In this document: piece by piece, positions 1 to 64,000 of the stretch | Position numbering within the stretch: position 1 is the stretch's first letter | Layout: every line of letters starts with the position of its first letter | Virus record (IMG/VR): IMGVR_UViG_3300017989_000057 | Location: 1 to 64,000 of that record | DNA length: 64,000 bases | DNA from: a virus | Reading direction: 5' to 3' (one strand) | Notes under the pieces: generated by a model | Databases searched by the model: none | The model's input: the letters and a program-made list of their open reading frames with translations, nothing else | Told to the model about the DNA's origin: nothing | Made by a program: the position numbers and the translations under genes

Positions 1-120
1 CGCACCTAGCACAGCGATTCCAGCCACAACGTACAGGCCGTTTATCGGATCATTCGATACCCAAGCCACAACGTCCGATACTGCGTTCTCGGCTGCTTGC
101 TTCAAGGTCTGATAATCCAT
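1..120 (-). CDS. partial small protein with hydrophobic segment
   Basis: Only the N-terminal 40 codons are in the window; the gene continues past base 1. The leftward ATG at 120-118 is preceded by an AAAGGAAA ribosome binding site. The visible protein has a short polar start (MDYQTLKQAAENAVSD) and then a hydrophobic Gly/Ala/Val stretch (GLYVVAGIAVLGA) that could be a membrane helix. The family is not recognised. It is divergent from the operon that starts at 678. Confidence 0.7.
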   Translation of the reverse strand, partial: MDYQTLKQAAENAVSDVVAWVSNDPINGLYVVAGIAVLGA

Positions 121-210
121 CGTGTTTTCCTTTCGTGTTATCGTTTCCCCTACATTCTAATTGTAGGATACAATCGGCAAGAATGCAAGAAACAAAAAGA
201 AAAAAGTTGA

Positions 211-397
211 GTCCGATAACCATACCTTGCATGTCATGCAAGAACATAGTCTGATAACACATCACGTCCGATAATTTTCTCGGATCGGTTGGGATTGGTT
301 GGTCCGATAACTTTCGCTGGGTAGGGGTCCGATAACTCGGCTCTGGGGGTATGCCCGATAAATGCGCATGTCCGATAACTGGGGCGGGTCCGAAAAC
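211..397. repeat. array of eight GTCCGATAAC-like 10-mers
   Basis: Near-identical 10-mers on the + strand lie at 211, 249, 266, 302, 327, 353, 370 and 388. Four are exact GTCCGATAAC; the others differ by one or two bases. They sit between the leftward gene ending at 120 and the rightward promoter at 610, with irregular spacing of 17 to 38 bp. The core recurs inverted at 17406-17414 and 17420-17428, in the other divergent control region, and at 51941-51949. Operator sites for a phage regulator are the simplest reading; replication iterons are an alternative. Confidence 0.8.
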
Positions 398-471
398 CGC
401 TGGGGGTGCAATCACAACCGGGTCGATTTTCTAAGCGGTACCCACTTTTCGTGTACACTCTTTCTCGTATC

Positions 472-527
472 ACCCGCCTTGTCGTCCACAATCCTGTGCA
501 TTACCCGCTTTACCGTCCACGATCCTG
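472..527. repeat. imperfect direct repeat, two 25-bp copies
   Basis: Bases 472-496 and 503-527 are two copies (period 31) of a unit beginning ACCCGC and ending CGTCCAC-ATCCTG, differing at four positions. They lie between the 10-mer array and the promoter at 610, in a stretch with no convincing gene. A regulatory role is possible but not shown. Confidence 0.7.
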
Positions 528-609
528 AACATGGGGGTACCCCTTTCTCAACCCCTGAATCAACCGCTTTATCAGACATGCCTTCACCTGAAAAAAAATC
601 GGGGGGCTG

Positions 610-639
610 TCGAACAGGGAGGGCAGTTGCACGTATAAT
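610..639 (+). promoter_or_regulatory. class A promoter of the rightward early operon
   Basis: TCGAAC at 610-615, an 18-bp spacer and TATAAT at 634-639. The same spacing and near-identical hexamers occur at 17340-17311 (reverse), 31366, 42295, 44135 and 51740. Just downstream, 645-661 forms a perfect 7-bp hairpin (AGCAGCG, loop AGA, CGCTGCT) in the leader. The ribosome binding site of the first gene follows at about 665. Confidence 0.75.
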
Positions 640-677
640 AAGATAGCAGCGAGACGCTGCTCTCAGGAGCTTCGCAC

Positions 678-887
678 ATGAAGAAAGTGCATCACGTTAG
701 CGGTTGCAACTTCAGAAACATGATCACCACCGATGACTGGAGTGAAGTCACCTGTCTCCATTGCCTGAAAAGCAGGCCAGACACGAAAAGGCGGGTACGC
801 GATATCCATGCTACCGGGCAGCCGACACCCCGAGACCGGTACACAAACGAGCGGGAACAGCTAGACTTCACGTATCGGAGAGAGTAG
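678..887 (+). CDS. small possible zinc-binding protein
   Basis: First gene of the rightward operon, 69 aa, with a CAGGAG ribosome binding site about 10 bases before its ATG. Cys26 and Cys29 form a CxxC pair, and His5, His6 and Cys10 lie upstream, so a single metal site is possible. The C-terminal half is rich in Arg, Asp and Glu. The family is not recognised. Confidence 0.65.
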   Translation: MKKVHHVSGCNFRNMITTDDWSEVTCLHCLKSRPDTKRRVRDIHATGQPTPRDRYTNEREQLDFTYRRE

Positions 888-1118
888 ATGCACTGGGTTT
901 CGAACCTGAGAAAAGAACTCAAAGAGGCAAAAGCCCTCAACGAGAAACAACGTAGAACCATCAGTGGTCTTAAGGCTTGCCTGTGGATTGCGATGCTCGG
1001 ATGGATGCTCACTTTGGCGTCTGGCATCGCTTTATGGAAACTGCAAGAGTCCCAACCCATACCCCCGATACGTCTTTTGGAACCAGATTTTGGATGGGGG
1101 TTCAACCGTGGCAACTAG
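888..1118 (+). CDS. small single-pass membrane protein
   Basis: 76 aa; the ATG follows the previous stop codon directly, which suggests coupled translation. Residues 1-28 are charged and helical (RKELKEAKALNEKQRR). Residues about 29-50 are a hydrophobic helix (LWIAMLGWMLTLASGIALW). The tail is Pro-rich. Topology suggests a membrane-anchored helical protein; no family is recognised, so a holin or inner-membrane immunity role is only a possibility. Confidence 0.65.
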   Translation: MHWVSNLRKELKEAKALNEKQRRTISGLKACLWIAMLGWMLTLASGIALWKLQESQPIPPIRLLEPDFGWGFNRGN

Positions 1119-1296
1119 CCTACATCCCAACCACTGGGCTCTGAACTGCTTCAAACAGGTGATGAGTACCAAGCAACTCCAGGATGTTCTCGACAAGCAT
1201 GGGTCTTGGGTGTTCAAGAATGGTCAGAGGGCCGATATCAAGAGCAAGAGGATTGGTCCTGGGCGATATGAAGTGTGGCTGGAGACAACGACATGA
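1108..1296 (+). CDS. hypothetical protein
   Basis: 62 aa if the GTG at 1108 is used; it overlaps the end of the previous gene and has a GG-rich site upstream. A shorter 44-aa version could start at the ATG at 1162. The C-terminal part (WVFKNGQRADIKSKRIGPGR) looks like a compact basic beta fold. No family is recognised. Its stop overlaps the next start (ATGA). Confidence 0.55.
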   Translation: MATSLHPNHWALNCFKQVMSTKQLQDVLDKHGSWVFKNGQRADIKSKRIGPGRYEVWLETTT

Positions 1297-1574
1297 GCGA
1301 GTATGTCCGACTCAATTGTATGTGCTGTAACAGGATCGTTGAGGGTGACGTGAACGAAAACCCCCTGGTCATTTCTCCTGTCTACAACGGCTTGATTTTC
1401 CGGGCGACGGGTAATTTCGGGTCCACGGTTTTTGACCCAATGCCTATCGGCGTAGAGGAAATCCTACAGGTGGTCATCTGTGACGATTGTATGAAGAAGA
1501 AGGCCAAGCGGGTGACGCGGATTCATAATATCCAGCGTGAGATGACCGCCGAACGTGGAGAGTTCACACCGTGA
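1293..1574 (+). CDS. zinc-ribbon protein
   Basis: 93 aa. The ATG overlaps the previous stop (ATGA) and has GGAG upstream. Two cysteine clusters, CMCC near residue 9 and CDDC near residue 67, could bind one zinc ion. The Lys/Arg-rich tail (KKKAKRVTR) could touch nucleic acid. The gene is translationally coupled on both sides. The exact family is not recognised. Confidence 0.7.
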   Translation: MSEYVRLNCMCCNRIVEGDVNENPLVISPVYNGLIFRATGNFGSTVFDPMPIGVEEILQVVICDDCMKKKAKRVTRIHNIQREMTAERGEFTP

Positions 1575-1864
1575 CCGTACATGACCCAGTTTGCCAAGCG
1601 ATGTATGATCTTTTTTCTAAGCCAAAAGGCACTGCGACCAACGATGATTGGGCCAAAGTTTGGAAGGCGGTTGGTGACTGGAAAAGATTCCACAAGAGAA
1701 TCAATGTGGATAAGACCTGTGTCGCCGCCGATATTTGTATGTCGCTGAGCAAATACGACAAGGACAATCGCAGCCCGCTACAACGACACTATTTCTGGAC
1801 TGGTATTCGTGTGTGGGTGAGTTATTGGGCTAAGAATAACGGACTGGAGCCATTGGTATGTTAG
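1571..1864 (+). CDS. hypothetical protein
   Basis: 97 aa with a GTG start that overlaps the previous stop (GTGA). The sequence is Trp- and Lys-rich (DDWAKVWKAVGDWKRFHKR) and predicted mostly helical. No motif is recognised. Its end overlaps the next gene by seven bases. Confidence 0.65.
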   Translation: MTVHDPVCQAMYDLFSKPKGTATNDDWAKVWKAVGDWKRFHKRINVDKTCVAADICMSLSKYDKDNRSPLQRHYFWTGIRVWVSYWAKNNGLEPLVC

Positions 1865-2253
1865 CTTTCGAGATGTGTCCCAGGTGTACAAATATCCACA
1901 AGCTCTCACCAGAGAGATTGAAGCCCATGGTGTTGTCCGGTGACGATCAAAAAATGCAGTGCGATGTTTGCAACCATAGCTTCAAGCTGCCGGATTGCGA
2001 GTCGCTTCGAGAGTTGGCCCGACAGCAAAGGGGTAGGCGATACGCTGATCCCGATTGTCCACACTGCAAGGGTGAGGGTCGGAAGGCTGGTACCGGGATG
2101 GTTGCTGGCGAGATAATCACCTGCTCATGTGTGAGTAACAGGTTGGTTGCAGAAGCGAAGAAGTGGTATCGATGTGGCTGCGGGAATGAAATCCCGACAG
2201 GTGAGTTCTGCATCGATTGTGATTTGGAAAGGGATTTACATGAGAATCAGTGA
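1858..2253 (+). CDS. multi-zinc-ribbon protein
   Basis: 131 aa with four cysteine pairs: CPRC near residue 7, CDVC near 35, a DnaJ-like CPHCKGEG near 68, and CGC/CIDC at the C-terminus. The DnaJ-type CxxCxGxG element is known from zinc domains that bind proteins or nucleic acid. The gene overlaps its neighbours at both ends, as expected in a compact operon. No specific function can be given. Confidence 0.7.
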   Translation: MLAFEMCPRCTNIHKLSPERLKPMVLSGDDQKMQCDVCNHSFKLPDCESLRELARQQRGRRYADPDCPHCKGEGRKAGTGMVAGEIITCSCVSNRLVAEAKKWYRCGCGNEIPTGEFCIDCDLERDLHENQ

Positions 2254-3034
2254 TACCCCCATTGTCGCGTTGGACTTGGAAACCGGTGGTCTGACCCCCG
2301 GTAAGCATACGCCGTTGGCGATCGGCGCTGTTTGGCTGGACAGTCCCAGGTTACCAGTCGATGAAACGAATTCTTTCTATGCCCAGCTTGAGTTCCCCCT
2401 CTACGTGACCACCCCTGACGCGATGAGAATTAACAAGCTCGATCTGGCAAATCCCCCCGGTCCACAAGGCACTCTCGCTAACCGAAGCTATCCTGTCGAA
2501 GAGGCCATGCACCTTTTCAAGCAGTGGCTCTCTACCCGTCTACAGGACAGACCAATCCATGCTCTCGGTATGAACGTAGGGTCTTTCGATCTCCCTATGC
2601 TACGTTCCATCTGGCAAGGCCCCTGGCCATTCCATTACCGTTCTATCGATTTGAACAGTCTGTTCTTCGCTTTGTCCCAGGTTCAGAATAAGCCATACAG
2701 TGCTGTGAAGGAAGAGGTGGTCAAGCAGGCGTGGGCCAAGAGCGAGTTCCCAGGTATGGAGCATAACGCGCTGGCTGACGCTTGGATGGCGGTCCACGCA
2801 TGGGATGAGTGTATCCGACAACTAACCAGGAATGGCAAGGATGTCGGTGAGCACATGAGATATCTTGGTGTCTTGTCGTTGCTTGGTGATTGTTCGGAAA
2901 TGGTGGATGGCGAAACCAGAGAGAGTATCGATCTGGCCCTGACCGATGCCGCACGGAATATTGACAATCTTGAAGTAAAGACTCGTGGGAATCGGGTGTG
3001 GGTCGAATTGACCGACGTTCCGAGGGGGGATTAA
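2240..3034 (+). CDS. DEDDh 3'-5' exonuclease
   Basis: 264 aa. All three exonuclease motifs of the DnaQ/DEDDh family are present: ExoI with Asp12 and Glu14 (ALDLET), ExoII with Asp117 (NVGSFDLPM), and ExoIII with His175 and Asp180 (HNALAD). Such enzymes remove nucleotides from 3' ends using two metal ions. The ATG at 2240 has GAAAGGG upstream and lies inside the end of the zinc-ribbon gene. There is no polymerase domain, so proofreading, nucleotide scavenging or RNA turnover are all possible. Confidence 0.9.
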   Translation: MRISDTPIVALDLETGGLTPGKHTPLAIGAVWLDSPRLPVDETNSFYAQLEFPLYVTTPDAMRINKLDLANPPGPQGTLANRSYPVEEAMHLFKQWLSTRLQDRPIHALGMNVGSFDLPMLRSIWQGPWPFHYRSIDLNSLFFALSQVQNKPYSAVKEEVVKQAWAKSEFPGMEHNALADAWMAVHAWDECIRQLTRNGKDVGEHMRYLGVLSLLGDCSEMVDGETRESIDLALTDAARNIDNLEVKTRGNRVWVELTDVPRGD

Positions 3035-3178
3035 ATGGCACCATGCGTTGTGAGCGAAGGCGTGAAGGCGTGGGTAACAACCACAGGAGGCCACGGGCTG
3101 AGTTCGCCGCAGTCTGAGAGCAACGTATCGGAGGGTGGTACGCCAGCGTCGGTTTCACTTTTACCGGAGATACACTAG
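3035..3178 (+). CDS. 47-residue hypothetical protein
   Basis: The ATG follows the exonuclease stop directly, with GAGGGGGG just upstream. The protein is Ser/Gly-rich with no hydrophobic segment. It fills the gap exactly, ending one base before the next start, which is the main support. No family is recognised. Confidence 0.5.
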   Translation: MAPCVVSEGVKAWVTTTGGHGLSSPQSESNVSEGGTPASVSLLPEIH

Positions 3179-3179
3179 G

Positions 3180-3413
3180 ATGATTCCAACCAGAGAAATC
3201 TGTAAAATTTGCTATCATGTTAATCCTATTGGATTTAAGGTGCCGCAGAAAATATGGTCAGCAGTTAATCCATTACAGGAGAATGATTGTACAATTTGTT
3301 TGTCCTGTTTTACTCGCCTTGCAGATGAAAAAATGATTAAATGGGACAAAGATATTAAATTATTTCCAGTTAGTTTGAAAACGCATTTGGAAGGATGCAA
3401 ATATGGCGATTAA
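3180..3413 (+). CDS. small zinc-finger protein
   Basis: 77 aa with GGAG before the ATG. Two cysteine pairs, CKIC near residue 8 and CLSC near 41, are spaced like a treble-clef or ribbon zinc site. The gene is clearly more AT-rich than its neighbours, as are several HNH genes in this window, so it may have been acquired separately. It resembles the zinc half of an HNH protein but lacks a visible HNH core. Confidence 0.7.
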   Translation: MIPTREICKICYHVNPIGFKVPQKIWSAVNPLQENDCTICLSCFTRLADEKMIKWDKDIKLFPVSLKTHLEGCKYGD

Positions 3414-3633
3414 AGCACCGATCTTCAAAGAAGAGGGAGTCGTCGGCAATCCTGAATTGTTGGATCAACTAAATGCGGCTGTTGAAGAATTGGCTACTCA
3501 GATGAAAGCCACCGTTCCGATAAAGAAGGGTGCGGCGAGAATCGGCTTTGGTGTGAATAAATTACAACGTGGTATAGAGGCTGATAGGGTGATCGCCATT
3601 GCCAAGGCTATCAAATCTCTCAAAGGATGGTAG
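3403..3633 (+). CDS. hypothetical protein
   Basis: 76 aa, overlapping the previous gene by 11 bases, with GAAGGA upstream. It is mostly helical and Ala/Lys-rich (NAAVEELATQMKATVPIKKG, then AIAKAIKSLKGW). It may bind nucleic acid, but no family is recognised. Confidence 0.65.
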   Translation: MAIKAPIFKEEGVVGNPELLDQLNAAVEELATQMKATVPIKKGAARIGFGVNKLQRGIEADRVIAIAKAIKSLKGW

Positions 3634-3637
3634 GATT

Positions 3638-4150
3638 ATGATAACAGAAACTTGGCGAGATATTATTGGGTATGAGGGACTGTATCGGATATCGTCCGAA
3701 GGTCGCATTATGAGCCGCTACCGAAGACCGGAAGCAAAAGGACATATAAGGGAGACGTATCTCGACAGCGAAGGATATCCGCAGGTGCGATTAGTCAAGG
3801 ATGGGGTTACAGTCTGTTATCGCGTTCACTATTTGGTACTGCTTTCTTTCCGTGGCCCCAGACCCCAAGGCTACCAATGCCTTCATGGCGACGGCAATCG
3901 GCAGAATGTCAGGTTGGATAACCTTCGATGGGGTACGCAGTACGAAAATGCAGCCGATGCTGTTCGCCATGGGACACAGGTTCGTGGCGAGACCAACGGT
4001 AGGTCTAAATTGACAGAGGCCCAGGTCGCAACAATCAAGAAGTTGTTGACTGCTGGCCACAGCTTGCGCAATCTTGGTAGGCGATTTGGGGTAGATCATA
4101 CGACGATTGGTGCGATAAAGCGGGGAAAGTCGTGGGGGCATCTACCATGA
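3638..4150 (+). CDS. HNH homing endonuclease with NUMOD4
   Basis: 170 aa. The N-terminus (WRDIIGYEGLYRISSEGRI) is a NUMOD4 DNA-binding motif. A central HNH domain follows with His-Gly-Asp-Gly-Asn and the DNLRWGT element. The C-terminus has a helix-turn-helix (LRNLGRRFGVDHTTIGAI). This arrangement is typical of free-standing phage homing endonucleases that cut DNA and spread by gene conversion. It starts at the ATG after AGGAT. The gene at 46098 has the same architecture. Confidence 0.9.
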   Translation: MITETWRDIIGYEGLYRISSEGRIMSRYRRPEAKGHIRETYLDSEGYPQVRLVKDGVTVCYRVHYLVLLSFRGPRPQGYQCLHGDGNRQNVRLDNLRWGTQYENAADAVRHGTQVRGETNGRSKLTEAQVATIKKLLTAGHSLRNLGRRFGVDHTTIGAIKRGKSWGHLP

Positions 4151-4368
4151 AGCGATTCATTTTTAAGCACGTCAGGAACCACGAACATGGTTTCGCCGTG
4201 GGATTACGATTGGGTCGCCGTGGGTATCTTGGATGGCTTGGATATGGCCGACCCGTGTGGTGGAAGCCACGCTTGCTCAATGACGGGGCAAGATTAGGGT
4301 TTGGCCTTGGATGGTTGCTACTGTGTTTTCAGGTGAAGATAGTCGAGTTGGAGATTCCTAAGCAATGA
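4147..4368 (+). CDS. hypothetical Gly/Trp-rich protein
   Basis: 73 aa; the ATG overlaps the endonuclease stop. The middle is Gly-, Leu- and Trp-rich (RRGYLGWLGYGRPVWWKP), and a hydrophobic stretch near the C-terminus (LGFGLGWLLLCFQVKI) may touch the membrane. No family is recognised. Confidence 0.6.
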   Translation: MKRFIFKHVRNHEHGFAVGLRLGRRGYLGWLGYGRPVWWKPRLLNDGARLGFGLGWLLLCFQVKIVELEIPKQ

Positions 4369-4595
4369 AGCTTGGTGGAGACATATATTTGGAACTCAGA
4401 CGGAAATGTATGGCACTTCATACTAGTGTCCACGCTCCGTGCTTTGTGTGTACAGCCAAGCTTCTTAGTCGATACGAAGAGGTAGCTGCTACCGCAGAAA
4501 CGGTAATGCAGCGAGGTTTTGGTGTAGATGGTGAAATCGCTCAAGATATGGGTGCTGCACTAGAACGGCTGAGGAACTTTGAGTGTGGAGAATAG
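4365..4595 (+). CDS. hypothetical protein
   Basis: 76 aa; the ATG overlaps the preceding stop (ATGA). A CxxC pair (CFVC) near residue 26 is followed by a helical region. No family is recognised. It is part of the coupled early operon. Confidence 0.6.
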   Translation: MKLGGDIYLELRRKCMALHTSVHAPCFVCTAKLLSRYEEVAATAETVMQRGFGVDGEIAQDMGAALERLRNFECGE

Positions 4596-4596
4596 C

Positions 4597-4782
4597 ATGA
4601 ACGTTGGTGACACAGTGAAGATCGTGAAGTGTGTGGAGTGTCCTGCCATTGTTGGCAAGACCGCGAAGGTGAAGGCTGTTGACGACCAGGAGGTATCGTT
4701 GAACTATGGTCGTGGTCAGCCACAGGCTAATCGTCCTAGCGAATTGAGTCGGGACGATGTTTCCTTGGTAGGAGGGGAGTAA
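4597..4782 (+). CDS. SH3-like small protein
   Basis: 61 aa. The start at 4597 is chosen because GTGGAG lies at the right distance and the beta fold begins there. The pattern GDTVKIVKC...GKTAKVKAV resembles a small SH3/KOW-type barrel, a fold used for RNA, DNA or peptide binding. The assignment rests on pattern only. Confidence 0.6.
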   Translation: MNVGDTVKIVKCVECPAIVGKTAKVKAVDDQEVSLNYGRGQPQANRPSELSRDDVSLVGGE

Positions 4783-4784
4783 CG

Positions 4785-4994
4785 ATGCGAAGATGGCTTG
4801 CTGCTTTGGCGTGTACCGCTGTGTTGGCGGTTGGCCCGTGCGGCGTGGACTCGTGGAACTTGGCCGTTGGGCCGGTTCTCAACGGCGAAACGCTTTATGG
4901 TGGGGTGGAACTGGAATTCTCAAATGGCTTTGATCTGATCATTCCGGTTACGCCACTTGGTGACAATCTTGGCGGTGGCTGGCTGGGCCACTAA
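4785..4994 (+). CDS. small exported protein
   Basis: 69 aa with AGGAGGGGAG before the ATG, one of the strongest ribosome binding sites here. The N-terminus (MRRWLAALACTAVLAVGPCG) is a signal peptide; Cys19 gives a weak lipobox, so a lipoprotein is possible. The rest is short and beta-rich. It directly precedes the exported collagen-like protein and may act with it at the cell surface. Confidence 0.65.
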   Translation: MRRWLAALACTAVLAVGPCGVDSWNLAVGPVLNGETLYGGVELEFSNGFDLIIPVTPLGDNLGGGWLGH

Positions 4995-5012
4995 TAACGG
5001 AGAAAAGTGCTG

Positions 5013-6713
5013 ATGAAGAATCTCATTTTGGGGCTACTGGTTTCTTTGTGTGTGGCTACTGTGCCGAGTACGGCGGATGCGTGTCATCACTCAATCAAAT
5101 CTGTTACGCTGGAGCCGGTCACGGCTTGTCCTGGCGAAGAGGTTCAGGTTACCGTTCAGGTCGAACTTGACGGTAGGTGGTACGATGTTCGTAAGTGGAA
5201 GAGTACCAGTATCGATGGCGTCTGTTACGATCACGATAACTATGTCAAGAACAACGGGAAGCAGACTTTTACCGAGACATTCATAATTGTTGCTCCTGAC
5301 GAGTTTGGTCCTACCAGTTTGCAGATCAAGACTTTTGCGGGCGACGACTGCACTTCCCATAGAAAGACGAAGAACGTCGATTTGAGCGTGATCTACTGTT
5401 GTCCGGTCTGCGAAGATGGGGACGATTGCACAATCGAACAGGGCGATGGATATGTCACCATCACTTGTGGCGATGCGGTTGCCTACCTATACGACGGAGA
5501 GGATGGAGAGGACGGCCAGGACGGTGAAGATGGTGAGGATGGTGCTGATGGTGAAGATGGCGAGCAGGGGCCGCAGGGACCACTGGGAATTCCAGGTACG
5601 TCTTGTACCGTTGAGCAGGACGGACCGTGTGCTTACATCTATTGCGAAGACCAGACGAGTGCTGTGGTTTGTAATGGAGAGGACGGAGCCGATGGAGAAG
5701 ATGGTGAGCAGGGACCGCCAGGAGAGCCCGGAGAAGACGGTGCTGACGGTGAATCCTGTTATGTCACTCAGGAAGGCGATTGCGCGGTAATCTATTGCGG
5801 TGGCGAGACTATGGCTACGATCTGCGATGGTGCCGATGGCGCTGATGGCGTTGATGGCACGTCTTGCTGGGTCGAAGACCTACCTCGTAAGGCTGTCATT
5901 CACTGCGGTCGTTCCCAAGCTACCGTCTGGAATGGCCTGAGTTGCTGGGATTTGAACCAGAACCGTCGTCGTGACTTCTGCAAGCCGTGCATTCAGCAGA
6001 TGTTCGACGGTGAATGTCCGACTACGTTCATTCTTGAGTATCCGTGTGAGGCTCCGACCGGGACGGTGAGCAAGGCTCGTCAGATAGCCAAGGTCTACGA
6101 TGGGTCTACATGTGAGGTTGAGGTTGGCTGTGTTGAGTACATCATGAGTACGATGGACGTTGATGAAACAGCCGCTACTCAGATTTGCGACTACACCGAA
6201 GACACTAATGGTGATGGCGAGATTGATATCCTGGACTGTCGCGGGGTCGATGGACAGGACGGCGATGATGGCCAAGACGGAGCCGATGGCCTCGATGGTG
6301 CCACTGGACCGCAAGGCCCACCTGGGCAAGACGGCGCAGATGGTGTTGATGGCCTAGATGGTGCCGATGGACAAGATGGCCCTCCTGGTCCGCAGGGGCC
6401 TCCGGGGCAAGATGGCCGCGACGGCGTTGACGGGATCGATGGCATTGATGGTGAAAACTGCGAAGTGTTCGATAATGGTGATGCAACGTGTTCGATCGTG
6501 TGTGCCGAGTCGGAGGTTCTGGTCCAGGATTGTGGTGTCGGCGCTGAGCCGCTGGAAGATATCCTGACTGGTTTCTTCCCCGAAGAGGAAGAGGTGATCG
6601 AGGAAGCGCCTAACCCTGGTGGGGTGTGTGGTGCATTCGGTGGTCTCACTGTGGTAGCCATGTTGTTACCTTTGGGTCTCATGAAGTTCCGTTCGAGGCG
6701 ATACGGTGTCTGA
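5013..6713 (+). CDS. exported collagen-like repeat protein
   Basis: 566 aa. A signal peptide ends near residue 23 (TADA). Three main Gly-X-Y collagen blocks, very rich in GED, GAD and GPP/GPQ triplets, alternate with about five cysteine-containing beta modules of roughly 30 residues. An EF-hand/dockerin-like calcium loop (DTNGDGEIDILD) lies before the last block. The C-terminus is Cys-Gly, a hydrophobic helix, then FRSRR, resembling a protein-sorting tail. An exported, surface-anchored fibre is likely. Collagen-like phage proteins are usually virion fibres without signal peptides, so this one is unusual. A GTG at 5007 is an alternative start. Confidence 0.85.
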   Translation: MKNLILGLLVSLCVATVPSTADACHHSIKSVTLEPVTACPGEEVQVTVQVELDGRWYDVRKWKSTSIDGVCYDHDNYVKNNGKQTFTETFIIVAPDEFGPTSLQIKTFAGDDCTSHRKTKNVDLSVIYCCPVCEDGDDCTIEQGDGYVTITCGDAVAYLYDGEDGEDGQDGEDGEDGADGEDGEQGPQGPLGIPGTSCTVEQDGPCAYIYCEDQTSAVVCNGEDGADGEDGEQGPPGEPGEDGADGESCYVTQEGDCAVIYCGGETMATICDGADGADGVDGTSCWVEDLPRKAVIHCGRSQATVWNGLSCWDLNQNRRRDFCKPCIQQMFDGECPTTFILEYPCEAPTGTVSKARQIAKVYDGSTCEVEVGCVEYIMSTMDVDETAATQICDYTEDTNGDGEIDILDCRGVDGQDGDDGQDGADGLDGATGPQGPPGQDGADGVDGLDGADGQDGPPGPQGPPGQDGRDGVDGIDGIDGENCEVFDNGDATCSIVCAESEVLVQDCGVGAEPLEDILTGFFPEEEEVIEEAPNPGGVCGAFGGLTVVAMLLPLGLMKFRSRRYGV

Positions 6714-6930
6714 GCCCAAGATCGTTGAAGTGAGTTTCGTTTTCAGGGGCAAGGATGCCTCTGAGAACGCCGAAGCCTTCATGATGCATCTTGATACTAT
6801 CGATGGGATATGTCAGATAATAGAAGGTATTCGGCACTTTGGCGGCAACATAACATATATCAAAGACGACCCAGATCAGAAGTTGGTCATACTTGATGGA
6901 GATATGAGCGATGAAAAGAATCCTGAGTAG
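6706..6930 (+). CDS. hypothetical protein
   Basis: 74 aa with a GTG start overlapping the previous stop. The acidic alpha/beta sequence (EVSFVFRGKDASENAEAF) has no recognised family. It overlaps the next small gene. Confidence 0.6.
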   Translation: MSEPKIVEVSFVFRGKDASENAEAFMMHLDTIDGICQIIEGIRHFGGNITYIKDDPDQKLVILDGDMSDEKNPE

Positions 6931-7051
6931 AATTCGTTTCGGACTGTGTTGTGTGTGCCACCATTTGTTCCACCAGCCGTGGAGTGTACCAGCTATCTTC
7001 ATGGCAATTGGTGTTATGTTCACCTTGCTGGTGATATTTTTGGTGCTCTGA
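6911..7051 (+). CDS. 46-residue membrane protein
   Basis: The ATG lies inside the previous gene with GGAG upstream. The N-terminus is basic with CCVCHH, and residues about 27-46 form one strongly hydrophobic helix ending at the stop. A tail-anchored small membrane protein fits; a role in lysis or superinfection exclusion is speculative. Confidence 0.55.
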   Translation: MKRILSRIRFGLCCVCHHLFHQPWSVPAIFMAIGVMFTLLVIFLVL

Positions 7052-7052
7052 T

Positions 7053-7307
7053 ATGATATCCGAAGACGGAGACAAAAGGCGTAGAGCGGACAAGATCGTT
7101 ATGGACCTGTGTTTCAGGATCGAGCGAATGTGTCGTTACTCGCCGCTAGACGACGAAGAGGTAGACAGACAATCCATGCAGGATCGCAAGATGGTTAGAG
7201 GACTCTACTACCTCTACAAAAACAAGGAAGGTGATGACCAAGAGGCAGCCGCCAGGAAGGCACGAGCTAATGCCATTCGGTTGGTTTTGAACGAGGTGTT
7301 GACTTGA
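7053..7307 (+). CDS. hypothetical protein
   Basis: 84 aa, helical and highly charged (DGDKRRRADKIVMDLCFRIE). The ATG is two bases after the previous stop, and the end overlaps the next start. No family is recognised. Confidence 0.6.
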   Translation: MISEDGDKRRRADKIVMDLCFRIERMCRYSPLDDEEVDRQSMQDRKMVRGLYYLYKNKEGDDQEAAARKARANAIRLVLNEVLT

Positions 7308-8113
7308 AACCAGACTGGTTGATCCAAACGAACATGGAAGGTGTGGACACCGGTCCTATGATGGCTGAGGTTCTGCGCCAAGGAATGCAGGTTCGCAGGA
7401 TAGAGCATCGACCTGGAGCCCAGGTTGACTTTGATGGATACGACCCTCACGATTGCATCGTCTGTTACGGCGACATCGATTTTGTGCGGCAAGTTTATCA
7501 AAGGGCACCGTTCATCCCAGGTGCTTGGTGTAATTTCAATCACATGAAATGTAGTACCTATTATGCGCATCTAGGTGAGCACTTACTGAATCAACAATAT
7601 ATGATGATGCCAGTCGGCGACCTATTGAGACGGTGGGACAAGCTGATTACATACGCCCCCGACCAATCATGGTTTGTACGACCAGACAGTGGTGCTAAGC
7701 CTTTCACGGGATATGTAGTCGCACCAGGAGACAAGCACAAAATCCAAACGCTGATCGAAGCGGTTGGTCCAGACACCTTGATAGTAGTGGCTCCAGAGAA
7801 ATCAATCACAGCGGAGTGGAGATTTGTCATCTGCAACGGGAGAGTCGTGGCCGGTTGTCAATACCTCCCGGAAGAGTCGCCGCATTATCCCACCCTTGCT
7901 TTGTGTCTGGCCATAAAAATCGGAGAACACCAATGGCAACCAGACCTGTGCTACACTGTCGATATAGCGGAATCAGACGGGCAGATGCATCTACTGGAAA
8001 TCAATAGCTTTAGCTGTGCAGGTCTTTATGACTGTGACTTGGAGGCTATTATCAGGTGCGCCAGCAAGGTGGCCGAAGAGGAATGGAATGACTACTGCGC
8101 CCCAACCTGTTAA
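7304..8113 (+). CDS. ATP-grasp domain protein
   Basis: 269 aa. It starts at a TTG overlapping the previous stop, with GAGGTG upstream. The C-terminal two thirds match the ATP-grasp fold seen in DUF4343-type proteins: WFVRPDSGAKPFTG around the nucleotide lysine, AEWRFVICNGRVV, and the metal-binding HLLEINSFS. ATP-grasp enzymes join a carboxylate to an amine or thiol. The substrate is unknown; peptide or amino-acid ligation is typical. Confidence 0.8.
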   Translation: MKPDWLIQTNMEGVDTGPMMAEVLRQGMQVRRIEHRPGAQVDFDGYDPHDCIVCYGDIDFVRQVYQRAPFIPGAWCNFNHMKCSTYYAHLGEHLLNQQYMMMPVGDLLRRWDKLITYAPDQSWFVRPDSGAKPFTGYVVAPGDKHKIQTLIEAVGPDTLIVVAPEKSITAEWRFVICNGRVVAGCQYLPEESPHYPTLALCLAIKIGEHQWQPDLCYTVDIAESDGQMHLLEINSFSCAGLYDCDLEAIIRCASKVAEEEWNDYCAPTC

Positions 8114-8606
8114 GATAGAACTCCAGTGGTCGGAACTCATGAGTGCCGCGATGGTCGGTGTTATGAGGCAGGTATCGAATCTCAAAAAGAAGCGTACCGA
8201 TAGGTATAATTGTCCGATTAGTAGGGGTTGGGAATTCCATATCCTTGGGGCTATTGGCGAAGCGGTTTTCGCCAAATGGCGAAATCTCTATTGGTGTGGC
8301 TCGCTGGGCAACTTTGATGCTGCTGATGTCGGCAAGTATCAGGTTCGCACGAGAAGCGAAGAGTGGCACAACCTGATTGTCCACAAGGAAGATAATGATG
8401 ATGATATTTTTGTTATGGTAACGGTGCATGGCGATGAGCACACACTGTGTGGCTGGCTTCGGGGAAGTGAGTGTAAACAAGACGAGTGGTGGGATGATCC
8501 GTCGAAGAGGAATGGAAAGAAATCTCGCCCCGCTTATTTTGTGCCACAGTCGGCATTACACGACATGAAGGAACTGGTTGATGAACCGCAAGCTGCAAGC
8601 ACTTGA
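8088..8606 (+). CDS. possible PD-(D/E)XK-like nuclease fold protein
   Basis: 172 aa. Start at the ATG after GAAGAGG. A region with Glu in GAIGEAVFAKW, then Asp in NFDAADVG and the strand YQVRTR, is arranged like a degenerate PD-(D/E)XK core, with Arg where Lys is expected. The C-terminus ends with YFVPQSALHDMKEL, seen in small phage proteins of this kind. The nuclease idea is inference. Confidence 0.6.
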   Translation: MTTAPQPVKIELQWSELMSAAMVGVMRQVSNLKKKRTDRYNCPISRGWEFHILGAIGEAVFAKWRNLYWCGSLGNFDAADVGKYQVRTRSEEWHNLIVHKEDNDDDIFVMVTVHGDEHTLCGWLRGSECKQDEWWDDPSKRNGKKSRPAYFVPQSALHDMKELVDEPQAAST

Positions 8607-8649
8607 TCTCGAATATTCCGAGTGGTGTCACGAACTCTTGTAGGATGGG

Positions 8650-8814
8650 ATGGACCCCATAGATTTCCTGCGAATATTGAACCAGTATCAGTTTGTTTGG
8701 GAGGCATGTCGTCGTAGATGTGCCAACCTGTGTGTACAGCGTGGTCTCGTTGGTGTGGCGCGGGACATTATGACGAACGAAGACGGGACCATCGCTAAAG
8801 ACTGGAAGGACTAA
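8650..8814 (+). CDS. 54-residue hypothetical protein
   Basis: ATG with GTAGGAT upstream, ending four bases before the next gene. The protein is helical with three cysteines (ACRRCANLC). No family is recognised. A 20-codon frame at 8581-8643 lies just before it and may be a leader or a remnant. Confidence 0.5.
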   Translation: MDPIDFLRILNQYQFVWEACRRRCANLCVQRGLVGVARDIMTNEDGTIAKDWKD

Positions 8815-8818
8815 GGGT

Positions 8819-9268
8819 ATGTTTGGTAAGAAGAAGCAGGAATACGATTTTTACCTTGGTGGACCCATGCGTGGCTATCCAGAATTGAACAAGAAGATGT
8901 TTGCACTGATCGCACATATGCTGCGTGCAAAGGGTTTCACCGTCTGGAGTCCATCAGAGCATGAGAGCTATCTTAAGCTGTCGTTCGGACAATGCATGAC
9001 CGCCGACCTGAACGCAGTAATCAATGATTGTCGCAAGATAGCTTTGCTTCCTGGGTGGCGTGATTCGCTCGGTGCGAACATGGAAGCGTTCTCCGCATTT
9101 GCGTGTGGGAAGGAAGCTGTTGAGGTGGTACCGAATGAGGACAAGACCGATTTCGATCTTGCTCCCCTCACCCTCACTCAGTACCGGTTGCCGTATCAGA
9201 CGGGGGAGACTCGTCAGTTCGACCCACATCGCTGTGGTCTGAACTCGTTTGAGCCGGACGAAGAATAG
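8819..9268 (+). CDS. DUF4406 / nucleoside deoxyribosyltransferase-like
   Basis: 149 aa. The N-terminal core YLGGPMRGYPELN, the SPSEHE strand, and IALLPGWRDSLGANMEAFSA with the catalytic-type Glu are typical of DUF4406, related to nucleoside 2-deoxyribosyltransferases and the SLOG superfamily. Members may act on nucleosides or nucleotide signals. It is the last gene of the rightward operon. Confidence 0.85.
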   Translation: MFGKKKQEYDFYLGGPMRGYPELNKKMFALIAHMLRAKGFTVWSPSEHESYLKLSFGQCMTADLNAVINDCRKIALLPGWRDSLGANMEAFSAFACGKEAVEVVPNEDKTDFDLAPLTLTQYRLPYQTGETRQFDPHRCGLNSFEPDEE

Positions 9269-9380
9269 GGGCTATATGAGCCTCGTACATATAGCGCAAA
9301 CGCTGTTTATCGCTGAATGCTATACACACAGCGAGGAAGGCAAGGATGCCTACGGTGATACATCGCTTGTTGTTCATCAT
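9174..9380 (-). CDS. possible small membrane protein
   Basis: 68 aa, leftward, with AAGGTGG before its double ATG. Residues 6-22 are hydrophobic (CITVGILAFLAVCIAF), giving a membrane anchor or signal, followed by a polar Ser/Thr-rich tail. It overlaps the convergent DUF4406 gene by 95 bases and the 47-residue frame at 9307-9450, so only one of the two leftward frames may be real. Confidence 0.45.
   Translation of the reverse strand: MMNNKRCITVGILAFLAVCIAFSDKQRLRYMYEAHIAPILRPAQTSSDHSDVGRTDESPPSDTATGTE
9271..9295. terminator. hairpin between convergent operons
   Basis: GCTATATG at 9271-9278 pairs perfectly with CATATAGC at 9288-9295. It lies just after the DUF4406 stop and has no T-run, so intrinsic termination would be weak. 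Its position between convergent operons suggests a two-way transcript end or RNA-stabilising hairpin. Confidence 0.5.
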
Positions 9381-9450
9381 ACCACCTTCGCCAGAAGCAT
9401 AGCATCTTTTTGAACTCTCGCCAGAATAGTCGGAGCCAGTCCTCGACCAT
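9307..9450 (-). CDS. possible 47-residue Arg/Trp-rich protein
   Basis: The leftward ATG overlaps the stop of the coiled-coil gene (TAATG), a common coupling signal here. The product is rich in Arg, Trp and Phe (WLRLFWREFKKM). It overlaps the frame at 9174-9380 in another phase. Confidence 0.4.
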   Translation of the reverse strand: MVEDWLRLFWREFKKMLCFWRRWYDEQQAMYHRRHPCLPRCVYSIQR

Positions 9451-9755
9451 TACATCTCCCCCTCCGCTTTGTTGGGTTTATCGTCATCGTCTTCTTGCGG
9501 CGGCTGATTTTCCAGCAGACTTTTCAGCCTGTCTCTTTCCCTTCTAGTTGCCTCCAGGTCAAACAATAGATACTTGAGACAGATACGAAGGTCATTGAGC
9601 GACCTGGAAATCTTGCCCACGTCTTCCTTGATCTGTTTGTGTCTCGCCTTGGTTTCCTCGACCAATGGGGCTAGCTGCTTTTGCTTGTCTGCTGGCAGGT
9701 TAGCAATTTCACGGATCAATTCCCTCAGTTTTTTGTTGAATGCTTCTTCGTCCAT
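9450..9755 (-). CDS. coiled-coil protein, possible planctomycete-type family
   Basis: 101 aa with AAAGGATGG upstream. The protein is a long charged helix: LRELIREIANLPADKQKQL, then LRICLKYLLFDLEATRRERD, and an acidic tail. From memory, the FDLEATRRE-type block is conserved in a short family common in planctomycete genomes, some annotated as regulators. If a search agrees, it points to the host. Function unknown. Confidence 0.75.
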   Translation of the reverse strand: MDEEAFNKKLRELIREIANLPADKQKQLAPLVEETKARHKQIKEDVGKISRSLNDLRICLKYLLFDLEATRRERDRLKSLLENQPPQEDDDDKPNKAEGEM

Positions 9756-9758
9756 GGC

Positions 9759-9845
9759 TTAGCCATCCTTTCTTGAATCCCACACTACCTCCAAAGCTGG
9801 AGCGACCTTTAGTCTCCCAAACTGCTGTCCGGTTAAATCAATCAT
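9759..9845 (-). pseudogene. 28-codon fragment resembling an AP2/HNH protein start
   Basis: A leftward ATG after AAAGGTG encodes MIDLTGQQFGRLKVAP and stops after 28 codons. The LTGQxFGRLxV opening is typical of phage AP2/HNH endonucleases, whose catalytic part is missing here. It is most likely the 5' remnant of such a gene, though it may still be translated. Confidence 0.5.
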
Positions 9846-9877
9846 TTGCGATCACCTTTTGCACCTTTTGTGTGGTC

Positions 9878-10315
9878 CTACTGTCTTATACACCCCGAGT
9901 AGTCGGTAGCTAGGTTTTCCCACTTGTCGATCGAGTTGTCTGCTTCCGAGTGGCAGTCCTTACAGAGATAAAGCAAAAAAAACGGTCGAGAATGATCCGG
10001 GTGGTGGGCTTCGATGTGGTCCTCAGACCCGCAGAATTCGCATTCTGTCAATGGAATGAGTTTACCCGATTTCACAGCTTGACGCACAAGGTAGCGGGCG
10101 TGGGCCTTCTCCGGGTACTTTTCCTTGTCTCGGCGGGTGTGGGCTGCGTTGGTCGTGGTGGGCTCACAGCGGCGTTCTTCGTTGGTCAGCTTGGATGCGC
10201 ATGAACGACAACAGGTGTGTTGCTTGCCTAGCTTCTCGGTCTGATTGATGCGCTTGACCGCTTTCTCAAACGTTTTCCCACACCAGGCGCAAGTAACTGT
10301 CTTGGTTTCAGCCAT
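9878..10315 (-). CDS. HNH endonuclease with zinc ribbon
   Basis: 145 aa. The ATG at 10315 has AAAGGTGG upstream. The N-terminal zinc ribbon (CAWCGKTF and CCRSC) is followed by a compact HNH core: CEFCGSEDHIEAHHPDHSRP with the catalytic His pair, then CKDCH. This is a standard small phage HNH nuclease. Its stop overlaps the class B motif at 9885. Confidence 0.85.
   Translation of the reverse strand: MAETKTVTCAWCGKTFEKAVKRINQTEKLGKQHTCCRSCASKLTNEERRCEPTTTNAAHTRRDKEKYPEKAHARYLVRQAVKSGKLIPLTECEFCGSEDHIEAHHPDHSRPFFLLYLCKDCHSEADNSIDKWENLATDYSGCIRQ
9885..9894 (-). promoter_or_regulatory. class B promoter-like motif
   Basis: GGTGTATAAG reading leftward, at the end of the HNH gene and about 40 bases before the next leftward start. 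It is one of about 14 matches to the recurrent GGTGTATAAT motif and has no recognisable -35. Confidence 0.5.
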
Positions 10316-10316
10316 A

Positions 10317-11234
10317 CTACCACCTTTCCCACCTCTTTTTGTATCCTTCCGCATAATCGACAAAACGTTGGTCACAACGTATGGTATGGGCTACGATCTC
10401 GTGGTATATGGCCCGTATTTGTTTGACTGGTGCATTTGCAGGGAGATCGGTGTTTTCTACCGCCTGATCCGCTCTTGCTTTAGCGTCTTCGTATAGTTCT
10501 GTCACCCTATCGAATGGTAGTTCTCCACGTTTGATCATCGAGAGTCGCTCAGCCTGGGGTCGAGGGAACGTAAGCTTGCCTGTTTGCATGAGTTCTCTTA
10601 GTTGTTCCAGGAGTCGGATGGTATGACACGCACTGGACGTGCAATAGCCATGGCGTTCAATCTGGGCCTTACGCTTCGCCCCCAGTTTGCGTCTGGCTGG
10701 TCGGGTTTCTCTGGGATGTTGCAGGAAGAGCAGGCGTATGATTTCATCCATCTCTTCCTTTTGTGGGTGGAAGACTGCGCGGATATCCTCGACTACTTCG
10801 TCTTCGTCGGGAGTGCGCTTGATCGGAACGAGTTGTGTTCCTGTAACCTTGCGCCATTCGGATTGTGCATACCCGCCTATGCGACGGGCGAACCGTTTAC
10901 AGGCGAACAGTTCCCTGCTGCGAAGCAAAGCACCACCTATGTCGGTGCGTTCGATGATGTTGGTTTCTGGAGCGAACAGGATTTCATAACAAACCGGGTC
11001 TCCCATGATCAGCAGTTCCATGAATCGTTGCAGGGAGTAGATTACTGTGTCTGGTTCTCTTATGACTCGATGCTGGAATCGGCCCAGACCAGCGAGATAT
11101 TCGAATGGGGGTACCACAAAGCCGCGATAGTCGTAATCGCTCTCTGGGGTGCTTGTTCCATACAGTCGAGACCCGGCCATTATCAGAAGGTCTGGATTAT
11201 CTAATGCTCGATTAAGTTCGTTTTCTTGAGTCAT
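10317..11234 (-). CDS. nucleotidyltransferase of the pol-beta superfamily
   Basis: 305 aa. The ATG at 11234 overlaps the upstream stop. The core GSRLYGTSTPESDYDYRGF is the Gly-Ser...Asp-x-Asp signature of nucleotidyltransferases. A long helical C-terminal region follows with several Arg/Lys clusters. This matches predicted nucleotidyltransferases common in large phages (COG3541-like). They transfer a nucleotide to RNA, protein or a small molecule; the target is unknown. An RNA-repair role alongside the RNA ligase at 46956 is inference. Confidence 0.85.
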   Translation of the reverse strand: MTQENELNRALDNPDLLIMAGSRLYGTSTPESDYDYRGFVVPPFEYLAGLGRFQHRVIREPDTVIYSLQRFMELLIMGDPVCYEILFAPETNIIERTDIGGALLRSRELFACKRFARRIGGYAQSEWRKVTGTQLVPIKRTPDEDEVVEDIRAVFHPQKEEMDEIIRLLFLQHPRETRPARRKLGAKRKAQIERHGYCTSSACHTIRLLEQLRELMQTGKLTFPRPQAERLSMIKRGELPFDRVTELYEDAKARADQAVENTDLPANAPVKQIRAIYHEIVAHTIRCDQRFVDYAEGYKKRWERW

Positions 11235-11587
11235 GTGATTTTCATTCGCTGCATGAGGGTCTTGACCTTTTCGGCGCATTGCTTGTGGTCTTCGATGTAC
11301 ATTTCCATGAAGTCGCTTGGATCGAGTGGGGCTTGTGCTTCATAGGCGTAATCTATAAAGCGTGCTTCGGGCAGGATTTCGATGATGTGTTGTTTGATAA
11401 TCTCTATCTGACGACCGGGTTGGGCCTCGATTATGGCTGGCTTAGATGGTACTGGTTGGCCGTTGTCCTTGGCGAACTGGCACGATGCAACGTACACTCT
11501 TTCCATGGCTGCTAGCTCTGAAATGAGCAGCCATCGCTGGACCAGAAAGTCGAGCAACAGTTTGCGGTTGCTTCCTTGTGTGATCAT
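11231..11587 (-). CDS. hypothetical protein
   Basis: 118 aa with GGAG before the ATG. Mostly helical (LLLDFLVQRWLLISELAAME), with no recognised motif. It is translationally coupled to the nucleotidyltransferase. Confidence 0.65.
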   Translation of the reverse strand: MITQGSNRKLLLDFLVQRWLLISELAAMERVYVASCQFAKDNGQPVPSKPAIIEAQPGRQIEIIKQHIIEILPEARFIDYAYEAQAPLDPSDFMEMYIEDHKQCAEKVKTLMQRMKIT

Positions 11588-11599
11588 TTTGTGTCTCCG

Positions 11600-11866
11600 T
11601 TAGCTCTTGACTTCAGTTTTCATTTCATCGACACAATCTACGGCAAGACCCCAAAGGTCAGATGCACGCCCTATGATTACGTCAAGGCCAAAGCTGCGAC
11701 GTATCTTTTGATATTCTCCCTCGACGGATGTTTCAACCAACATGGACACAAATAGAGTACCCTGGAAGTATGTGCTTTTGAGCACCCAGTGTTTGGGGGA
11801 GTTGACCCACAGCATGTTCTCGAACCGCTGTACGAGTTGAGGCTTCGATGTTTTAGCCATCTCCAT
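11600..11866 (-). CDS. hypothetical protein
   Basis: 88 aa. GGAGG lies seven bases before the ATG at 11866; a GTG at 11869 and an ATG at 11860 are alternatives. The protein is an alpha/beta mix with no family recognised. It overlaps the end of the NUDIX gene. Confidence 0.65.
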   Translation of the reverse strand: MEMAKTSKPQLVQRFENMLWVNSPKHWVLKSTYFQGTLFVSMLVETSVEGEYQKIRRSFGLDVIIGRASDLWGLAVDCVDEMKTEVKS

Positions 11867-12305
11867 CACGCTTCCTCCACTGTTCGTGCCACTCGTCGGG
11901 GTGGCTATCGTAGTGTTGTATTAGGTATGCTAGATACATCAGACTTTCACTGACAGATGGGGCAAGGCTTTGGCCGAGCGCGTATATCTCAGCGATCGTG
12001 AACCATCCTACCCCTACGATGTCGTCACAGGCTGGCCTTGGTTTCCCAGACCACTGTTGACAATAAAAAACCTGGACGCGATATTTGCCTAGGCGTGTAC
12101 CACACAGCTTTCTGAATTGTCCTCCCTCAAGTCCCACTTCTTCTTTTAGCTCTCGGGCGGCTGTGTCGAGAGGTGTCTGATCTTCTGGGTCCGCTTTGCC
12201 ACCGGGGAAAACCCAGGTGCCGCTAGCGGTGTCGGACATCGATCTCTGAGCTAACAGAAATCGGTCATCCTGTCTGAGAATGGTCCAGACAACCTCGACA
12301 GTCAT
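11853..12305 (-). CDS. NUDIX hydrolase
   Basis: 150 aa. The NUDIX box runs from GGKADPE to RELKEEVGL, with the catalytic REL-x-EE-x-G and one extra residue in the first loop. MutT-like enzymes hydrolyse nucleoside diphosphates linked to another group, such as oxidised dNTPs or NDP-sugars. The WVFPGGK opening favours MutT-type dNTP cleaning. A class B motif lies upstream at 12346-12355. Confidence 0.9.
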   Translation of the reverse strand: MTVEVVWTILRQDDRFLLAQRSMSDTASGTWVFPGGKADPEDQTPLDTAARELKEEVGLEGGQFRKLCGTRLGKYRVQVFYCQQWSGKPRPACDDIVGVGWFTIAEIYALGQSLAPSVSESLMYLAYLIQHYDSHPDEWHEQWRKRDGDG

Positions 12306-12345
12306 AGTCGCCCCCTTTCACGACGAAGTGAGGACTTCCGTAGTT

Positions 12346-12355
12346 ATTATACACC
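12346..12355 (-). promoter_or_regulatory. class B promoter-like motif
   Basis: GGTGTATAAT reading leftward, about 40 bases before the NUDIX start and just after the MazG-like gene ends. No -35 is seen at 16-19 bp. Confidence 0.6.
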
Positions 12356-12362
12356 ATTCAGA

Positions 12363-12935
12363 TTACCGATCGTCGCCGTCGCCGTGCAGCGTCCCCCTTT
12401 GTTTGCGCCCAGTGAGGTTTTCGATGTTGGCGACGTAGATTTCTTCCAGAGTAAAATCACACCTGCGGGCGATTTCTTCTACGCATGAGATAATGTGGGA
12501 AAGGTGGTTGGGGAGTTCGGTAAACTGACCCCTCTCGTGTGGTCTGCCACCGAATTGATAATACCATCTTTGCAGTGCATCGGCTACTGCGACGGCGTGT
12601 TGATTCATATGCAGTACCAGTTGTGGGAAAGCAAGTAAACGAATCTGATGCAGGATAGATGCGCCTCTCATCTCGTACATCATGCTGAGATCGAGATCGG
12701 TGTCGCAGCAGATGTTGGCGAGATACCAGCAGCAGTCGCCGAGTTCTTTGCCGATAGCGGCCCTCCGCTTGTCGGTCATATCCCAGTTGCCATCGCGGAT
12801 AAGCTTCTTGACTTTTTCGGATACCTCACCACACTCCCCAACGATACCAAGAGCAGGATAGATCAACCTGCTACTTTCTACTTCCAGGTAAATAGCGGTG
12901 CTCCGAGCCCTCTCCTGGTATTCATACAAATCCAT
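12363..12935 (-). CDS. MazG-like NTP pyrophosphohydrolase
   Basis: 190 aa. The ATG at 12935 has GGAGAAGA upstream. The all-alpha NTP-PPase signature is present: GIVGECGEVSEKVKKLIRDG gives the EExxE-type motif, and KELGDCCWYLANI gives the ExxD motif. These enzymes hydrolyse NTPs or dNTPs to monophosphates, and some phage members lower alarmone levels. Neighbouring NUDIX and HPRT-like genes support nucleotide metabolism. Confidence 0.88.
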   Translation of the reverse strand: MDLYEYQERARSTAIYLEVESSRLIYPALGIVGECGEVSEKVKKLIRDGNWDMTDKRRAAIGKELGDCCWYLANICCDTDLDLSMMYEMRGASILHQIRLLAFPQLVLHMNQHAVAVADALQRWYYQFGGRPHERGQFTELPNHLSHIISCVEEIARRCDFTLEEIYVANIENLTGRKQRGTLHGDGDDR

Positions 12936-12936
12936 A

Positions 12937-13647
12937 TTATTCTTCTCCGTTCTCTTCCTCTGACACTTCGTGTTTGCCAAGCTTCATGGTTGGTTGCCAC
13001 TTGGCGTTCTGGGTGTCTGTTGCATAATACTTGTATGGATCATCCAGAGTTTCGAGCACCCAGTCGGCCAGCCCTTGGTTAACGGCATCTTCGGCGGTGA
13101 ATATGGTATCGTGCGAACAGAGTTCCTCGATCTTTTTCATTGTGATGCGAGGCTTGGCAGGCTTCATGCGGCTGAAGTAGATTTCATACATACGTTGCCG
13201 TAGTTTTGTGGTGAATTTGGCCCATGCCTCCACGGATTTGCATGTGCCATTGAGGGCCTCGAATCCGTCGTGTATCATGAATGTGCAATGTGGGGCAACA
13301 ATGCGGGAGTCGCACGCCTGGATAATAATAGACCCCATGCTCATAGCATGTCCCCAGCAGATGCCGTAAACATGAGCCCTAGAAGCTCTGATAGCGTCAT
13401 ACATTGACATACCGTGATACCAGTCACCGCCCAGGTTGTTCATGTGTACCACAATTGGCTGAGCAGAGATTCTGTTCAGATGAGTGATTGCTTTGAGGAA
13501 AAACTCCGACATCTGGCAATCCGTGCCCGATTCGCCACTCTCATGGGTCATCTCGGCATCATGCGATCCCACATGAATCATTCTCTTGGATGAAAGATAG
13601 CTGTAATCAAACCATCGGTCTATGTCTTCCTTTACGTAGTTTGCCAC
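12937..13647 (-). CDS. ClpP-like serine protease
   Basis: 236 aa with a GTG start overlapping the previous stop. The ClpP triad is visible: Ser103 in GHAMSMGS, His126 in TFMIHDG, and Asp180 in the SHDTIFTAEDA segment. The fold and length match ClpP. Here it lies in the metabolic operon, not with capsid genes, so it is more likely a stand-alone or host-interacting protease than the prohead protease at 28246. Confidence 0.88.
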   Translation of the reverse strand: MANYVKEDIDRWFDYSYLSSKRMIHVGSHDAEMTHESGESGTDCQMSEFFLKAITHLNRISAQPIVVHMNNLGGDWYHGMSMYDAIRASRAHVYGICWGHAMSMGSIIIQACDSRIVAPHCTFMIHDGFEALNGTCKSVEAWAKFTTKLRQRMYEIYFSRMKPAKPRITMKKIEELCSHDTIFTAEDAVNQGLADWVLETLDDPYKYYATDTQNAKWQPTMKLGKHEVSEEENGEE

Positions 13648-14687
13648 TACTCCAACCTTTCCTTACCAGTCTTGTTCATGTAGAAAAGACTGTCAAACAT
13701 TCTCTGTGCATCTCCCTGATCGGCTACGATATGAGGAATACCGTGCCATTGTAGGAATGCGTGGATTCGTTCGGCGATTTCGTGTATCTCTCCGATACTA
13801 TGAAAGCGGATACCATTTTCGACAAGGTGCTTGGGTCGCAGATAGATAACACTACGGTATCCTTCGATGTCTTCAAGCACCCGCTTGTACAGCTTTGCCA
13901 AGTGGATGCGGAACTGAGCATCCATCCGTCCCCGATGATGGAACATCATATAGACATACGACAGGAACGTAGGACAGTCTGATATGACAATATTGGCTTT
14001 GGATGCTGCGTTTTCTTCTCTTGCCCGCTGCGAATACCACAGCATGAATTGGTCCATTGCGTCGGGGTGGCGATCATACTTTTGGATGAAAGACGTGGCG
14101 TACTCAAGCACATGGAATGAGTTGTCGCGAAGACGTGTGTTGAGTAGATGGCTTAGTTCTTTGGCTGTTTCGGTTTTGCCAGAACTAGGTGCTCCGCAGA
14201 TGCCGATCTTCTGTCTAAAGAAATCCCAAGCCGCTAACGGACATTCCTGTAGCTCAACACCGAAGATTTCCCCGGTAGTCGGAGGCATTCTGCCATTCGT
14301 GGATTCGATTTCTAACACAGCGATTTTCATCGGGGCTTCGATGGTGTCGAGTGTCACGATGAATCCTGTACCCGTTGTGCGGAGATGGTATCGTTTCTTG
14401 ATGACCTGTAGCTTGCTGTCAGCGGTGAGAATAGCAGCGGTTTCTGGGTCAATGTTGCGGTTTTCCTCAATTCTCCGTCCGCTGCTTTTGTCGCCGCCTT
14501 TTCGTGTGAGTTGTCGCACGCTGACACCGGGGGTTTCCCTGGTGGTGCAACGAACGCGGAGATTGGGACTCAAGTAATCGTCCTGTATGTTGACGGTTAA
14601 CCCCTCGATTTGGGCACCAAGGAAATTGACAATATGGGGGATGCTTTCGTGCGGGAATACGTAGGATCGTTCGAGTTCAACTGTCAT
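13647..14687 (-). CDS. CYTH domain fused to a P-loop kinase/ATPase
   Basis: 346 aa. The ATG at 14687 overlaps the upstream stop and has AAGGA before it. Residues 1-135 fit a CYTH domain: VELERSYVF with Glu4 and Glu6, basic strands LRVRC and VRQLTRK, then VTLD and VLEIES. The usual Lys of ExExK is Ser here. Residues 160-346 form a P-loop domain with Walker A GAPSSGKT (165-172) like nicotinamide riboside or nucleoside kinases. CYTH proteins act on triphosphates in a tunnel. The fused substrate is unknown. Confidence 0.75.
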   Translation of the reverse strand: MTVELERSYVFPHESIPHIVNFLGAQIEGLTVNIQDDYLSPNLRVRCTTRETPGVSVRQLTRKGGDKSSGRRIEENRNIDPETAAILTADSKLQVIKKRYHLRTTGTGFIVTLDTIEAPMKIAVLEIESTNGRMPPTTGEIFGVELQECPLAAWDFFRQKIGICGAPSSGKTETAKELSHLLNTRLRDNSFHVLEYATSFIQKYDRHPDAMDQFMLWYSQRAREENAASKANIVISDCPTFLSYVYMMFHHRGRMDAQFRIHLAKLYKRVLEDIEGYRSVIYLRPKHLVENGIRFHSIGEIHEIAERIHAFLQWHGIPHIVADQGDAQRMFDSLFYMNKTGKERLE

Positions 14688-15000
14688 TGGCTGTTTCCTT
14701 CGGTAGTGACGGTAGGTCACAATAACGGCATTTCTCTGCGTTCCCTTCTTTCCCATAACAGTATGGGCATAGCGTTTTCAGTGGGTGAGTAGCTGCATGG
14801 ACGGTCAAGATAATCTCCGTACACTGTTCACAGATGCAGACACCACCCCACACCTGATGCATATTGGTTGTTGGCTTGAGCTTTCCGCAGGCGTCACACG
14901 TCAGTCGTTTGGCCGATAAGGCGTCGGAGTTTCTCCACGACAAGACGAAAGTGTCCGAAATAAAGCTCAATAAAATCGCCACGAGTCCACGCATGTCCAT
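14677..15000 (-). CDS. zinc-ribbon protein
   Basis: 107 aa if started at the ATG at 15000, which has GGAG seven bases upstream. It overlaps the next upstream gene by 107 bases, so a later non-ATG start is possible. The conserved part begins at LTCDACGKLK and carries CDAC, CICEQC, CPYC and CRYC pairs, enough for two zinc sites. Function unknown. Confidence 0.6.
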   Translation of the reverse strand: MDMRGLVAILLSFISDTFVLSWRNSDALSAKRLTCDACGKLKPTTNMHQVWGGVCICEQCTEIILTVHAATHPLKTLCPYCYGKEGNAEKCRYCDLPSLPKETANDS

Positions 15001-15247
15001 CCATTATCTCCGGTGTGCTGCGGATAAGATCGGCGTATTGTGGAAGTTCTTGGCACAGCGAGTTTTGAATATCCTTCTGGTCTTTGTAGGTGTCGAAATC
15101 GAAAATGACTGGTGTCCCAGTAGTTCGACGGACACGTCCATTAAGACCGTCAGTATTTTTGCTAGCCTTGGTCTTGGCAGTCTTTTCCCCCATCTCCAAC
15201 AATGTGTCCCATTTGTCCAATAGTCGTTGCACCTTTACCGTATTCAC
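14894..15247 (-). CDS. hypothetical protein
   Basis: 117 aa with a GTG start overlapping the upstream stop (GTGA) and GGAGGG before it. Charged and mixed alpha/beta (VIFDFDTYKDQKDI). No family is recognised. Confidence 0.65.
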   Translation of the reverse strand: MNTVKVQRLLDKWDTLLEMGEKTAKTKASKNTDGLNGRVRRTTGTPVIFDFDTYKDQKDIQNSLCQELPQYADLIRSTPEIMDGHAWTRGDFIELYFGHFRLVVEKLRRLIGQTTDV

Positions 15248-15543
15248 GCAATACCCTCCATACCATCCATCCCGGTCTTATACGTGGCGTCATTGGTCCA
15301 CGCTTTGTTCTTGATAGTCGTATCAATTTCGCAGCCGCATTGCTCAAGCATGGCGTTGGCATTTGCGAGCATGGTACATGCAATAGCGATTTTGTCGTTG
15401 GGTGCCAGAGCAAGATTGCCGCTCAGCATAGCAGCAACACTTACAGTTTCGATTAACTCCAGCATGGTTTCTGGAGGCAGTTCGAGCACCTGCTTGAATG
15501 TGTTAGGCTCAACTGACAAGGGGATTATCATCACTTTCTTCAT
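15244..15543 (-). CDS. hypothetical helical protein
   Basis: 99 aa from the ATG at 15543; a TTG at 15558 is an alternative. Helical and Ala/Leu-rich (ETMLELIETVSVAAMLSGNL), with one Cys-x-Cys near the C-terminus. It overlaps the end of the next upstream gene. Function unknown. Confidence 0.6.
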   Translation of the reverse strand: MKKVMIIPLSVEPNTFKQVLELPPETMLELIETVSVAAMLSGNLALAPNDKIAIACTMLANANAMLEQCGCEIDTTIKNKAWTNDATYKTGMDGMEGIA

Positions 15544-16303
15544 CACTGCGTCTTTCAAAGTGTTCCTTGGCTTCCTCTAAGCAATCGGAGATTTTTTCCA
15601 TGTGGTCGGCAACTTCGTTCGGGGTAGAACCGGCGAAGGTCAATTCCCAGAAGATGCTGGTGATGAAGCACCACAAAGTAGGCTGAATAGTCAGCTTGAA
15701 TCCAGTACGACGGAAATCACGGTCGGATTCGACGTATGGTGGGAAGAATTCTACCTCTGGCGAGACGCGAATGGGGAGATGGGCGAGGTTGTTGACAGGG
15801 GTGAACTCGATCGCATATCCTGTATCCTTGGGGCAGTCGTCGCCGCACTCGTGGAAATCGAGACTTTTGGACGGACAACCGGGGCCGATTCCATGGAAAG
15901 ACATCAGGTTTGGCAAGTCGGCGATCTTCGGGTTTTCCCAATAGTTGTATCCATTGTCCATGATTGGACAACCGCTGTCGGGCTGATCTGTTGGCTTGCC
16001 GGTTTTCTTTTCCTTGCGAATGTCGTAGCTGGCGTGCCAGTATAGTTCGAGATATTCAACATCATCAACATCGTCTGGATCACGGTCGAGTTGAATCTGA
16101 TCCCAGAACAGCTTGAACTCCAACATACCCATCGTTGCGAAGATGCCTGGGATCATTTGATCTGCATGATATACCAAGCGGAATAGATCGTAGAGCGTAA
16201 AGTCTTCGTCAACCTTGGTCACCGTCCATTGTAGATCGGTTGGCAAAAAGTCCTTGTAATATTCCTTTGTCAGATGTATGCCATCGCTTGCTGGATTACT
16301 CAT
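15509..16303 (-). CDS. hypothetical protein
   Basis: 264 aa, acidic, with several aromatic-rich strands (LYDLFRLVYHADQMIPGIFA) and a Cys/His patch (FHECGDDCPKD). The ATG lies inside the end of the methyltransferase gene. No family is recognised. Confidence 0.7.
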   Translation of the reverse strand: MSNPASDGIHLTKEYYKDFLPTDLQWTVTKVDEDFTLYDLFRLVYHADQMIPGIFATMGMLEFKLFWDQIQLDRDPDDVDDVEYLELYWHASYDIRKEKKTGKPTDQPDSGCPIMDNGYNYWENPKIADLPNLMSFHGIGPGCPSKSLDFHECGDDCPKDTGYAIEFTPVNNLAHLPIRVSPEVEFFPPYVESDRDFRRTGFKLTIQPTLWCFITSIFWELTFAGSTPNEVADHMEKISDCLEEAKEHFERRSDEESDDNPLVS

Positions 16304-17009
16304 AATCTACCCCCAAGTCTGCTGCCGTGGCCTTGATACAAGGCTCACTTACCTCGATGCCGACACAATCCAGACCCAATGCTTGGCACACCCTTGCTGT
16401 CGTGCCCGTTCCGAGGAACGGATCAAGGACTCGCCCCTTGGGGCGACAGTGACCGTTTACAATGCGCGTCACCAGAGCTTCTGGTAGCTGGGTCGGACAC
16501 CACTTCCGCTTTTCTTTGAATGTACCGCAAACGCGCGGAACCTCCCAAACGTTCGGAGGCATTTTGCCTCCCTTGGCCGCTCTCTTGTCGTTGTACTTTG
16601 CCTGCCTGGCGCTGGGTATCTTGACCTTATCTGGTCGGATGTATTCCGAGTTGAGCCAGTATACGGGTCGGTAGCAGAGGGCATATTTCCCTCTGGTAGT
16701 CTGATCCTGTCCGAAGGTGTAATACCACTGTAACCTTTGAATTAGCGGGATACCAACTGCTGTTACGGCGTTCTCGATAGCGCGTGTCCATTTTTCGTTA
16801 AATGTTAGGAAAATTGGACCTTTGGTCAAATCGGCCATCATTCCAAGCCACAATCGAAGGTTGGCTTCATATTTCCAGTCCGGTTGCCGGTCTGTAAATC
16901 CGTCGTATTTGAGACCAATATTGTCTGGCGGGTCGGCCACGATGAGATCAATTCTTCCCAGAGACGAGGCCGGGATCAGTTCGAATTTACCATGTATCAG
17001 TCTGATCAT
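16296..17009 (-). CDS. DNA N4/N6 methyltransferase
   Basis: 237 aa. Motif IV is DPPD at residues 26-29 near the N-terminus, and motif I (DPFLGTGTTARV) is near the C-terminus, the permuted beta-class order. The DPPD form fits N4-cytosine or N6-adenine transfer from S-adenosylmethionine. No partner restriction enzyme is visible, so it is likely an orphan enzyme that protects phage DNA or regulates it. Confidence 0.9.
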   Translation of the reverse strand: MIRLIHGKFELIPASSLGRIDLIVADPPDNIGLKYDGFTDRQPDWKYEANLRLWLGMMADLTKGPIFLTFNEKWTRAIENAVTAVGIPLIQRLQWYYTFGQDQTTRGKYALCYRPVYWLNSEYIRPDKVKIPSARQAKYNDKRAAKGGKMPPNVWEVPRVCGTFKEKRKWCPTQLPEALVTRIVNGHCRPKGRVLDPFLGTGTTARVCQALGLDCVGIEVSEPCIKATAADLGVDYE

Positions 17010-17305
17010 TCATCCAACTCCACCCGTCGCCTATCCGAATGCTCTGGTCGCTTTTTCGGCGGCTTCGGTACTGGGTCTCCGTTTGGTTTTCTCATACGGC
17101 TTTTGAGAGCATTCCACGCACTTTCAAATGCTGGTGGCGTAAGTTCTCCGTTTTTTGGGACGCCATATTCTTCGAAGATCATACACGCCCTTTGGGCCTG
17201 TTCCTGGGTTTTGTACTCGCCCACTTTGTTCCCCGTTTCGGTATCGATCACAGCCCACTGATGGACGTAGGGCAGCGTGTTTTTTCTCACGACGAACCTT
17301 GGCAT
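17006..17305 (-). CDS. hypothetical basic protein
   Basis: 99 aa, first gene of the leftward operon, about 10 bases downstream of the class A promoter -10 (17316-17311). The N-terminus (HQWAVIDTETGNKVGEYKTQ) resembles small repeat-strand domains. The C-terminus is basic and Pro-rich. The ATG overlaps the promoter region, so the leader is very short. Function unknown. Confidence 0.65.
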   Translation of the reverse strand: MPRFVVRKNTLPYVHQWAVIDTETGNKVGEYKTQEQAQRACMIFEEYGVPKNGELTPPAFESAWNALKSRMRKPNGDPVPKPPKKRPEHSDRRRVELDE

Positions 17306-17310
17306 ACCCC

Positions 17311-17340
17311 ATTATACGGTCAACTAGGGGGTTTGTTCGA
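17311..17340 (-). promoter_or_regulatory. class A promoter of the leftward operon
   Basis: Read leftward: TCGAAC (17340-17335), 18 bp, TATAAT (17316-17311). Same hexamers and spacing as at 610-639. It is placed to drive the metabolic operon down to 9174. Confidence 0.75.
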
Positions 17341-17381
17341 AAAAAAGAAAAAAAGTTGGAGCGCTTTTCCCAAAATAGACT

Positions 17382-17397
17382 CTCTATATATATAGAG
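17382..17397. repeat. perfect 16-bp palindrome
   Basis: CTCTATATATATAGAG reads the same on both strands. It lies in the divergent region between the leftward class A promoter and the GTCCGATA motifs. It may be a dimeric regulator site or a helicase-sensitive AT element. Confidence 0.7.
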
Positions 17398-17405
17398 GGG
17401 GGTTT

Positions 17406-17428
17406 TTATCGGACGTTACATATCGGAC
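17406..17428 (-). repeat. two inverted copies of the GTCCGATA motif
   Basis: On the reverse strand, GTCCGATAA (17414-17406) and GTCCGATAT (17428-17420) repeat the motif of the 211-397 array. They sit between the leftward and rightward promoters. The shared motif in two divergent control regions supports a common regulator. Confidence 0.7.
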
Positions 17429-17434
17429 GCGATT

Positions 17435-17443
17435 GTGTATAAT
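17435..17443 (+). promoter_or_regulatory. class B promoter-like motif
   Basis: GTGTATAAT, 17 bases before the ATG at 17461. No clear -35. It starts the rightward late region that includes the sigma-like gene. Confidence 0.6.
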
Positions 17444-17460
17444 TTTCGAGGGTGATAGAA

Positions 17461-17640
17461 ATGAGTGACAAGAAAACACAGGTTGATTGCCGTTTGATTA
17501 CTCGTGGGACAGACAAGGCGAACGCCAAGGCTATCGAGGATTTGAAGGTTCCCGATCCAGAACCGGCTGTTGGCGAGCAGGTAATCAAGGATGCGATGGA
17601 GGAAGGGTCAGAGGATGACAGTCAGACAGGAAATTCTTGA
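17461..17640 (+). CDS. small acidic protein before the sigma gene
   Basis: 59 aa with GAGGGTG before the ATG. Charged and without a hydrophobic segment (LKVPDPEPAVGEQVIKDAME). It overlaps the next gene by 26 bases. Unrecognised; a regulator of the sigma-like factor is a guess based on position only. Confidence 0.6.
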   Translation: MSDKKTQVDCRLITRGTDKANAKAIEDLKVPDPEPAVGEQVIKDAMEEGSEDDSQTGNS

Positions 17641-18172
17641 CGAAGCACATCCGATCATCGAACGGTTAGCCACGTCTCGTAGCGCCAACGGTGCGTTCGC
17701 ATATTACGAGAACAGTGATGTCTATCAAGAGGTGTGGCGAATGTGCTTAGAGGCCCTGGAAAGGTATGATCCACAGATAGGGCCAATCGAGAACTACCTA
17801 GTGAGACATGTCACCAACCGACTCAAGAACCTCAAGAGGGACAGCTACTTCCGTCCAGGCTCCGATGCTCCGAGTTCTGGCTTGGCACGCACTAGGATGA
17901 ACTTGGTGAACGCACTACCGCTTGGTGGTGGAGATATCGCTGAGCAGGGTATGCTTCTTGGGTCTACTCCGATCAATACTGATCCTGTTGATCACCTATT
18001 GTGCGACGAAACTTTGGAATACATCCGAGATCGTATGCCGGAAAGTCTGATCGATTCGTTCGAAGATTTGATCGGCAACAACCGCGTTCGCAGTCCTGTT
18101 GTTGAAGAGATACGACAGAAGGTGGCAGAGATTTTGAGCGAGAGGGAGGAAGATGTCGGAAGCAAAGAATAA
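17615..18172 (+). CDS. phage sigma-like factor (region 2)
   Basis: 185 aa. Residues about 25-85 resemble sigma-70 region 2: DVYQEVWRMCLEALERYDPQ, then ENYLVRHVTNRLKNLKRDSY, the helix that binds core RNA polymerase and melts the -10. No clear region 4 is visible, as in T4 gp55, which reads a -10-only late promoter. The C-terminus is helical. Position just before packaging and capsid genes fits a late sigma factor. The link to class B motifs is inference. Confidence 0.75.
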   Translation: MTVRQEILDEAHPIIERLATSRSANGAFAYYENSDVYQEVWRMCLEALERYDPQIGPIENYLVRHVTNRLKNLKRDSYFRPGSDAPSSGLARTRMNLVNALPLGGGDIAEQGMLLGSTPINTDPVDHLLCDETLEYIRDRMPESLIDSFEDLIGNNRVRSPVVEEIRQKVAEILSEREEDVGSKE

Positions 18173-19064
18173 GAGATTGTCTTCCAACCCCAAGGCTTTG
18201 AAGCTTCTCGCTGATTGTGTCAAGCAAGGTCTCAGCGACAAGAAGATTCAACAGCGGTTGGCTCAGGAGTGTGGATATCAATGGACGCTGGATACTATTG
18301 GCCGACGCCGCCGTGCTATGGGTGTGACTAAGAATGCTGGCCAGCCAGTTGGTGTTGAAGCTTTGGATGGTCCAATCCTTACCGTGCCGCCCCCTGGATT
18401 GTCTGATGGAGAAAAGGCCCGCTGGTTTAGAGATCAATTCAAAAAGACCCACCTTTATAAAACAATCCAGAGACAATTCGAACCAGAAGAAGTGGAGATG
18501 TACCTAGAAGATTTTGGTTTGCTGTGCTGTCAGTTTGAGGACATCGTTATCAGTGAGTTCATGCAGGTGGACGATTTCCTGAAGCACAGAATTCTTGTTG
18601 ATAGGCAATTGATCCTCAGCCGTTCCCTACAGAGAGAAATCGCAGACCTACAAATGTGGTTTGTGGCGAATCCAAAGCCAGAGGATGAAGATAAAGAGGC
18701 CACCAAGTTTCGCATTTTACAACAGAGACAACTCGATGATAAGCATCGATATCTCAAAAGTGTCAATGATCGCTACGATGCCTTGGTCAAAGAGCGGCAG
18801 AAAATCTACAGTAGTTTGGCTGCGACCCGTAAGGATCGCATGGATGAACTCAAGGGGGGCAAGGAAACCTTCTTGGAATTGGTCGGTAGGCTGCAACACT
18901 CGCAGGATGAAAGAGACAGGCAGGGGAGATTCGCTGAATTGACGAGAATATCTGCTGAAGACGTGAAGAATGAATTTCGTCAGCCGGTCGAATTCCCTGA
19001 TGGCAGTGTCGAGCCAATTATCATGGATGCGGATACGGACTTTGGGGAGGACGATGATGAATAA
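18153..19064 (+). CDS. probable terminase small subunit
   Basis: 303 aa. The N-terminal 60 residues form a helix-turn-helix (LLADCVKQGLSDKKIQQRLA, then WTLDTIGRRRRAMG). A long helical middle and an acidic tail (DADTDFGEDDDE) follow. Size, HTH start and position before the large subunit fit TerS, which recognises the packaging site. No unmistakable family signature is present, so another DNA-binding role is possible. Confidence 0.6.
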   Translation: MSEAKNKRLSSNPKALKLLADCVKQGLSDKKIQQRLAQECGYQWTLDTIGRRRRAMGVTKNAGQPVGVEALDGPILTVPPPGLSDGEKARWFRDQFKKTHLYKTIQRQFEPEEVEMYLEDFGLLCCQFEDIVISEFMQVDDFLKHRILVDRQLILSRSLQREIADLQMWFVANPKPEDEDKEATKFRILQQRQLDDKHRYLKSVNDRYDALVKERQKIYSSLAATRKDRMDELKGGKETFLELVGRLQHSQDERDRQGRFAELTRISAEDVKNEFRQPVEFPDGSVEPIIMDADTDFGEDDDE

Positions 19065-20166
19065 GTGTGCTTTGTGTATACCACGTCCAGGTGGAACGTA
19101 CAGAATGATCCAGAATGGCTATGTAGATGCGCTACGACATTTCGGCTGGAAGGTGTATGTTGGCGATCCTCAGACCAAGCTGGGGTGTCGCAAGCTCATC
19201 GAAGAATATGGCGTGCGATTGATTCTGACTCATTCTAGATACGGAATCCGGCAACTGCCAGTTGATGTGATCAATGCCAACAAAGTCATGGTGTTCGTCG
19301 AGGCGCTGCCGCTTAATGACGGTGACTTGGGCATTGACGGTCCATACGAGGTGGCCCATCAGAATGAACCAGATGTAGTTAAGTCCATCGAATCGGCTAC
19401 GGTCCACACCAGGATTGAGCCCCATCTATGGGCGAACTATATGTCTGTCTGGGGGGAAAACAATGTTGATCTTATGTTTCTCCCAGCGGCGGGTAATATG
19501 ATTCGTGCGATGCCACCGACCTGTACAGTCCTGACAGATGTTGCGATGGTTGCCAACTTTGCCCACAGACAGGGTATCATGAGACAATTGATTGAGCCTC
19601 TTTTTAAGCGGCTGGATTTACTGGGACATTCGTACCAAGCTTTTGGCGATGACATCTGGGCCAGAGCCGGTCTCAACTACAATGGTCCGCTTGATGATGA
19701 CCAGAACCGATTGGCGCATGTATACGCGACAGCCCGCGTGTGCCCGAATGTGCATACCGAACAACAGGTCGGCCTCCAGGCGTGTGTCAACGAAAGGTCG
19801 TTCATGATCCCGCTATGTGGTGGTGTGCAGGTGTCGGACAATCCATTGGTGTCCAGATATCTGGGGCCACATTGTGTGGTATCCACCAGTGTTACCGACT
19901 TCATGAGCAAGGTTATTGGATTAGTGGAAGATCAACCACAGCGATTTGAGAAAATTCGTGCCAGCGTAGAGCATGTGGCTAATAATCATACATACTTCAA
20001 TCGGTTGGTCGATCTGTTTCAGGTGGCTGGATTGCACGATCTGGCTGCTGACATGATAGAGCAAGGACAAAGAGCAGCGGTCAGGCATTGTTGGGAAATC
20101 GATGCTAGATTAAGTGCCGAGGAAAGGGGAGTACCTTATGAGTCGAACGTCGTCGGAGCAGCGTAA
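19057..20166 (+). CDS. glycosyltransferase-like protein
   Basis: 369 aa. The ATG at 19057 has GGGAGG upstream and overlaps the previous stop. The layout looks like a GT-B glycosyltransferase of the CgeB/spore-maturation type: an N-terminal Rossmann-like half, then ARVCPNVHTEQQVGLQACVN with the C-terminal nucleotide-sugar Glu, and DNPLVSRYLG. It probably transfers a sugar to a virion protein, DNA or a host polymer. Neighbouring sugar genes support this. Confidence 0.7.
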   Translation: MNKCALCIPRPGGTYRMIQNGYVDALRHFGWKVYVGDPQTKLGCRKLIEEYGVRLILTHSRYGIRQLPVDVINANKVMVFVEALPLNDGDLGIDGPYEVAHQNEPDVVKSIESATVHTRIEPHLWANYMSVWGENNVDLMFLPAAGNMIRAMPPTCTVLTDVAMVANFAHRQGIMRQLIEPLFKRLDLLGHSYQAFGDDIWARAGLNYNGPLDDDQNRLAHVYATARVCPNVHTEQQVGLQACVNERSFMIPLCGGVQVSDNPLVSRYLGPHCVVSTSVTDFMSKVIGLVEDQPQRFEKIRASVEHVANNHTYFNRLVDLFQVAGLHDLAADMIEQGQRAAVRHCWEIDARLSAEERGVPYESNVVGAA

Positions 20167-20410
20167 TCTTGGTAGGCGTATCGCTGGTGTTACGATGCCT
20201 ATCACCCGCAGACGTATGAGGTGGGGTCGTAACTGGCCGTGTTTGTGCGGAAGTGAAAAAAAGTACAAGGTGTGTTGCCTAAACGAGATCGAGGCCATTA
20301 CAGTATCGGACGGCAACGCCAATGTCACCAAGCTACCAGAGGATATTCAGAAGATGATTGACGCTCATCGTGAGGCGCAGCAGAACGGAGGAAAGAAAGA
20401 CGATGAATAA
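20138..20410 (+). CDS. SEC-C motif protein
   Basis: 90 aa, start at the ATG after GGGGAG. The segment WPCLCGSEKKYKVCC is a SEC-C zinc motif (CxCx8CC), as at the C-terminus of SecA. It usually binds zinc and contacts a partner protein. The rest is basic and then helical. The partner is unknown. Confidence 0.8.
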   Translation: MSRTSSEQRNLGRRIAGVTMPITRRRMRWGRNWPCLCGSEKKYKVCCLNEIEAITVSDGNANVTKLPEDIQKMIDAHREAQQNGGKKDDE

Positions 20411-21416
20411 GACAGCACTGATCACCGGGACAACGGGGCAAGATGGCAGTTATCTTGCCGAACTGCTACTGGACAAAGGCTACACAGTCCATGGGCTTAT
20501 CCGACGATCTTCGGTTGACACCACAGAGCGTATCGCTCACTTTCAGCATCATCCACATTTCGCATTGATAGAAGGTGATATCACCGACGCGGCATGTATG
20601 CATCGGCTGATTTCCGGTATCCAGCCGGATGAAGTGTACAACTTGGCTGCCATGAGTCATGTGGGTGTGTCATTTGATCAGCCAATCACCACCTGTCAGA
20701 TCGACGCGATGGGGCCTCTGTACATGCTGGAGGCTATTCGCCAATCGTCTCCAAAAACCAAGTTCTATCAAGCGAGCACATCGGAATTGTTTGGCGATAC
20801 TCCCATTGCGCCACAGAACGAAAATTCCCCCATGATACCGAACTCACCATACGCAGCAGCCAAGCTTTATGCGCATCAGTTGGTCGGCCTTTATCGTCGG
20901 GCCTACAACATCTTCGCCTGTGCAGGCATTTTGTTCAATCATGAATCTGAGCGTCGTGGAGAAGCGTTTGTCACCCGTAAGATTACCAAGTACGTAGCCA
21001 TGCTTCAGAGTTGGATGGATAGCCACGACGGTTTTCCCAAAAAGGATGTAGATGTTCGTCCGCTGGCGCTCGGCAACATTGAGGCGAAGCGGGATTGGTC
21101 CCACGCCGAGGATATGGTCCGTGGCATGTGGCTCATGATGCAACATGCCGAGCCAGATGACTATGTGCTTGGGTCTGGGGAAACCCACACGGTCAAGGAA
21201 TTCTTGCAACTCGCTTTTGGTTCCATTGGTTTGGACTACAACGATTACGTCGTCATCGATCCCAAGTTTTATCGTCCTGTGGATGTCAATCTGCTCCACG
21301 CCGACCCAGGCAAGGCAGCCAAGGTGCTTGGGTGGAAGCCCACGATTTGTTTTGGTGAATTGATCGATCGGATGGTCCAGAGTGATTACAGAGCGGAGAT
21401 CGAATGCCGCGTCTAG
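20403..21416 (+). CDS. gmd: GDP-mannose 4,6-dehydratase
   Basis: 337 aa, close to the usual length of 340-370. The Rossmann motif GTTGQDGSYLAE is at residues 9-20. The catalytic set is present: Thr126 and Glu128 in ASTSELFG, Tyr150 and Lys154 in SPYAAAKLYA. ILFNHES and GEAFVTRKI match GMD. It converts GDP-mannose to GDP-4-keto-6-deoxymannose, the precursor of fucose and rhamnose-type sugars. Neighbouring glycosyltransferase and FkbM genes suggest decoration of virion or host surface. Confidence 0.92.
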   Translation: MNKTALITGTTGQDGSYLAELLLDKGYTVHGLIRRSSVDTTERIAHFQHHPHFALIEGDITDAACMHRLISGIQPDEVYNLAAMSHVGVSFDQPITTCQIDAMGPLYMLEAIRQSSPKTKFYQASTSELFGDTPIAPQNENSPMIPNSPYAAAKLYAHQLVGLYRRAYNIFACAGILFNHESERRGEAFVTRKITKYVAMLQSWMDSHDGFPKKDVDVRPLALGNIEAKRDWSHAEDMVRGMWLMMQHAEPDDYVLGSGETHTVKEFLQLAFGSIGLDYNDYVVIDPKFYRPVDVNLLHADPGKAAKVLGWKPTICFGELIDRMVQSDYRAEIECRV

Positions 21417-21428
21417 ATCGGAGATATT

Positions 21429-22121
21429 ATGGCTGGGCGTAGATGGACCCAGATAGAAGACGATTTTCTCGTAGAGAATTATCCGAACCAAACCGCCGAG
21501 TGGTGTTCTAGCCGTCTACAGCGAACAATTAATGCTATTCAGATAAGGGCAAAGCATTTAGGCATTCAAGCTAAAGGTAGGTGTGGGTGTCGTCAAACTC
21601 GTGAAGTCATCCGTATCCTTAGTGAGCGACGTGTTATTTGTCTGTGTCCGAAACATGGAGAAACAGTGCATAGATTGTATAAAAATGGTGTTCTTCGATG
21701 TGATGGTTGTATATCAGAACGAGAGACAGCACGCCGTGGCACCAGGGCTTGGACTGACCACACTAGACGTTTGGCCAGACTCTACAGGAGAAAACAGAGA
21801 AGCACTCCGCTTGGCAAATATGTCAATCGAATACGTTCCGCGCTGAGGCAGTGCGCTGTCGGTAAAATCAGTTTTTCGCATGATTTACCGTATACTGCTG
21901 GCCAATTACGTGATCACCTGGAGGATGTCAGACGACGACAGAACAACAGTTGTCCAATCTGTGGAAGCTCTTACGATGAAGTCCAGGACAGCATTGATCA
22001 CATTACACCGGTTAGCACCGCCAAGACAAGAGAAGGTGTATTATCTCTTTTTGATTTATCGAATTTATCTCTATTGTGTTTGAGATGTAATTCTTCGAAG
22101 GGGGCTAAAATTTATGCCTAG
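21429..22121 (+). CDS. HNH homing endonuclease
   Basis: 230 aa with GGAG before the ATG. The N-terminus (WTQIEDDFLVENYPNQTAEW) is a Myb/SANT-like helix-turn-helix. The C-terminal HNH has CPICGSSYDE, DSIDHITPVS and LSLLCLRCNSSKG. It is AT-richer than the flanking gmd and nuclease genes, a sign of recent arrival. The remnant at 27936-28182 has the same ends, so the two are related. Confidence 0.9.
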   Translation: MAGRRWTQIEDDFLVENYPNQTAEWCSSRLQRTINAIQIRAKHLGIQAKGRCGCRQTREVIRILSERRVICLCPKHGETVHRLYKNGVLRCDGCISERETARRGTRAWTDHTRRLARLYRRKQRSTPLGKYVNRIRSALRQCAVGKISFSHDLPYTAGQLRDHLEDVRRRQNNSCPICGSSYDEVQDSIDHITPVSTAKTREGVLSLFDLSNLSLLCLRCNSSKGAKIYA

Positions 22122-22659
22122 ACTGATTCTGCCGACCTATACAGTTATCAGAGACACCCGTGAACAGGAGGGACACGGGTGGTTCTTTGATGCGCATGTG
22201 CCAGATCGCCGTCCTCCACGATGTGAAGGTACGATTATCGAGACGGTAGAGACTGGCGACTACAGCTTGGTGGGGTACACAGACATTCTGGCCATTGAGC
22301 GCAAGTTTGCCTTTTCAGAACTCTGGGGTAACTATAGTGCTAAGAGACGACCGCAGTTTGAGGAAGAGATGGAACGGATGTCTAACATCAAGCACGCTTA
22401 TGTCATCATCGAATCATCTATGACGCCCGACATCCTTGAATTGTCACCACCACAATTTTCCAAGGGCGTACCGGGTAAGTCGTTGGTCAGATGGCTGATG
22501 TATCTGTCAGCTAGGTATGGGGTGAACATCATACCGGCAGGACAGTGTGGTCGCAAGATAGCTCAGATGATTTTCGAGGAAGTGGTCAGAGTAGAGAAGG
22601 ATCGTTGGGTTCACCAGGAACCGAAGAAGAAGTCTGGAGAGAATTGCCTTGGGTGCTAA
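22114..22659 (+). CDS. ERCC4-type nuclease
   Basis: 181 aa. RDTREQ near residue 13 and ETGDYSLV followed by IERKFAFSELWGN give the ERCC4 active site (GD and ERK). This family cuts branched DNA or flaps near junctions. Directly upstream of TerL, it may trim branched DNA before packaging, but its role is inferred from position. Confidence 0.88.
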   Translation: MPRLILPTYTVIRDTREQEGHGWFFDAHVPDRRPPRCEGTIIETVETGDYSLVGYTDILAIERKFAFSELWGNYSAKRRPQFEEEMERMSNIKHAYVIIESSMTPDILELSPPQFSKGVPGKSLVRWLMYLSARYGVNIIPAGQCGRKIAQMIFEEVVRVEKDRWVHQEPKKKSGENCLGC

Positions 22660-24745
22660 AGTTACATTAGATGATCTACTGCATGGGGATCAGGGGAGAT
22701 ATGGATATCTGTTTCCATACCGTGATCGTGTACCCAATGTGCGCAAACACATCTTTACCGATCTGAAGCAATCCAAAGACCCGCTCGACCAAGTAGTTGT
22801 CAGCCGAATGCTTGATATCAACTACATAGGCTGGACAGCAAAGGTGGTCCTTGGGTTAGACCTATTCCCCATTCAGATCGCCACCCTCCAGATGATGTGG
22901 AATACCCCGTTCCCGATGCTGATCGCGTGTCGTGGTGGCAGTAAGTCATTTATGCTGGCGGTTTATGCTGTGCTAAGAGCACTACTCGATCCAGGGACCA
23001 AGATTGTAATCGTTGGTGCTGGTCTTCGACAGGCCAGATTGGTTTTTAACTACATTGATACCATTTGGAGTAATGCTCCTGTACTGCGCAACATTGTCGG
23101 CGGTGGCAAGAAGGCTGGTCCCAGGCAGAATGTAGACCTGTGCTACTTCCGCGTCGGTGAATCCATTATTTATGCCCTACCGATGGGTGATGGTACGAAG
23201 ATTAGAGGTTTCCGCGCCAACGTCGTTATTGCTGACGAGTTTGCGTCCATTCCCGAAGATGTATTCGATGTTGTGGTTCGCGGTTTTGCTGCAACAGCCA
23301 AAACTCCTGTTGAGGAAGCAAAGCGGAGGGCGTTCGAAAAGCAACTAGCCAAATTCGATTTACCACCAGATGTCAAGAAAAAATTGACTACTGATGACGG
23401 CAAGATGCACGGTAACCAAATCGTCTATTCTGGTACGGCATACTATGCATTCAATCATTTTGCCAAGAAATATCATATGTGGCAGGAGATCATTAGAAGC
23501 AAGGGCGACCCAGAGCAAGTGGCACAAATCTTCGGTGGAGAGAATTTGGTACCGGATGGCTTTAACTACAAAGACTATGCTATCATCAGAATTCCCCATA
23601 CGCACCTACCAGATGGCCTGCTAGACCCGAGACAATTGGCTCACGCCAAGGCTACTCTTCCTCGCAATATCTATCTTATGGAGTATGGCGCGGTCTTTGT
23701 TGCTGATTCCGATGGATTCTACCCACGCAGCTTAATCGAAGGGTGTACTGTCGGTCCCAACAAACCCATTGAGACACCAGATGGGCCGATTACATTTACA
23801 CCATTGATGAGGGCTCAATCGAAGCGTAAGTATGTTATGGGTATCGACCCCGCTGCCGAGAGAGATAATCTAGCTATTGTTGTGACAGAGGTATGGCCGA
23901 ATCATTACCGTGTTGTCTATTGCTGGGCAGTGAATAAAAAGGAATTCATCCAGAGGAAGAAAAAGGGATTTATCACAGATGACGACTACTACGCCTATTG
24001 TTGTTCGAAAATTCGGGATGTAGTCAGGTTGTTCAATCCGGTTCGTGTCGAGATGGATAGCCAGGGTGGTGGCTATGCCGTTGCAGAGATGCTTCGCAAC
24101 AAAAAGTTGATGGACATGAACGCGGGCGACTTCCCTATTTATGAAGTGATCGATTTCGATGATCCGAAGGATACTGACGGTGAGACAGATGGACGCCACA
24201 TTCTCCATCTCGTCAAGCAAAGCACTGAGTACAACCAGGAAGCCAACGTAGCGCTCCACAAGAGCCTTGAGACACGAACTCTGTTGTTCCCCGCCTTCGA
24301 TAGCGTGAAGATGTACGCTGCGATCGAGGCTGAAAAATCTGCCGGGATTGTTTTTGACACCTACGAGGAAAATGTATTCAATCTGGAAGAATTAAAGAAT
24401 GAGCTTTGTACCATTCAGATGAGCGAAACAGCGACGGGGAAGGAACGATTCGATACCCCACAGGTTATCAAGCCTGGAGCGGTTGAAGGCAGGACACGAA
24501 AGGGGAGGCTCCGCAAGGACCGCTATACGGCTCTTCTGTTGTCTCACAAATACATCTATGATACTGATACCACCACTGACCATAGTATCGATTATGAGGA
24601 CGTTCCGGGGAATATCGAGAAACGCGAAAAACCCCCAAAGAATGAGGCTATGTATCGCGGGGCCGGTGTGGGTAGGATGAGAAATTCCCATGAGACTCGC
24701 AATGGCGGGATTTTTAAGGCCGTGAAAAAAGGCAAGCGAATCTAA
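22649..24745 (+). CDS. terminase large subunit
   Basis: 698 aa with a TTG start after GGAGAG. The packaging ATPase has Walker A in CRGGSKS (94-100) and Walker B in VVIADEF (192-198). The C-terminal RNase H-like nuclease has MGIDPAAERDN and RVEMDSQGGG. It pumps DNA into proheads and cuts the concatemer. Position before the portal is typical. Confidence 0.95.
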   Translation: MGAKVTLDDLLHGDQGRYGYLFPYRDRVPNVRKHIFTDLKQSKDPLDQVVVSRMLDINYIGWTAKVVLGLDLFPIQIATLQMMWNTPFPMLIACRGGSKSFMLAVYAVLRALLDPGTKIVIVGAGLRQARLVFNYIDTIWSNAPVLRNIVGGGKKAGPRQNVDLCYFRVGESIIYALPMGDGTKIRGFRANVVIADEFASIPEDVFDVVVRGFAATAKTPVEEAKRRAFEKQLAKFDLPPDVKKKLTTDDGKMHGNQIVYSGTAYYAFNHFAKKYHMWQEIIRSKGDPEQVAQIFGGENLVPDGFNYKDYAIIRIPHTHLPDGLLDPRQLAHAKATLPRNIYLMEYGAVFVADSDGFYPRSLIEGCTVGPNKPIETPDGPITFTPLMRAQSKRKYVMGIDPAAERDNLAIVVTEVWPNHYRVVYCWAVNKKEFIQRKKKGFITDDDYYAYCCSKIRDVVRLFNPVRVEMDSQGGGYAVAEMLRNKKLMDMNAGDFPIYEVIDFDDPKDTDGETDGRHILHLVKQSTEYNQEANVALHKSLETRTLLFPAFDSVKMYAAIEAEKSAGIVFDTYEENVFNLEELKNELCTIQMSETATGKERFDTPQVIKPGAVEGRTRKGRLRKDRYTALLLSHKYIYDTDTTTDHSIDYEDVPGNIEKREKPPKNEAMYRGAGVGRMRNSHETRNGGIFKAVKKGKRI

Positions 24746-24752
24746 TAGCGGT

Positions 24753-24790
24753 GGTGTATAATCAATTGAACCGCAATTGAACCGCAATTG
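24753..24790 (+). promoter_or_regulatory. class B motif with CAATTGAACCG repeats
   Basis: GGTGTATAAT at 24753-24762 starts the stretch. It is followed by three near copies of CAATTGAACCG in the leader of the portal gene. The motif starts the capsid region; the repeats could bind a regulator. Confidence 0.6.
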
Positions 24791-24804
24791 GAATGGGGGT
24801 AGAA

Positions 24805-26952
24805 ATGGCAGCGAAGAAAACGGGTACCAGAAAACCAAAGGCTCCAACCAAGGGGCAATTGTACACCCACGGTACCAAAAGTGTTACAGAGCACGTTTTG
24901 CCAGAAACATGCCACATGACGCATGGATTGCCGCACAGGACTCTGGCCTCGGATGTCAACCTCCGCACAGGACACAATCGCCACAACTACGATACACATC
25001 GCCCGAACGATAAACTCCCGACTGAACATGCCGAAATCATCCGAGCCTGTCAGGCTGTGTACCGCAAGGTCGGGATGGTTCGCAATATTATTGATTTGAT
25101 GACAGACTTTGCCGCTGAGGGTCTTGAATTACAACACACCACTAAGACGCAAGAGAGATTCTTCCGAGAATGGGCCAGACGTGTGAATCTCCAAAGTCGT
25201 GCTCACGACTTCATGAAACTTCTCATGCGAGACGCCAATGTGGTCGTTCGCCGTAAGAATGCATTTATTACCAAGCCTGCCATGAAAGAGATGACCAAGG
25301 GGGATGTGACTGGCCTCAATACATTAGATGAAACGAAGGTAGCCGATCCTCCAGAGAAGGTCAAGACGACCAAGAAGAAAACAAATCGACGCGAAATCCC
25401 TTGGCGATATACATTCCTGTCTCCCGTCGTGATCGAAAAGATCGGTGGCGAAGTCGGTCGCTTTTTTGGTTCCGACGCACTGGGGATGAGGATTCCTCAC
25501 AACCTCGCCAATGCTATCAAGAGACCGAAGACAGATGCAGAGAAGGCTTTTGTTGCCAAGCTACCACCCGAAGTAGTCAAGGCAGCTAAGAAGAGTGGCA
25601 CCTTGGTTGCGCTGGATATGGACAAAATATACGTTGACTACTACAAGAAGGACGACTGGGAAGATTGGGGTACCCCATTCCTGTATGGCGTTCTTGAAGA
25701 CGTGATGTTCAAAGAGAAGATGCGCCTGGCAGATATGGCAGCGTTGGATGGTGTGATCAACGTCATTCGTCTGTGGAAGCTGGGCAAGTCCGACCAGCAA
25801 ATCCTTCCAACGGCAGCAGCCGTAGATAAGTTGATCGATATCCTACAGCACAATACTGGCGGCGGGGTCATGGACCTTGTGTGGGACGACATGATCGATC
25901 TTCACGTAGAGTATCCGCCGACAGACAAGATTCTGGGTGCAGAAAAATACGCTGGCGTAAATGCAGACATTGTTCGTGGCCTGGGTATTCCCGACTCACT
26001 GGTGGGTGGGCAAGACCTTGGGACACGTAACGCACAATCGGCCTTTGTCCAATTGAAGACCCTTGTGGAGCGACTTGAATACGTCCGCAGTCGCGCCATC
26101 CGCTGGATGGAAGGTGAACTACGTCTCGTCGCTGACGCTATGGGCTTCAAGAGGATTCCGGCGATTAGCTTTGGCGTCATGTCGTTGCGAGACGAAGCAG
26201 CAGAGAAGCAGTTGATGATCCAACTACTCGATCGTGGCATCATTTCGTCCGAGAAGGCTACGGAAGTTTTCGGTGTCAATTACATGATCGAGCTTGAGCG
26301 GATCAAGTCTGAGCAGAAGATCAGAGAGGACAACCCAGGTGTGCTAGAGAAGTCCAATCCGTACAACCGTCCGTTCTCTACCATGGAGAAGCAGAACGAA
26401 TTGGCCATTCAGCTTGAGAAGGTTAAACTGGGCTATCGCCGGGATACAACGCTGCCCGATCATCCAGGTGACGACAATGGTGGTGGAGATAATCCCAGTG
26501 GTGATCAGCCGAGCGACGAAGGCAATAACTCACCAGGACGGCCACCGGCCACCAAGGATACATCGCCGAGAGACGAACGGACTCCGAAAACGCTGTCTGT
26601 CCTCAATGTCGTGGCAGAGGGACTGATGGATCGTATCGATAATCTGGTGGATGATACCTACCTAGAACAGCACAGCGTTAAGAATATGCGGTCTCTGACT
26701 AAGGCTCAGCGTGCCGAGCTAGAGCGTACCAAGCGTGGCATCTTGTCGGTCTTGCGTCCAGGGGACACTGTGACGAAGGGACTGATTGCCGAAAGGCTTG
26801 GCGGGGCAGGGAAGGGTGCTCGTCGCATGGAAGCTTGTTTTTGTGATTTGGTTGCCGATTTCACTCTGTCAACCCAGAAGGCACCTACAGCTAAGGAACG
26901 AAGAATGTTAGCGTCCTTAGCCTGGGCCACTGTGTTGTCAACAGGAGACTAG
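24805..26952 (+). CDS. portal protein
   Basis: 715 aa with GGGGGT before the ATG at 24805; an in-frame ATG at 24793 is an alternative. The large alpha/beta protein directly after TerL has portal features: a conserved RNIIDLMTDFAAEGLEL region and a long helical stem. The C-terminal domain (AERLGGAGKGARRMEACFCD) may be an extension. The portal ring is where DNA enters the capsid. Confidence 0.85.
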   Translation: MAAKKTGTRKPKAPTKGQLYTHGTKSVTEHVLPETCHMTHGLPHRTLASDVNLRTGHNRHNYDTHRPNDKLPTEHAEIIRACQAVYRKVGMVRNIIDLMTDFAAEGLELQHTTKTQERFFREWARRVNLQSRAHDFMKLLMRDANVVVRRKNAFITKPAMKEMTKGDVTGLNTLDETKVADPPEKVKTTKKKTNRREIPWRYTFLSPVVIEKIGGEVGRFFGSDALGMRIPHNLANAIKRPKTDAEKAFVAKLPPEVVKAAKKSGTLVALDMDKIYVDYYKKDDWEDWGTPFLYGVLEDVMFKEKMRLADMAALDGVINVIRLWKLGKSDQQILPTAAAVDKLIDILQHNTGGGVMDLVWDDMIDLHVEYPPTDKILGAEKYAGVNADIVRGLGIPDSLVGGQDLGTRNAQSAFVQLKTLVERLEYVRSRAIRWMEGELRLVADAMGFKRIPAISFGVMSLRDEAAEKQLMIQLLDRGIISSEKATEVFGVNYMIELERIKSEQKIREDNPGVLEKSNPYNRPFSTMEKQNELAIQLEKVKLGYRRDTTLPDHPGDDNGGGDNPSGDQPSDEGNNSPGRPPATKDTSPRDERTPKTLSVLNVVAEGLMDRIDNLVDDTYLEQHSVKNMRSLTKAQRAELERTKRGILSVLRPGDTVTKGLIAERLGGAGKGARRMEACFCDLVADFTLSTQKAPTAKERRMLASLAWATVLSTGD

Positions 26953-26954
26953 GT

Positions 26955-27611
26955 ATGGTGGAAGCACCGCCTTTTGAATTTGATCGTTGTGATACGTACA
27001 TGTATTTCGCGTCCAACATGTTACCAGATGATCCTGTTATTGTAGAGGTGGGATCGATACATGGCGCACATGGTATCAAATTGTGTAAAAAGTTCAATAA
27101 CGCACTAACCATGATCGCATACGAAGCGGGGCAGGAGAATAATGCGAGCCTAGTTGCTGGCATTGCCAAAGCTGGTGCTCCAATTGTTGCCCATCGTGCG
27201 GTTGTGACTGGTTCTGATGGCATTGCTGAGTTCTATGAGTTCGTTGAGGAATCTTCGAACAGTATCTATCCCAGGCATCAGGGAGAAGGTCGTCGGCTGC
27301 GGAGAACAAGTAATATCCGGTCTGTCAGTCTCAATACGATCATTGAGGAAAATGACTGCTCGCGTATCGATCTGTTGTTCCTAAACTGCGAGGGCGCTGA
27401 GATCGGGATACTCAAAGAAGTGCTGCGCAGACCTGAGCTACGCGACAGGCTGGGTCAGCTTTGTGTTTCTTTTCACGGTGGTCGCATCTATCCACAACAG
27501 GAAACCGAAGAGATGGTGCGAAGGATGTCTGAATTTTTCTGGGTGGTAGAGGAACAAAACGATTGGCCTTGCCATCTATTTGTGAACAAGGGTCTCGAAC
27601 CTGGGAGGTAG
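26955..27611 (+). CDS. FkbM-family methyltransferase
   Basis: 218 aa. IVEVGSIHGAHG is a SAM-binding glycine loop, and LLFLNCEGAEIGIL is the FkbM acidic element. FkbM enzymes O-methylate sugars and related molecules. Together with gmd and the glycosyltransferase it suggests that a virion component carries a methylated sugar. It is unusual between portal and capsid genes. Confidence 0.85.
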   Translation: MVEAPPFEFDRCDTYMYFASNMLPDDPVIVEVGSIHGAHGIKLCKKFNNALTMIAYEAGQENNASLVAGIAKAGAPIVAHRAVVTGSDGIAEFYEFVEESSNSIYPRHQGEGRRLRRTSNIRSVSLNTIIEENDCSRIDLLFLNCEGAEIGILKEVLRRPELRDRLGQLCVSFHGGRIYPQQETEEMVRRMSEFFWVVEEQNDWPCHLFVNKGLEPGR

Positions 27612-27613
27612 TC

Positions 27614-27943
27614 ATGGCTGTTGTGAACGTTTCACTGGATACGTCGAGTCGGCAGGCAGTTCTTACTGTCAACGGCGTCCTGGTTCCGGCGAATGATATT
27701 TTCGTCGAGAAGTACATCTACGACGGTGAGGAATTCGTGAGGTTTGGTTATACCATCGAAAGCACCAACCCTGATGGCATGAAAGAAAGACGGCAGTTCT
27801 ATCTTCCGTCTCCAGAAGAGCTTGCCACGGAAGCACACGCTGGGCTTAACGAGGAAGGATTCGCGTCCAAGATTCTTCACGATGACGAAAAGGCTAAGGC
27901 TGATGTGATTGATTTCCTCAAGCGTGACCGTGCGAATGGCTAA
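27614..27943 (+). CDS. virion-region protein, unknown
   Basis: 109 aa with GGGAGG before the ATG. N-terminal beta strands (VVNVS, AVLTVNGVLV) and a helical tail suggest a small structural or assembly protein. It lies between portal and protease. No family is recognised. Confidence 0.65.
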   Translation: MAVVNVSLDTSSRQAVLTVNGVLVPANDIFVEKYIYDGEEFVRFGYTIESTNPDGMKERRQFYLPSPEELATEAHAGLNEEGFASKILHDDEKAKADVIDFLKRDRANG

Positions 27944-28182
27944 TCGCCAGTATCTTAAATGGAAGCCTCATGAGGTATCATTCCTCCGGGAGCATTATGG
28001 CCCAGAGGGTGTTCAGTTCTGCGTATAATGAGACAGGGATTCATATCGACCATATTATTCCGTTAGCGTCGGCAGAGTCGGAGTCTGATATCTGGGAATT
28101 GTTCAATTTATCAAATCTGTCTTTATTATGTCCGTCCTGCAACTGCCGTAAACGGGATAGTATTCATGAAAGGTCTTTTTAG
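27936..28182 (+). pseudogene. HNH endonuclease remnant (internal deletion)
   Basis: The first 30 codons give an HNH-protein start (KWKPHEVSFLREHYGPEG, Myb-like) and stop at 28026-28028. In another frame, 27970-28182 gives the matching C-terminus (HIDHIIPLASAESESDIWEL, then LSLLCPSCNCRKRDS). Compared with the gene at 21429, the middle is missing and the frame broken. A decayed homing endonuclease. Confidence 0.8.
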
Positions 28183-28216
28183 TGGGGTGAGTATCGTGTA
28201 CTTTCGATCGATGGTT

Positions 28217-28225
28217 GTGTATAAG
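28217..28225 (+). promoter_or_regulatory. class B promoter-like motif
   Basis: GTGTATAAG, about 20 bases before the GTG start at 28246. It may drive the protease-to-capsid genes. Confidence 0.5.
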
Positions 28226-28245
28226 CCATATGACGGGAGGTGCTC

Positions 28246-29766
28246 GTGCGCGTTTATCAAGCTGAAAAAGATGCTGGAATCAATTTCCAGATAAACAAAG
28301 CCGGAAGTTCTTCTGCATTTGTCACGGCACAAGTTCAGGTAGGCGATATCGAGAAATATTTCGATGGCATGTCTGTCGCCGATCTGATGAGATCAACTTC
28401 TACTGTACAAAGTGTCGAAGAGCTTCTCGGTCAGGAACAACCCGATTTGGCCCTCGTTGTTGCGATTTTGGTCAGCACTGGCTGGAATTTGAACGATGAT
28501 GTTTTCACACCCGAAGAGGTATGGAAGGCTCGGTCGTCGCCGCTCCACAAACCCATGAACGACAATCACCAAGCCGATAAAATTCTTGGGCATATCGTAC
28601 AGACCAGGGCATTGGACAAGTTCGGGACAGAGATCGACGTAGCCGAAGGTGAGGCACCACCGACCGAATTCGATATCGAAGTGGCTGGTGTCCTATATCG
28701 GGCGTTCCCAGAGCTATCGGATCGAATCGATGAGATTATTACCAAAGCCAAGGCTGGCGAGATGTTCGTTTCGATGGAGGCTTGGTTCCCCGATTTCGGT
28801 TACGGCCTAGTAGACCCCGCAACTGGTGAGACCAAGCTGATCGATCGGACTGAGGAAACCGCATTCCTTACCAAGCATCTGAGGATTTACGGTGGCAGCG
28901 GGGAGTACCAGGGATACAAGGTCGGTCGAGTATTGAAGGATATCATTTTCGGTGCGCAGGGGTTTGTTGACACCCCAGCGAATCCCGAATCGGTGATTAA
29001 GGTGGCGGCGAATCAAGTAGCCGCTTCGCGGAGTTTTGTAACTGCTGAATTGAGTGACTTGTCGGAAGGGGGTGTAGAAGACGTGGACGAAAAACAATTG
29101 CAGGAACTTCAGGCAAAGCTTGAAGAGGTTCAGGCGAGCCTAGAGAGCAAGGAAAAGGAGGTCGCTGAGTTGCAGAAGGCAGCGGAAGATGTTCAGGCCA
29201 AGGATTATGAGGGGCAGATTGCTGCTCTGAATACCAAGGTCGAGGAACTGACTGCCGGTGTGACGGAGGCGTCTGAGAAGGTGGAAGCTGTCGAGGCTGA
29301 GAAGGCTGAGCTTCAGAAGCAACTCGATGAGGTAACAGAGCGTGCCGAGAAGAGCGCTGCGGAACTCGATGAAATCCGCAAGAACGAAGCGGCTCGTGAG
29401 CGCCTGGCGAAGCTATCGGAAGTTAAGAAGGTCGAGGACGAAGAGGCGACATTGGCCGAACTTCGTGACATGACCGAAGAGACGTTCGAAGTGGTTCTGA
29501 AGTATGCCGGTGAGGCAAAGGTCGAAGAGGTCGCGAGCGAAGAGCCGGAAGAGAAGGCTGACGCTACAGAGACCAAGGCCGAGACGGACGATGGTGAGAA
29601 GGAAGCAGAGCAAGCGGAGGCTGCTCTGAACGACGTGGAAGAGAACGACGACAGTCCTGATTTCAACGCTACGGAGGATGCGGAGAAGTCGGAGGCTGAT
29701 CAATGGTTGTCAGTGGCAGGCGCGCTATGTGGGCGCGAAGACGATAAAGACGAAGGGGGTGAATAG
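28246..29766 (+). CDS. prohead protease fused to scaffold
   Basis: 506 aa with a GTG start and GGGAGG upstream. Residues about 70-260 resemble phage capsid maturation proteases (KPMNDNHQADKILGHIVQTR, GEMFVSMEAWFPDFGYG, GFVDTPANPES). From about 285, a long charged coiled coil (KLEEVQASLESKEKEVAELQ) is a scaffold. Such fusions make the inner core that is cut out during maturation. Conserved Cys/His/Glu details cannot be fixed without alignment. Confidence 0.85.
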   Translation: MRVYQAEKDAGINFQINKAGSSSAFVTAQVQVGDIEKYFDGMSVADLMRSTSTVQSVEELLGQEQPDLALVVAILVSTGWNLNDDVFTPEEVWKARSSPLHKPMNDNHQADKILGHIVQTRALDKFGTEIDVAEGEAPPTEFDIEVAGVLYRAFPELSDRIDEIITKAKAGEMFVSMEAWFPDFGYGLVDPATGETKLIDRTEETAFLTKHLRIYGGSGEYQGYKVGRVLKDIIFGAQGFVDTPANPESVIKVAANQVAASRSFVTAELSDLSEGGVEDVDEKQLQELQAKLEEVQASLESKEKEVAELQKAAEDVQAKDYEGQIAALNTKVEELTAGVTEASEKVEAVEAEKAELQKQLDEVTERAEKSAAELDEIRKNEAARERLAKLSEVKKVEDEEATLAELRDMTEETFEVVLKYAGEAKVEEVASEEPEEKADATETKAETDDGEKEAEQAEAALNDVEENDDSPDFNATEDAEKSEADQWLSVAGALCGREDDKDEGGE

Positions 29767-29768
29767 GG

Positions 29769-30248
29769 ATGGCTTTGAAACCAGATCGTGAGTACAACGA
29801 GGTTACCGACATTACCAACTTCTGGACTACGGTCGCTGCGGAAAAGGGTGGAGTTGCTAGCGTGGTTACGCAAGGTTCGGGTGCTGCGCTTGGTGTTAAC
29901 ATCACCGACGAACCGAACGTTGTTGGCTACGTAGCAGACCCCTCAGGCGCGATTGCCAAGGGTGTATTGCTCCAAACGGTAGCAGCGGCTATGAGTGCAA
30001 CCAGGGATTTCCGAAACTACGAGAATGGAGAGATTCGTCCTGGGGAGAAGTGTACTCTAGTCAAGAAGGGGTTCGTAGTGACAGATATGATCGCGTCAGG
30101 CGTGACACCGACTGCTGGGGCTGCTGCATATCTGGCTGCGAGTGGTTACATCAGTTCAGTGCAAGCCGGTGGTGCTCCGCAGATTGGTCGTTTCGAGACG
30201 ACTAAGGATGCGAATGGCTTTGCGCGGGTCTCGATTGACATTACATAA
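29769..30248 (+). CDS. head decoration or capsid-stabilising protein
   Basis: 159 aa, directly before the major capsid. The Gly/Ala/Val-rich beta sequence (GEIRPGEKCTLVKKGFVVTD) resembles DUF2190-type decoration proteins. Position and size support this; direct capsid binding is inferred. Confidence 0.7.
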   Translation: MALKPDREYNEVTDITNFWTTVAAEKGGVASVVTQGSGAALGVNITDEPNVVGYVADPSGAIAKGVLLQTVAAAMSATRDFRNYENGEIRPGEKCTLVKKGFVVTDMIASGVTPTAGAAAYLAASGYISSVQAGGAPQIGRFETTKDANGFARVSIDIT

Positions 30249-30262
30249 GGGGGTGAAGAAGA

Positions 30263-31288
30263 ATGAAGCGTAACATCAGAAAACCAACACCTGAGCAGGT
30301 TGAACTTCTACGGCGCACTGGATCGGCAAACAAGGCCGAGGCCCTAGAGGCGATGCATTCTCTCGCTCAGGCTCTACAAGTTCCTCTACGTTCAGCGCTG
30401 CTTGATGGCGACATTTTGGGCGGAATCTTCGCACCCGAAGTTCTGGACCCAAGTGCAACTGCCGAGTATCCGCTGGATTTCTACCAGACTGCACAGGAAA
30501 GTGACTACGTGGCGTATATGATCCCATCCGAGGGTGCTTTGCCACAGCGTACCATCACGGGTGACGCGGTGACAATCAACACCTACGACGTGGGTAACGC
30601 GATTGACTGGCCGCTGAAGTATTCGACATCTGCACGTTGGAACATCGTTGCTCGTGCGATGGAGGTACTGGAGGCCGGTTTCGTGAAGAAGATGAACACG
30701 GATGGTTGGCGTGTCATCATCGCGGCTGGTGCAGGGCGCACCGACTACGCTGGCGGGGCTCCGCTGGTGTACGATAGTGCGGCAACTGCTGGTCAGTTCA
30801 CGAAGCGTCTCGTGTCTCTGATGAAGACGACTATGACTCGTCTTGCTGGTGGCAACAGTGCAACGGCCAATCGCGGTCGTCTGACTGACCTGTTCATCAG
30901 TCCAGAGGCTCTGGAGGACATTCGTGAGTGGGATAGTGATGAGGTTGATGACCTGACTCGTCGGGAAATCTTCACCGCTGGTGACGATGGTGGCCCGATG
31001 GCTCGCATCTACGGCGTCAATCTGCATCCGCTGGACGAGCTTGGCGTGGGCCAGGAGTTCCAGACGTACTTCGCAACGCTGGGTGTCAGCATGGGCACTG
31101 GCGATGAGGAAATCGTCGTGGGTCTCGACCTGTCGCACGGCGACTCGTTTGTGATGCCGATCAAGCGTGAACTGGCAATCTTCGAGGACGACATGCTTCA
31201 CAGGAGACAGAAAGCGGGATTTTACGGCTGGCAAGAACATGGTTTCGCGGCTCTCGATGGAAGGCGCGTCCTCTTAGGATCGTTTTAG
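30263..31288 (+). CDS. major capsid protein
   Basis: 341 aa with GGGGTG before the ATG. Length, position and an HK97-like layout fit the major capsid: N-arm, RTDYAGGAPLVYDS, then RGRLTDLFISPEALEDIREW and DSFVMPIKRELAIFEDDM in the C-terminal fold. The terminator at 31310 follows. It is the main shell protein. Confidence 0.88.
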   Translation: MKRNIRKPTPEQVELLRRTGSANKAEALEAMHSLAQALQVPLRSALLDGDILGGIFAPEVLDPSATAEYPLDFYQTAQESDYVAYMIPSEGALPQRTITGDAVTINTYDVGNAIDWPLKYSTSARWNIVARAMEVLEAGFVKKMNTDGWRVIIAAGAGRTDYAGGAPLVYDSAATAGQFTKRLVSLMKTTMTRLAGGNSATANRGRLTDLFISPEALEDIREWDSDEVDDLTRREIFTAGDDGGPMARIYGVNLHPLDELGVGQEFQTYFATLGVSMGTGDEEIVVGLDLSHGDSFVMPIKRELAIFEDDMLHRRQKAGFYGWQEHGFAALDGRRVLLGSF

Positions 31289-31309
31289 GCTGTTTCTAAC
31301 AGCAAATAT

Positions 31310-31338
31310 GGGGCTGGCAATTTGTCAGCCCCTTTTTT
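31310..31338 (+). terminator. intrinsic terminator after the major capsid gene
   Basis: GGGGCTG and CAGCCCC close a hairpin followed by TTTTTT at 31333-31338. It ends the capsid operon and lies just before the class A promoter of an HNH gene. Confidence 0.85.
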
Positions 31339-31365
31339 ATTGGGACCAAGAAAATATTTTTTTCT

Positions 31366-31395
31366 ACGAACAGAACAGTCGTTTCGACGTATAAT
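31366..31395 (+). promoter_or_regulatory. class A promoter of an HNH gene
   Basis: ACGAAC (31366-31371), 18 bp, TATAAT (31390-31395). Same layout as the other class A sites. It gives the HNH gene its own promoter inside the late region. Confidence 0.75.
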
Positions 31396-31416
31396 AGTAT
31401 AGAAGGAGATTGAGCT

Positions 31417-32670
31417 ATGGCGAAGAAACAGATAGATGTCGAATTGGCGACAAGACTGTATCGGGATGAAGGTAAATCAAGTACAGAAGTTGCGAAGATT
31501 GTCGGCTGTGCTGTTCAAACGTTGATCAATCGATTAAGAGATAATGGCGTAGAGATACGTGGTCTTGGTGGCTTGAGGAGTAAGGTAGATGACGAAACTA
31601 TCCGATGTGAATATGAAGACCTTCATATGTCTACTACCGAGATAGCCGAAAAACATGGAATGAACGCATCATCAGTATGGGAAAGATTATCAAAGAACGG
31701 TGTCAAAATGAGGGACAGAAAAACAGAAGCAGCAAAAGCAATTCGCAAAATTTCGGTGTCAGAACATAAAACCATCTGCGATCGCTATCGAACTAACAAA
31801 AGCGAAAGCTGTGCAGATATTGCCAAGGATTATGGGGTGTGTAATGGCACGATAGCTACTATCTTGAAAACAAACGGCATTACCCCAGAGCATGAGGGTG
31901 CTAGAGTCAAGTCCTACAAGGGTGGAATTACCAGGCTCCACGATAGAATTCGCCATTGTGAAAAGGCCGAATTTTGGCGCAGGGCATGTATGGAGAGAGA
32001 CGATTACAAATGCAGAGTTACCGGGGAGACTGGGAAATTGGAGGTGCACCATTATCCCGCTAGTTTTTCCAAGATTTTCAACGCATTTCTCAAGGAACAT
32101 GCGGGACTTAATCCTATCGATGATTATGACAAATTGTTTGAACTTGCCCAGTCATTCGGGCAGTTTTGGGACATTGATAATGGGATGACGGTAACAGCCG
32201 ATATGCATAAGAGATTGCATATGCACAATGGTATTAAAGATGAGGAATTATTGGCTTTGCATGATCAGGGATGGTCGTGTCAACGGATTTCCAAGCATTT
32301 TGGCAAGTCGCTATCTTTTGTCCGTGCTAGGTTTCTGGCGATAGGTGAGGCCAGGAGAAGCACCAGTTTCTACAACAAGGAAAGATTCGAGATTCCCGAG
32401 GAAACCAAATCTGGCGTTTTGGAAGCATATATTCGCGGAGAAACGACTAGGATGATATGTAATAGATATGGGGTTGCAAGTAGTACTTTATATAAGATAC
32501 TGCGAGAGAATAACATAACGCCCGGCAATAGGAAGAAGTCTGTTGAAAGCAAGGCGAGACAAGAAAGAGACAGGGTGATCCAGTTGAATAAGGCTGGGGT
32601 TACGATTCCCGAATTGGCCAGAATGTATGAAGTCAGTGAGACTACTATTAGAAACGTCATGAAAGAGTAA
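31417..32670 (+). CDS. HNH endonuclease with six helix-turn-helix repeats
   Basis: 417 aa with AAGGAG before the ATG. Three HTH units (residues about 5-47, 58-99, 114-156) precede a central HNH core (about 199-268: CRVTGETGKLEVHHYP, then NGMTVTADMHKRLH). Three more HTH units (about 274-309, 328-369, 382-417) follow. HTH units share a pattern such as IAxxYGVxxxTI. Six DNA-reading modules suggest a very long recognition site. It is an independent unit with promoter and terminator. Confidence 0.88.
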   Translation: MAKKQIDVELATRLYRDEGKSSTEVAKIVGCAVQTLINRLRDNGVEIRGLGGLRSKVDDETIRCEYEDLHMSTTEIAEKHGMNASSVWERLSKNGVKMRDRKTEAAKAIRKISVSEHKTICDRYRTNKSESCADIAKDYGVCNGTIATILKTNGITPEHEGARVKSYKGGITRLHDRIRHCEKAEFWRRACMERDDYKCRVTGETGKLEVHHYPASFSKIFNAFLKEHAGLNPIDDYDKLFELAQSFGQFWDIDNGMTVTADMHKRLHMHNGIKDEELLALHDQGWSCQRISKHFGKSLSFVRARFLAIGEARRSTSFYNKERFEIPEETKSGVLEAYIRGETTRMICNRYGVASSTLYKILRENNITPGNRKKSVESKARQERDRVIQLNKAGVTIPELARMYEVSETTIRNVMKE

Positions 32671-32706
32671 AACCGACACAATAATTCCTGCCGAAGCATC
32701 CCACTG

Positions 32707-32729
32707 CCCGCCATCCTGGCGGGTTTTTT
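32707..32729 (+). terminator. intrinsic terminator of the HNH gene
   Basis: CCCGCCA, loop TCC, TGGCGGG, then TTTTTT. It closes the HNH transcription unit. Confidence 0.9.
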
Positions 32730-32754
32730 CTTTTCCCCCCCCTTGGTGTATAAT

Positions 32755-32764
32755 CTAATAGCTG
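32755..32764 (+). promoter_or_regulatory. class B promoter-like motif
   Basis: GGTGTATAAT, 28 bases before the HTH gene at 32793. No -35 is visible, and the upstream sequence is a C/T-rich run. Confidence 0.6.
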
Positions 32765-32792
32765 GTGAAAGGTCTTTTTTCCTGGAGGTACT

Positions 32793-33179
32793 ATGTCTCT
32801 GCCCGACGCAACAGTAACAGATTTGTACTCGCAGGGGAAAAGCTGTGCCGAAGTAGCCCGCTTGGATGGATGTAGCGAAACAGCCATGTATAATAGGCTA
32901 AAAGCACTTGGTGTCACGATGCGGAGTCGGTCGAAAGCGAATCAGATTTTTCCCGACTCCATTTTTATAGCCCTCTACAACCTGGGTCTCTCGGCTTCCC
33001 AGATCGGACGACTCCTGGGCGTCGATTCCTCCACCGTGACAAAACGGCTGCACACGATCAAGTTCCCTTTGCGGTCTCGCGGCGTAGCCTGTCGGATTCG
33101 CTACAGTGAGAAAGAGTTTCAACGACATTTCATGGTACCGGACGTTCTGGATCGCCTGATGGAATTGGTGAGTGAATAA
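32793..33179 (+). CDS. DNA-binding protein with HTH repeats
   Basis: 128 aa with GGAGG before the ATG. Two helix-turn-helix units (YSQGKSCAEVARLDGCSETA, then LGLSASQIGRLLGVDSSTVT) share the repeat pattern of the HNH protein just upstream. It may be a regulator or the DNA-binding half of a lost endonuclease. A regulator of tail genes is plausible by position. Confidence 0.75.
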   Translation: MSLPDATVTDLYSQGKSCAEVARLDGCSETAMYNRLKALGVTMRSRSKANQIFPDSIFIALYNLGLSASQIGRLLGVDSSTVTKRLHTIKFPLRSRGVACRIRYSEKEFQRHFMVPDVLDRLMELVSE

Positions 33180-33268
33180 TGCCTGCGATGTTGTTGCATA
33201 CGATTGGTGGTCATCAGATAATGGTTAGTTTTTGGAGCCCCGACGCTTGGGGCAAACGTGTAAAGTAA
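33179..33268 (+). CDS. 29-residue hypothetical protein
   Basis: The ATG overlaps the HTH gene stop (TAATG). The product is short with a hydrophobic centre. It ends 11 bases before the next gene. Weak evidence; coupling is the main support. Confidence 0.4.
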   Translation: MPAMLLHTIGGHQIMVSFWSPDAWGKRVK

Positions 33269-33279
33269 GGAGGGTTGAA

Positions 33280-33627
33280 ATGGCTCTTATTGGACAGACA
33301 ATTGCTGAGTTTGATTTCTTTCCAGATTCGCCACCGGCCATCGTAGGCGAACTGGTAACGGGTCAAACGGTTAACATCGAACTCTGGGAGGATGGTACAC
33401 CTGTTTCCATTACGGCGAGTGGGTGTAGTGAGATCAATAGCACCGGACGGTATAGCTGGTCTACGAGTGGGCTTCCTACCCTGACGGCCAGTCGCCAGCA
33501 GTTTCACTGGCGGATGTCAGACGGGACTAATACTGATGAAGGTGATTTTGTGTTGATTTCTCATGAAAACCGAGATGGTGGGATGCCGTCACTCAACGAC
33601 AAGAGTTCCTACATTAAGCAGATATAA
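33280..33627 (+). CDS. single-domain virion protein
   Basis: 115 aa with AAGGAGGG before the ATG. Its beta-rich domain has the pattern TVNIELW, then GCSEINSTGRYSWSTSGLP, then QQFHWRMSD. The same domain ends the proteins at 33640 and 35399 and the broken gene at 38527. It probably caps or attaches a tail-tip or fibre component. Confidence 0.75.
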   Translation: MALIGQTIAEFDFFPDSPPAIVGELVTGQTVNIELWEDGTPVSITASGCSEINSTGRYSWSTSGLPTLTASRQQFHWRMSDGTNTDEGDFVLISHENRDGGMPSLNDKSSYIKQI

Positions 33628-33639
33628 GGGGAGGCTGAA

Positions 33640-34857
33640 ATGGCTACACCTTGTCCGCAGCAGACAATTTACTGGAGCGAAGCTGGTGCTCTGAAGATTA
33701 GAGCATCTGGCGTTGGTGATGTATCTGTCATCGATATTATGACATCAGGTTTGAGTCAGCCCCTTGGTATTGCTGTCGATGTTGTTGCCGAGAAGGTGTA
33801 TTATGTAGATTATGGCAATAATAATATCAAGAGAGTAAACCTGGATGGGTCTAACGAAGAGACTCTGGTTACGGGTCTGAACAATCCACGATGTATAGCA
33901 ATAGACAATGACGGTGATAAAATATACTGGACAGACGACGGAAACAATCTTGTGCAACGTGCTACACTGGCTGGGTCTGGTATCGAGAACATCGCCAGTG
34001 GTACCAATGCTTTTGGGTTAGCCTTGAATGTTCCTGCGGGGAAGGTTTATTGGACAGAAGCCAGCGCCACCGGCTCTTTGGTCCGAGCCAACCTCGATGG
34101 GAGCAATCAGGAGTTTTTGATTTCTGGGTCATTGTCGTACCCTAGGCCGATTGATATCGACATTGGCAATGGCTACCTGTATTTCACCAACTACTACGGA
34201 CCACCACACAATACCTCCGCTCTTTTGCGGACCGATCTCGAAGGGAGCGGCCTGACAACAATCGTGGCATCTGGCACTTACCTTTGGTCAACGTATGGTA
34301 TAGCTATAGACTCCGACAATGGACATATATACTATGCGGATTATCATAACAGCCGAGACGATATTTCGAGAACAAATTTGCTTGGTAGTGGCTTCGAGGT
34401 TGTCATTTCTGGCCTCAATAATCCTCGTGGTGTGGATGTCATTACTGGCCCTGGTACAACTATAGATTTGTTCCTGACCGGTTCTTCAGCGGTTCCCGCT
34501 TCATCCGGGACGCCGTTGAGAGTTATTCACAGACTTACCAAAACACAGGATTACAATCCTCAGCTAATGGGGACGTTCCAAATACCACCAGCAACAGTCA
34601 ATATCCAAGTGTGGGATGTCGGCGATGGGCAAAATACAGAGGTTCCTATCACAACCAGTGGTTGCTATCAGATTGGTGACACTAACAAGTGGGCATGGTC
34701 AACGCAATATCTGCCGTTCCTTGGATACAACAAGAAATATCACCATTACTTTAGGATGACTTCGAATGAGGGAGAAATGCAGCACGGCGAGTTTTTGATT
34801 ACTGTGCCGGAACGTGGGCGTTGGTCGTATCCCGACAGAGGAAAGGCTTGGGTGTAG
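33640..34857 (+). CDS. YWTD-propeller virion protein
   Basis: 405 aa with GGGGAGG upstream. Residues about 10-270 are repeats of the LDL-receptor YWTD type (KVYYVDYGNNNIKRVNLDGS, KIYWTDDGNN), predicted to form a six-bladed propeller. The C-terminal domain is the shared GCYQIG/WAWST unit. Propellers bind proteins or sugars, so a receptor-binding or adsorption role is likely. Confidence 0.85.
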   Translation: MATPCPQQTIYWSEAGALKIRASGVGDVSVIDIMTSGLSQPLGIAVDVVAEKVYYVDYGNNNIKRVNLDGSNEETLVTGLNNPRCIAIDNDGDKIYWTDDGNNLVQRATLAGSGIENIASGTNAFGLALNVPAGKVYWTEASATGSLVRANLDGSNQEFLISGSLSYPRPIDIDIGNGYLYFTNYYGPPHNTSALLRTDLEGSGLTTIVASGTYLWSTYGIAIDSDNGHIYYADYHNSRDDISRTNLLGSGFEVVISGLNNPRGVDVITGPGTTIDLFLTGSSAVPASSGTPLRVIHRLTKTQDYNPQLMGTFQIPPATVNIQVWDVGDGQNTEVPITTSGCYQIGDTNKWAWSTQYLPFLGYNKKYHHYFRMTSNEGEMQHGEFLITVPERGRWSYPDRGKAWV

Positions 34858-34859
34858 AG

Positions 34860-35399
34860 ATGGCTTGGGACACTGACTTAGTTTTGATGGTGAGAGTTCT
34901 GGTGAGCGATATTTCGACGCCCCAGACTTATACCGATGAGTATCTTGAGCGGGTGCTGATCACCGCTGGGATCATGGTTGACGCCGAATTCCCGTTCAGC
35001 TACGACTACTCCTACGATATCAGTGCCCTGACTATTTCTCCCGATCCTACAACAAGTGAAGATAACATTTTTATGGCTTTGGTACCATTAAAGGCTGCAT
35101 GTATTTTGACACAGGGTGAGTTCAAGCAGGCATTGGGTCAGGGTATTAAGGTTAGAGATGGAGACAGTGCTATTGATACAAGTGTTAGTTTTCGTGGGTA
35201 TCGCGATATTTTAGAATTAGGACCATGTAAGGCTTATGAAACATTGAAATGGTCTTTGTTGGCATCTGGCGAGGTGGGCAGGATTGGTAGAGCAGTTCTT
35301 GGACCATATCGTGCACCCGGTGGAAATGCTCTGTCAACTGTTTCTTGGTATTACGATCAATTTGTTCTCAATAATATTGGTAGGAGGGATAGATCGTAA
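34860..35399 (+). CDS. probable head-tail connector
   Basis: 179 aa with AGAG before the ATG. Helical, with DEYLERVLITAGIMVDAEFP and MALVPLKAACILTQGEF, resembling head-completion proteins. From about 35040 the base composition becomes very AT-rich, and this continues into the next gene. Its end overlaps the next ATG (TAATG). Confidence 0.6.
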   Translation: MAWDTDLVLMVRVLVSDISTPQTYTDEYLERVLITAGIMVDAEFPFSYDYSYDISALTISPDPTTSEDNIFMALVPLKAACILTQGEFKQALGQGIKVRDGDSAIDTSVSFRGYRDILELGPCKAYETLKWSLLASGEVGRIGRAVLGPYRAPGGNALSTVSWYYDQFVLNNIGRRDRS

Positions 35400-38300
35400 T
35401 GGCTCACCTATATCCAAGTAATTTGAGAGTTTATCATCCACTCGATTCTTTAACTGATTCTCAATCTAATGTTTGGTCAATCGACACAGGAACACCAGAT
35501 TTTTCTAATAGTGGTGTAATTGACAGTGGCATGCTTACTGTTAATAGCAATGATTATATTAAGATTGCATCTACTTATGGCGGTATTAGTGGAACTCAGT
35601 CTATCACAGTTTGTGGTTGGGTAAAAAATAATGCTAGTGCCACACACCATTATCATTATCCGTTTTGTTTTTCATCTGATGGTTTTGGTGACTTAGATGC
35701 TATTGGTTGGGGTTTATTAAGTGGTTCTGATAAATTAACCATATATCAAAATGCAGGCATTCATCAGACGTCTTATGCTAGACCAACCGATAGTGATTGG
35801 CATTTTATAGTAGTGGATGTTAGAAAAAATGGTTCATTAGCCGAATGCCGTGTGTCAGTCGATGGAAGTGGTTGGTCTTCTCCATTTACTTGGACATGGG
35901 CAAACTGGGGAGCATCTTCTCAGGCGTGGATAATAGTTCAGAATAATCAAACTCATGATTTATATACTGATGAAGTAGCTTGGTGGATTGGTAACGATTT
36001 ATTTACTTCTGATGAATTATTAAATTTATATCAATTGGGTGCAGTGCATGAAGTTGGTTTGGATCAATATTCCAATCAAAATCCAGAGACAGTTAGTTCG
36101 TCTGGTGATTTGTATATTAATGGATATTCTACTATAGGAATTACATATCAAGCTTCAGGGGATTTGTTTTCTATTGGTAACTTGTCTTACTCCAGTTCAG
36201 GTGATTTATATATCAATGCTTTTGGATCTACTAATACAACTTGTGATTTATTTATCAATGGTAGTCCAGAGAATGTTTTTGGCATAAATACAAATTGTGA
36301 TTTGTTTATTCATGGTTATACCGATTATGCAAACTCAGGTGATCTATATGTTCAGGGTGTGTATGTTGAAAATAATAGCGCTAATTGTTATATGTTCGGA
36401 TCTTATTTTGCTCCACAAATTAAATTGTTCTGGGGCGAAGCTGATACAGATGTTATTAAATTTTATGATTTATTGACTGGGCAAACTTCTACTATTGTAG
36501 ACACAAATATTAACTATCCTGTAGCAATGGAAGTAGATTATGTCGATAGAAAATTGTATTGGATAGACTATGGAACTGATCAGCTTAAAAAAAGCAACTT
36601 TGATGGTTCTGATATAGAAGTAATTGTAGAAGATGTTGGCGATATACCATATGGTTTAGCATTAGATCAAACAAATAGAAAAGTATATTATCCTGATAGA
36701 AATGCTGGAGATATCTATGTTGTTAATATGGATGGATCTAATCATATTAAAGTAGCTAGTGGTCAATCTAGTCCAGCGGGTATAGCTGTTGATGAAATTA
36801 ATTCTAAATTATACTGGACTGAAAGAGTTGAAAATGGATCTTTAAAGAGATCTGATCTTGATGGTAATAATTCTGAATATTTAATATCTGGATCATTATC
36901 ATATCCATCACCGTTAGCAATTTATAATAATCATATCTATTGGTCAAATTATGGTTTTGCTGGTGTTGGAGCTACTATTGAACGGTCAAATCTAGATGGG
37001 TCTGACCAAACTACAATTATACCAAGTGGAACATTAATCGACGTTACATATGGTTTGAAAATAGATAGTTTGAACCAAAAAATGTATATTGGTGATTGGA
37101 ATCTTGACTATTTGGCTAGAGCCAATTGTGATGGTACTGATTTTGAGGTGTTGATAAGTGGTGCTGCTGGTTCATTCGGTCCACAAGGTATAGCAATTTA
37201 TTCAGAATCTCAATTACCAGAATGTTATATATCTGGTAAGGATTCTAAGCAAGCAAGTGTCAATTTGTTTTTGTATTGTGAAACTGTTGCATCGGGGGAT
37301 TTGTTTATAGAGGGTTTTGCATTATCGGGTGCATCTGGTGATCTATTTACTAGAGGCTATTCAGATATTCAGATATCGGGCAATTTGTTCACCCAAGGTA
37401 TGAACCAGCTTGCTGTTTCTGGCGATCTGGTGATTGCTGGCCATACTATCGCTAGCAGTAACGTCAACCTATACCTAGCTAATATTGGTAGCCATGCGGC
37501 TTCTGGCAATTTCTACATAAATGGCTTTAGCGAGATTGCTACATCAGGTGATTTGTTCATTCGTAGCCATGATCAATTTGTTGCTACTGGAGATTTGTTC
37601 GTAGGTGGTTATGTGAATATTCAAGCATCTGGCGACCTATATACTTGTGGTCATATATCGGCAGAAGCATCTGGCGATTTGTATACCCATGGACACACGA
37701 CAACCAGTAAATCTGGGGCGTTATTTATCGCTGGTGGCCAAGATTTGTTGCTGTATATCTGCGGGTCTTCAACAGCTTATGAGCATTCTGCTTCCGGCGA
37801 TCTATTCCTGCACGGCGACGAAGAAGCATCTGCATCCGGGGATTTGTTTATTCATGGCTATACGACGACTTCGGGTCGATGTAGCCTGATTACTTATGGT
37901 CATGATACTCCGACTCTTTACATCTATGGACATGTTGTAGCATCTGGATTACTTAATCTATTCGTGGTCGGAGACGACGACCGAACAGCCCAGAGAGATT
38001 TGTACACTGCTGGTCACGAATCAATAGTAGGTTCCGGTGATTTGTTTGTACATGGCATTTACGCGGATACGGCCCGCATCGATTTGTTCATGAGCAGCCC
38101 AGAACCATCATCTGGAAACCACGATCTGTTCGTTCATGGTGTTGCTCCGGCTTCGGGTGCTTCTGGTGGCCTAGCTAAGCCAATTGACTGGCTCTTGAGA
38201 GCAGCAGATCACCATCCACAAATCATCGGAACCTTCGAAACACCGGCCAATCTGGTCAATATTCAGGTGTGGGATATCACCAACGGAGAGAACACCCCCG

Positions 38301-38515
38301 TCTCTGTTGCGTCGAGCGGCTGCTACCAAATTGGAAACACGGGTAGATGGGGATGGTCAACAGCGAACCTGCCGACTGTCTACGGGCACGCACGGCAATA
38401 CTTCTACATCATGACTTCGGATGCTACGGAAACATTTGATGGACAGTTTTTCATGGATACACCAGAGGGTGCGAAATGGGTTCACCCAAGGGGCCGTGGG
38501 GATTACTTGGTATAG
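35399..38515 (+). CDS. giant LamG, propeller and repeat virion adhesin
   Basis: 1038 aa. Residues about 1-220 form a concanavalin/LamG-like domain. About 340-600 form a YWTD propeller like that at 33640. Around it are more than twenty short repeats of the type SGDLFIHGY/SGDLYINGY. The C-terminal 110 residues are the shared GCYQIG domain. A long fibrous adhesin is likely. The first two thirds are markedly AT-rich; the last third is not, so the gene looks mosaic. Confidence 0.85.
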   Translation: MAHLYPSNLRVYHPLDSLTDSQSNVWSIDTGTPDFSNSGVIDSGMLTVNSNDYIKIASTYGGISGTQSITVCGWVKNNASATHHYHYPFCFSSDGFGDLDAIGWGLLSGSDKLTIYQNAGIHQTSYARPTDSDWHFIVVDVRKNGSLAECRVSVDGSGWSSPFTWTWANWGASSQAWIIVQNNQTHDLYTDEVAWWIGNDLFTSDELLNLYQLGAVHEVGLDQYSNQNPETVSSSGDLYINGYSTIGITYQASGDLFSIGNLSYSSSGDLYINAFGSTNTTCDLFINGSPENVFGINTNCDLFIHGYTDYANSGDLYVQGVYVENNSANCYMFGSYFAPQIKLFWGEADTDVIKFYDLLTGQTSTIVDTNINYPVAMEVDYVDRKLYWIDYGTDQLKKSNFDGSDIEVIVEDVGDIPYGLALDQTNRKVYYPDRNAGDIYVVNMDGSNHIKVASGQSSPAGIAVDEINSKLYWTERVENGSLKRSDLDGNNSEYLISGSLSYPSPLAIYNNHIYWSNYGFAGVGATIERSNLDGSDQTTIIPSGTLIDVTYGLKIDSLNQKMYIGDWNLDYLARANCDGTDFEVLISGAAGSFGPQGIAIYSESQLPECYISGKDSKQASVNLFLYCETVASGDLFIEGFALSGASGDLFTRGYSDIQISGNLFTQGMNQLAVSGDLVIAGHTIASSNVNLYLANIGSHAASGNFYINGFSEIATSGDLFIRSHDQFVATGDLFVGGYVNIQASGDLYTCGHISAEASGDLYTHGHTTTSKSGALFIAGGQDLLLYICGSSTAYEHSASGDLFLHGDEEASASGDLFIHGYTTTSGRCSLITYGHDTPTLYIYGHVVASGLLNLFVVGDDDRTAQRDLYTAGHESIVGSGDLFVHGIYADTARIDLFMSSPEPSSGNHDLFVHGVAPASGASGGLAKPIDWLLRAADHHPQIIGTFETPANLVNIQVWDITNGENTPVSVASSGCYQIGNTGRWGWSTANLPTVYGHARQYFYIMTSDATETFDGQFFMDTPEGAKWVHPRGRGDYLV

Positions 38516-38526
38516 CAGGTGATGAG

Positions 38527-38840
38527 ATGAATAAACAAGAATTTGAAACACAAGCTAGTGACCTTGGCTATGATGGTCCATAACGCTCGTAACCATGCAG
38601 GTGTTGGATATCACCAACGGGGCAAACACAGCCCTCGTTTTGGCGTCTAGTGGATGCTACCAGATTGGTAATACCGACTGTTGGGCTTGGTCCACAGAGC
38701 ATCTACCAAACCACTACAGCGGACATCTCTACTACCAGATGACTTCGGACGCAGGGGAAATCTTCTGGGGACAGGCTGTGTTCGTCACAGAAGGCCAAAG
38801 ATGGAAGCACCCAGAGAGTAGGAGTACGTACATCCGTTAG
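38527..38840 (+). pseudogene. frameshifted copy of the shared C-terminal domain
   Basis: ATG 38527 opens MNKQEFETQASDLGYDGP and stops at 38581-38583. From 38571 another frame reads SITLVTMQVLDITNG and continues as the full shared domain (GCYQIGNTDCWAWST) to 38840. A -1 shift would join them. No slippery site is seen, so mutation, base-call error or a start at 38595 are alternatives. Confidence 0.65.
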
Positions 38841-38848
38841 GAGTAGTC

Positions 38849-39439
38849 ATGGCAAGTGAAAGTGGAAATCTCGGATTTTTCATCAATGGCTACGAGCCGA
38901 AGCCAGCCCTTGCTTGTCCTGCGCTCGATGCCACAGCGTCTATCCAGATTAAAGACTCGCTGATTATAATTTACCAGTCGCGTATCGACGCCCTGATCAA
39001 CCAACTTGGGAAAAACGTGTACCTTGAATTTACTCCTATCCGCGAGCCATGTCCAAACTGTGAGTACGATACCATGAGAAAGCGTTCGACAGGGGTGTAT
39101 AAAGCAGGTGGACCAAGGCCGTTTGCTCGTAGCCGTAAGTGCCCATATTGCAAGGGTCGTGGTTTTACCGAAACGCCGGTCAACAAATGCATCAAGTGTC
39201 TGATTAAGTGGAATCCAGAAGACGCCAAGGATTACGGTATCTCGGTTTCTAAGACGGGTGGGATTGTGCGGCTCAAGACCTATCTGACAGAAGCCGATGA
39301 TCTATCGAGGGCACAGACGGTGATTGTTAATCACGATATTGTCAGTCAGATGAAGCTGAAGGTTAAATTGGTGCAGGGGCCGATTCCTGTTGGATTGCGG
39401 GAAGATCGGTACTGCATCAGTTTTTGGGAGTTGATCTAA
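38849..39439 (+). CDS. zinc-binding virion-region protein
   Basis: 196 aa with TTAGGAG upstream. The opening ESGNLGFFINGYEP echoes the SGDLFIHGY repeats. The middle has CPNCEYD, CPYCKGRGF and CIKCLIKW pairs for two zinc sites. Position among connector and tail genes suggests a structural or assembly role. Confidence 0.7.
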   Translation: MASESGNLGFFINGYEPKPALACPALDATASIQIKDSLIIIYQSRIDALINQLGKNVYLEFTPIREPCPNCEYDTMRKRSTGVYKAGGPRPFARSRKCPYCKGRGFTETPVNKCIKCLIKWNPEDAKDYGISVSKTGGIVRLKTYLTEADDLSRAQTVIVNHDIVSQMKLKVKLVQGPIPVGLREDRYCISFWELI

Positions 39440-40141
39440 ATGGCCAAGATTATATTCAACGTACAACCTACTGCAAAGACCATGGTTCAGTTGGCCAAGG
39501 GGGTTAAGCGAGAGGGGTCTCGCATCTGGGCTGGGCGAGCAATGGCCCAGGCGGCTACTGTCAGCAAAGAAATTGGCAACATGCTGGTTAAAGTCTTCAA
39601 TGAGACTCAAGTAGCGAAAGCCCTTCGTGGGCAGGGGGGAACTGATTTGCCTGCTCATCTCGGTCTGGATGACAGTACGGCCAATTCATTGGCTGATGGG
39701 ATGGCGGGATTGCTTCGGACTTCTGTCCGCTTGATGAGTAAGAGCGCCGGTGGCGGTGCGGTTTCGGTTCGAATTCAGGCGGTAGAAGACAATTGGAATG
39801 AATACCTTGGATTGCCGGGTGCCCAGTACATATCACAACCATCCAATATTACCATCCCGGTTGCGAGGTGGCTGTTGGTTGATCCGAGTATCGACATTGG
39901 TCAGGCGGCGTATGATATTGTTTTCAGAGGGGAAAGCGAAAAGTTCGACGTAAGGATACAGAAGGTATCTCGTAGTGGGAGAGCAATTATGGTGTCATTG
40001 AAGGCATTGGGAGGTAGCGGTGGATACGTATTGCCAGCTATCATATCTGGACAGGCGGGCCAGAACTTTATTGAATACGCATTGGGACAACCCAGCGTTG
40101 CCGTGGAAGCTGCGACGATACTGATGAAGAAGGTGAGATAA
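39440..40141 (+). CDS. probable tail completion protein
   Basis: 233 aa, starting directly after the previous stop. An N-terminal helical region is followed by beta strands (PVARWLLVDPSIDIG, GGYVLPAIISGQAGQ). Size and place between connectors and tail tube fit a tail completion or neck protein. No precise family. Confidence 0.6.
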   Translation: MAKIIFNVQPTAKTMVQLAKGVKREGSRIWAGRAMAQAATVSKEIGNMLVKVFNETQVAKALRGQGGTDLPAHLGLDDSTANSLADGMAGLLRTSVRLMSKSAGGGAVSVRIQAVEDNWNEYLGLPGAQYISQPSNITIPVARWLLVDPSIDIGQAAYDIVFRGESEKFDVRIQKVSRSGRAIMVSLKALGGSGGYVLPAIISGQAGQNFIEYALGQPSVAVEAATILMKKVR

Positions 40142-41073
40142 TGGCTCTAGATTTCAAAGGAGCAAACGAAGGAGGTTTTGGCGGCTATGAGTTGACCGAT
40201 CAGCTTCAGTACAATCTGAAGTGGTTCCTTGATTGGGGCCTTTTGAACCGTGGTGCCTATAGCATCTACGAATATGACTCCGAAAGCTGGTATGACGACG
40301 ATGAATCGAAACTACATGTTGTCCCGGATGAGCGGTATGAACAGGGCCGCGTTTGGGAAGGGGCAGGACGCGAATGGGTGTGGGAGAGTGGTGTTTCGCT
40401 TGGCAGCGGTGCGGTCGATCCATTCCGTGTCTCGGGGGTCTACATCGATGGTGATTTCTACGCGAACGACTCCGAAGGCATCTATGCCCACCATATCGAT
40501 TATCTGAATGGTCGTATCATCTTCGATGAGCCGAAGAGCGCTGACGACGACATCCGGGCTGAGTATACCCGCCGATCCGTACACGTTGGATTCGCCGATG
40601 ACCCAGACTTCAGACTGATGATGCTGAACGCCGTGGAAGAATTCCTCTCTGACGCTTCTACGTCGGGCACACCTGCCAGGGAGCATCAGATTTGGCTACC
40701 CAGCATCTTCATCGAGGTACAGACGGGCAAGCAGCGGGGCTGGCAACTTGGCGGTGGGCAGATAAAAACAAGGTACGTGATTTTTCACATTTTCGCCGAC
40801 AATCCACAGGATCGTAACTTGCTGATGGACTGGCTGGATTATCAGACCCGGAGCACGTTCTGGATGGCCGATCTTAACAATATCACCTTCCCATTTGATG
40901 CATATGGCGATATTGTGGATGGGGTGACCAACTGGCCTGCTATGGTATCTGCCCATCCATGGAAGCGTTTGAGGGTCATAGAGGGTACTTCAGCAACACT
41001 AAATTCGTTGAATTCTCAATTATTCAGGGCTCGTGTGACCTGGGAGGTTGAGATAGATTTCGGCGGTATCTAA
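40141..41073 (+). CDS. virion protein, unknown
   Basis: 310 aa; the ATG overlaps the previous stop. Aromatic and acidic (YSIYEYDSESWYDDDESK), predicted mostly beta. The conserved-looking C-terminal part (WLDYQTRSTFWMADLNNITF) suggests a tail or baseplate protein. No family is assigned. Confidence 0.65.
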   Translation: MALDFKGANEGGFGGYELTDQLQYNLKWFLDWGLLNRGAYSIYEYDSESWYDDDESKLHVVPDERYEQGRVWEGAGREWVWESGVSLGSGAVDPFRVSGVYIDGDFYANDSEGIYAHHIDYLNGRIIFDEPKSADDDIRAEYTRRSVHVGFADDPDFRLMMLNAVEEFLSDASTSGTPAREHQIWLPSIFIEVQTGKQRGWQLGGGQIKTRYVIFHIFADNPQDRNLLMDWLDYQTRSTFWMADLNNITFPFDAYGDIVDGVTNWPAMVSAHPWKRLRVIEGTSATLNSLNSQLFRARVTWEVEIDFGGI

Positions 41074-41090
41074 GCCGTGTGGTGTATAAA

Positions 41091-41100
41091 AGAGTGGTTG
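41091..41100 (+). promoter_or_regulatory. class B promoter-like motif
   Basis: GGTGTATAAA, about 30 bases before the GTG start of the probable tail tube gene. A strong late gene would need its own promoter. Confidence 0.55.
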
Positions 41101-41131
41101 GATAGTTTCTTTGTGAAAGGGGGAGTGACCT

Positions 41132-42229
41132 GTGGCAACAAATAACAGGATTTTCTACGCGATCCAGGCGCTTGGGTTTGCGGAACACGGCGTGACCGGT
41201 TCCGGTGCTACGAGCCTATATGAGCCGTCTGGATTTCGGACTGCACATGGTGTGCAGAGTGTGGGCTTGAATACCACGTTCAATCTTGAGCAGGTGTTCG
41301 AGCTTGGTCAGTTGGAGCTTTACGAGAATATTGAGGGTATTCCTGATATCGAGTTGACGGCCCAGAAGGTGCTGGACGGTTATCCGTTGCTGTACCATCT
41401 GGCGACTCCGGGCGCTACGTCGGCGACCCTGGTTGGCCGTTCCAACGAGCGATGTTTTGCGGCCCTCAATATCTACCCGGACACGTTCGACAATGCGTCT
41501 GGAACACCGCTGCAATCGGTCGGCATGTCTGGTATGTATGTCTCGGCTTTGACTTATACGTTGAACGTCGAGGGGAGTTCCACAGAGGACGTTACGATGG
41601 TCGGAAACAACAAGGAATGGGTGGCTAGTGGTCTGACCCACTTTGCACCTTCCGTGTTTGATGGTTCCGACGAGCCGATGTCGCTGGCTGCATCTGGTGG
41701 TGTCGCGCAGCGTGAAAACATCCTGATGGGCTCTGGATGTTCAATGAACAGCGCTGGTGTCATTACGGGTGTTAGCGGGAGCATCTGGCCAACAGAAATT
41801 GATGGTATCGATGCCAACGGGTGGAACCTGGAGTCGGCAGGTTCTTATTCTGCTCACCTTCAAACGGTAACGGTTTCTACAGACCTTGGCCGAGAGGAAC
41901 TGTTCGAACTGGGTCGTCGTGGTCCGTATCACCGGTTCGTTTCGTTCCCAACCGAGGTTACCTGTGCGATTGATACTACATCGTCTGAGGGTGACCTGAT
42001 TGATGCCCTGGCCGATCCGGTCGGTGGCAGCAACATTACCGACCAGAAGATTTTCATCTGGGTCGAGGAAGGGACGCGGATCAACCTGGGTGCAAAGAAC
42101 AAGCTGGCTTCGGTTACTTATGGTGGGGGCGATGCCGGTGGTGGTAACGTCACTGTGACCTATAACTATTCGAATTTCAATTCCTTAAAGGTGACTCACC
42201 CTCAAGACCCGGCTGGCCTTGCTACGTAA
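41132..42229 (+). CDS. probable major tail protein
   Basis: 365 aa with a GTG start and GGGGGAG upstream. Beta-rich, with repeated strands and loops (GFRTAHGVQSVGLNTTFNLE, then HLQTVTVSTDLGREELFELG) related to each other, as in duplicated tail-tube folds. It has its own class B motif and a strong terminator, as expected for an abundant tail protein. Sheath or tube cannot be separated. Confidence 0.7.
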   Translation: MATNNRIFYAIQALGFAEHGVTGSGATSLYEPSGFRTAHGVQSVGLNTTFNLEQVFELGQLELYENIEGIPDIELTAQKVLDGYPLLYHLATPGATSATLVGRSNERCFAALNIYPDTFDNASGTPLQSVGMSGMYVSALTYTLNVEGSSTEDVTMVGNNKEWVASGLTHFAPSVFDGSDEPMSLAASGGVAQRENILMGSGCSMNSAGVITGVSGSIWPTEIDGIDANGWNLESAGSYSAHLQTVTVSTDLGREELFELGRRGPYHRFVSFPTEVTCAIDTTSSEGDLIDALADPVGGSNITDQKIFIWVEEGTRINLGAKNKLASVTYGGGDAGGGNVTVTYNYSNFNSLKVTHPQDPAGLAT

Positions 42230-42260
42230 TCAATCGCATGTGTGCTTGTGACCAATGAGG

Positions 42261-42287
42261 GGGCGGATTTTCCGCCCTCTTTTTTTA
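42261..42287 (+). terminator. intrinsic terminator after the tail protein gene
   Basis: GGGCGGA, loop TTT, TCCGCCC, then a run of eight T. It separates the tail protein from the class A promoter of an HNH gene. Confidence 0.9.
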
Positions 42288-42294
42288 TTTTCTA

Positions 42295-42324
42295 TGAAAC
42301 AGACACGGATGTTCGACGTATAAT
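42295..42324 (+). promoter_or_regulatory. class A promoter of an HNH gene
   Basis: TGAAAC (42295-42300), 18 bp, TATAAT (42319-42324). Same layout as at 31366, 44135 and 51740. Confidence 0.78.
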
Positions 42325-42343
42325 ATACTGAAGGGAGAAAGTG

Positions 42344-43105
42344 ATGGCAAAGAAGGAAACAATCGAGTACCGGAAAGCAAACAATCTGTGTCCGAGAGAT
42401 GGCCGACCGAATGCTCCTGGGAGAAAGATGTGTGAACGTTGTTTGAAGAAGGCGGCTGAAAAAACAGAACGATATCGGCAGAAAAAGATAAAAGCAAATC
42501 TGTGTACTAATTGTGGCATCAGTAAACCAGCAGGAACTTCTCGTTTGTGTGATCTCTGCAAAGAACGTGCAGCAGTATATCTACACACATCTCACACCCG
42601 TAGGTATGCTCGTCGTAAACAAGCTGGTCAATGCGTAGATTGTTCACAGCCATCTGTCTCTGGAAGAACAATGTGTCAAGATTGTTTAGATAAAAGAGCG
42701 GTCAATCAGAAAGCTAAAAGAGAATCGTTAATAGAACAGGGTTTGTGTGTTCAGTGTGGCAAGCAGACCCCTGTTGGTGATGGGAAAAGGTGCGCTGATT
42801 GTGTTGAGAAGCGCAACGAATGGTACCAGGGGTCCACCACCCAGAAGAAAGACAAAGCTCGGCGAGACGCTAATAGGCTGGCTGTTTTGGCACATTATGG
42901 TGGCAAATGTGTCAAGTGTGGAGAAATGAAACCACATTGCTTGGCCGTAGATCATATTCATGGGGACGGGAATACTCATAGACGAACCATCGGGAAACAT
43001 GGCTCTGGATTTTTCAAATGGCTGGTAGACAATGATTTTCCAGATGGATTTCAGATTCTATGTCACAATTGTAACATGGAGAAGCATTTGAGAGGTAGGC
43101 GATGA
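42344..43105 (+). CDS. HNH endonuclease with many zinc pairs
   Basis: 253 aa; GGGAG eight bases before the ATG at 42344. About five CxxC or CxxxC pairs in the N-terminal two thirds (CPRDG, CERC, CTNCG, CDLC, CVDCS, CQDC, CVQCG) form zinc ribbons. The HNH core is HYGGKCVKCGEMKPHCLAVD, then HIHGDGNTH and CHNCN. Related to the gene at 58957. It is AT-rich with its own promoter. Confidence 0.88.
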   Translation: MAKKETIEYRKANNLCPRDGRPNAPGRKMCERCLKKAAEKTERYRQKKIKANLCTNCGISKPAGTSRLCDLCKERAAVYLHTSHTRRYARRKQAGQCVDCSQPSVSGRTMCQDCLDKRAVNQKAKRESLIEQGLCVQCGKQTPVGDGKRCADCVEKRNEWYQGSTTQKKDKARRDANRLAVLAHYGGKCVKCGEMKPHCLAVDHIHGDGNTHRRTIGKHGSGFFKWLVDNDFPDGFQILCHNCNMEKHLRGRR

Positions 43106-43311
43106 TTTACTTTGTTGTGGCTCAGAAAGAAGATAGTGGTAAGTGGGAGCTTTTCGGTCCTTGGGATTACATCGACGGAGCCGATGCCAAGATAGCCGAA
43201 CTGGACGATGATCAGACGTATGCCCAGACCGAGATCGCCAGAGTGCTCACGGACGACGATAATCCCGACCGTGGCGAATGGTTGGAACACGACACCCACG
43301 ATCCGTCGTAG
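43102..43311 (+). CDS. small acidic protein
   Basis: 69 aa; the ATG overlaps the HNH stop (ATGA). Asp/Glu-rich with FVVAQKEDSGKWELFGPWDY. Unrecognised; not obviously linked to the endonuclease apart from coupling. Confidence 0.6.
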   Translation: MIYFVVAQKEDSGKWELFGPWDYIDGADAKIAELDDDQTYAQTEIARVLTDDDNPDRGEWLEHDTHDPS

Positions 43312-43320
43312 GAGGCTGAA

Positions 43321-43692
43321 ATGAAGAAGTGGTTGATTTTGTTGCTAGTGACTATATTCATGTCTCCAGTCATGGCCGAGCGTCCGAAGCTGAAAGGCCC
43401 AAGCCGACCGAAGCCACGAAAGGTCACCCGCGTCGAAACAAGGCGGCATTGCCGTCATTGTCGGCCATATCGACTCAGACGATACAGCAGGAGACCTAGC
43501 TATGTTTGTCGTCCTCCGCAGCAGATTATCGTCATCGTACAGCCACAGGCACCGCCTCCACCCAAGCCAAAAGCCGCTCCAGCACCGAAACATAAGACCA
43601 TACATATCGGTTCCAGCCCACAACGAACCATGCCGAGGGCCAAAACCAGGAACCAAATTTTGAAGGAATCCCGAGCAAAAGTGCGATCGTAG
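43321..43692 (+). CDS. secreted basic, proline-rich protein
   Basis: 123 aa with TAGGAGG before the ATG. Signal peptide (LILLLVTIFMSPVMA) with cleavage near residue 19. The mature part is very basic (RKVTRVETRRHCRHCRPYRL) and then Pro-rich. It may bind acidic polymers or envelope components. Function unknown. Confidence 0.65.
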   Translation: MKKWLILLLVTIFMSPVMAERPKLKGPSRPKPRKVTRVETRRHCRHCRPYRLRRYSRRPSYVCRPPQQIIVIVQPQAPPPPKPKAAPAPKHKTIHIGSSPQRTMPRAKTRNQILKESRAKVRS

Positions 43693-43808
43693 GTGTATAA
43701 TACCTATGAACGAGAGCAGTGAGCAGGCGTCAAAGTCGAGTTACGCCATCCTTGCGCGTCGTTCGCTACCTTGGTGACCGGGGGTCTGAAAGACGGCCCC
43801 CGCTTTTT
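43692..43808 (+). ncRNA. short transcription unit: class B motif to terminator
   Basis: GGTGTATAAT at 43692-43701 is followed by a terminator with GGGGG/CCCCC and six T at 43803-43808. A 23-codon frame begins at 43706, only four bases after the -10. The result is a roughly 100-nt RNA, possibly a leaderless peptide or an attenuator of the membrane gene at 43823. Confidence 0.5.
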
Positions 43809-43822
43809 TCGTTGGAGGTTGG

Positions 43823-44137
43823 ATGTACAGGAAGTGGTTTTTCATCCTACCCCTGATCGTGTTTCTAGTATCGTGTTTGGATTTGGGAGCCACCCTATAC
43901 TTCAGTAAGACCAGCAAGAATTTCGAGGAAGCGAATCCTATAGCGTTGCGAGTATGGCATAACCATGGCGACATTGGATTATCGGTATTCAAACTCACTG
44001 TCACTTTGGTGTCGTGCTACTATATGGGATGGGTGCTACGTTACAAAAAGCGACCTTGGCAGGTCGCTGTTTCAGTATTCGGACTTGGTGGTTGTGCCCT
44101 CCTTATCGGATGGTGGATTTTCTGGTTTTTCTGGTGA
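43823..44137 (+). CDS. DUF5658-like membrane protein
   Basis: 104 aa with GGAGG before the ATG. Three hydrophobic helices (about 5-25, 50-70, 80-104). The loop LDLGATLYFSK...FEEANPIALR matches the D..T...EANP pattern of DUF5658. A small integral membrane protein; holin-like action is possible but untested. Confidence 0.65.
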   Translation: MYRKWFFILPLIVFLVSCLDLGATLYFSKTSKNFEEANPIALRVWHNHGDIGLSVFKLTVTLVSCYYMGWVLRYKKRPWQVAVSVFGLGGCALLIGWWIFWFFW

Positions 44138-44164
44138 AACACAGGCCAGAGTTCCACGTATAAT
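44135..44164 (+). promoter_or_regulatory. class A promoter of the lipoprotein-tmRNA unit
   Basis: TGAAAC (44135-44140), 18 bp, TATAAT (44159-44164). It overlaps the end of the membrane gene and points toward the lipoprotein, tmRNA and HNH genes. Confidence 0.78.
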
Positions 44165-44210
44165 GATGTGTCGCAGACGTTGTTGAGTTTGGGTCCAACG
44201 GAGAGAAGAG

Positions 44211-44408
44211 ATGAAGCGTATTCTTGGTGGCCTGTTGGCCGTGTCGTTGTTGGTGTCGGTTGTCGGTTGTGCGTCGAATGGTGGACCGTATTTCCAGCGG
44301 TCGGCTGATCGCAGCGTTCATTCTCAGAGGGATCGGATTTACAATCCGGCTGATCTGCGACATGAGCGGCACGATACTGGCATCGAAAGTCAGACGAACG
44401 ACTACTAG
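44211..44408 (+). CDS. small lipoprotein
   Basis: 65 aa with GGAGAG before the ATG. Signal peptide with lipobox VVGC, acylated Cys20. The mature part is polar. A surface lipoprotein made early by the phage may block superinfection or help lysis; neither is shown. Confidence 0.7.
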   Translation: MKRILGGLLAVSLLVSVVGCASNGGPYFQRSADRSVHSQRDRIYNPADLRHERHDTGIESQTNDY

Positions 44409-44424
44409 GAGGTAGTCACGAAAT

Positions 44425-44776
44425 GGGGGTGAAAGGATTTCGACAGGGTCGAGGAAGGTTGTGTGGCGTGCCGAGGTTGTCAGTGGGCCTCGTAAAACAA
44501 CTGGCAAAAAACCTTAAACGGCGAAGCTCGTTTTCGCATGGCTGCGTAAGTAGCCCGCTGATCGGAAGACTCCCGCTATTCCGTGAAGCGACGACCAGTG
44601 GGATAGTGTCGATCTGATACCTTGCCGGATCGCTACGAAACAACAGCAGGGCGTGGAAAAGCGAAAGCCTGTCGGTTGGCGTTCGTGGCTCCGAGAGTTA
44701 AAAAACTGACTACGCACGTAGAAGCAGAATTGGAATGACTTCTGGACCGGGCTCTCGGATGCCCGCACCTCCACCA
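44425..44776 (+). ncRNA. ssrA: phage tmRNA (ssrA)
   Basis: About 352 nt. The 5' end GGGGGTG pairs with CACCTCC at the 3' end, followed by an A and an encoded CCA, giving a tRNA-like acceptor. The 5' segment GGATTTCGACAGGG is the tmRNA D-loop-like signature, and GGAC precedes the T arm. A pseudoknot is formed by CGAG/CTCG and GTTGT/ACAAC. The tag frame ends GEARFRMAA then TAA (44520-44549); the resume codon is uncertain, between 44502 and 44520. tmRNA frees stalled ribosomes and tags products for proteolysis. Confidence 0.88.
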
Positions 44777-44790
44777 AAAGGAACCATCTC

Positions 44791-45288
44791 ATGCTTGAGA
44801 TGTTACGGCAGTATGCCGATAAGTTCTGGGCGAGGGTTGCCAAACGTGGCGACGATGAATGTTGGCTGTGGACGAAAGCCCACGATCGCTATGGATATGG
44901 CAAGTTTCAGTTTCAACACAGACGGAAGAAACAATGTGTCAAGGCTCATCGTACTGCCTATATGCTTGTTCATGGTCGTGAGATAGGCCCTGAAGAGTTT
45001 GTCTGCCATACGTGTGACAATCGTTCATGTTCGAATCCCGCCCACCTAGTATTGGGCGACAATGACTTCAATATGGCAGATTGTGTCTCAAAGGGGAGAG
45101 CGGCCAAAGGCCACAGGCACCCCAACGCTAAATTGACCGAGACACAAGTGGTTGAGATCAGACGCAGGGTTGATGCTGGCGAAATCCGGTCTGCCCTGGC
45201 TCGGGAGTTCGGCGTGTCAAAAAGCACCATTACTTATGTGATGGGTCGTGGTTGGAAAAATGGCTGGAGACACGTTAATGACAGATAA
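44791..45288 (+). CDS. HNH endonuclease beside tmRNA
   Basis: 165 aa with AAGGA before the ATG. The HNH zinc domain has CWLWTKA, KAHRTAYMLVHG and CHTCDNRSCSNPAHL. A C-terminal helix-turn-helix (LAREFGVSKSTITYVMG) follows. It starts 15 bases after the tmRNA, a typical place for homing endonucleases that target conserved RNA genes. Confidence 0.88.
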   Translation: MLEMLRQYADKFWARVAKRGDDECWLWTKAHDRYGYGKFQFQHRRKKQCVKAHRTAYMLVHGREIGPEEFVCHTCDNRSCSNPAHLVLGDNDFNMADCVSKGRAAKGHRHPNAKLTETQVVEIRRRVDAGEIRSALAREFGVSKSTITYVMGRGWKNGWRHVNDR

Positions 45289-45556
45289 ATTAGAGGGTGT
45301 AAAGCGAATCCACTCTCGATTGATACACGCTAAGATACTTGTGGTTGATGACGACTTTCAGGATACCGAAGACGGTTTTCTAAGACAACATGCTGACGTT
45401 ATTATGACGCAAGACGGAGTAGTGGTAAAAAGCAAACTGACCAGAGTTCCTGTTGAGGCCGATTTGGAGCAGTGTTCGGATGATGGCCAACTGGCGAAGC
45501 TGAGAACAGCCATCATTGATGCTGCCAAGAAAATCCGTAGGATTGAGCTAGACTGA
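45278..45556 (+). CDS. hypothetical protein
   Basis: 92 aa with GGAG before the ATG, inside the end of the HNH gene. Alpha/beta (HAKILVVDDDFQDTEDGFL) with an acidic loop. No family. Translationally coupled to the phosphoribosyltransferase. Confidence 0.6.
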   Translation: MTDKLEGVKRIHSRLIHAKILVVDDDFQDTEDGFLRQHADVIMTQDGVVVKSKLTRVPVEADLEQCSDDGQLAKLRTAIIDAAKKIRRIELD

Positions 45557-46092
45557 TGAGAACACTGATCGACGCTGAACGTCTCCAGGCCAGGGTTTCT
45601 GATATGGCTCTGGAGATTGATTCGTATTATCAGAGGCAGGAATGGTATCGTCTTAGCAACGAACCAGTCGTCGTTATAGGTGTGATGACTGGCGCTCTGT
45701 TCTTCTTGGTCGATCTGGTCCGTCAATTGACTATTCGGACTGAGTTGGATTTGATGAGGGTATCCACCTATCCGGGTCGAGCTACTACAGCCCAAGAACC
45801 ACGAGTGATCGCACCACCGACAAAACGATTACACGACTCTCATATTTTGTTGGTGGATGACATATTGGACACCGGCAAAACTATTCAGACAATTCGAACT
45901 TGTCTAGCATGGCCGTACCCGGAAGATATCAGGACAGCGGTATTGTTGAGGAAACCTGACAAGGTGCCGCCCGACGTAACAGCAGACTTCATTGGGTTTG
46001 ATATTTCCGATGAATGGGTGGCTGGTTACGGAATGGATGATCGGCATGGACGGCGAAGAGAAGTTCAAGATGTTTTTATAGACGAGGATTAA
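45556..46092 (+). CDS. hypoxanthine phosphoribosyltransferase-like
   Basis: 178 aa. The PRPP motif VDDILDTGKT is at residues 100-109, with VVVIGVMTGALFFLVDLVRQ and VAGYGMDDRHGRRR, the usual HPRT layout. It attaches hypoxanthine or guanine to PRPP for purine salvage. The start overlaps the previous stop. Confidence 0.88.
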   Translation: MRTLIDAERLQARVSDMALEIDSYYQRQEWYRLSNEPVVVIGVMTGALFFLVDLVRQLTIRTELDLMRVSTYPGRATTAQEPRVIAPPTKRLHDSHILLVDDILDTGKTIQTIRTCLAWPYPEDIRTAVLLRKPDKVPPDVTADFIGFDISDEWVAGYGMDDRHGRRREVQDVFIDED

Positions 46093-46097
46093 GCATT

Positions 46098-46667
46098 ATG
46101 CCGTCATGTGAACTCTGGAAAGATGTTACTGGATACGAAGGCAGATACCAAGTATCTGATTGTGGTTCTGTCAGAAGTTTACCCAGGCCATGGCGAAAAC
46201 AGTTGTTAATTTTGAAGCCTGGTAGAGATACCGATGGATACCAACAAGTTGCATTGCACAAAAATGGCAAAAGGGTCACCAGAAAAGTACATCAATTAGT
46301 GCTTGAGACATTCGGTGCTACTCGCCTATCGAAGGATGATGTAACCAGGCATCTGGATGGCAATAAAGATACCAACAGGATAGACAACTTGAAGTGGGGG
46401 AGTGTGGCCGAAAACGCAACGGATGCTGTCCAGCATGGAACATCACCGGGCTTTGGGAGTTGTGGTGAGAACAATGGGCAGTCAAAACTAACGTCTGACG
46501 ACGTGCGTCGTATTCGACAACTACTCAGAACCGGAAAATACGAACAACAGAAGTTGGCTTCCTTATTTGGTGTTTCCAAGCAGACGATAACATTTATTAA
46601 GCAGGGGAAAACGTGGAAAGGTATTGGTGAACAAAATGAATCTGGACAAAATCAAGACAAGGGTTGA
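46098..46667 (+). CDS. NUMOD4/HNH homing endonuclease
   Basis: 189 aa. NUMOD4 (LWKDVTGYEGRYQVSDCGSV), HNH (TRHLDGNKDTNRIDNLKWGS), and a C-terminal HTH (LASLFGVSKQTITFIKQGKT). Same build as the gene at 3638. Weak ribosome binding site. Its end overlaps the next gene. Confidence 0.88.
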   Translation: MPSCELWKDVTGYEGRYQVSDCGSVRSLPRPWRKQLLILKPGRDTDGYQQVALHKNGKRVTRKVHQLVLETFGATRLSKDDVTRHLDGNKDTNRIDNLKWGSVAENATDAVQHGTSPGFGSCGENNGQSKLTSDDVRRIRQLLRTGKYEQQKLASLFGVSKQTITFIKQGKTWKGIGEQNESGQNQDKG

Positions 46668-46956
46668 TGAAATCAGTCGATCTACTGGCACCAAGAATCC
46701 GAAGGTATTGGTAGCCGAGTTGTGTGGTGTGATCAAGGGGCTTATCGGGGAACTTGAAAAGATTCAGAATCCTCCGGTCACTGTTTTGCCGAAGCGACTG
46801 CCGGAAGACCTTGAACTTCCGTTGAAATCCGAGCCGGTGGAATTGCCGCCGATGATGCCGCCCCCAACGGGTGAGCCGAGGCCGCAGTTTCCGTCACCGA
46901 ATCCGAGTGTGTTGCCGCCGAGACGGCGCGAAGGGAATGCAGGAGACGCAGAGTAA
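46636..46956 (+). CDS. proline-rich small protein
   Basis: 106 aa from the ATG at 46636; a GTG at 46627 is an alternative. A helical N-terminus (LDKIKTRVDEISRSTGTKNP) is followed by a Pro-rich linker. Its stop overlaps the RNA ligase start. It may be an adaptor; unknown. Confidence 0.6.
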   Translation: MNLDKIKTRVDEISRSTGTKNPKVLVAELCGVIKGLIGELEKIQNPPVTVLPKRLPEDLELPLKSEPVELPPMMPPPTGEPRPQFPSPNPSVLPPRRREGNAGDAE

Positions 46957-47918
46957 TGTTCGTAACCGAGCACACATGCGATGTTGTTGAAGTCAAGCTG
47001 ATGCCACACCCCAACGCTGATGCGTTGAGTCTGGTGATGGTTGGAGATTTCCAATGCGCTGTCCGCACCGCAGACTGGAATGACGGCGATCTGGCTGTCT
47101 ACATTCCACCGGACAGTATCGTGCCCGAGACCAAGGAATTTGAGTTTCTGGGCAAGCATCGCAGGATCAAGGCTCGGAAGCTGAGGGGCGAATGGTCTGT
47201 CGGACTACTGGTTCCTGCACCAGAAGGCGCGAAGGTGGGCGACGACTGCATGGAGCAGTTGGGGGTCGTTCATTATGAACCGCAGGTGCATGGCAACTTC
47301 AAGACCGGTGGAGACAATGTGACGCCGCCGCCTGGATTCATGCCAACATACGATGTGCTGAATTTCCGCAAATATTCTCGGTTGTTCCAGGCTGGTGAAG
47401 AGGTGATTGTCACCGAGAAGATACACGGAGCCAACGCACGATTCGCTTGTGTCAACGATGTGATGTACTGCGGGTCGCGCAAGTTTTGGAAGCAGGAAGA
47501 CCCCAACAACCTGTGGTGGAAAGTGCTCCAGCAAAACACAGCCCTTGAAGCATGGCTGAGACATCATCAGGATTACGTGGTCTACGGTGAAGTGTTTGGG
47601 CAGGTTCAGAACTTGAAGTATGGATCGACCAATGGTGCTCTCTTCTTTGCTGCGTTCGACATTCTCCACGGCAATCGGTGGCTGGACTTTGACGAGGCGC
47701 ACGAGATCGGTGCTCCGTTGCCTTGGGTGCCTTTGGTGCATCGCGGCCCATTTGACAAGGATCAGATATTGGCATTCGCGGAAGAGGACAGTTTGTGGCC
47801 AGGTGCGAAACATCATGCTGAGGGGGTAGTGGTTAAGCCGGTTCATGAACGCACCGATCCGCGAATCGGTAGAGTCCAACTGAAAGTGGTAGGTAACCGG
47901 TATTTGAGCAAGAGCTAA
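46956..47918 (+). CDS. RNA ligase with N-terminal OB domain
   Basis: 320 aa. Residues about 1-110 form an OB-like domain. The nucleotidyltransferase domain has motif I with Lys155 (EKIHGAN), YCGSRKFW, VYGEVFG, FFAAFDI, EGVVVKP and QLKVV. This is the build of Deinococcus-type RNA ligases (Rnl5-like), which seal nicks in RNA. In this window, with many tRNAs, it may repair anticodon-nuclease damage. Confidence 0.9.
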   Translation: MFVTEHTCDVVEVKLMPHPNADALSLVMVGDFQCAVRTADWNDGDLAVYIPPDSIVPETKEFEFLGKHRRIKARKLRGEWSVGLLVPAPEGAKVGDDCMEQLGVVHYEPQVHGNFKTGGDNVTPPPGFMPTYDVLNFRKYSRLFQAGEEVIVTEKIHGANARFACVNDVMYCGSRKFWKQEDPNNLWWKVLQQNTALEAWLRHHQDYVVYGEVFGQVQNLKYGSTNGALFFAAFDILHGNRWLDFDEAHEIGAPLPWVPLVHRGPFDKDQILAFAEEDSLWPGAKHHAEGVVVKPVHERTDPRIGRVQLKVVGNRYLSKS

Positions 47919-48385
47919 TGTTACGGTTTGTTGACGGCAATATGTTTGATCTGGACGCCGACGTACTGGTAAATACGGTGAATTGTGTTGGTGTCATGGG
48001 GTGCGGCGTTGCGCTAGCCACCAAACAACGGTATCCAGAGATATACAGGCGGTATCGTGCCGACTGCAAGAATGCCACGATAATGCCGGGTGGCGTTTAT
48101 GTTTATCGAGCCAATGACGATAAGCTCATTCTCCAGTTTGCCACCAAGGATCATTGGAGACAACCATCGCGGCTCGTTTATATCCAAAATGGTCTTGATG
48201 CCCTGAAGAATATATTGCAACAGCAACCACATGGAACTGTCGTAGCGATACCGGCTCTCGGATGTGGGCATGGTGGCTTGGACTGGGATACCGTCAAGGC
48301 AATGATCGAAAGTCGTCTGAGTGATTTGGATCACCTGGACATCCATGTTTTTCAGCCACAGGATTCCAGGGCATTGGGGAGGTAG
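47918..48385 (+). CDS. DarG-like macro domain protein
   Basis: 155 aa. The macro fold has DVLVNTVNCVGVMGCGVALA, ATKDHWRQPSRLVYI and PALGCGHGGLDW. This pattern is that of DarG/TARG1-type macro domains, which remove ADP-ribose, including from DNA modified by DarT. A phage copy could undo a DarTG defence or reverse other ADP-ribosylation. It overlaps the RNA ligase stop. Confidence 0.88.
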   Translation: MLRFVDGNMFDLDADVLVNTVNCVGVMGCGVALATKQRYPEIYRRYRADCKNATIMPGGVYVYRANDDKLILQFATKDHWRQPSRLVYIQNGLDALKNILQQQPHGTVVAIPALGCGHGGLDWDTVKAMIESRLSDLDHLDIHVFQPQDSRALGR

Positions 48386-48387
48386 AG

Positions 48388-48678
48388 ATGCCATACATCC
48401 CGAAAAAGGAACGTGAGAAATACGACTATCTGATCGATGCTCTGGCCCACATACTCAACACACGGGCCGACAGCGATGAACTATCGGGAGAAATGAACTA
48501 CGTCCTGTTTCGTCTGGCAAGGCTGTTGTGCGACGGCGAATCTGGCGGTAAGCGCGGATACGCAAGAATGGCTGTGGTGTCATCTGCGCTCGCAGAAGCT
48601 CAGGCGGAATTCCGTCGTCGGGTGATGGCACCCTACGAAGACGAGAAAATCAGTTTGGCAGGAGATGTCGAACTGTGA
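48388..48678 (+). CDS. DUF6899-like small protein
   Basis: 96 aa with GAGGTAGAG before the ATG. KKEREKYDYLID, GEMNYVLFRL and RRRVMAPYEDEKI resemble, from memory, the DUF6899 phage family. Its stop abuts tRNA-Phe. Function unknown. Confidence 0.7.
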   Translation: MPYIPKKEREKYDYLIDALAHILNTRADSDELSGEMNYVLFRLARLLCDGESGGKRGYARMAVVSSALAEAQAEFRRRVMAPYEDEKISLAGDVEL

Positions 48679-48754
48679 GGGTTGGTAGCTCAGCTATGGT
48701 AAGAGCGTCGGTCTGAAAAGCCGAGCGTCGGTGGTTCGACTCCACCCCGACCCA
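48679..48754 (+). tRNA. tRNA-Phe (GAA)
   Basis: Acceptor GGGTTGG pairs with CCGACCC. Anticodon loop CTGAAAA. T arm with TTCGACT. No encoded CCA. It begins at the base after the previous stop codon. Confidence 0.93.
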
Positions 48755-48757
48755 TGA

Positions 48758-48831
48758 GGCGGTATAGCTCAATTGGATAGAGCACCGGCCTGTCGAGCCG
48801 GGTGGTGCGAGTTCGAGTCTCGCTACCGTCG
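48758..48831 (+). tRNA. tRNA-Asp (GTC)
   Basis: Acceptor GGCGGTA/TACCGTC, anticodon loop CTGTCGA, T loop TTCGAGT. Three bases separate it from tRNA-Phe. No encoded CCA. Confidence 0.92.
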
Positions 48832-48842
48832 TTGAATTTTGA

Positions 48843-48914
48843 TGCGGGGTGGAGCAGTGGTAGCTTAGCGGTTTCATAAGCCGAAGGTCGCCGGTTCAAA
48901 TCCGGCCCCCGCAA
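48843..48914 (+). tRNA. tRNA-Met (CAT), initiator-like
   Basis: Acceptor TGCGGGG/CCCCGCA, then GGAGCAG and TGGTAGCT as in bacterial initiator tRNA, anticodon loop TTCATAA, and TTCAAAT T loop. Unlike E. coli fMet, positions 1-72 form a U-A pair, and the anticodon stem lacks three consecutive G-C pairs. Initiator use is likely but not certain. Confidence 0.85.
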
Positions 48915-48925
48915 GTCTAACTCTT

Positions 48926-49223
48926 GGCGACACAAGAGAGAGCATGAGAGAATCGCTTGCGATTCTCAAGAAATTGTGCCGAAACCGATGTCGCGGTAGT
49001 TAGCGGTGAACGCCGGAATAGTGACCGCCGAACGGAGTGCGAGGCCCGTATTGGTGACGGTTGTGCCGAATTGTTGGGGCGGCACACGACAGGTAGTCGG
49101 CTGTACGGCGGGGTGTTCCCGTGAAACCGCCAGCCCCGAATGTTAGGACCAGGGGCCAAAGTCAGTGTCGGCAAGGTTGGACAATGTGACAGGGGACTGC
49201 TGGTCGAATCCAGCCCGTCGCCA
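48926..49223 (+). ncRNA. candidate structured RNA with tRNA-like ends
   Basis: GGCGAC (48926) pairs with GTCGCC (49217-49222), followed by A. Just inside the 3' end, GGAC is followed by a T-arm-like hairpin (GCTGG, TCGAAT, CCAGC). Inside are a perfect 8-bp hairpin (48948-48967), GCGGT/ACCGC (49003-49028) and GGGGCGGC/GCC-A-GCCCC (49076-49137). No gene fits. It is not a canonical tmRNA: the GGATTTCGAC segment is missing. RNase P signatures are also absent. It fills the gap between tRNA-Met and the gene at 49254. Confidence 0.6.
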
Positions 49224-49253
49224 TTAGTTCCGTAAGGTTAAGGGAGAAGAAAG

Positions 49254-49553
49254 ATGTTGCGAGTAAGACAAGGTTCTGATGAAGTTGAAATTCGGTTCGA
49301 CCACAAGTTTTGTCGGCCAGACGAGATAGAGGGGCTGACCGGTATCTGTGTTGACGAAGACCGTAGATGTACGTTGGCTACGCTGCAACTGAACGGATCG
49401 GTCATTAGTCGTGGGATGGCTGTGTGTCATCCGGCTGACAACTTCTGTCGGGCTACTGGCAGGAAAAAGGCTTTGGTCTATGCAATCCACCCTCTTGATA
49501 AGCAATTCCGCGCCGCTATTTGGCGTGAATACGAAGCCCAGTGTGGTTTCTGA
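49254..49553 (+). CDS. hypothetical protein
   Basis: 99 aa with GGGAGAAG before the ATG. Acidic start, then RGMAVCHPADNFCRATGRKK, which looks conserved. No family identified. Confidence 0.65.
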   Translation: MLRVRQGSDEVEIRFDHKFCRPDEIEGLTGICVDEDRRCTLATLQLNGSVISRGMAVCHPADNFCRATGRKKALVYAIHPLDKQFRAAIWREYEAQCGF

Positions 49554-49562
49554 AAGTGGGCC

Positions 49563-49751
49563 ATGGATACTGAATATATCATTGTATCGGACGATGACGG
49601 ACACAACTATGTGATTCCTGCCGACAAGTCGAAAGAGTGGAATCGTTGGCTTGACTCCCAAGATTGCCAAGGTGGTATAGTCCCGACATGGTGTGAATCC
49701 ATCGGTGGTTCGATCAGCTTGGTGAAATTCAAGAGCTACCGTATTGACTAG
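49563..49751 (+). CDS. small acidic protein
   Basis: 62 aa, alpha/beta, with YIIVSDDDGHNYVIPADKSK. Weak ribosome binding site. No family. Confidence 0.55.
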   Translation: MDTEYIIVSDDDGHNYVIPADKSKEWNRWLDSQDCQGGIVPTWCESIGGSISLVKFKSYRID

Positions 49752-49760
49752 GAGATTGCT

Positions 49761-50021
49761 TTGAATCCAGAAGAAGCAAAGAAAATCAAGTGTGACCGTT
49801 GTGGAGCAGTTATCGGTCTCCATCGTCACTCGGATGGCTGGCGATGTCCGCAATGCATCTGGAACGAGCGCGAGAACTTGATTGAGTGGGCTAGGTGCTT
49901 GCTGAGTGCGACCGATTACACGACCGCAGCCAACACCGATAGGCAAGCCGTCGTGGTTTCTCGTCGAACGATGGACGCCCTGGCGGAAGTTGTCCGCGAG
50001 GTTACCGCCACAGGTGTATAA
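49761..50021 (+). CDS. zinc-ribbon protein
   Basis: 86 aa with a TTG start after GGAG. CDRCGAVIG and CPQC form one zinc ribbon, then a helical part. Its stop codon lies inside a class B motif (50013-50022). Function unknown. Confidence 0.65.
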   Translation: MNPEEAKKIKCDRCGAVIGLHRHSDGWRCPQCIWNERENLIEWARCLLSATDYTTAANTDRQAVVVSRRTMDALAEVVREVTATGV

Positions 50022-50022
50022 G
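50013..50022 (+). promoter_or_regulatory. class B promoter-like motif before tRNA-Thr
   Basis: GGTGTATAAG overlaps the stop of the zinc-ribbon gene, with the -10 about 13 bases before tRNA-Thr. Confidence 0.45.
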
Positions 50023-50034
50023 CTATGGGGATGC

Positions 50035-50107
50035 GCCCCTGTAACTCAATAGGAAGAGTACCTGTTTTGTACACAGGATGTTGGCGGTTCGATTCCGTCC
50101 AGGGGCT
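50035..50107 (+). tRNA. tRNA-Thr (TGT)
   Basis: Acceptor GCCCCTG/CAGGGGC, anticodon loop TTTGTAC, T loop TTCGATT. Position 73 is T. No encoded CCA. Confidence 0.88.
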
Positions 50108-50109
50108 AT

Positions 50110-50506
50110 ATGAAGAGATGTAGGAAAAAAACCGTGTATCAGGTGTGGGGTCATAACTGCCAATTTCAAATATTGCTCAACAGAATGTCAGCACCTACAT
50201 GTTTGGGAGCAACTAAAAAAAGCAGCACTCGAAGCTTGGAAGTTCCTGACATGGAAAAATGCCAAGCGTTATCTCTTGGAGACATATGGGCAGAAATGTG
50301 CTATATGCGGTCTCACGGAATGGAATGATCAACCAATGCCGGTTACGATCGATCACATCAATGGCGATTATTCGGATCATGGCATTTCTAATGTTCGATT
50401 GATCTGTCCAAATTGTGATGCTCAAACCGACACATATAAGGGGCGCAACAGGGGGAACGGTAGACACAGCCGCCGAGAGCGGTACCAAAAGGGCTTGAGC
50501 TACTGA
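50110..50506 (+). pseudogene. HNH endonuclease split by a one-base shift at A7
   Basis: ATG 50110 reads MKRCRKK up to a run of seven A. Skipping one A continues as CIRCGVITANFKYCSTEC, WKFLTWKNAKRYLLETYGQK, and the HNH core CAICGLTEW, VTIDHINGDYSDHG and CPNCD to 50506. The full protein would be about 130 aa. Mutation, base error or slippage at A7 could explain it. Confidence 0.8.
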
Positions 50507-50507
50507 G

Positions 50508-50517
50508 GGTGTATAAT
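50508..50517 (+). promoter_or_regulatory. class B motif abutting a start codon
   Basis: GGTGTATAAT ends two bases before the ATG at 50520, too close for a normal leader. GAGG in the same stretch could be the ribosome binding site. Confidence 0.45.
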
Positions 50518-50519
50518 CT

Positions 50520-50798
50520 ATGGGTCAGAGCGGAAAGAAGCGCAAGCAGCAACGGCGAGCCCAGGAGCGTGAACGCGCCAAGCCTGAGCCCCCAAATCAA
50601 GAGGTACTTGATTCTATAGGCAGTCCAAACGCCTGGACTCCAGAAGCCGAAGATGCTTGGCTCAAAGAGCTTCGTAAGATACCGGCAGGGGAAATCTATC
50701 GGAGATTCCCGCCGATGCGGAAACCCCCGAATGTTCGGAAAAGGGGTAGTGGGTCAGGTTGGGGTGACAATGCCTGGGCGGTGGAAAGATATCTGTAA
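50520..50798 (+). CDS. basic, disordered-type protein
   Basis: 92 aa. The N-terminus is extremely basic (GKKRKQQRRAQERERAKP), followed by helical and Pro-rich parts. RNA or DNA binding is plausible. The start lies next to a class B motif; a later start is not available. Confidence 0.6.
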   Translation: MGQSGKKRKQQRRAQERERAKPEPPNQEVLDSIGSPNAWTPEAEDAWLKELRKIPAGEIYRRFPPMRKPPNVRKRGSGSGWGDNAWAVERYL

Positions 50799-50824
50799 TA
50801 CGGGGAAAAGATGGGGGGAGTCAA

Positions 50825-51031
50825 GTGCGTAAGATTTCTTGTGCAATTTTTTTTACAGCGTGCTTGCTGATGACCAGTGGGTGTCGGCTCCTGGAATCCG
50901 CAGTGAGTGATGTCGGAGGTTGGGATGTAAGTGCTTGCGTTGACGGCTTCGGGACGTGTTGGGAACTCTTTTTCGATAATGCCGACAAGTTCGAAGATGG
51001 CTTTGTTGAGGCCATGGGGGATCTACCGTGA
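50825..51031 (+). CDS. small lipoprotein
   Basis: 68 aa with a GTG start and GGGGGAG upstream. Signal peptide with lipobox MTSGC, lipid Cys20. The mature part is acidic. Cell-surface function unknown. Confidence 0.68.
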   Translation: MRKISCAIFFTACLLMTSGCRLLESAVSDVGGWDVSACVDGFGTCWELFFDNADKFEDGFVEAMGDLP

Positions 51032-51198
51032 AACAAAACAAAGTAACAGTTGATGGTGGCCAGATTTGTCACGATCGCATGGGTGTAGTTAAGAGGGGGG
51101 TTGAGATATTAGTATCGCAGATGCCAGAAGACTTCGACTGGACCAAGCACAATCTGGTCATGACCATTACCCCAAAGACCCAGGAAGGGGTCAAATAA
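51028..51198 (+). CDS. 56-residue hypothetical protein
   Basis: GTG start overlapping the lipoprotein stop (GTGA). Short alpha/beta sequence (RMGVVKRGVEILVSQMPEDF). No family. The following 170 bases hold a perfect 7-bp hairpin (TGGGGTC/GACCCCA near 51239) and a 12-codon frame before the next gene. Confidence 0.5.
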   Translation: MKQNKVTVDGGQICHDRMGVVKRGVEILVSQMPEDFDWTKHNLVMTITPKTQEGVK

Positions 51199-51373
51199 TT
51201 CGTCTCGTGGCCGCTGTGCCCTTTTCCTGTCTGGCCTGGGGTCTGAGACCCCAAAACAGCACACGGCTCCCCAGACGGCTTAGGCGTGGTTCTCGGGGGC
51301 ACCAGAAGGGGAATACACCATATAAGTATTACTTGAATATGGAGGAAATCCTCCGTCGTAGAAAGGGGAAGCT

Positions 51374-51586
51374 GTGACTGACTGGAACGAAGAAGTACAA
51401 CGGGCTGCTGAACGAGCTATGGAAGTGGCTACTGCGGTAATCCGCAAAGACGGCCCCAAGAGCAAGCCCTACTGCGTGTACAGTGAGAAGACAGGGCGGA
51501 AGTTCGGGTGTTACCCGAGTCGTAAGCAGGCCGAGGAACGGCTAAAGCAAATTGAGAAATTTCGCTACATAAAGGGTAATAAATAA
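51374..51586 (+). CDS. small basic phage protein
   Basis: 70 aa with a GTG start and AGGGGAAG upstream. The C-terminal YCVYSEKTGRKFGCYPSRKQ is a short conserved motif found in many phages, often next to proteases or portals. Function unknown. Confidence 0.68.
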   Translation: MTDWNEEVQRAAERAMEVATAVIRKDGPKSKPYCVYSEKTGRKFGCYPSRKQAEERLKQIEKFRYIKGNK

Positions 51587-51587
51587 C

Positions 51588-51650
51588 ATGATTGAAATTG
51601 ATGCCATGACTGGCCCAGTAATTTTGAATTTATATGCCCAGCCCGTCTGA
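51588..51650 (+). CDS. possible 20-residue peptide
   Basis: ATG right after the preceding stop, 21 codons. Weak support; may be spurious. Followed by a terminator. Confidence 0.3.
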   Translation: MIEIDAMTGPVILNLYAQPV

Positions 51651-51696
51651 CGTATCAGCGGTACCCAGCTTGCCCACCATGTGTGGGTGGAGTAAC

Positions 51697-51728
51697 GGTG
51701 TCGTCTTCCGGGGGCGGCACCAGTTTTT
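51697..51728 (+). terminator. intrinsic terminator
   Basis: GGTGTCG pairs with CGGCACC, followed by a run of seven T. It lies just before the class A promoter at 51740. Confidence 0.7.
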
Positions 51729-51739
51729 TTCATTTTTTG

Positions 51740-51769
51740 TGAAACAAACACCGGAGTTTGGGGTATAAT
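51740..51769 (+). promoter_or_regulatory. class A promoter of leader and DUF4326 unit
   Basis: TGAAAC (51740-51745), 18 bp, TATAAT (51764-51769). Confidence 0.78.
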
Positions 51770-51791
51770 GATACTGTAGGAGGAACAACCA

Positions 51792-51875
51792 ATGAGATCG
51801 ATACGCAGACATTATAAACCCGCCATTTTAGCCGCCGCGCTCAATCCACGCGCACGGGGTGGTGATGCGGGCTAA
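51792..51875 (+). CDS. 27-residue leader peptide
   Basis: AGGAGGAAC before the ATG. Basic Arg/Ala-rich peptide ending RARGGDAG. It lies between a class A promoter and a terminator directly upstream of the DUF4326 gene, like an attenuator leader. Codon-specific stalling is not obvious. Confidence 0.5.
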   Translation: MRSIRRHYKPAILAAALNPRARGGDAG

Positions 51876-51908
51876 GGTCTGTCTGTTCCTTTTTGACTGG
51901 AGACTTTG

Positions 51909-51934
51909 GCCCGCGAGAAATCGCGGGCTTTTTT
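51909..51934 (+). terminator. intrinsic terminator or attenuator
   Basis: GCCCGCGA, loop GAAA, TCGCGGGC, then six T. It sits 16 bases before the DUF4326 start, so readthrough control is likely. GTCCGATAT in reverse (51941-51949) overlaps the gap. Confidence 0.9.
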
Positions 51935-51949
51935 ATTGGAATATCGGAC

Positions 51950-52549
51950 ATGAAGACCACAGTGGTAAATATTCGCCAAAACGAATACGACGTGTATATC
52001 GGCAGGGAGGGACACGGCCATGATGGCTATTTTGGGAATCCCTTTTCCGCTATGCGAGATGGTGGCCGTGAGAGGGCAATCGCGCTGTACAGGGAGTATT
52101 TCTACCGGCGATTGCGGGTTGACTCAGAATTTGCTGAACGAGTACAGGAATTAAAGGGTAAACGATTAGGATGTTTTTGCGCACCGAAACCATGCCATGG
52201 TGATATTATAGCCGATTATGTAAATATTGAACCCAATGTTAAACCATATGTTGATGAGTTAATGGCTGGAGGTTTCTACACTTTTTCGTCTTGCGACGGT
52301 GGTAATGGTCACTCATTCAAAAAAAGAACAATTAAAATCAACGTAGATCAGCCAACTGTCGATGATCCATGTGGATATGATATTACTATCCGTGGAGAAC
52401 GCAGATGTTACGAAAGATTCATCGATTTGTGCGATTTTATTGAAGGTAAGAAATGGACATATTGCAAAGTATTATTAGTAAGAGAATATATAATAAATGA
52501 CCAGAATGTGCCCAAAGCAAATGTCCATTTTGAATTGGTGTGGAATTAA
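51950..52549 (+). CDS. DUF4326 protein with C-terminal extension
   Basis: 199 aa. The first 100 residues match DUF4326 (YIGREGHGHDGYFGNPFS, GKRLGCFCAPKPCHGDIIA), a SLOG-like family that may bind nucleotide ligands. The C-terminal 95 residues form a second domain (FSSCDGGNGHSFKKR...YDITIRGE). AT-rich in its second half. Preceded by leader peptide and terminator. Confidence 0.8.
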   Translation: MKTTVVNIRQNEYDVYIGREGHGHDGYFGNPFSAMRDGGRERAIALYREYFYRRLRVDSEFAERVQELKGKRLGCFCAPKPCHGDIIADYVNIEPNVKPYVDELMAGGFYTFSSCDGGNGHSFKKRTIKINVDQPTVDDPCGYDITIRGERRCYERFIDLCDFIEGKKWTYCKVLLVREYIINDQNVPKANVHFELVWN

Positions 52550-52550
52550 A

Positions 52551-52655
52551 ATGAAGGTTATTGTTTGTGGTAGTCAAGATTGGAAGGGATACCAGACGAT
52601 TAGAAAGCGGTTGGAATTGCTTCCGCCCAATGCCATAGCGATGAAAGTGGGTTGA
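52551..52655 (+). pseudogene. truncated SLOG/DUF2493-like gene
   Basis: 34 codons: KVIVCGSQDWKGYQTIRKRL resembles the start of DUF2493 SLOG proteins, then a stop where the conserved Gly-rich ligand loop would follow. Probably a 5' fragment. It overlaps no other gene. Confidence 0.65.
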
Positions 52656-52688
52656 TCGAGCGGTTCGAGGTTGGGGGATATAGATAAC

Positions 52689-52922
52689 ATGGATACGACA
52701 GAAAAGAGAACGCTGTATCGAAATGCGTATGGACAGGTTCAGTGTGACAGGTGTGGTTGCTATAGTGATCTAATCTATCCGGTACACTTGCGGAATCAGA
52801 ATGGATCGTGGGTAAGTATGTTGTGTCATCGCTGTCAGGGTGGACCGCCCGGAAGTCGTGTTGAGAGAATCGACGATCCGATCGATCTCAAGACTTATGA
52901 TGGACCTGTCAAAGAAGGGTAG
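52689..52922 (+). CDS. zinc-finger protein
   Basis: 77 aa with GGGGG upstream of the ATG. CDRCGCYS and CHRCQGG give one zinc site. The end abuts tRNA-Pro. Function unknown. Confidence 0.65.
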   Translation: MDTTEKRTLYRNAYGQVQCDRCGCYSDLIYPVHLRNQNGSWVSMLCHRCQGGPPGSRVERIDDPIDLKTYDGPVKEG

Positions 52923-52995
52923 CGGAGTGTAGCTCAGTTGGTGGAGCGCGCGGTTTGGGACCGTGAGGTCGGTGGTTCGAGTCCACTCACTCCGA
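52923..52995 (+). tRNA. tRNA-Pro (TGG)
   Basis: Acceptor CGGAGTG/CACTCCG (C1 is typical of Pro), anticodon loop TTTGGGA, T loop TTCGAGT. Confidence 0.92.
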
Positions 52996-52998
52996 GTC

Positions 52999-53071
52999 TT
53001 GCGGGTAGCTCAATGGCTAGAGCGTTCGCCTGTTAAGCGAAAGTGTGCGGGTTCGAATCCCGTCCCGTAAG
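52999..53071 (+). tRNA. tRNA-Asn (GTT)
   Basis: Acceptor TTGCGGG/CCCGTAA, anticodon stem TTCGC/GCGAA with loop CTGTTAA, T loop TTCGAAT. G73 as usual for Asn. Confidence 0.92.
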
Positions 53072-53084
53072 TTAGGAGATTGGT

Positions 53085-53261
53085 ATGAAGTGTGGCGAAA
53101 AAATATGGGTTATTTACGATACCAGGACTGGCAATATTGCTGAAAGTGGAGATAATTCTTTGCCTTTGATTTTCGAAGATGAAGACGCCGCAAGAGATTG
53201 TGCTGATTTGGTTCGTCACTGGGATGTATATCCAGCCTTTCTTACACGAGAGGAAAAATAA
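53085..53261 (+). CDS. 58-residue hypothetical protein
   Basis: TAGGAG before the ATG. Alpha/beta, Asp/Glu-rich (LIFEDEDAARDCADLV). Its stop overlaps the next ATG (TAATG). Confidence 0.6.
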   Translation: MKCGEKIWVIYDTRTGNIAESGDNSLPLIFEDEDAARDCADLVRHWDVYPAFLTREEK

Positions 53262-53665
53262 TGCAGACATTTTTGCCCTATGCCGATTTCGACAAGAGTG
53301 TCCATTGTTTGGACAGGCAGCGGTTGGGGAAGCAGCGGGTGGAGGCGATGCAGATTCTCAATACCCTTGCCCGTGGTAGTCGATGGGCAAATCACCCTGC
53401 TGTCCTGATGTGGCGGGGATACGAGAATGCATTGCGACTGTACATGAACAAGTGTATCCAGGAATGGATTCGACGTGGATACAACAATACGATGCAGATT
53501 GCAGAAGTGACAGAACCAGTTGAGATGCCACCGTGGTTCGGGGATGAAGAATTCCATGCATCTCATAGATCGAATCTGCTTCGCAAGGATGCAGAGTGGT
53601 ACGGACAATTTTGGTGGGGCGAGACAGACAAGTTGCCGTATGTTTGGCCCGTGAGGAAAAGCTGA
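53261..53665 (+). CDS. pyrimidine-dimer DNA glycosylase-like protein
   Basis: 134 aa. LPYADFDKSVHCLDRQRLGK, VEAMQILNTL and WANHPAVLMWRGYENAL match the MSMEG_6728/Pyr_excise family, related to T4 endonuclease V. It may start base-excision repair of UV damage. Conserved Thr2-type catalysis cannot be confirmed. Confidence 0.8.
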   Translation: MQTFLPYADFDKSVHCLDRQRLGKQRVEAMQILNTLARGSRWANHPAVLMWRGYENALRLYMNKCIQEWIRRGYNNTMQIAEVTEPVEMPPWFGDEEFHASHRSNLLRKDAEWYGQFWWGETDKLPYVWPVRKS

Positions 53666-53946
53666 TGGATTTGAGTGGTATTGAGGAATTGTTGGAGTTT
53701 GCTAGGGTGGACAAAGAAACAGCGCAGCAAATTTGGAAAGACGTAAAGGCGAACCACAAGAGGTTGGACAATTGCAAGGGGCCACATGATTTTCGACCAG
53801 TTCCGGCTGAAGGGAAAAGTCTTGTCCGCGATTACGTGTGTTCCCGGTGCAATGGCAAGGTCGATGCCATCCACAAGTTGTGGTACGAGAGGGGGTTGGA
53901 GCATGGACGCAGCGAAGCTCAAGGCGATTCTGGAAAGACTACGTAA
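53665..53946 (+). CDS. small zinc-binding protein
   Basis: 93 aa; the ATG overlaps the preceding stop. CKGPHDF and CSRCNGK could bind one zinc. Helical C-terminus. Unknown. Confidence 0.6.
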   Translation: MDLSGIEELLEFARVDKETAQQIWKDVKANHKRLDNCKGPHDFRPVPAEGKSLVRDYVCSRCNGKVDAIHKLWYERGLEHGRSEAQGDSGKTT

Positions 53947-53983
53947 GGTCTATGGCGAGATGCTCAAGCGGCTGGCGAAGTAA
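53903..53983 (+). CDS. 26-residue amphipathic peptide
   Basis: GGGGGTTGGAG before the ATG. One basic helix (KLKAILERLRKVYGEMLKRL). It overlaps the previous gene and ends at the hairpin array. Weak support from the ribosome site and coupling. Confidence 0.4.
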   Translation: MDAAKLKAILERLRKVYGEMLKRLAK

Positions 53984-54107
53984 CAACCTCCAGGGGTTGT
54001 ATTTCGGGAAAACAACCTTTAAGGGTTGTCTTTGGGAAAACAACCAAAAAAGGTTGTCTGGCAGCCAAAAATGGTTGCCTCAGCGGAGGCAGCCGAAAAT
54101 GGTTGCC
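53984..54107 (+). repeat. tandem array of five small hairpins
   Basis: Five CAACC/GGTTG or GCAGCC/GGTTGC hairpins start at 53984, 54013, 54041, 54061 and 54088. Loops are A-rich and spacers often contain GGGAAAA. Units are about 20-29 bp. They lie between the peptide gene and 54118, with no T-run. They may be protein-binding stems, RNA decoys or translation control. Confidence 0.8.
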
Positions 54108-54117
54108 TGGAGAAAAA

Positions 54118-54600
54118 ATGAGCATAACAGTACAAGATATCAGGAAGGCGATTACCGAGATCAAGCGGGTCCACAATTTACCTACTTCGCAAGTGGTAGA
54201 AGCATTTTTGATCAACCGCGACGATCTGGACGAGCTATGTAGCTGGGCTGTCGATCAAGGACAGCCGATACACGATCGAGAAACTGGAACGGTTTTTGTC
54301 TATGGTGTCAAGATCATCGAAAGCCCTTATGTCCCGAAGGGAACCATCTACAAATTGCTCAAGGATAATTTACAGGAATATGCGATGGGTGGTTTTGGGG
54401 CTGGTGTTAGTGGAATGATACCAGCGTCATCCGATTTCGCTACCACGATACCAGCGAGTGGTTCGTTCAAGATGCCCGACTGCTTTCCTGTCGTGCCAGA
54501 GAGTGGGACGATCTACGTACCAAAGCCTACGCCGACACCGGCTGTACCAAAGAAGCCAGAGAAGAAACACAGTTCAAAGAGACGGATCGAGTTGGACTGA
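54118..54600 (+). CDS. hypothetical protein
   Basis: 160 aa with GGAG before the ATG, just after the hairpin array. Helical N-terminus, then a Pro/Ser-rich tail (VPKPTPTPAVPKKPEKKHS). No family. It ends right before tRNA-Ala. Confidence 0.62.
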   Translation: MSITVQDIRKAITEIKRVHNLPTSQVVEAFLINRDDLDELCSWAVDQGQPIHDRETGTVFVYGVKIIESPYVPKGTIYKLLKDNLQEYAMGGFGAGVSGMIPASSDFATTIPASGSFKMPDCFPVVPESGTIYVPKPTPTPAVPKKPEKKHSSKRRIELD

Positions 54601-54606
54601 CAATAC

Positions 54607-54678
54607 GGGGGGATAGTGATAACGGGAGCACACCTGCCTTGCAAGCAGGAAGTCGGGGTTCGATTCCCCGTCCTTCCA
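54607..54678 (+). tRNA. tRNA-Ala (TGC)
   Basis: Acceptor GGGGGGA/TCCTTCC with two G-T pairs, anticodon stem CCTGC/GCAGG with loop CTTGCAA, T loop TTCGATT. The D stem is short (about 3 bp). Confidence 0.85.
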
Positions 54679-54691
54679 TTGGAGAACAGAG

Positions 54692-55044
54692 ATGAAAGTG
54701 GATAAGCCTAAACTCAGAAGTGGGCCAACAGGACCACATTCACATGGATACAAAATGTGTATGGTTAGGTATTCGGACGGAACCGACAAAGCTATTACAT
54801 GGCACAAGTATATCTACGAATCTGAATAGAGAATCTGGAAGCTAAGGTAGTTTCTGATCATACCAGAGGACATCAGACACCGGCGTCGGCAAAGACCTAT
54901 GTGTGCCCATGGTGTGGTATTAGTTTCGAACGCTCGGATCGTAGAGTACGACACAATCAAACGAGTCAGCGGAAGGCTGGCCCCTTTTGTAGTCGATCGT
55001 GTGGTGCAAGCTGGGGAAGAGAAAAACAGCTTGGAAGATTGTAG
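54692..55044 (+). pseudogene. HNH gene with internal deletion
   Basis: 54692-54829 gives a 45-aa HNH-type N-terminus (GYKMCMVRYSDGTDKAITWH) with a good ribosome site. From 54826, another frame gives the C-terminus (ENLEAKVVSDHTRGHQ, YVCPWCGISFERSDRRVRHN, FCSRSCGASWGREKQ) but no start. The catalytic HNH middle is missing. A clear decayed homing endonuclease. Confidence 0.75.
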
Positions 55045-55126
55045 CCCCTGTGATGGAATTGGCAGACATGACTGGTTTAAGCCCAGTTGCCTTCATGGCG
55101 TGTAGGTTCGAACCCTACCGGGGGTA
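55044..55126 (+). tRNA. tRNA-Leu (TAA)
   Basis: Acceptor GCCCCTG/CGGGGGT, anticodon loop TTTAAGC, long variable arm, T loop TTCGAAC. 83 nt. Its first base overlaps the stop of the HNH remnant. Confidence 0.9.
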
Positions 55127-55132
55127 GTAGCA

Positions 55133-55205
55133 GCCCGAGTAGCCCAACGGCAGAGGCACACGGCCTAGAACCGTGTCAGTGGTGGTTCGAATCCACTCTC
55201 GGGTA
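55133..55205 (+). tRNA. tRNA with TAG anticodon, odd identity
   Basis: Acceptor GCCCGAG/CTCGGGT, anticodon stem CACGG/CCGTG with loop CCTAGAA. Position 33 is C, not the near-universal T. Read normally the anticodon is TAG (Leu), but the class II variable arm of Leu is missing. Gln- or suppressor-like use is possible. 73 nt, no CCA. Confidence 0.7.
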
Positions 55206-55211
55206 TTTGAT

Positions 55212-55284
55212 AGGTAGGTAGCTCAACTGGTAGAGCAGTGGTCTCCAAAACCAAAGGTTGAGGGTTCGAATCCCTCCCTGCCCA
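55212..55284 (+). tRNA. tRNA-Trp (CCA)
   Basis: Acceptor AGGTAGG/CCTGCCC with a 1-72 A-C mismatch, anticodon loop CTCCAAA, T loop TTCGAAT. Confidence 0.88.
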
Positions 55285-55286
55285 TA

Positions 55287-55359
55287 GGGCGGTTAGCTCA
55301 GTTGGGAGAGCACCTGCCTTACAAGCAGGGGGTCGCAGGTTCAAGCCCTGCACTGCCCA
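55287..55359 (+). tRNA. tRNA-Val (TAC)
   Basis: Acceptor GGGCGGT/ACTGCCC, anticodon stem CCTGC/GCAGG with loop CTTACAA, T loop TTCAAGC. Confidence 0.92.
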
Positions 55360-55364
55360 TTTGA

Positions 55365-55436
55365 GCCGGTGTAGTTCAACTGGTAGAACGCTCGGCTGTG
55401 GACCGGGAAATACAGGTTCGAGCCCTGTCGCTGGTG
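55365..55436 (+). tRNA. tRNA-His (GTG)
   Basis: Acceptor GCCGGTG/CGCTGGT, anticodon loop CTGTGGA, T loop TTCGAGC. No encoded G-1 to C73 pair is visible; position 73 is G. Confidence 0.85.
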
Positions 55437-55482
55437 TAACAGGTTTGGTATACAAAAACCGCCTCGCGGATATTGGCTCAAA

Positions 55483-55557
55483 GCGCCCGTAGTCTAATTG
55501 GATAAGGCCCTCGCCTTCTAAGCGAGTTTGTTGGGGGTTCGAGTCCCTCCGGGCGTG
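55483..55557 (+). tRNA. tRNA-Arg (TCT)
   Basis: Acceptor GCGCCCG/CGGGCGT, anticodon stem CTCGC/GCGAG with loop CTTCTAA, T loop TTCGAGT. Confidence 0.92.
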
Positions 55558-55559
55558 TA

Positions 55560-55632
55560 GGGGATGTAGCTTAATTGGCAGAGCACTGGTCTCTTAAACC
55601 AGAGGATGTGGGATCGTTGCCCACTGTCCCCA
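55560..55632 (+). tRNA. tRNA-Lys (CTT)
   Basis: Acceptor GGGGATG/TGTCCCC, anticodon stem CTGGT/ACCAG with loop CTCTTAA. The T loop ATCGTTG departs from TTCRANY, so folding or activity may be altered. Confidence 0.8.
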
Positions 55633-55644
55633 TTGGAGGCTAGA

Positions 55645-56022
55645 ATGGTAAAGCACGGATCACCGCCGTATCTGGAATGCAGCACACACGGAGACCGAAG
55701 GTTCTCTGCGTTCTGTGCTCGCCTGGAAGGCCGGGGTGGAAAGAGTATCGAAGAAATCTACCAAGCAGCCAAGGTGTTCGAAGGCGGGGTGACTGGCCTG
55801 ACATGGCAAGATGCGAAGGGTCGGGTGCCTATCAATGGAGAAGAGGTAGCTCGATTGTACTCCCAGCTTTGGGATGAATACATTGACGAGAATCCACACT
55901 TGTTGGATGTCTTGAAGATGGTGAGTGGCGTCAGCGACAAGTTCGGTCAACGGGGTCACATGTGCCAAGCGACAGAATTATGGAGGATTAGATGTGAGAG
56001 GGCTGGTAACTCAATGGATTAG
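55645..56022 (+). CDS. hypothetical protein ending inside a tRNA
   Basis: 125 aa with GGAGG before the ATG. LECSTHGDRRFSAFCARL, IEEIYQAAKVFEGGVTGLTW and FGQRGHMCQATELWRIR look conserved and enzyme-like. The last seven codons lie in tRNA-Lys (56000-56073), so the original C-terminus may have been replaced. Function unknown. Confidence 0.7.
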   Translation: MVKHGSPPYLECSTHGDRRFSAFCARLEGRGGKSIEEIYQAAKVFEGGVTGLTWQDAKGRVPINGEEVARLYSQLWDEYIDENPHLLDVLKMVSGVSDKFGQRGHMCQATELWRIRCERAGNSMD

Positions 56023-56073
56023 AGTAGCGGGCTTTTAACCCGCAGGCTGTGGGTTCGAGTCCCACCCAGCCCA
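56000..56073 (+). tRNA. tRNA-Lys (TTT)
   Basis: Acceptor GGGCTGG/CCAGCCC, anticodon stem GCGGG/CCCGC with loop CTTTTAA, T loop TTCGAGT. It overlaps the end of the preceding gene by 23 bases. Confidence 0.92.
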
Positions 56074-56091
56074 GTAGTGAAGGGGGTTGTC

Positions 56092-57099
56092 ATGAAGCTT
56101 GAAGACATTGGATTCTACACGCTATCTGACAAGCGTGCGTTGAACGCTAGCGACACCTCTCCGTTGCAGCGGTGTGAGTTGATTCTTACGGATCGCTGTA
56201 ACCTACGGTGTCCGTATTGCCGTGGTGTAAGACCGGAGATTCGTGGAGATATGCCGTTCAAACAGGCGATTAAAACTGTCAATCTCTGGATCGCTCAAGG
56301 GCTGAAGAACGTCAGGTTCTCTGGTGGGGAGCCTACTCTATACAAGTGTCTGGGTAAGTTGGTTGATCGTTGTCGTGAAGGTGGGGTCGAGCGTATCGCA
56401 ATCTCCACAAATGGTACGGCAAAGCTTGAGACCTATCTGGCTTTGGTCGGAGCGGGTGTCAACGATTTCTCCATCAGTCTTGATGGTGGTTGCTGCGCTG
56501 TTGGTACGGACATGGCCGGTGGAGTGAAGGGTGCATGGGCGAAGGCTGTAGAGTCTATCCGCACTCTGAGCAAGATCACCTACGTAACCGTTGGCATGGT
56601 CTTCACCGAGGCTAATGTTGACCAGTGTGTTGAGGCTGTGCTGTTCGTGGACAGCCTGGGGGTTTCTGACATCCGAGTTATCCCAGCGGCACAGTACAAC
56701 CAAGCTTTGACAAAGCTGGCCGATTTGCCAGACGAGGTATTGGACAAGTACCCGATCCTGAAGTACCGGATTGGGAACCTGAAAGCTGATAGAAGTGTAC
56801 GCGGAATCTGTGAGGGCAATTGTCGCAAGTGCTGGTTGGCACTGGACGACATGGCTGTAGCCGGTAAATGGCACTTCCCATGCATCATCCACTTACGGGA
56901 AGGTGGCGATCCTATCGGTGAAGTAGGTCCGAACATGAGGGCCGAGCGACTACAATGGATTCTTGAACACGATAGCATGGCCGACCCAATCTGTGCTGCG
57001 AACTGCCTGGACGTGTGCGTTGACTACAACGACACGGCAGCTATATCGCACCCAGAAAAGAGGGCCGGTAGCTCAGTGGTACGAGCGGGATGCTTATAA
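56092..57099 (+). CDS. radical SAM protein
   Basis: 335 aa. The CxxxCxxC cluster (Cys36, Cys40, Cys43 in TDRCNLRCPYCRG) binds the [4Fe-4S] that cleaves SAM. RFSGGEPTL is the SAM GGE motif. C-terminal cysteines (CEGNCRKC, CAANCLDVC) suggest an extra cluster (SPASM-like). It could modify RNA, a peptide or a nucleotide. The last 12 codons lie inside tRNA-Ile, so the tail may be altered. Confidence 0.88.
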   Translation: MKLEDIGFYTLSDKRALNASDTSPLQRCELILTDRCNLRCPYCRGVRPEIRGDMPFKQAIKTVNLWIAQGLKNVRFSGGEPTLYKCLGKLVDRCREGGVERIAISTNGTAKLETYLALVGAGVNDFSISLDGGCCAVGTDMAGGVKGAWAKAVESIRTLSKITYVTVGMVFTEANVDQCVEAVLFVDSLGVSDIRVIPAAQYNQALTKLADLPDEVLDKYPILKYRIGNLKADRSVRGICEGNCRKCWLALDDMAVAGKWHFPCIIHLREGGDPIGEVGPNMRAERLQWILEHDSMADPICAANCLDVCVDYNDTAAISHPEKRAGSSVVRAGCL

Positions 57100-57134
57100 C
57101 ATCCAAGTCGCTGGTTCGATTCCAGCCCGGCCTA
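57062..57134 (+). tRNA. tRNA-Ile (TAT)
   Basis: Acceptor GGGCCGG/CCGGCCT, anticodon stem GGATG/CATCC with loop CTTATAA, T loop TTCGATT. Encodes TAT to read ATA codons rather than CAT with lysidine. It overlaps the radical SAM gene by 38 bases. Confidence 0.88.
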
Positions 57135-57137
57135 TGT

Positions 57138-57216
57138 TGGCTGATAGCTCAGTTGGTAGAGCAGTGGTAGGGTCGCTCCCTGCTACGGCGCGCAGGTTCG
57201 AGTCCTGCTCAGCCAG
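57138..57216 (+). tRNA. tRNA-like, 8-bp anticodon stem, loop with CGC
   Basis: Acceptor TGGCTGA/TCAGCCA, D arm GCTC/GAGC, T arm GCAGG/CCTGC with TTCGAGT, all normal. The anticodon arm is GTGGTAGG/CCTGCTAC (8 bp instead of 5) with loop GTCGCTC. If read normally the anticodon is CGC (Ala). The extra 3 bp are very unusual. A six-base insertion into a normal arm is an alternative view. Confidence 0.7.
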
Positions 57217-57221
57217 TAGAT

Positions 57222-57294
57222 GTCTCCGTAGTGTTCAACAGTAGCACGCCAGTCTTCCAAACTGGAGGTCTCGGTGCAAATCCGAGTGGGGACT
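57222..57294 (+). tRNA. tRNA-Gly (TCC)
   Basis: Acceptor GTCTCCG/TGGGGAC, anticodon stem CCAGT/ACTGG with loop CTTCCAA, T loop TGCAAAT (T-loop second base is G). Confidence 0.85.
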
Positions 57295-57298
57295 TTGG

Positions 57299-57372
57299 GG
57301 GCTTGTAGCTCAGTGGAATTAGAGCACCGTCTACGGAACCGGGTGTCGGGAGTTCGAATCTCTCCAGGCCCA
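57299..57372 (+). tRNA. tRNA-Arg-like (ACG), degenerate anticodon stem
   Basis: Acceptor GGGCTTG/CAGGCCC and T arm GGGAG/CTCTC are good. The loop CTACGGA would give anticodon ACG, but the anticodon stem has two mismatches in five positions. It may be decaying or read otherwise. Confidence 0.6.
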
Positions 57373-57380
57373 TTGAAGCA

Positions 57381-57453
57381 GGGCTTGTAGTTTAGTGGTT
57401 AAAACACACGCCTGATAAGCGTGAGATCGCTGGTTCGATTCCAGCCAAGCCCA
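57381..57453 (+). tRNA. tRNA-Ile (GAT)
   Basis: Acceptor GGGCTTG/CAAGCCC, anticodon stem CACGC/GCGTG with loop CTGATAA, T loop TTCGATT. Confidence 0.93.
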
Positions 57454-57477
57454 TAAAGGGGTAACATCGGGTCGATC

Positions 57478-57519
57478 TTACCCCATTAACGGGATTTTAC
57501 CCCATTCCATTACCCCATT
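57478..57519. repeat. three TTACCCCATT repeats
   Basis: Exact TTACCCCATT at 57478, 57497 and 57510. GGGGTAA upstream (57459-57465) can pair with them, giving alternative hairpins before the zinc gene at 57554. Possible regulator site or transcript-end element. Confidence 0.65.
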
Positions 57520-57540
57520 GTGGATAGAAACACCGTCATT

Positions 57541-57550
57541 GGTGTATAAA
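57541..57550 (+). promoter_or_regulatory. class B motif just before ATG
   Basis: GGTGTATAAA ends three bases before ATG 57554, followed by a second ATG at 57557, the expected transcript start. A leaderless mRNA would fit; no Shine-Dalgarno site is seen. Confidence 0.5.
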
Positions 57551-57553
57551 CTG

Positions 57554-57748
57554 ATGATGGAAGAAAGAGAAACAGGCATCCCATGCTTTGGGTGCGGTCA
57601 ACGATCGGGTATCGATTGCCCAGGCCGCAGGCCGGATGAGGCCACCCGTTGTAAGGTGTGCTTGGAAGAATTCATGCGGCAGATGGACACAGCAGAGCGG
57701 GTCATGGAGGAACACAAGGACATGTTGAGAAGGTTGGCAGATTCGTAG
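57554..57748 (+). CDS. small zinc-finger protein
   Basis: 64 aa from the first ATG, or 63 from the ATG at 57557. CFGCGQRSGIDCPG and CKVC form a zinc site. C-terminal helix (RQMDTAERVMEEHKDMLRRL). Probably DNA- or protein-binding. No Shine-Dalgarno; class B motif directly upstream. Confidence 0.65.
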   Translation: MMEERETGIPCFGCGQRSGIDCPGRRPDEATRCKVCLEEFMRQMDTAERVMEEHKDMLRRLADS

Positions 57749-57757
57749 GAGCGAGAA

Positions 57758-57829
57758 ATGAAGCTACAACAGCAATCATCCCAGTCGAGTAGTCAACGGC
57801 CTCGTGGCCGTCTGGGGTGGACTGTGTAG
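57758..57829 (+). CDS. 23-residue Gln/Ser/Arg peptide
   Basis: TAGGAGCG before the ATG. Gln/Ser-rich then Arg-rich (QRPRGRLGWTV). It is followed by a terminator, like the small frames at 43706 and 51792. Its translation is plausible but unproven. Confidence 0.5.
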   Translation: MKLQQQSSQSSSQRPRGRLGWTV

Positions 57830-57851
57830 ATTCAGGTACACGGAAACACAG

Positions 57852-57888
57852 AACCGGGCGGTCCATGAGGGCTGTCCGGTTTTTTTTG
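57852..57888 (+). terminator. intrinsic terminator
   Basis: AACCGG and CCGGTT close an imperfect hairpin followed by a T-run to 57888. It ends the short unit before tRNA-Ser. Confidence 0.75.
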
Positions 57889-57896
57889 TGCGCAGA

Positions 57897-57979
57897 GGAA
57901 AGCGCCGCGGAATGGTCTGCAACTCGGTTTGAACCCGAGGGGGGCTGAAAGGCTCGGGGTTCGATTCCTCCGCTTTCCG
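57897..57979 (+). tRNA. tRNA-Ser (TGA)
   Basis: Acceptor GGAAAGC/GCTTTCC, anticodon loop TTTGAAC, long variable arm, T loop TTCGATT. G73. Class II as expected. Confidence 0.9.
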
Positions 57980-57990
57980 TTATCTTGTGG

Positions 57991-58018
57991 TTCTATGGGG
58001 TATATATACACCATAGAA
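57991..58018. repeat. 28-bp near-perfect palindrome
   Basis: TTCTATGG (57991-57998) pairs with CCATAGAA (58011-58018), and the inner GTATATATAC is itself palindromic. It lies between two serine tRNAs. Possible processing or recombination site. Confidence 0.7.
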
Positions 58019-58020
58019 TG

Positions 58021-58105
58021 GGGTGGTGAAGTCGCAAGGCGCGGCCACCGGCTGCTAACCGGTTGGGGCTCGCACGAGTCTGTGGGTCGGGACCACCGCC
58101 ATCCG
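58021..58105 (+). tRNA. tRNA-Ser (GCT)
   Basis: Acceptor GGGTGGT/GCCATCC, anticodon stem ACCGG/CCGGT with loop CTGCTAA, long variable arm. Position 8 is G and the T loop is GTCGGGA, both unusual. Confidence 0.82.
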
Positions 58106-58109
58106 TTGA

Positions 58110-58183
58110 GGGCCGATAGCTCAAGCTGGCAGAGCGTCTGGCTTTGAACCAGGAGGTTGCAAGTTCGAACCTTGCTCGGCCTG
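58110..58183 (+). tRNA. tRNA-Gln (TTG)
   Basis: Acceptor GGGCCGA/TCGGCCT, anticodon loop CTTTGAA, T loop TTCGAAC. Confidence 0.9.
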
Positions 58184-58197
58184 TTTTGTACGCAAAT

Positions 58198-58207
58198 GGT
58201 GTATAAT
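58198..58207 (+). promoter_or_regulatory. class B promoter-like motif
   Basis: GGTGTATAAT, nine bases before the 25-codon frame at 58217 and about 85 bases before the virion gene at 58291. Confidence 0.6.
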
Positions 58208-58216
58208 CCAAGTGAG

Positions 58217-58294
58217 ATGAATCTGCGAAGCCTTCGTTTCTATGTTGACTCGGAATCTTCGTGGCCTTATCAAAAGGAAGAGGTGAAGTCATGA
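58217..58294 (+). CDS. 25-residue leader peptide
   Basis: ATG shortly after a class B motif. The stop (TGA) overlaps the ATG of the next gene, so translation is likely coupled. No recognised sequence. Confidence 0.45.
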   Translation: MNLRSLRFYVDSESSWPYQKEEVKS

Positions 58295-58836
58295 GTTTGG
58301 TAACAGACAACTGGGCAACGAATTTGAATCCAACACCGAAGCCGTTCAAGATGTACAAAACGCTTACGGCAACGGCTGCTTCTGGAGCGGCTGCGACAGA
58401 CACACAGAATTTTTTCGTTAAGGACTGCCCGTTTCCGGTCGATGTGATCGGTTTCGAGGTTCACAGCGTCTCTGTATCTGGTGCTGGTTTCAGTGGCAGT
58501 GGGTCTAACCTGACTGTTGCCCTACAGACATCTACGACAGTCGATGCGTCACCGGCAGCGCCGGTATCAGCTTCCTGGGATACCCCAGTGAGTGTGAATG
58601 CGTCTGGGTATGCGGCAAGTACCGACAGCCTGCTGTTTAGCGCACCGTCTAATTCCGGTGCTGTGCTGCACGCGACCCTCGACAAGACCTACGTATCGGT
58701 TCCGAAGGGTGGTTCCATGAGGGCAACTCTGTCCGCACAGGCCAAGGACGCTATCGGTTCTGGTACCACTCCGGTTGAGCTTTTGGCAATCGTCGAGTGT
58801 ATTCCTACTGAGGTAAAGGATAAGCGATACTTCTAA
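58291..58836 (+). CDS. virion protein, probable tail or fibre part
   Basis: 181 aa with GAAGAGGTGAAG before the ATG. Ser/Ala/Val-rich beta protein (VSVSGAGFSGSGSNLTVALQ) typical of phage structural proteins. It has its own class B motif and a terminator, suggesting high expression. No family assigned. Confidence 0.72.
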   Translation: MSLVTDNWATNLNPTPKPFKMYKTLTATAASGAAATDTQNFFVKDCPFPVDVIGFEVHSVSVSGAGFSGSGSNLTVALQTSTTVDASPAAPVSASWDTPVSVNASGYAASTDSLLFSAPSNSGAVLHATLDKTYVSVPKGGSMRATLSAQAKDAIGSGTTPVELLAIVECIPTEVKDKRYF

Positions 58837-58862
58837 TCTGATCGCGTGAATAGCATCTCTCA

Positions 58863-58892
58863 GGCCGGGGGCGAAAGCTCTCGGCCTTTTTT
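58863..58892 (+). terminator. intrinsic terminator of the virion gene
   Basis: GGCCGGGGGC, loop GAAA, GCTCTCGGCC with two G-T pairs, then six T. One of the strongest terminators here. Confidence 0.92.
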
Positions 58893-58925
58893 ATTGTATT
58901 TATTATCCTCCACAGATTAATTTTT

Positions 58926-58934
58926 GTGTATAAA
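58926..58934 (+). promoter_or_regulatory. class B promoter-like motif of an HNH gene
   Basis: GTGTATAAA, about 23 bases before the HNH ATG at 58957. Confidence 0.5.
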
Positions 58935-58956
58935 TATGTTGTGGGAGGATATAGAT

Positions 58957-59520
58957 ATGCCCAGTAAGAAACAAAGAAAAAAAATACTAGAAAATGATTG
59001 TTGTACAATGTGCGGCAAAAAGAAAAATAATACCAATACTTTATGTGAGTCTTGCCTCGCATATAAACGTAATTGGAACAGACAGAAGCGAGCTACATGG
59101 CGCAAAAATGGTTTGTGTACATATTGCGGGAAAAATCCAGCACGACCACAGTGGAAAACATGTCAAGAGTGTCATGATAAGCTTGCGCCAAAAGCGGTTA
59201 TTAAAAATAGGGAATATAATCTTCGTTGTTTATCTCTGAAGCAACAAAGAAAACAAAGAGTTATGAATCACTATGGAGGTAGATGTTTGTGCTGTGGTGA
59301 ATCATGTCTTGATTTTTTAACCATTGACCATATCCAAGAAAATGGTGCTAAGCATCGGAGACAAATTGCACCAAATCATAGAGGCAAAGGGCCGGGTGGT
59401 GATCTTTTTTATCGATGGCTCGAAAACAATAATTATCCAGTCGGTTTTCAAGTATTATGTTATAACTGTAATATTGGTAAGCACAGAAATAACGGTATTT
59501 GTCCGCATCAATTGCAATAG
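58957..59520 (+). CDS. HNH endonuclease with zinc pairs
   Basis: 187 aa with GGGAGG before the ATG. CTMCGKK, CESC, CTYCGKN and CQECH zinc pairs precede the HNH core (HYGGRCLCCGESCLDFLTID, HIQENGAKH, CYNCN). Very AT-rich, related to 42344. Inserted between a virion gene and tail assembly genes. Confidence 0.88.
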   Translation: MPSKKQRKKILENDCCTMCGKKKNNTNTLCESCLAYKRNWNRQKRATWRKNGLCTYCGKNPARPQWKTCQECHDKLAPKAVIKNREYNLRCLSLKQQRKQRVMNHYGGRCLCCGESCLDFLTIDHIQENGAKHRRQIAPNHRGKGPGGDLFYRWLENNNYPVGFQVLCYNCNIGKHRNNGICPHQLQ

Positions 59521-59526
59521 ATGATT

Positions 59527-59535
59527 GTGTATAAT
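59527..59535 (+). promoter_or_regulatory. class B promoter-like motif
   Basis: GTGTATAAT, about 66 bases before the tail-assembly gene at 59601. Confidence 0.58.
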
Positions 59536-59600
59536 CACTAGGGATAGGCCATGTGGTAGGATAGTTGGTTTGGTTTGTACCGAACTAAGGAATTTATAGG

Positions 59601-60683
59601 ATGGATACGAATAATCTGCAAAGATTGATAGCGCGTATAAGCTGGGGATATACCTCCGCGACCGTCAGCACTCAGGATGGTGAATTGGTATCACTTCTGC
59701 TACGCCCACCTACGCCCAAAGAGCAGGCGAAAGCTGCTATGGTCTACTCGACCGAACGCCAGCGCGCTGCTCTGATCGGCCTACCTTCCGAAAAAGAAAT
59801 GCTGGAAAATCTCATCAATCTGGGACGATGGAATGTCGAAACAGAGGAAGAGATTGCTGGACTCGAAAAGGATATCCACACAATCCGACGAGGATTGTTG
59901 GATTTCTTGTTCAATAAGACAAAGTTGGAACAAGCACGCTCCCTTTTGCGTCGGGCAGAAAAGGCTTTGATTGATCGCCTTTGCCAGAAACACGAACTGC
60001 TTCAGAATAGCGCCGAGGCCCACGCGGAGATTTGTCAACAGCGGTATTTGATCGGTAGAATCACGGAAACTGACGATGGCAATCCATTTTGGCCTACCGA
60101 GAAGGACTTCGATGATTGCGATGATAACAAACTGATTGCCCAACTGTGTGAATTGTTCTTTCAGAAATCCAGATTGCCCGTTTCTGTTGTTCGGGAGATT
60201 GCGAGATCATCCACCTGGAGATCATACTGGGAAGTCGCCAAAACGTCTCATGAATTGTTCGACGGACCGGTATCTGGATGGTCTCTGAATCAACGAGAAT
60301 TGGCTTATTGGTCTACCATATACGACTCTGTTTACGCTGCTTTCGAGAGACCGTCCAAGGACATCATTACAGATGACGATCTGCTAGACTCTTGGTTCAT
60401 TCGTCAGGGCGAGAAGATCGAGAGCAAGACGCAAACAGGCATGGCTCCGCAACCACTCAAGCCGGGTCGTAACGAAGAATTCATAATGGCTGACAGGGAA
60501 GGTGCTCAGCGTGTGTACAATATGAATGATCCTGCTACTCGCGCTAGAATCAAAGCTAAGCAGAAGATGATCAGCCAGCGAGGAACAGTAAGAGAACAGG
60601 ACATGCCGGATAGTCAGAACGAAATGAGACAGCAACTAATGGAGAAACAGAGGAAGCATGTCAAGGACATTAGTCGTAGGTAA
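59601..60683 (+). CDS. probable tail assembly protein
   Basis: 360 aa. Mostly helical, with an N-terminal beta part, charged helices (LEKDIHTIRRGLLDFLFNKT), and a basic tail. Position between tail and tape-measure genes suggests a tail assembly or chaperone function. No family certain. Confidence 0.62.
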   Translation: MDTNNLQRLIARISWGYTSATVSTQDGELVSLLLRPPTPKEQAKAAMVYSTERQRAALIGLPSEKEMLENLINLGRWNVETEEEIAGLEKDIHTIRRGLLDFLFNKTKLEQARSLLRRAEKALIDRLCQKHELLQNSAEAHAEICQQRYLIGRITETDDGNPFWPTEKDFDDCDDNKLIAQLCELFFQKSRLPVSVVREIARSSTWRSYWEVAKTSHELFDGPVSGWSLNQRELAYWSTIYDSVYAAFERPSKDIITDDDLLDSWFIRQGEKIESKTQTGMAPQPLKPGRNEEFIMADREGAQRVYNMNDPATRARIKAKQKMISQRGTVREQDMPDSQNEMRQQLMEKQRKHVKDISRR

Positions 60684-60693
60684 GGGGGTAGGA

Positions 60694-61062
60694 ATGTCTC
60701 GGAAAGAGGAAGAACTAGCAGCACTGCGTCGAAGGCAGAAAGAGGCTCACCGTGGACGGATTGCTCAGGATTCACGGGATCGCCTCAAGAGAATAGCAAG
60801 CAAGAAGTTCAGGACTTGCTTCATTTCTGCTTTGGCTGAATTCGAGAATACGTTTGGTTTTGAAGTTTGGGGTCACAATTTACCAGAAGAGAGCCTCACC
60901 CCAGAACAGAAGGCCAATAGAATACGTTGGGAACAAGTTCGCAAGAACATTCTTGACAAGGGGAATGCCCAAGCGCGTGCCTTGGGGATGGAAATCGATC
61001 TCCACAAGGTCGAATTCGAAGGATACCGGATGGATTTTGGAGGAACAACCGATGGACAGTAA
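60694..61062 (+). CDS. probable tail assembly protein
   Basis: 122 aa with GGTAGGA before the ATG. Charged N-terminal helix (RKEEELAALRRRQKEAHRGR) and a compact C-terminus. It overlaps the next gene by 11 bases. Function by position only. Confidence 0.6.
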   Translation: MSRKEEELAALRRRQKEAHRGRIAQDSRDRLKRIASKKFRTCFISALAEFENTFGFEVWGHNLPEESLTPEQKANRIRWEQVRKNILDKGNAQARALGMEIDLHKVEFEGYRMDFGGTTDGQ

Positions 61063-61996
61063 GAGGATAGTTGTCGATACAGTGGATGTTGAGGGCAATC
61101 CGCTCAAATTGGCGGTACTTCGCCCCACGAACAGAATCAGCCAGGAAGCGAATATGGCATATAATCTACGGATGGCAGAGTTGATGCGTCGAGGGTCTCA
61201 GAATCCTTCGCAGCGGCTTATGCTTCGGGCTGAACTAGAAGAGTATCTCGCCAAGATGGGCGTCTGGACTCTTCGGGATCAGGCAGAAGTGGAGAAACTG
61301 GCGTTGGAAATTCGTGCGCACGAACTGATGCTCAAGAAGGGTGGTATCAAAGTTTCCGAGGGGCGAGCGTTGGCTCTAGAGATGGCCGAGAAGCGACAAT
61401 TGATTCTCGAAAAGCATCATAAGCGGTTGCAGTTTGATTCCGCTACAATTGAGTCTCAGGCCGAGAATTTTCGGTTTGAGTTTCTGCTTGTCAAATGCTT
61501 GGTGTCGGCTGATACCGGCAAGCCATTTTTGCGCAATCATGACGAGTATGTTGAACGGCAGGATGAGCAGGCTATTGTCGATTGTGCTGGAGTGCTGGCG
61601 AATATGGTGTATGGTATCGATGATAGCGTTCAAAAGAATATGTTTGAGATGAAATGGCTCAAGGACGCTGGCATGATTAACGATGACGGACGATATACCA
61701 GACCGGACGGGACAATTGTTGACCGTAATGGTCGGCTGATCAATGAGGATGGGCGATATATCGATCGAGAGGGTAATCTGATCGATACGTTTGGGCGTCC
61801 AGTAGATGAGCATGGCAATCTGTTGGTGGACGACTCAAAGCCATTTATCGATGACGAGACTGGGGAAATGGTGGTGATTGGTGACATAGGAGTAGTGACT
61901 AAAACAAAACCGAAGGCCAAGAAAAAGCAAGCTTCTGCCAAGAAAGGAACGGGCACGAAGAAAAAGAAGAAGACCACCACCAAGCAGAAGAGTTAG
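61052..61996 (+). CDS. tail assembly protein with DGR/EGN repeats
   Basis: 314 aa with GGAGG before the ATG. Helical N-terminus, then repeats of the type EDGRYIDREGNLID from about residue 210, and a very Lys-rich tail (KKKQASAKKGTGTKKKKK). Such repeats occur in phage tail assembly or chaperone proteins. Immediately upstream of the tape measure gene. Confidence 0.65.
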   Translation: MDSKRIVVDTVDVEGNPLKLAVLRPTNRISQEANMAYNLRMAELMRRGSQNPSQRLMLRAELEEYLAKMGVWTLRDQAEVEKLALEIRAHELMLKKGGIKVSEGRALALEMAEKRQLILEKHHKRLQFDSATIESQAENFRFEFLLVKCLVSADTGKPFLRNHDEYVERQDEQAIVDCAGVLANMVYGIDDSVQKNMFEMKWLKDAGMINDDGRYTRPDGTIVDRNGRLINEDGRYIDREGNLIDTFGRPVDEHGNLLVDDSKPFIDDETGEMVVIGDIGVVTKTKPKAKKKQASAKKGTGTKKKKKTTTKQKS

Positions 61997-62009
61997 GAGC
62001 GTGATGTAA

Positions 62010-64000
62010 GTGGCATTTGTACTTGATGTTAATCTCAGAATCCAAGAGATTCTCGGTCTGCAAAAGGTCGAGGCTGCTCTTGGTAAGCTGCAAGGCGCAG
62101 TACAAACTGGCGCGGCGGCTGGGGCTGGCGCTGCGGCTGGCGCTGGCGGTGCAAATGCTATGACGAAGGCGGCTAAGACACAAGCTGCTGCCGCGAATAC
62201 TCTTGCAGCGGCGCAAAACAATGTAACCTCTTCCACTAACAAAATGAGTGCTGCTCAGGGGAAGGCAGCTTCCAGCACGCAACAAGCCTCTGGTGGAATG
62301 AAGAAAGCAGGTCAATCTGCTGAGAGCTTTGCTCATTCAGTTAGAATCGCCGGTAGGCGATATGCTGCGTTTGTTACTGCGACCGCTGCACCGCTTGCTA
62401 TCATTGGTGGTCTGACTAAGGCTACGGCATCGGTTATCGAATTTGACACCGCCATGCTGAAGTTACGACAGATTATGGGCCAGACAGAACAGCAGATCGG
62501 TGGCACAAGAGAAACAATTCTTGATCTTGCATCGAGCACTGGTACGGCTGCTAGCGAGATTGCTCGTGTCGGTAAGATTTTGGCTCAGGCTGGTCAGCGT
62601 GGCGATGTACTAACTGAATCATTAACTGCCTTGTCCAAGGTTCCGCTTACGCCGTCTTTCGAGACCATAGACGCTGCTATCGAAGGTACTATCGCTGCCC
62701 TCAACCAGTTTAATAGTGAGGGGCTGACTACAGCCAATGTTCTTGATGTTATGACTGCGCTATCTAACAAGTTTGCTGCATCATCAGAGGATATCGCTAA
62801 GGGTGTCGCCCGTGGTGGTGCTGCTTTTGAGGCTATTGGTGGTACATTCCAAGAGTTTGCTTCTGTGTTCACTACAATTCGTCAGGCCACGCGAGAAAGT
62901 GCCGAGACGGTCGGTACATTCATGAAGACCATCTCTTCTCGTCTTGCTGATCCGAAAATCGTCAACTTCCTTGAAGGTAAGGGTATCCGCATCTCTGAGG
63001 CTATTGAAGCTGGTAATCCAGTCGAAGCGATTAAGCGGATTGCCGCCACATTAAAAGAAACAGCCAGTATTCAGGATAGAATCGAGATAGGTACCAAGCT
63101 CGGTGGTAGACGACAGATTTCTCGTTTGCTTGCTTTGATCAGCAACATCGACGTACTGGATGAGGCCCTGAAGACTGCTGCCGGATCGAGTGGAGAATTC
63201 GGCAAGATCGCAGAAGAAGGTTTGAAAGGTCTACAAGCGCAACTTAATATCATGGTTCAAGAGTGGAACAAGCTGGTTCAATCATTGGCTGGTCCTGTGT
63301 TTGTTCCATTGATCAAAATGGCTACACAGGCAGGCAAGGCTCTTGCCTATATGGCTGATTTCGCCAAGCCAATTATCCCAGCCCTGACGTATATCGTTGG
63401 ATTTAGCGCTGCATTCAAACTTTTGGCTGTTTCTATCACCAGCGCTGGTAAGGCATTGGCCTTTATGGGCACAGTCGGTCGGACTGTCGGCGGTGGACTT
63501 GCTGCTACTGCTGCTGCCGCTCAGGGTATGGCGCTTGGTGCTGGGGCTGCTGGCGGTGCTGCCGGGGCCACAGCTAGAGAAAGAGTCCAACGACGTTTGG
63601 CTGGTGGCGTTGGGGTGAGCGCTGGTGGCGCTGCTGCTGCCGGGGCTGCGGGCGGGAGACTAACTGGTCTTCGAGGCGCTGCCGCCACCTCGCCAATGGC
63701 TGCTTTGGCTGCATTTGGTGCCATAACTCTCGTAGCTGACAAATTCTCCGACTCTTTAGAAAAAGCTGGTAGTTCAACTGGGGTATTTGCTGCGGAAACC
63801 GCTAAGGCCATCGGTATTATCGGATTGGCTGCTACTGTTCTGTCGGGCAAAGGTCTTGCAGGTGCAATTACAGGCGTTGTAGGAGCACTTGGGTCATTCG
63901 GTGCCGCTCTTGCTGCTGCCGTCGCAGTTTTGGGTGCATTTACATACGCGGCGACCAAAGCTGTTGACATAGACGTACAAGGTATCCTAGATGCGGCTGC
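62010..64000 (+). CDS. tail tape measure protein (partial)
   Basis: The GTG start at 62010 has GGAG upstream, and the gene runs past the end of the window (more than 660 codons). Ala/Gly-rich linker (GAAAGAGAAAGAGGANAM), then the TMP_2-like domain (EFDTAMLKLRQIMGQTEQ, LASSTGTAASEIARVGKILA, RETAETVGT-type loop), and hydrophobic Ala/Gly segments. It sets tail length and may form the DNA channel. Confidence 0.9.
   Translation, partial: MAFVLDVNLRIQEILGLQKVEAALGKLQGAVQTGAAAGAGAAAGAGGANAMTKAAKTQAAAANTLAAAQNNVTSSTNKMSAAQGKAASSTQQASGGMKKAGQSAESFAHSVRIAGRRYAAFVTATAAPLAIIGGLTKATASVIEFDTAMLKLRQIMGQTEQQIGGTRETILDLASSTGTAASEIARVGKILAQAGQRGDVLTESLTALSKVPLTPSFETIDAAIEGTIAALNQFNSEGLTTANVLDVMTALSNKFAASSEDIAKGVARGGAAFEAIGGTFQEFASVFTTIRQATRESAETVGTFMKTISSRLADPKIVNFLEGKGIRISEAIEAGNPVEAIKRIAATLKETASIQDRIEIGTKLGGRRQISRLLALISNIDVLDEALKTAAGSSGEFGKIAEEGLKGLQAQLNIMVQEWNKLVQSLAGPVFVPLIKMATQAGKALAYMADFAKPIIPALTYIVGFSAAFKLLAVSITSAGKALAFMGTVGRTVGGGLAATAAAAQGMALGAGAAGGAAGATARERVQRRLAGGVGVSAGGAAAAGAAGGRLTGLRGAAATSPMAALAAFGAITLVADKFSDSLEKAGSSTGVFAAETAKAIGIIGLAATVLSGKGLAGAITGVVGALGSFGAALAAAVAVLGAFTYAATKAVDIDVQGILDAA

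Follow-up and report, generated by a model that had tools for sequence, protein, structure and literature searches.

A conserved tRNA-like, pseudoknotted RNA in the tRNA cluster of a large uncultured phage

Structured RNAs near phage tRNA genes

GOLLD and ROOL are structured RNAs located in or near phage tRNA genes, and the YrlA-type bacterial Y RNA is a non-coding RNA that carries a tRNA-like module. Small RNAs are also encoded in the tRNA cluster of phage T4, where rnaD (119 nt) and rnaC (139 nt; RNA C or species 1 RNA; AF158101 70908-71046, equivalent to L129 409-547) adjoin. T4 rnaC has a canonical T-arm, GGGTTCGAATCCC, and a paired terminus, with CCGGGTTCGAATCCCGG near the 3' end, and Rfam holds no family for rnaC or rnaD. 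Both RNAs have been seen in infection, with functions unknown (PMC3014915, PMC9697503); accumulation as a discrete RNA in infection has been shown for T4 species 1 RNA only (PMC9697503). Here, a tRNA-like pseudoknotted RNA of 171 nt, RNA-B, is described from the tRNA cluster of an uncultured phage; it is very probably a structured tRNA-like RNA gene.

The tRNA cluster and its neighbouring genes

The window, that is, the whole stretch of DNA analysed (64,000 nt, positions 1 to 64,000 of IMG/VR record IMGVR_UViG_3300017989_000057), belongs to a virus record of 160,681 bp in which terminase and portal genes are present; its phage is labelled G000 among its relatives. The 21 tRNA genes of the cluster span positions 48,679-58,183 of the window. 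Just 5' of them (46956-48678) lie genes for an RNA ligase (PF09414), a macro domain (PF01661) and DUF6899, a neighbourhood that is suggestive of RNA repair. A tmRNA gene missed by ARAGORN is found at 44425-44776 (RF00023, 132.9 bits), 4.3 kb upstream of RNA-B, and its tag, as read from the sequence, apparently ends in NGEARFRMAA. On the plus strand, like RNA-A, RNA-B and all their parts below, are the upstream neighbour of the interval of interest, tRNA-Met (CAT) at 48843-48914 (found by ARAGORN and by the Rfam tRNA model, 62.5 bits), and the downstream neighbour, a conserved 99-aa ORF (49254-49553) that starts 30 nt after RNA-B and has no Pfam or PHROG match. The family of this ORF stays near RNA-B in most of the phage group and occurs in other phages too. 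In one relative (G006, L071 about 1780-1990), an apparently structured, unannotated stretch lies between tRNA-Lys and a gene of the same family.

Two structured elements in one interval

Positions 48926-49223 had been read from their letters alone as one structured RNA of about 298 nt with paired ends (the original prediction). The observation is real and its borders are wrong, so that it is partly confirmed, and the interpretation given to it is partly supported. Directly after tRNA-Met, within the tRNA cluster, the sequence is indeed non-coding and structured, with a 3' end that resembles a tRNA (GGAC, a T-arm and a discriminator A). The interval as a whole is more stable than its shuffled versions (z = -3.18, 0/100), and its two parts, folded separately, reach z values of about -1.5 only; folding energy alone is therefore weak and not decisive, and the strong evidence comes from covariation. 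The proposed pairing of the ends, GGCGAC (48926) with GTCGCC (49217-49222), is possible in G000 and is not kept in relatives: GGCGAC faces GTAGCC in G024 and CTCGCC in G025, and in other relatives RNA-B occurs without any such sequence upstream. The conserved acceptor pairing joins 49053-49060 to 49215-49222 (GGTGACGG/CCGTCGCC) and covaries among homologues (GGCTGCGG/CCGTAGCC, GGCGAGT/GCTCGCC and GACGATGG/CCATCGTC), the true 5' strand of RNA-B being GGTGACGG at 49053. Since this pairing is rebuilt by compensation and the GGCGAC pairing is lost, the interval consists of most of one element, RNA-A (48916-49049), followed by RNA-B (49053-49223). A single RNA of about 300 nt would agree with the adjacency of both elements in G000 and G024 and with the 6-bp match that joins the ends in G000; it is nevertheless extremely improbable, because that match is broken in G024 and G025, RNA-A is absent beside RNA-B in six of the nine distinct RNA-B sequences, and a tRNA-Glu gene sits between the two elements in G025.

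RNA-A is thus a second structured element, independent of RNA-B. The copies in G000, G024 and G025 hardly differ and have sharp borders, with a few compensatory changes; the apical hairpin is variable and is longer by about 95 nt in G025. The three copies are compatible with a long stem built from CTAACT/AGTTAG and GCGACA/TGTCGC; in the hairpins CGGT/ACCG and ACGG/CCGT, a few compensatory changes are seen among them. A local hairpin, CTCTTG/CAAGAG, shows one compensatory change and excludes part of the long stem; as both competing structures are allowed, the fold of RNA-A stays a candidate only.

Anatomy of RNA-B

RNA-B consists, in order, of P1, P2, P3, S1, P5, a variable hairpin and the T-arm, followed by the 3' strand of the acceptor stem and its discriminator. 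The 5' strand of the acceptor stem P1 (49053-49060) shows compensatory changes at four of its eight pairs in the nine sequences; P1 is 7-8 positions long across homologues, with one mismatch each in G026 and G006, and the discriminator at 49223 is A, as in 7/9 homologues, the others having G. P2 (GTGCC/GGCAC, 49063-49085) is compensatory in 5/5 pairs, and its loop holds TTGTTGGGG (TTGTTAGGG in relatives; consensus UUGUURGGG). Next comes P3 (49087-49099), a D-arm-like hairpin, CGAC-AGGTA-GTCG, with 3/4 pairs compensatory and loop variants AGGTA, AGATA, AGGA and TGGA, so that GG is present in eight of nine sequences (G024 has AGATA). Stem S1 (GGCGG/CCGCC, 49107-49131) pairs 49107-49111 with 49127-49131; all its cells are paired, relatives have GGTGG/CCACC, and the consensus is GGYGG/CCRCC. 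The loop of S1 provides one strand of the pseudoknot helix S2 (49115-49197), in which GTTCCC (49115-49120) pairs with GGGGAC (49192-49197), just before the T-arm. Elsewhere S2 reads GTTCCC/GGGAAC, GTTCCG/CGGAAC, ACTCTC/GAGAGT, GTCCT/AGGAC or GTCT/AGAC; all six pairs are compensatory and 48/48 cells pair, against at most 62.5% in slid versions. The original prediction had described a GGAC plus a T-arm-like hairpin; the T-arm stands, and the GGAC turns out to be the 3' strand of S2.

Hairpin P5 (GCCCC/GGGGC, 49133-49156) is compensatory in 5/5 pairs and keeps GGACC within its loop in 9/9 sequences; the variable hairpin P6 (GTCA/TGAC, 49161-49190), with two compensatory pairs, is missing from some relatives. 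The T-arm (GCTGG-TCGAAT-CCAGC, 49199-49214) has 4/5 pairs compensatory. Its loop is of the canonical 7-nt type in six of nine sequences (TTCGAAT, TTCGACT or TTCAATT, all outside the subgroup of G000) and one base short (TCGAAT) in the other three, G000 included. Acceptor stem and T-stem together amount to 12 positions in six of the sequences and to 13 in the other three, a length comparable to that in tRNA. Two further contacts were considered and dropped: an initial pseudoknot between ACAC before the D-arm and GTGT in the S1 loop, because P2 covaries better and S2 accounts for the loop, and an interaction of the P2 loop with that of P5, because G012, G025 and G013 do not preserve it.

Homologues and covariation

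Nine distinct RNA-B homologues, 135-171 nt long, are present in ten related large uncultured phage records. The terminase led to 41 related IMG/VR loci, 30 of whose records were searched with the element, which was found in G024, G025, G017, G018, G012 and G013; the last four contained only the 3' part of the interval, about 150 nt. In an alignment of six RNA-B sequences, 98.1% of cells pair and 22/36 pairs change on both sides. A covariance model built from these six (R1; 126 bits for RNA-B of G000) then detected, out of sample, three unseen homologues, in G026 (60.4 bits), G006 (49.1) and G021 (29.3). With all nine sequences, in an alignment fitted to the structure by hand, with gaps filled with N and a few loop or linker bases left out, 98.8% of cells pair, 29/38 pairs are compensatory, and the covariation score is 0.674, compared with 0.257 for shuffled and at most 0.103 for slid versions. 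The fold of RNA-B is therefore conserved and under selection. A second model, R2 (89 bits for RNA-B of G000), recovers all ten records. Thus the undescribed structured RNA with tRNA-like ends that had been suspected near phage tRNAs exists as RNA-B, with its covarying fold and homologues in nine further records.

Among the group records of at least 100 kb, RNA-B occurs in 7/10, and G002, G008 and G015 have no convincing match. Weak R2 matches of 18-19 bits in G007/G020 and G044 have a tRNA-related look and were left out of the members. At G007:32700-33700 (L125), about 458-563, and similarly in G020, there is a tRNA-like gene with an apparent hairpin insert of ~37 nt in the anticodon loop and without an ARAGORN call. 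BLAST of the element against the 50,697 phage records of INPHARED detected none; a pattern scan of IMG/VR for the T-arm/GGAC end returned nothing; one for the D-arm/S1 core returned known members plus GC-rich regions without tRNA genes, chance matches by inspection; one for GGACC plus T-arm returned three known members and three unrelated matches; and one for the P2/D-arm/S1 string returned three known members only. The latter string, which represents one RNA-B subgroup only, matched three times in 84,980 bacterial and archaeal genomes, and the model rejected all three. A separate observation concerns an unrelated phage (L109 11584-11719; IMGVR_UViG_3300023257_000042), which encodes a 136-nt tRNA-Leu-like RNA without an ARAGORN call, with ~60 nt in the variable region that include a GTTCC/GGAAC stem and GGACC.

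Gene neighbourhood in relatives

RNA-B is placed among tRNA genes in much of the group: it begins a few bases after tRNA-Met in G012, G017, G018 and G026 and after tRNA-Glu in G025, is preceded by RNA-A in G000 and G024, and comes behind protein genes, or the ends of such genes, in G013, G006 and G021. On its other side, a start codon is found 17-39 nt downstream in 9/9 sequences, and the 99-aa ORF family provides the next gene in G000, G012, G013, G017, G018, G025 and G026. This arrangement would also fit a cis-acting, tRNA-shaped, riboswitch-like leader of the gene at 49254-49553. However, a constant downstream gene is lacking, as G024, G006 and G021 have a different one; G002 has the 99-aa ORF after tRNA-Met without RNA-B; tRNA genes in this cluster also precede start codons at similar distances; and the S2 and T-arm parts are clear of the ribosome-binding site. 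The differing next gene favours an RNA gene over a leader, which we regard as unlikely, although some regulation is conceivable.

Relation to tmRNA, tRNA and other known families

No Rfam family matches RNA-A or RNA-B at gathering or E-value thresholds, and for the interval 48926-49223 no match reaches the gathering score and none up to E=10 is credible. This bears out the view that the RNA is neither canonical tmRNA nor RNase P. The suggestion that it may be a divergent tmRNA-like RNA did not hold. Like tmRNA (RF00023), RNA-B has a tRNA-like acceptor and T-arm forming the upper half, GGAC before the T-arm and an internal pseudoknot, and tmRNAs occur in this phage group, so that a decayed or divergent tmRNA that kept its tRNA-like domain and lost its message can be imagined. 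In contrast to tmRNA, of about 350 nt, RNA-B is 135-171 nt long and has no message: the nine sequences contain no conserved tag reading frame with a hydrophobic -AA end, no RF00023 match is found on RNA-B, G3-U70 is absent (P1 position 3 is C-G or U-G in 9/9), and the S1/S2 topology differs. Moreover, an intact RF00023 tmRNA exists separately from RNA-B in G000, G017, G018 and G026 (tag ends, as read from the sequences, NGEARFRMAA, NGESKFKLAA and LAMAA). Descent from tmRNA is consequently very unlikely.

Membership of the tRNA family (RF00005) was also rejected, as RNA-B has no anticodon arm and no Rfam tRNA match; ARAGORN made one spurious partial call only among the homologues, in G026. What RNA-B retains is the upper half of a tRNA: an acceptor stem and T-arm that together make about 12 bp, the TTCRANT loop (6/9) and a D-like arm with GG (8/9). 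A group I intron within a tRNA was discarded on the grounds that there is no Rfam match and that no cloverleaf is left after removal of an imagined insert. GOLLD, ROOL, RNase P and YrlA gave no Rfam model match, and a link to Y RNA and Ro60 was abandoned, with no Rfam Y-RNA match and no Ro60/TROVE protein in the G000 record. The original prediction had also considered an RNA of the ornate type, from which RNA-B departs, since the GOLLD and ROOL RNAs (PMC12286853) are much larger.

Proposed processing and role

The explanation that we favour, with a probability of roughly 0.55, is that RNA-B is a transcript of the tRNA cluster, excised by tRNA-type processing, that adopts an elbow fold and mimics tRNA in trans. 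RNA-B would be transcribed together with the cluster, in the way for which T4 RNA C, made in infection and with a tRNA-like 3' end, offers a precedent. RNase P would then cut before G49053, and the tRNA 3' nuclease and CCA addition would act after A49223. RNase P measures an acceptor/T-arm helix of such length, and RNA-B would accordingly be expected to be cut out of the tRNA transcript; CCA is not encoded after RNA-B and thus would be added. Processing of this type is likely. The RNA is predicted to fold into a tRNA-like elbow made of acceptor stem, T-arm and D-like hairpin, with the S1/S2 pseudoknot and the GGACC hairpin in place of the anticodon arm. The short TCGAAT loops of three sequences and the AGATA loop of G024 might make the canonical elbow contact weaker.

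That RNA-B works in trans by mimicking tRNA is possible, at somewhat less than even odds. The elbow might engage a partner that binds tRNA, for example the ribosome, a nuclease or an enzyme of processing or repair, and specificity could come from contacts made by the invariant GGACC loop and the UUGUURGGG (TTGTTRGGG) loop. With RNA-ligase and macro-domain genes in the neighbourhood, a part in tRNA damage or repair is an attractive, if speculative, possibility. One special case of the favoured explanation is a tRNA decoy directed against a host tRNA-cleaving defence, for which those same genes just upstream and the mimicry of the acceptor/T/D half would speak. Nevertheless, anticodon nucleases usually attack the anticodon loop, which RNA-B lacks, and a decoy is rather improbable.

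More speculatively, RNA-B may represent a new RNA family based on tRNA mimicry, in which a pseudoknot replaces the anticodon arm and a phage-made adaptor steers ribosomes, tRNA repair or an enzyme of defence; T4 RNA C would then have solved the same task independently. We hold this only tentatively. If the adaptor reading were true, such RNAs would have evolved repeatedly in phage tRNA clusters. That a second, unrelated group of phages has a pseudoknotted RNA of tRNA-like design, accompanied in three of them by another structured element, points to a recurrent theme. RNA-B offers a defined fold for testing, with conserved loops and with pairs that can be mutated, and it shows that RNA genes overlooked by both tRNA finders and Rfam exist in the tRNA clusters of large phages.

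Comparison with T4 RNA C

RNA-B and T4 RNA C are both small RNAs encoded in a phage tRNA cluster; each has a tRNA-like 3' end, paired ends and a second small RNA beside it. They differ in other respects: R2 with filters off matches only the T-arm of rnaC, no shared sequence or secondary structure was detected beyond it and hence no detectable homology, and the two occur in different phages. The rnaC consensus, drawn from three phages, shows one long, branched hairpin and one further hairpin, and lacks P2, the D-arm-like hairpin and the S1/S2 pseudoknot. Two rnaC hairpins contain the complementary sequences TTGACG and CGTCAA in all four Tevenvirinae sequences compared (L129-L132), and from these letters a loop-loop contact within rnaC is possible. 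Because RNA-B and rnaC share design and place, not sequence or fold, RNA-B is taken as a new RNA family of the tRNA-like type found in phage tRNA clusters, and T4 RNA C is the closest known thing to it.
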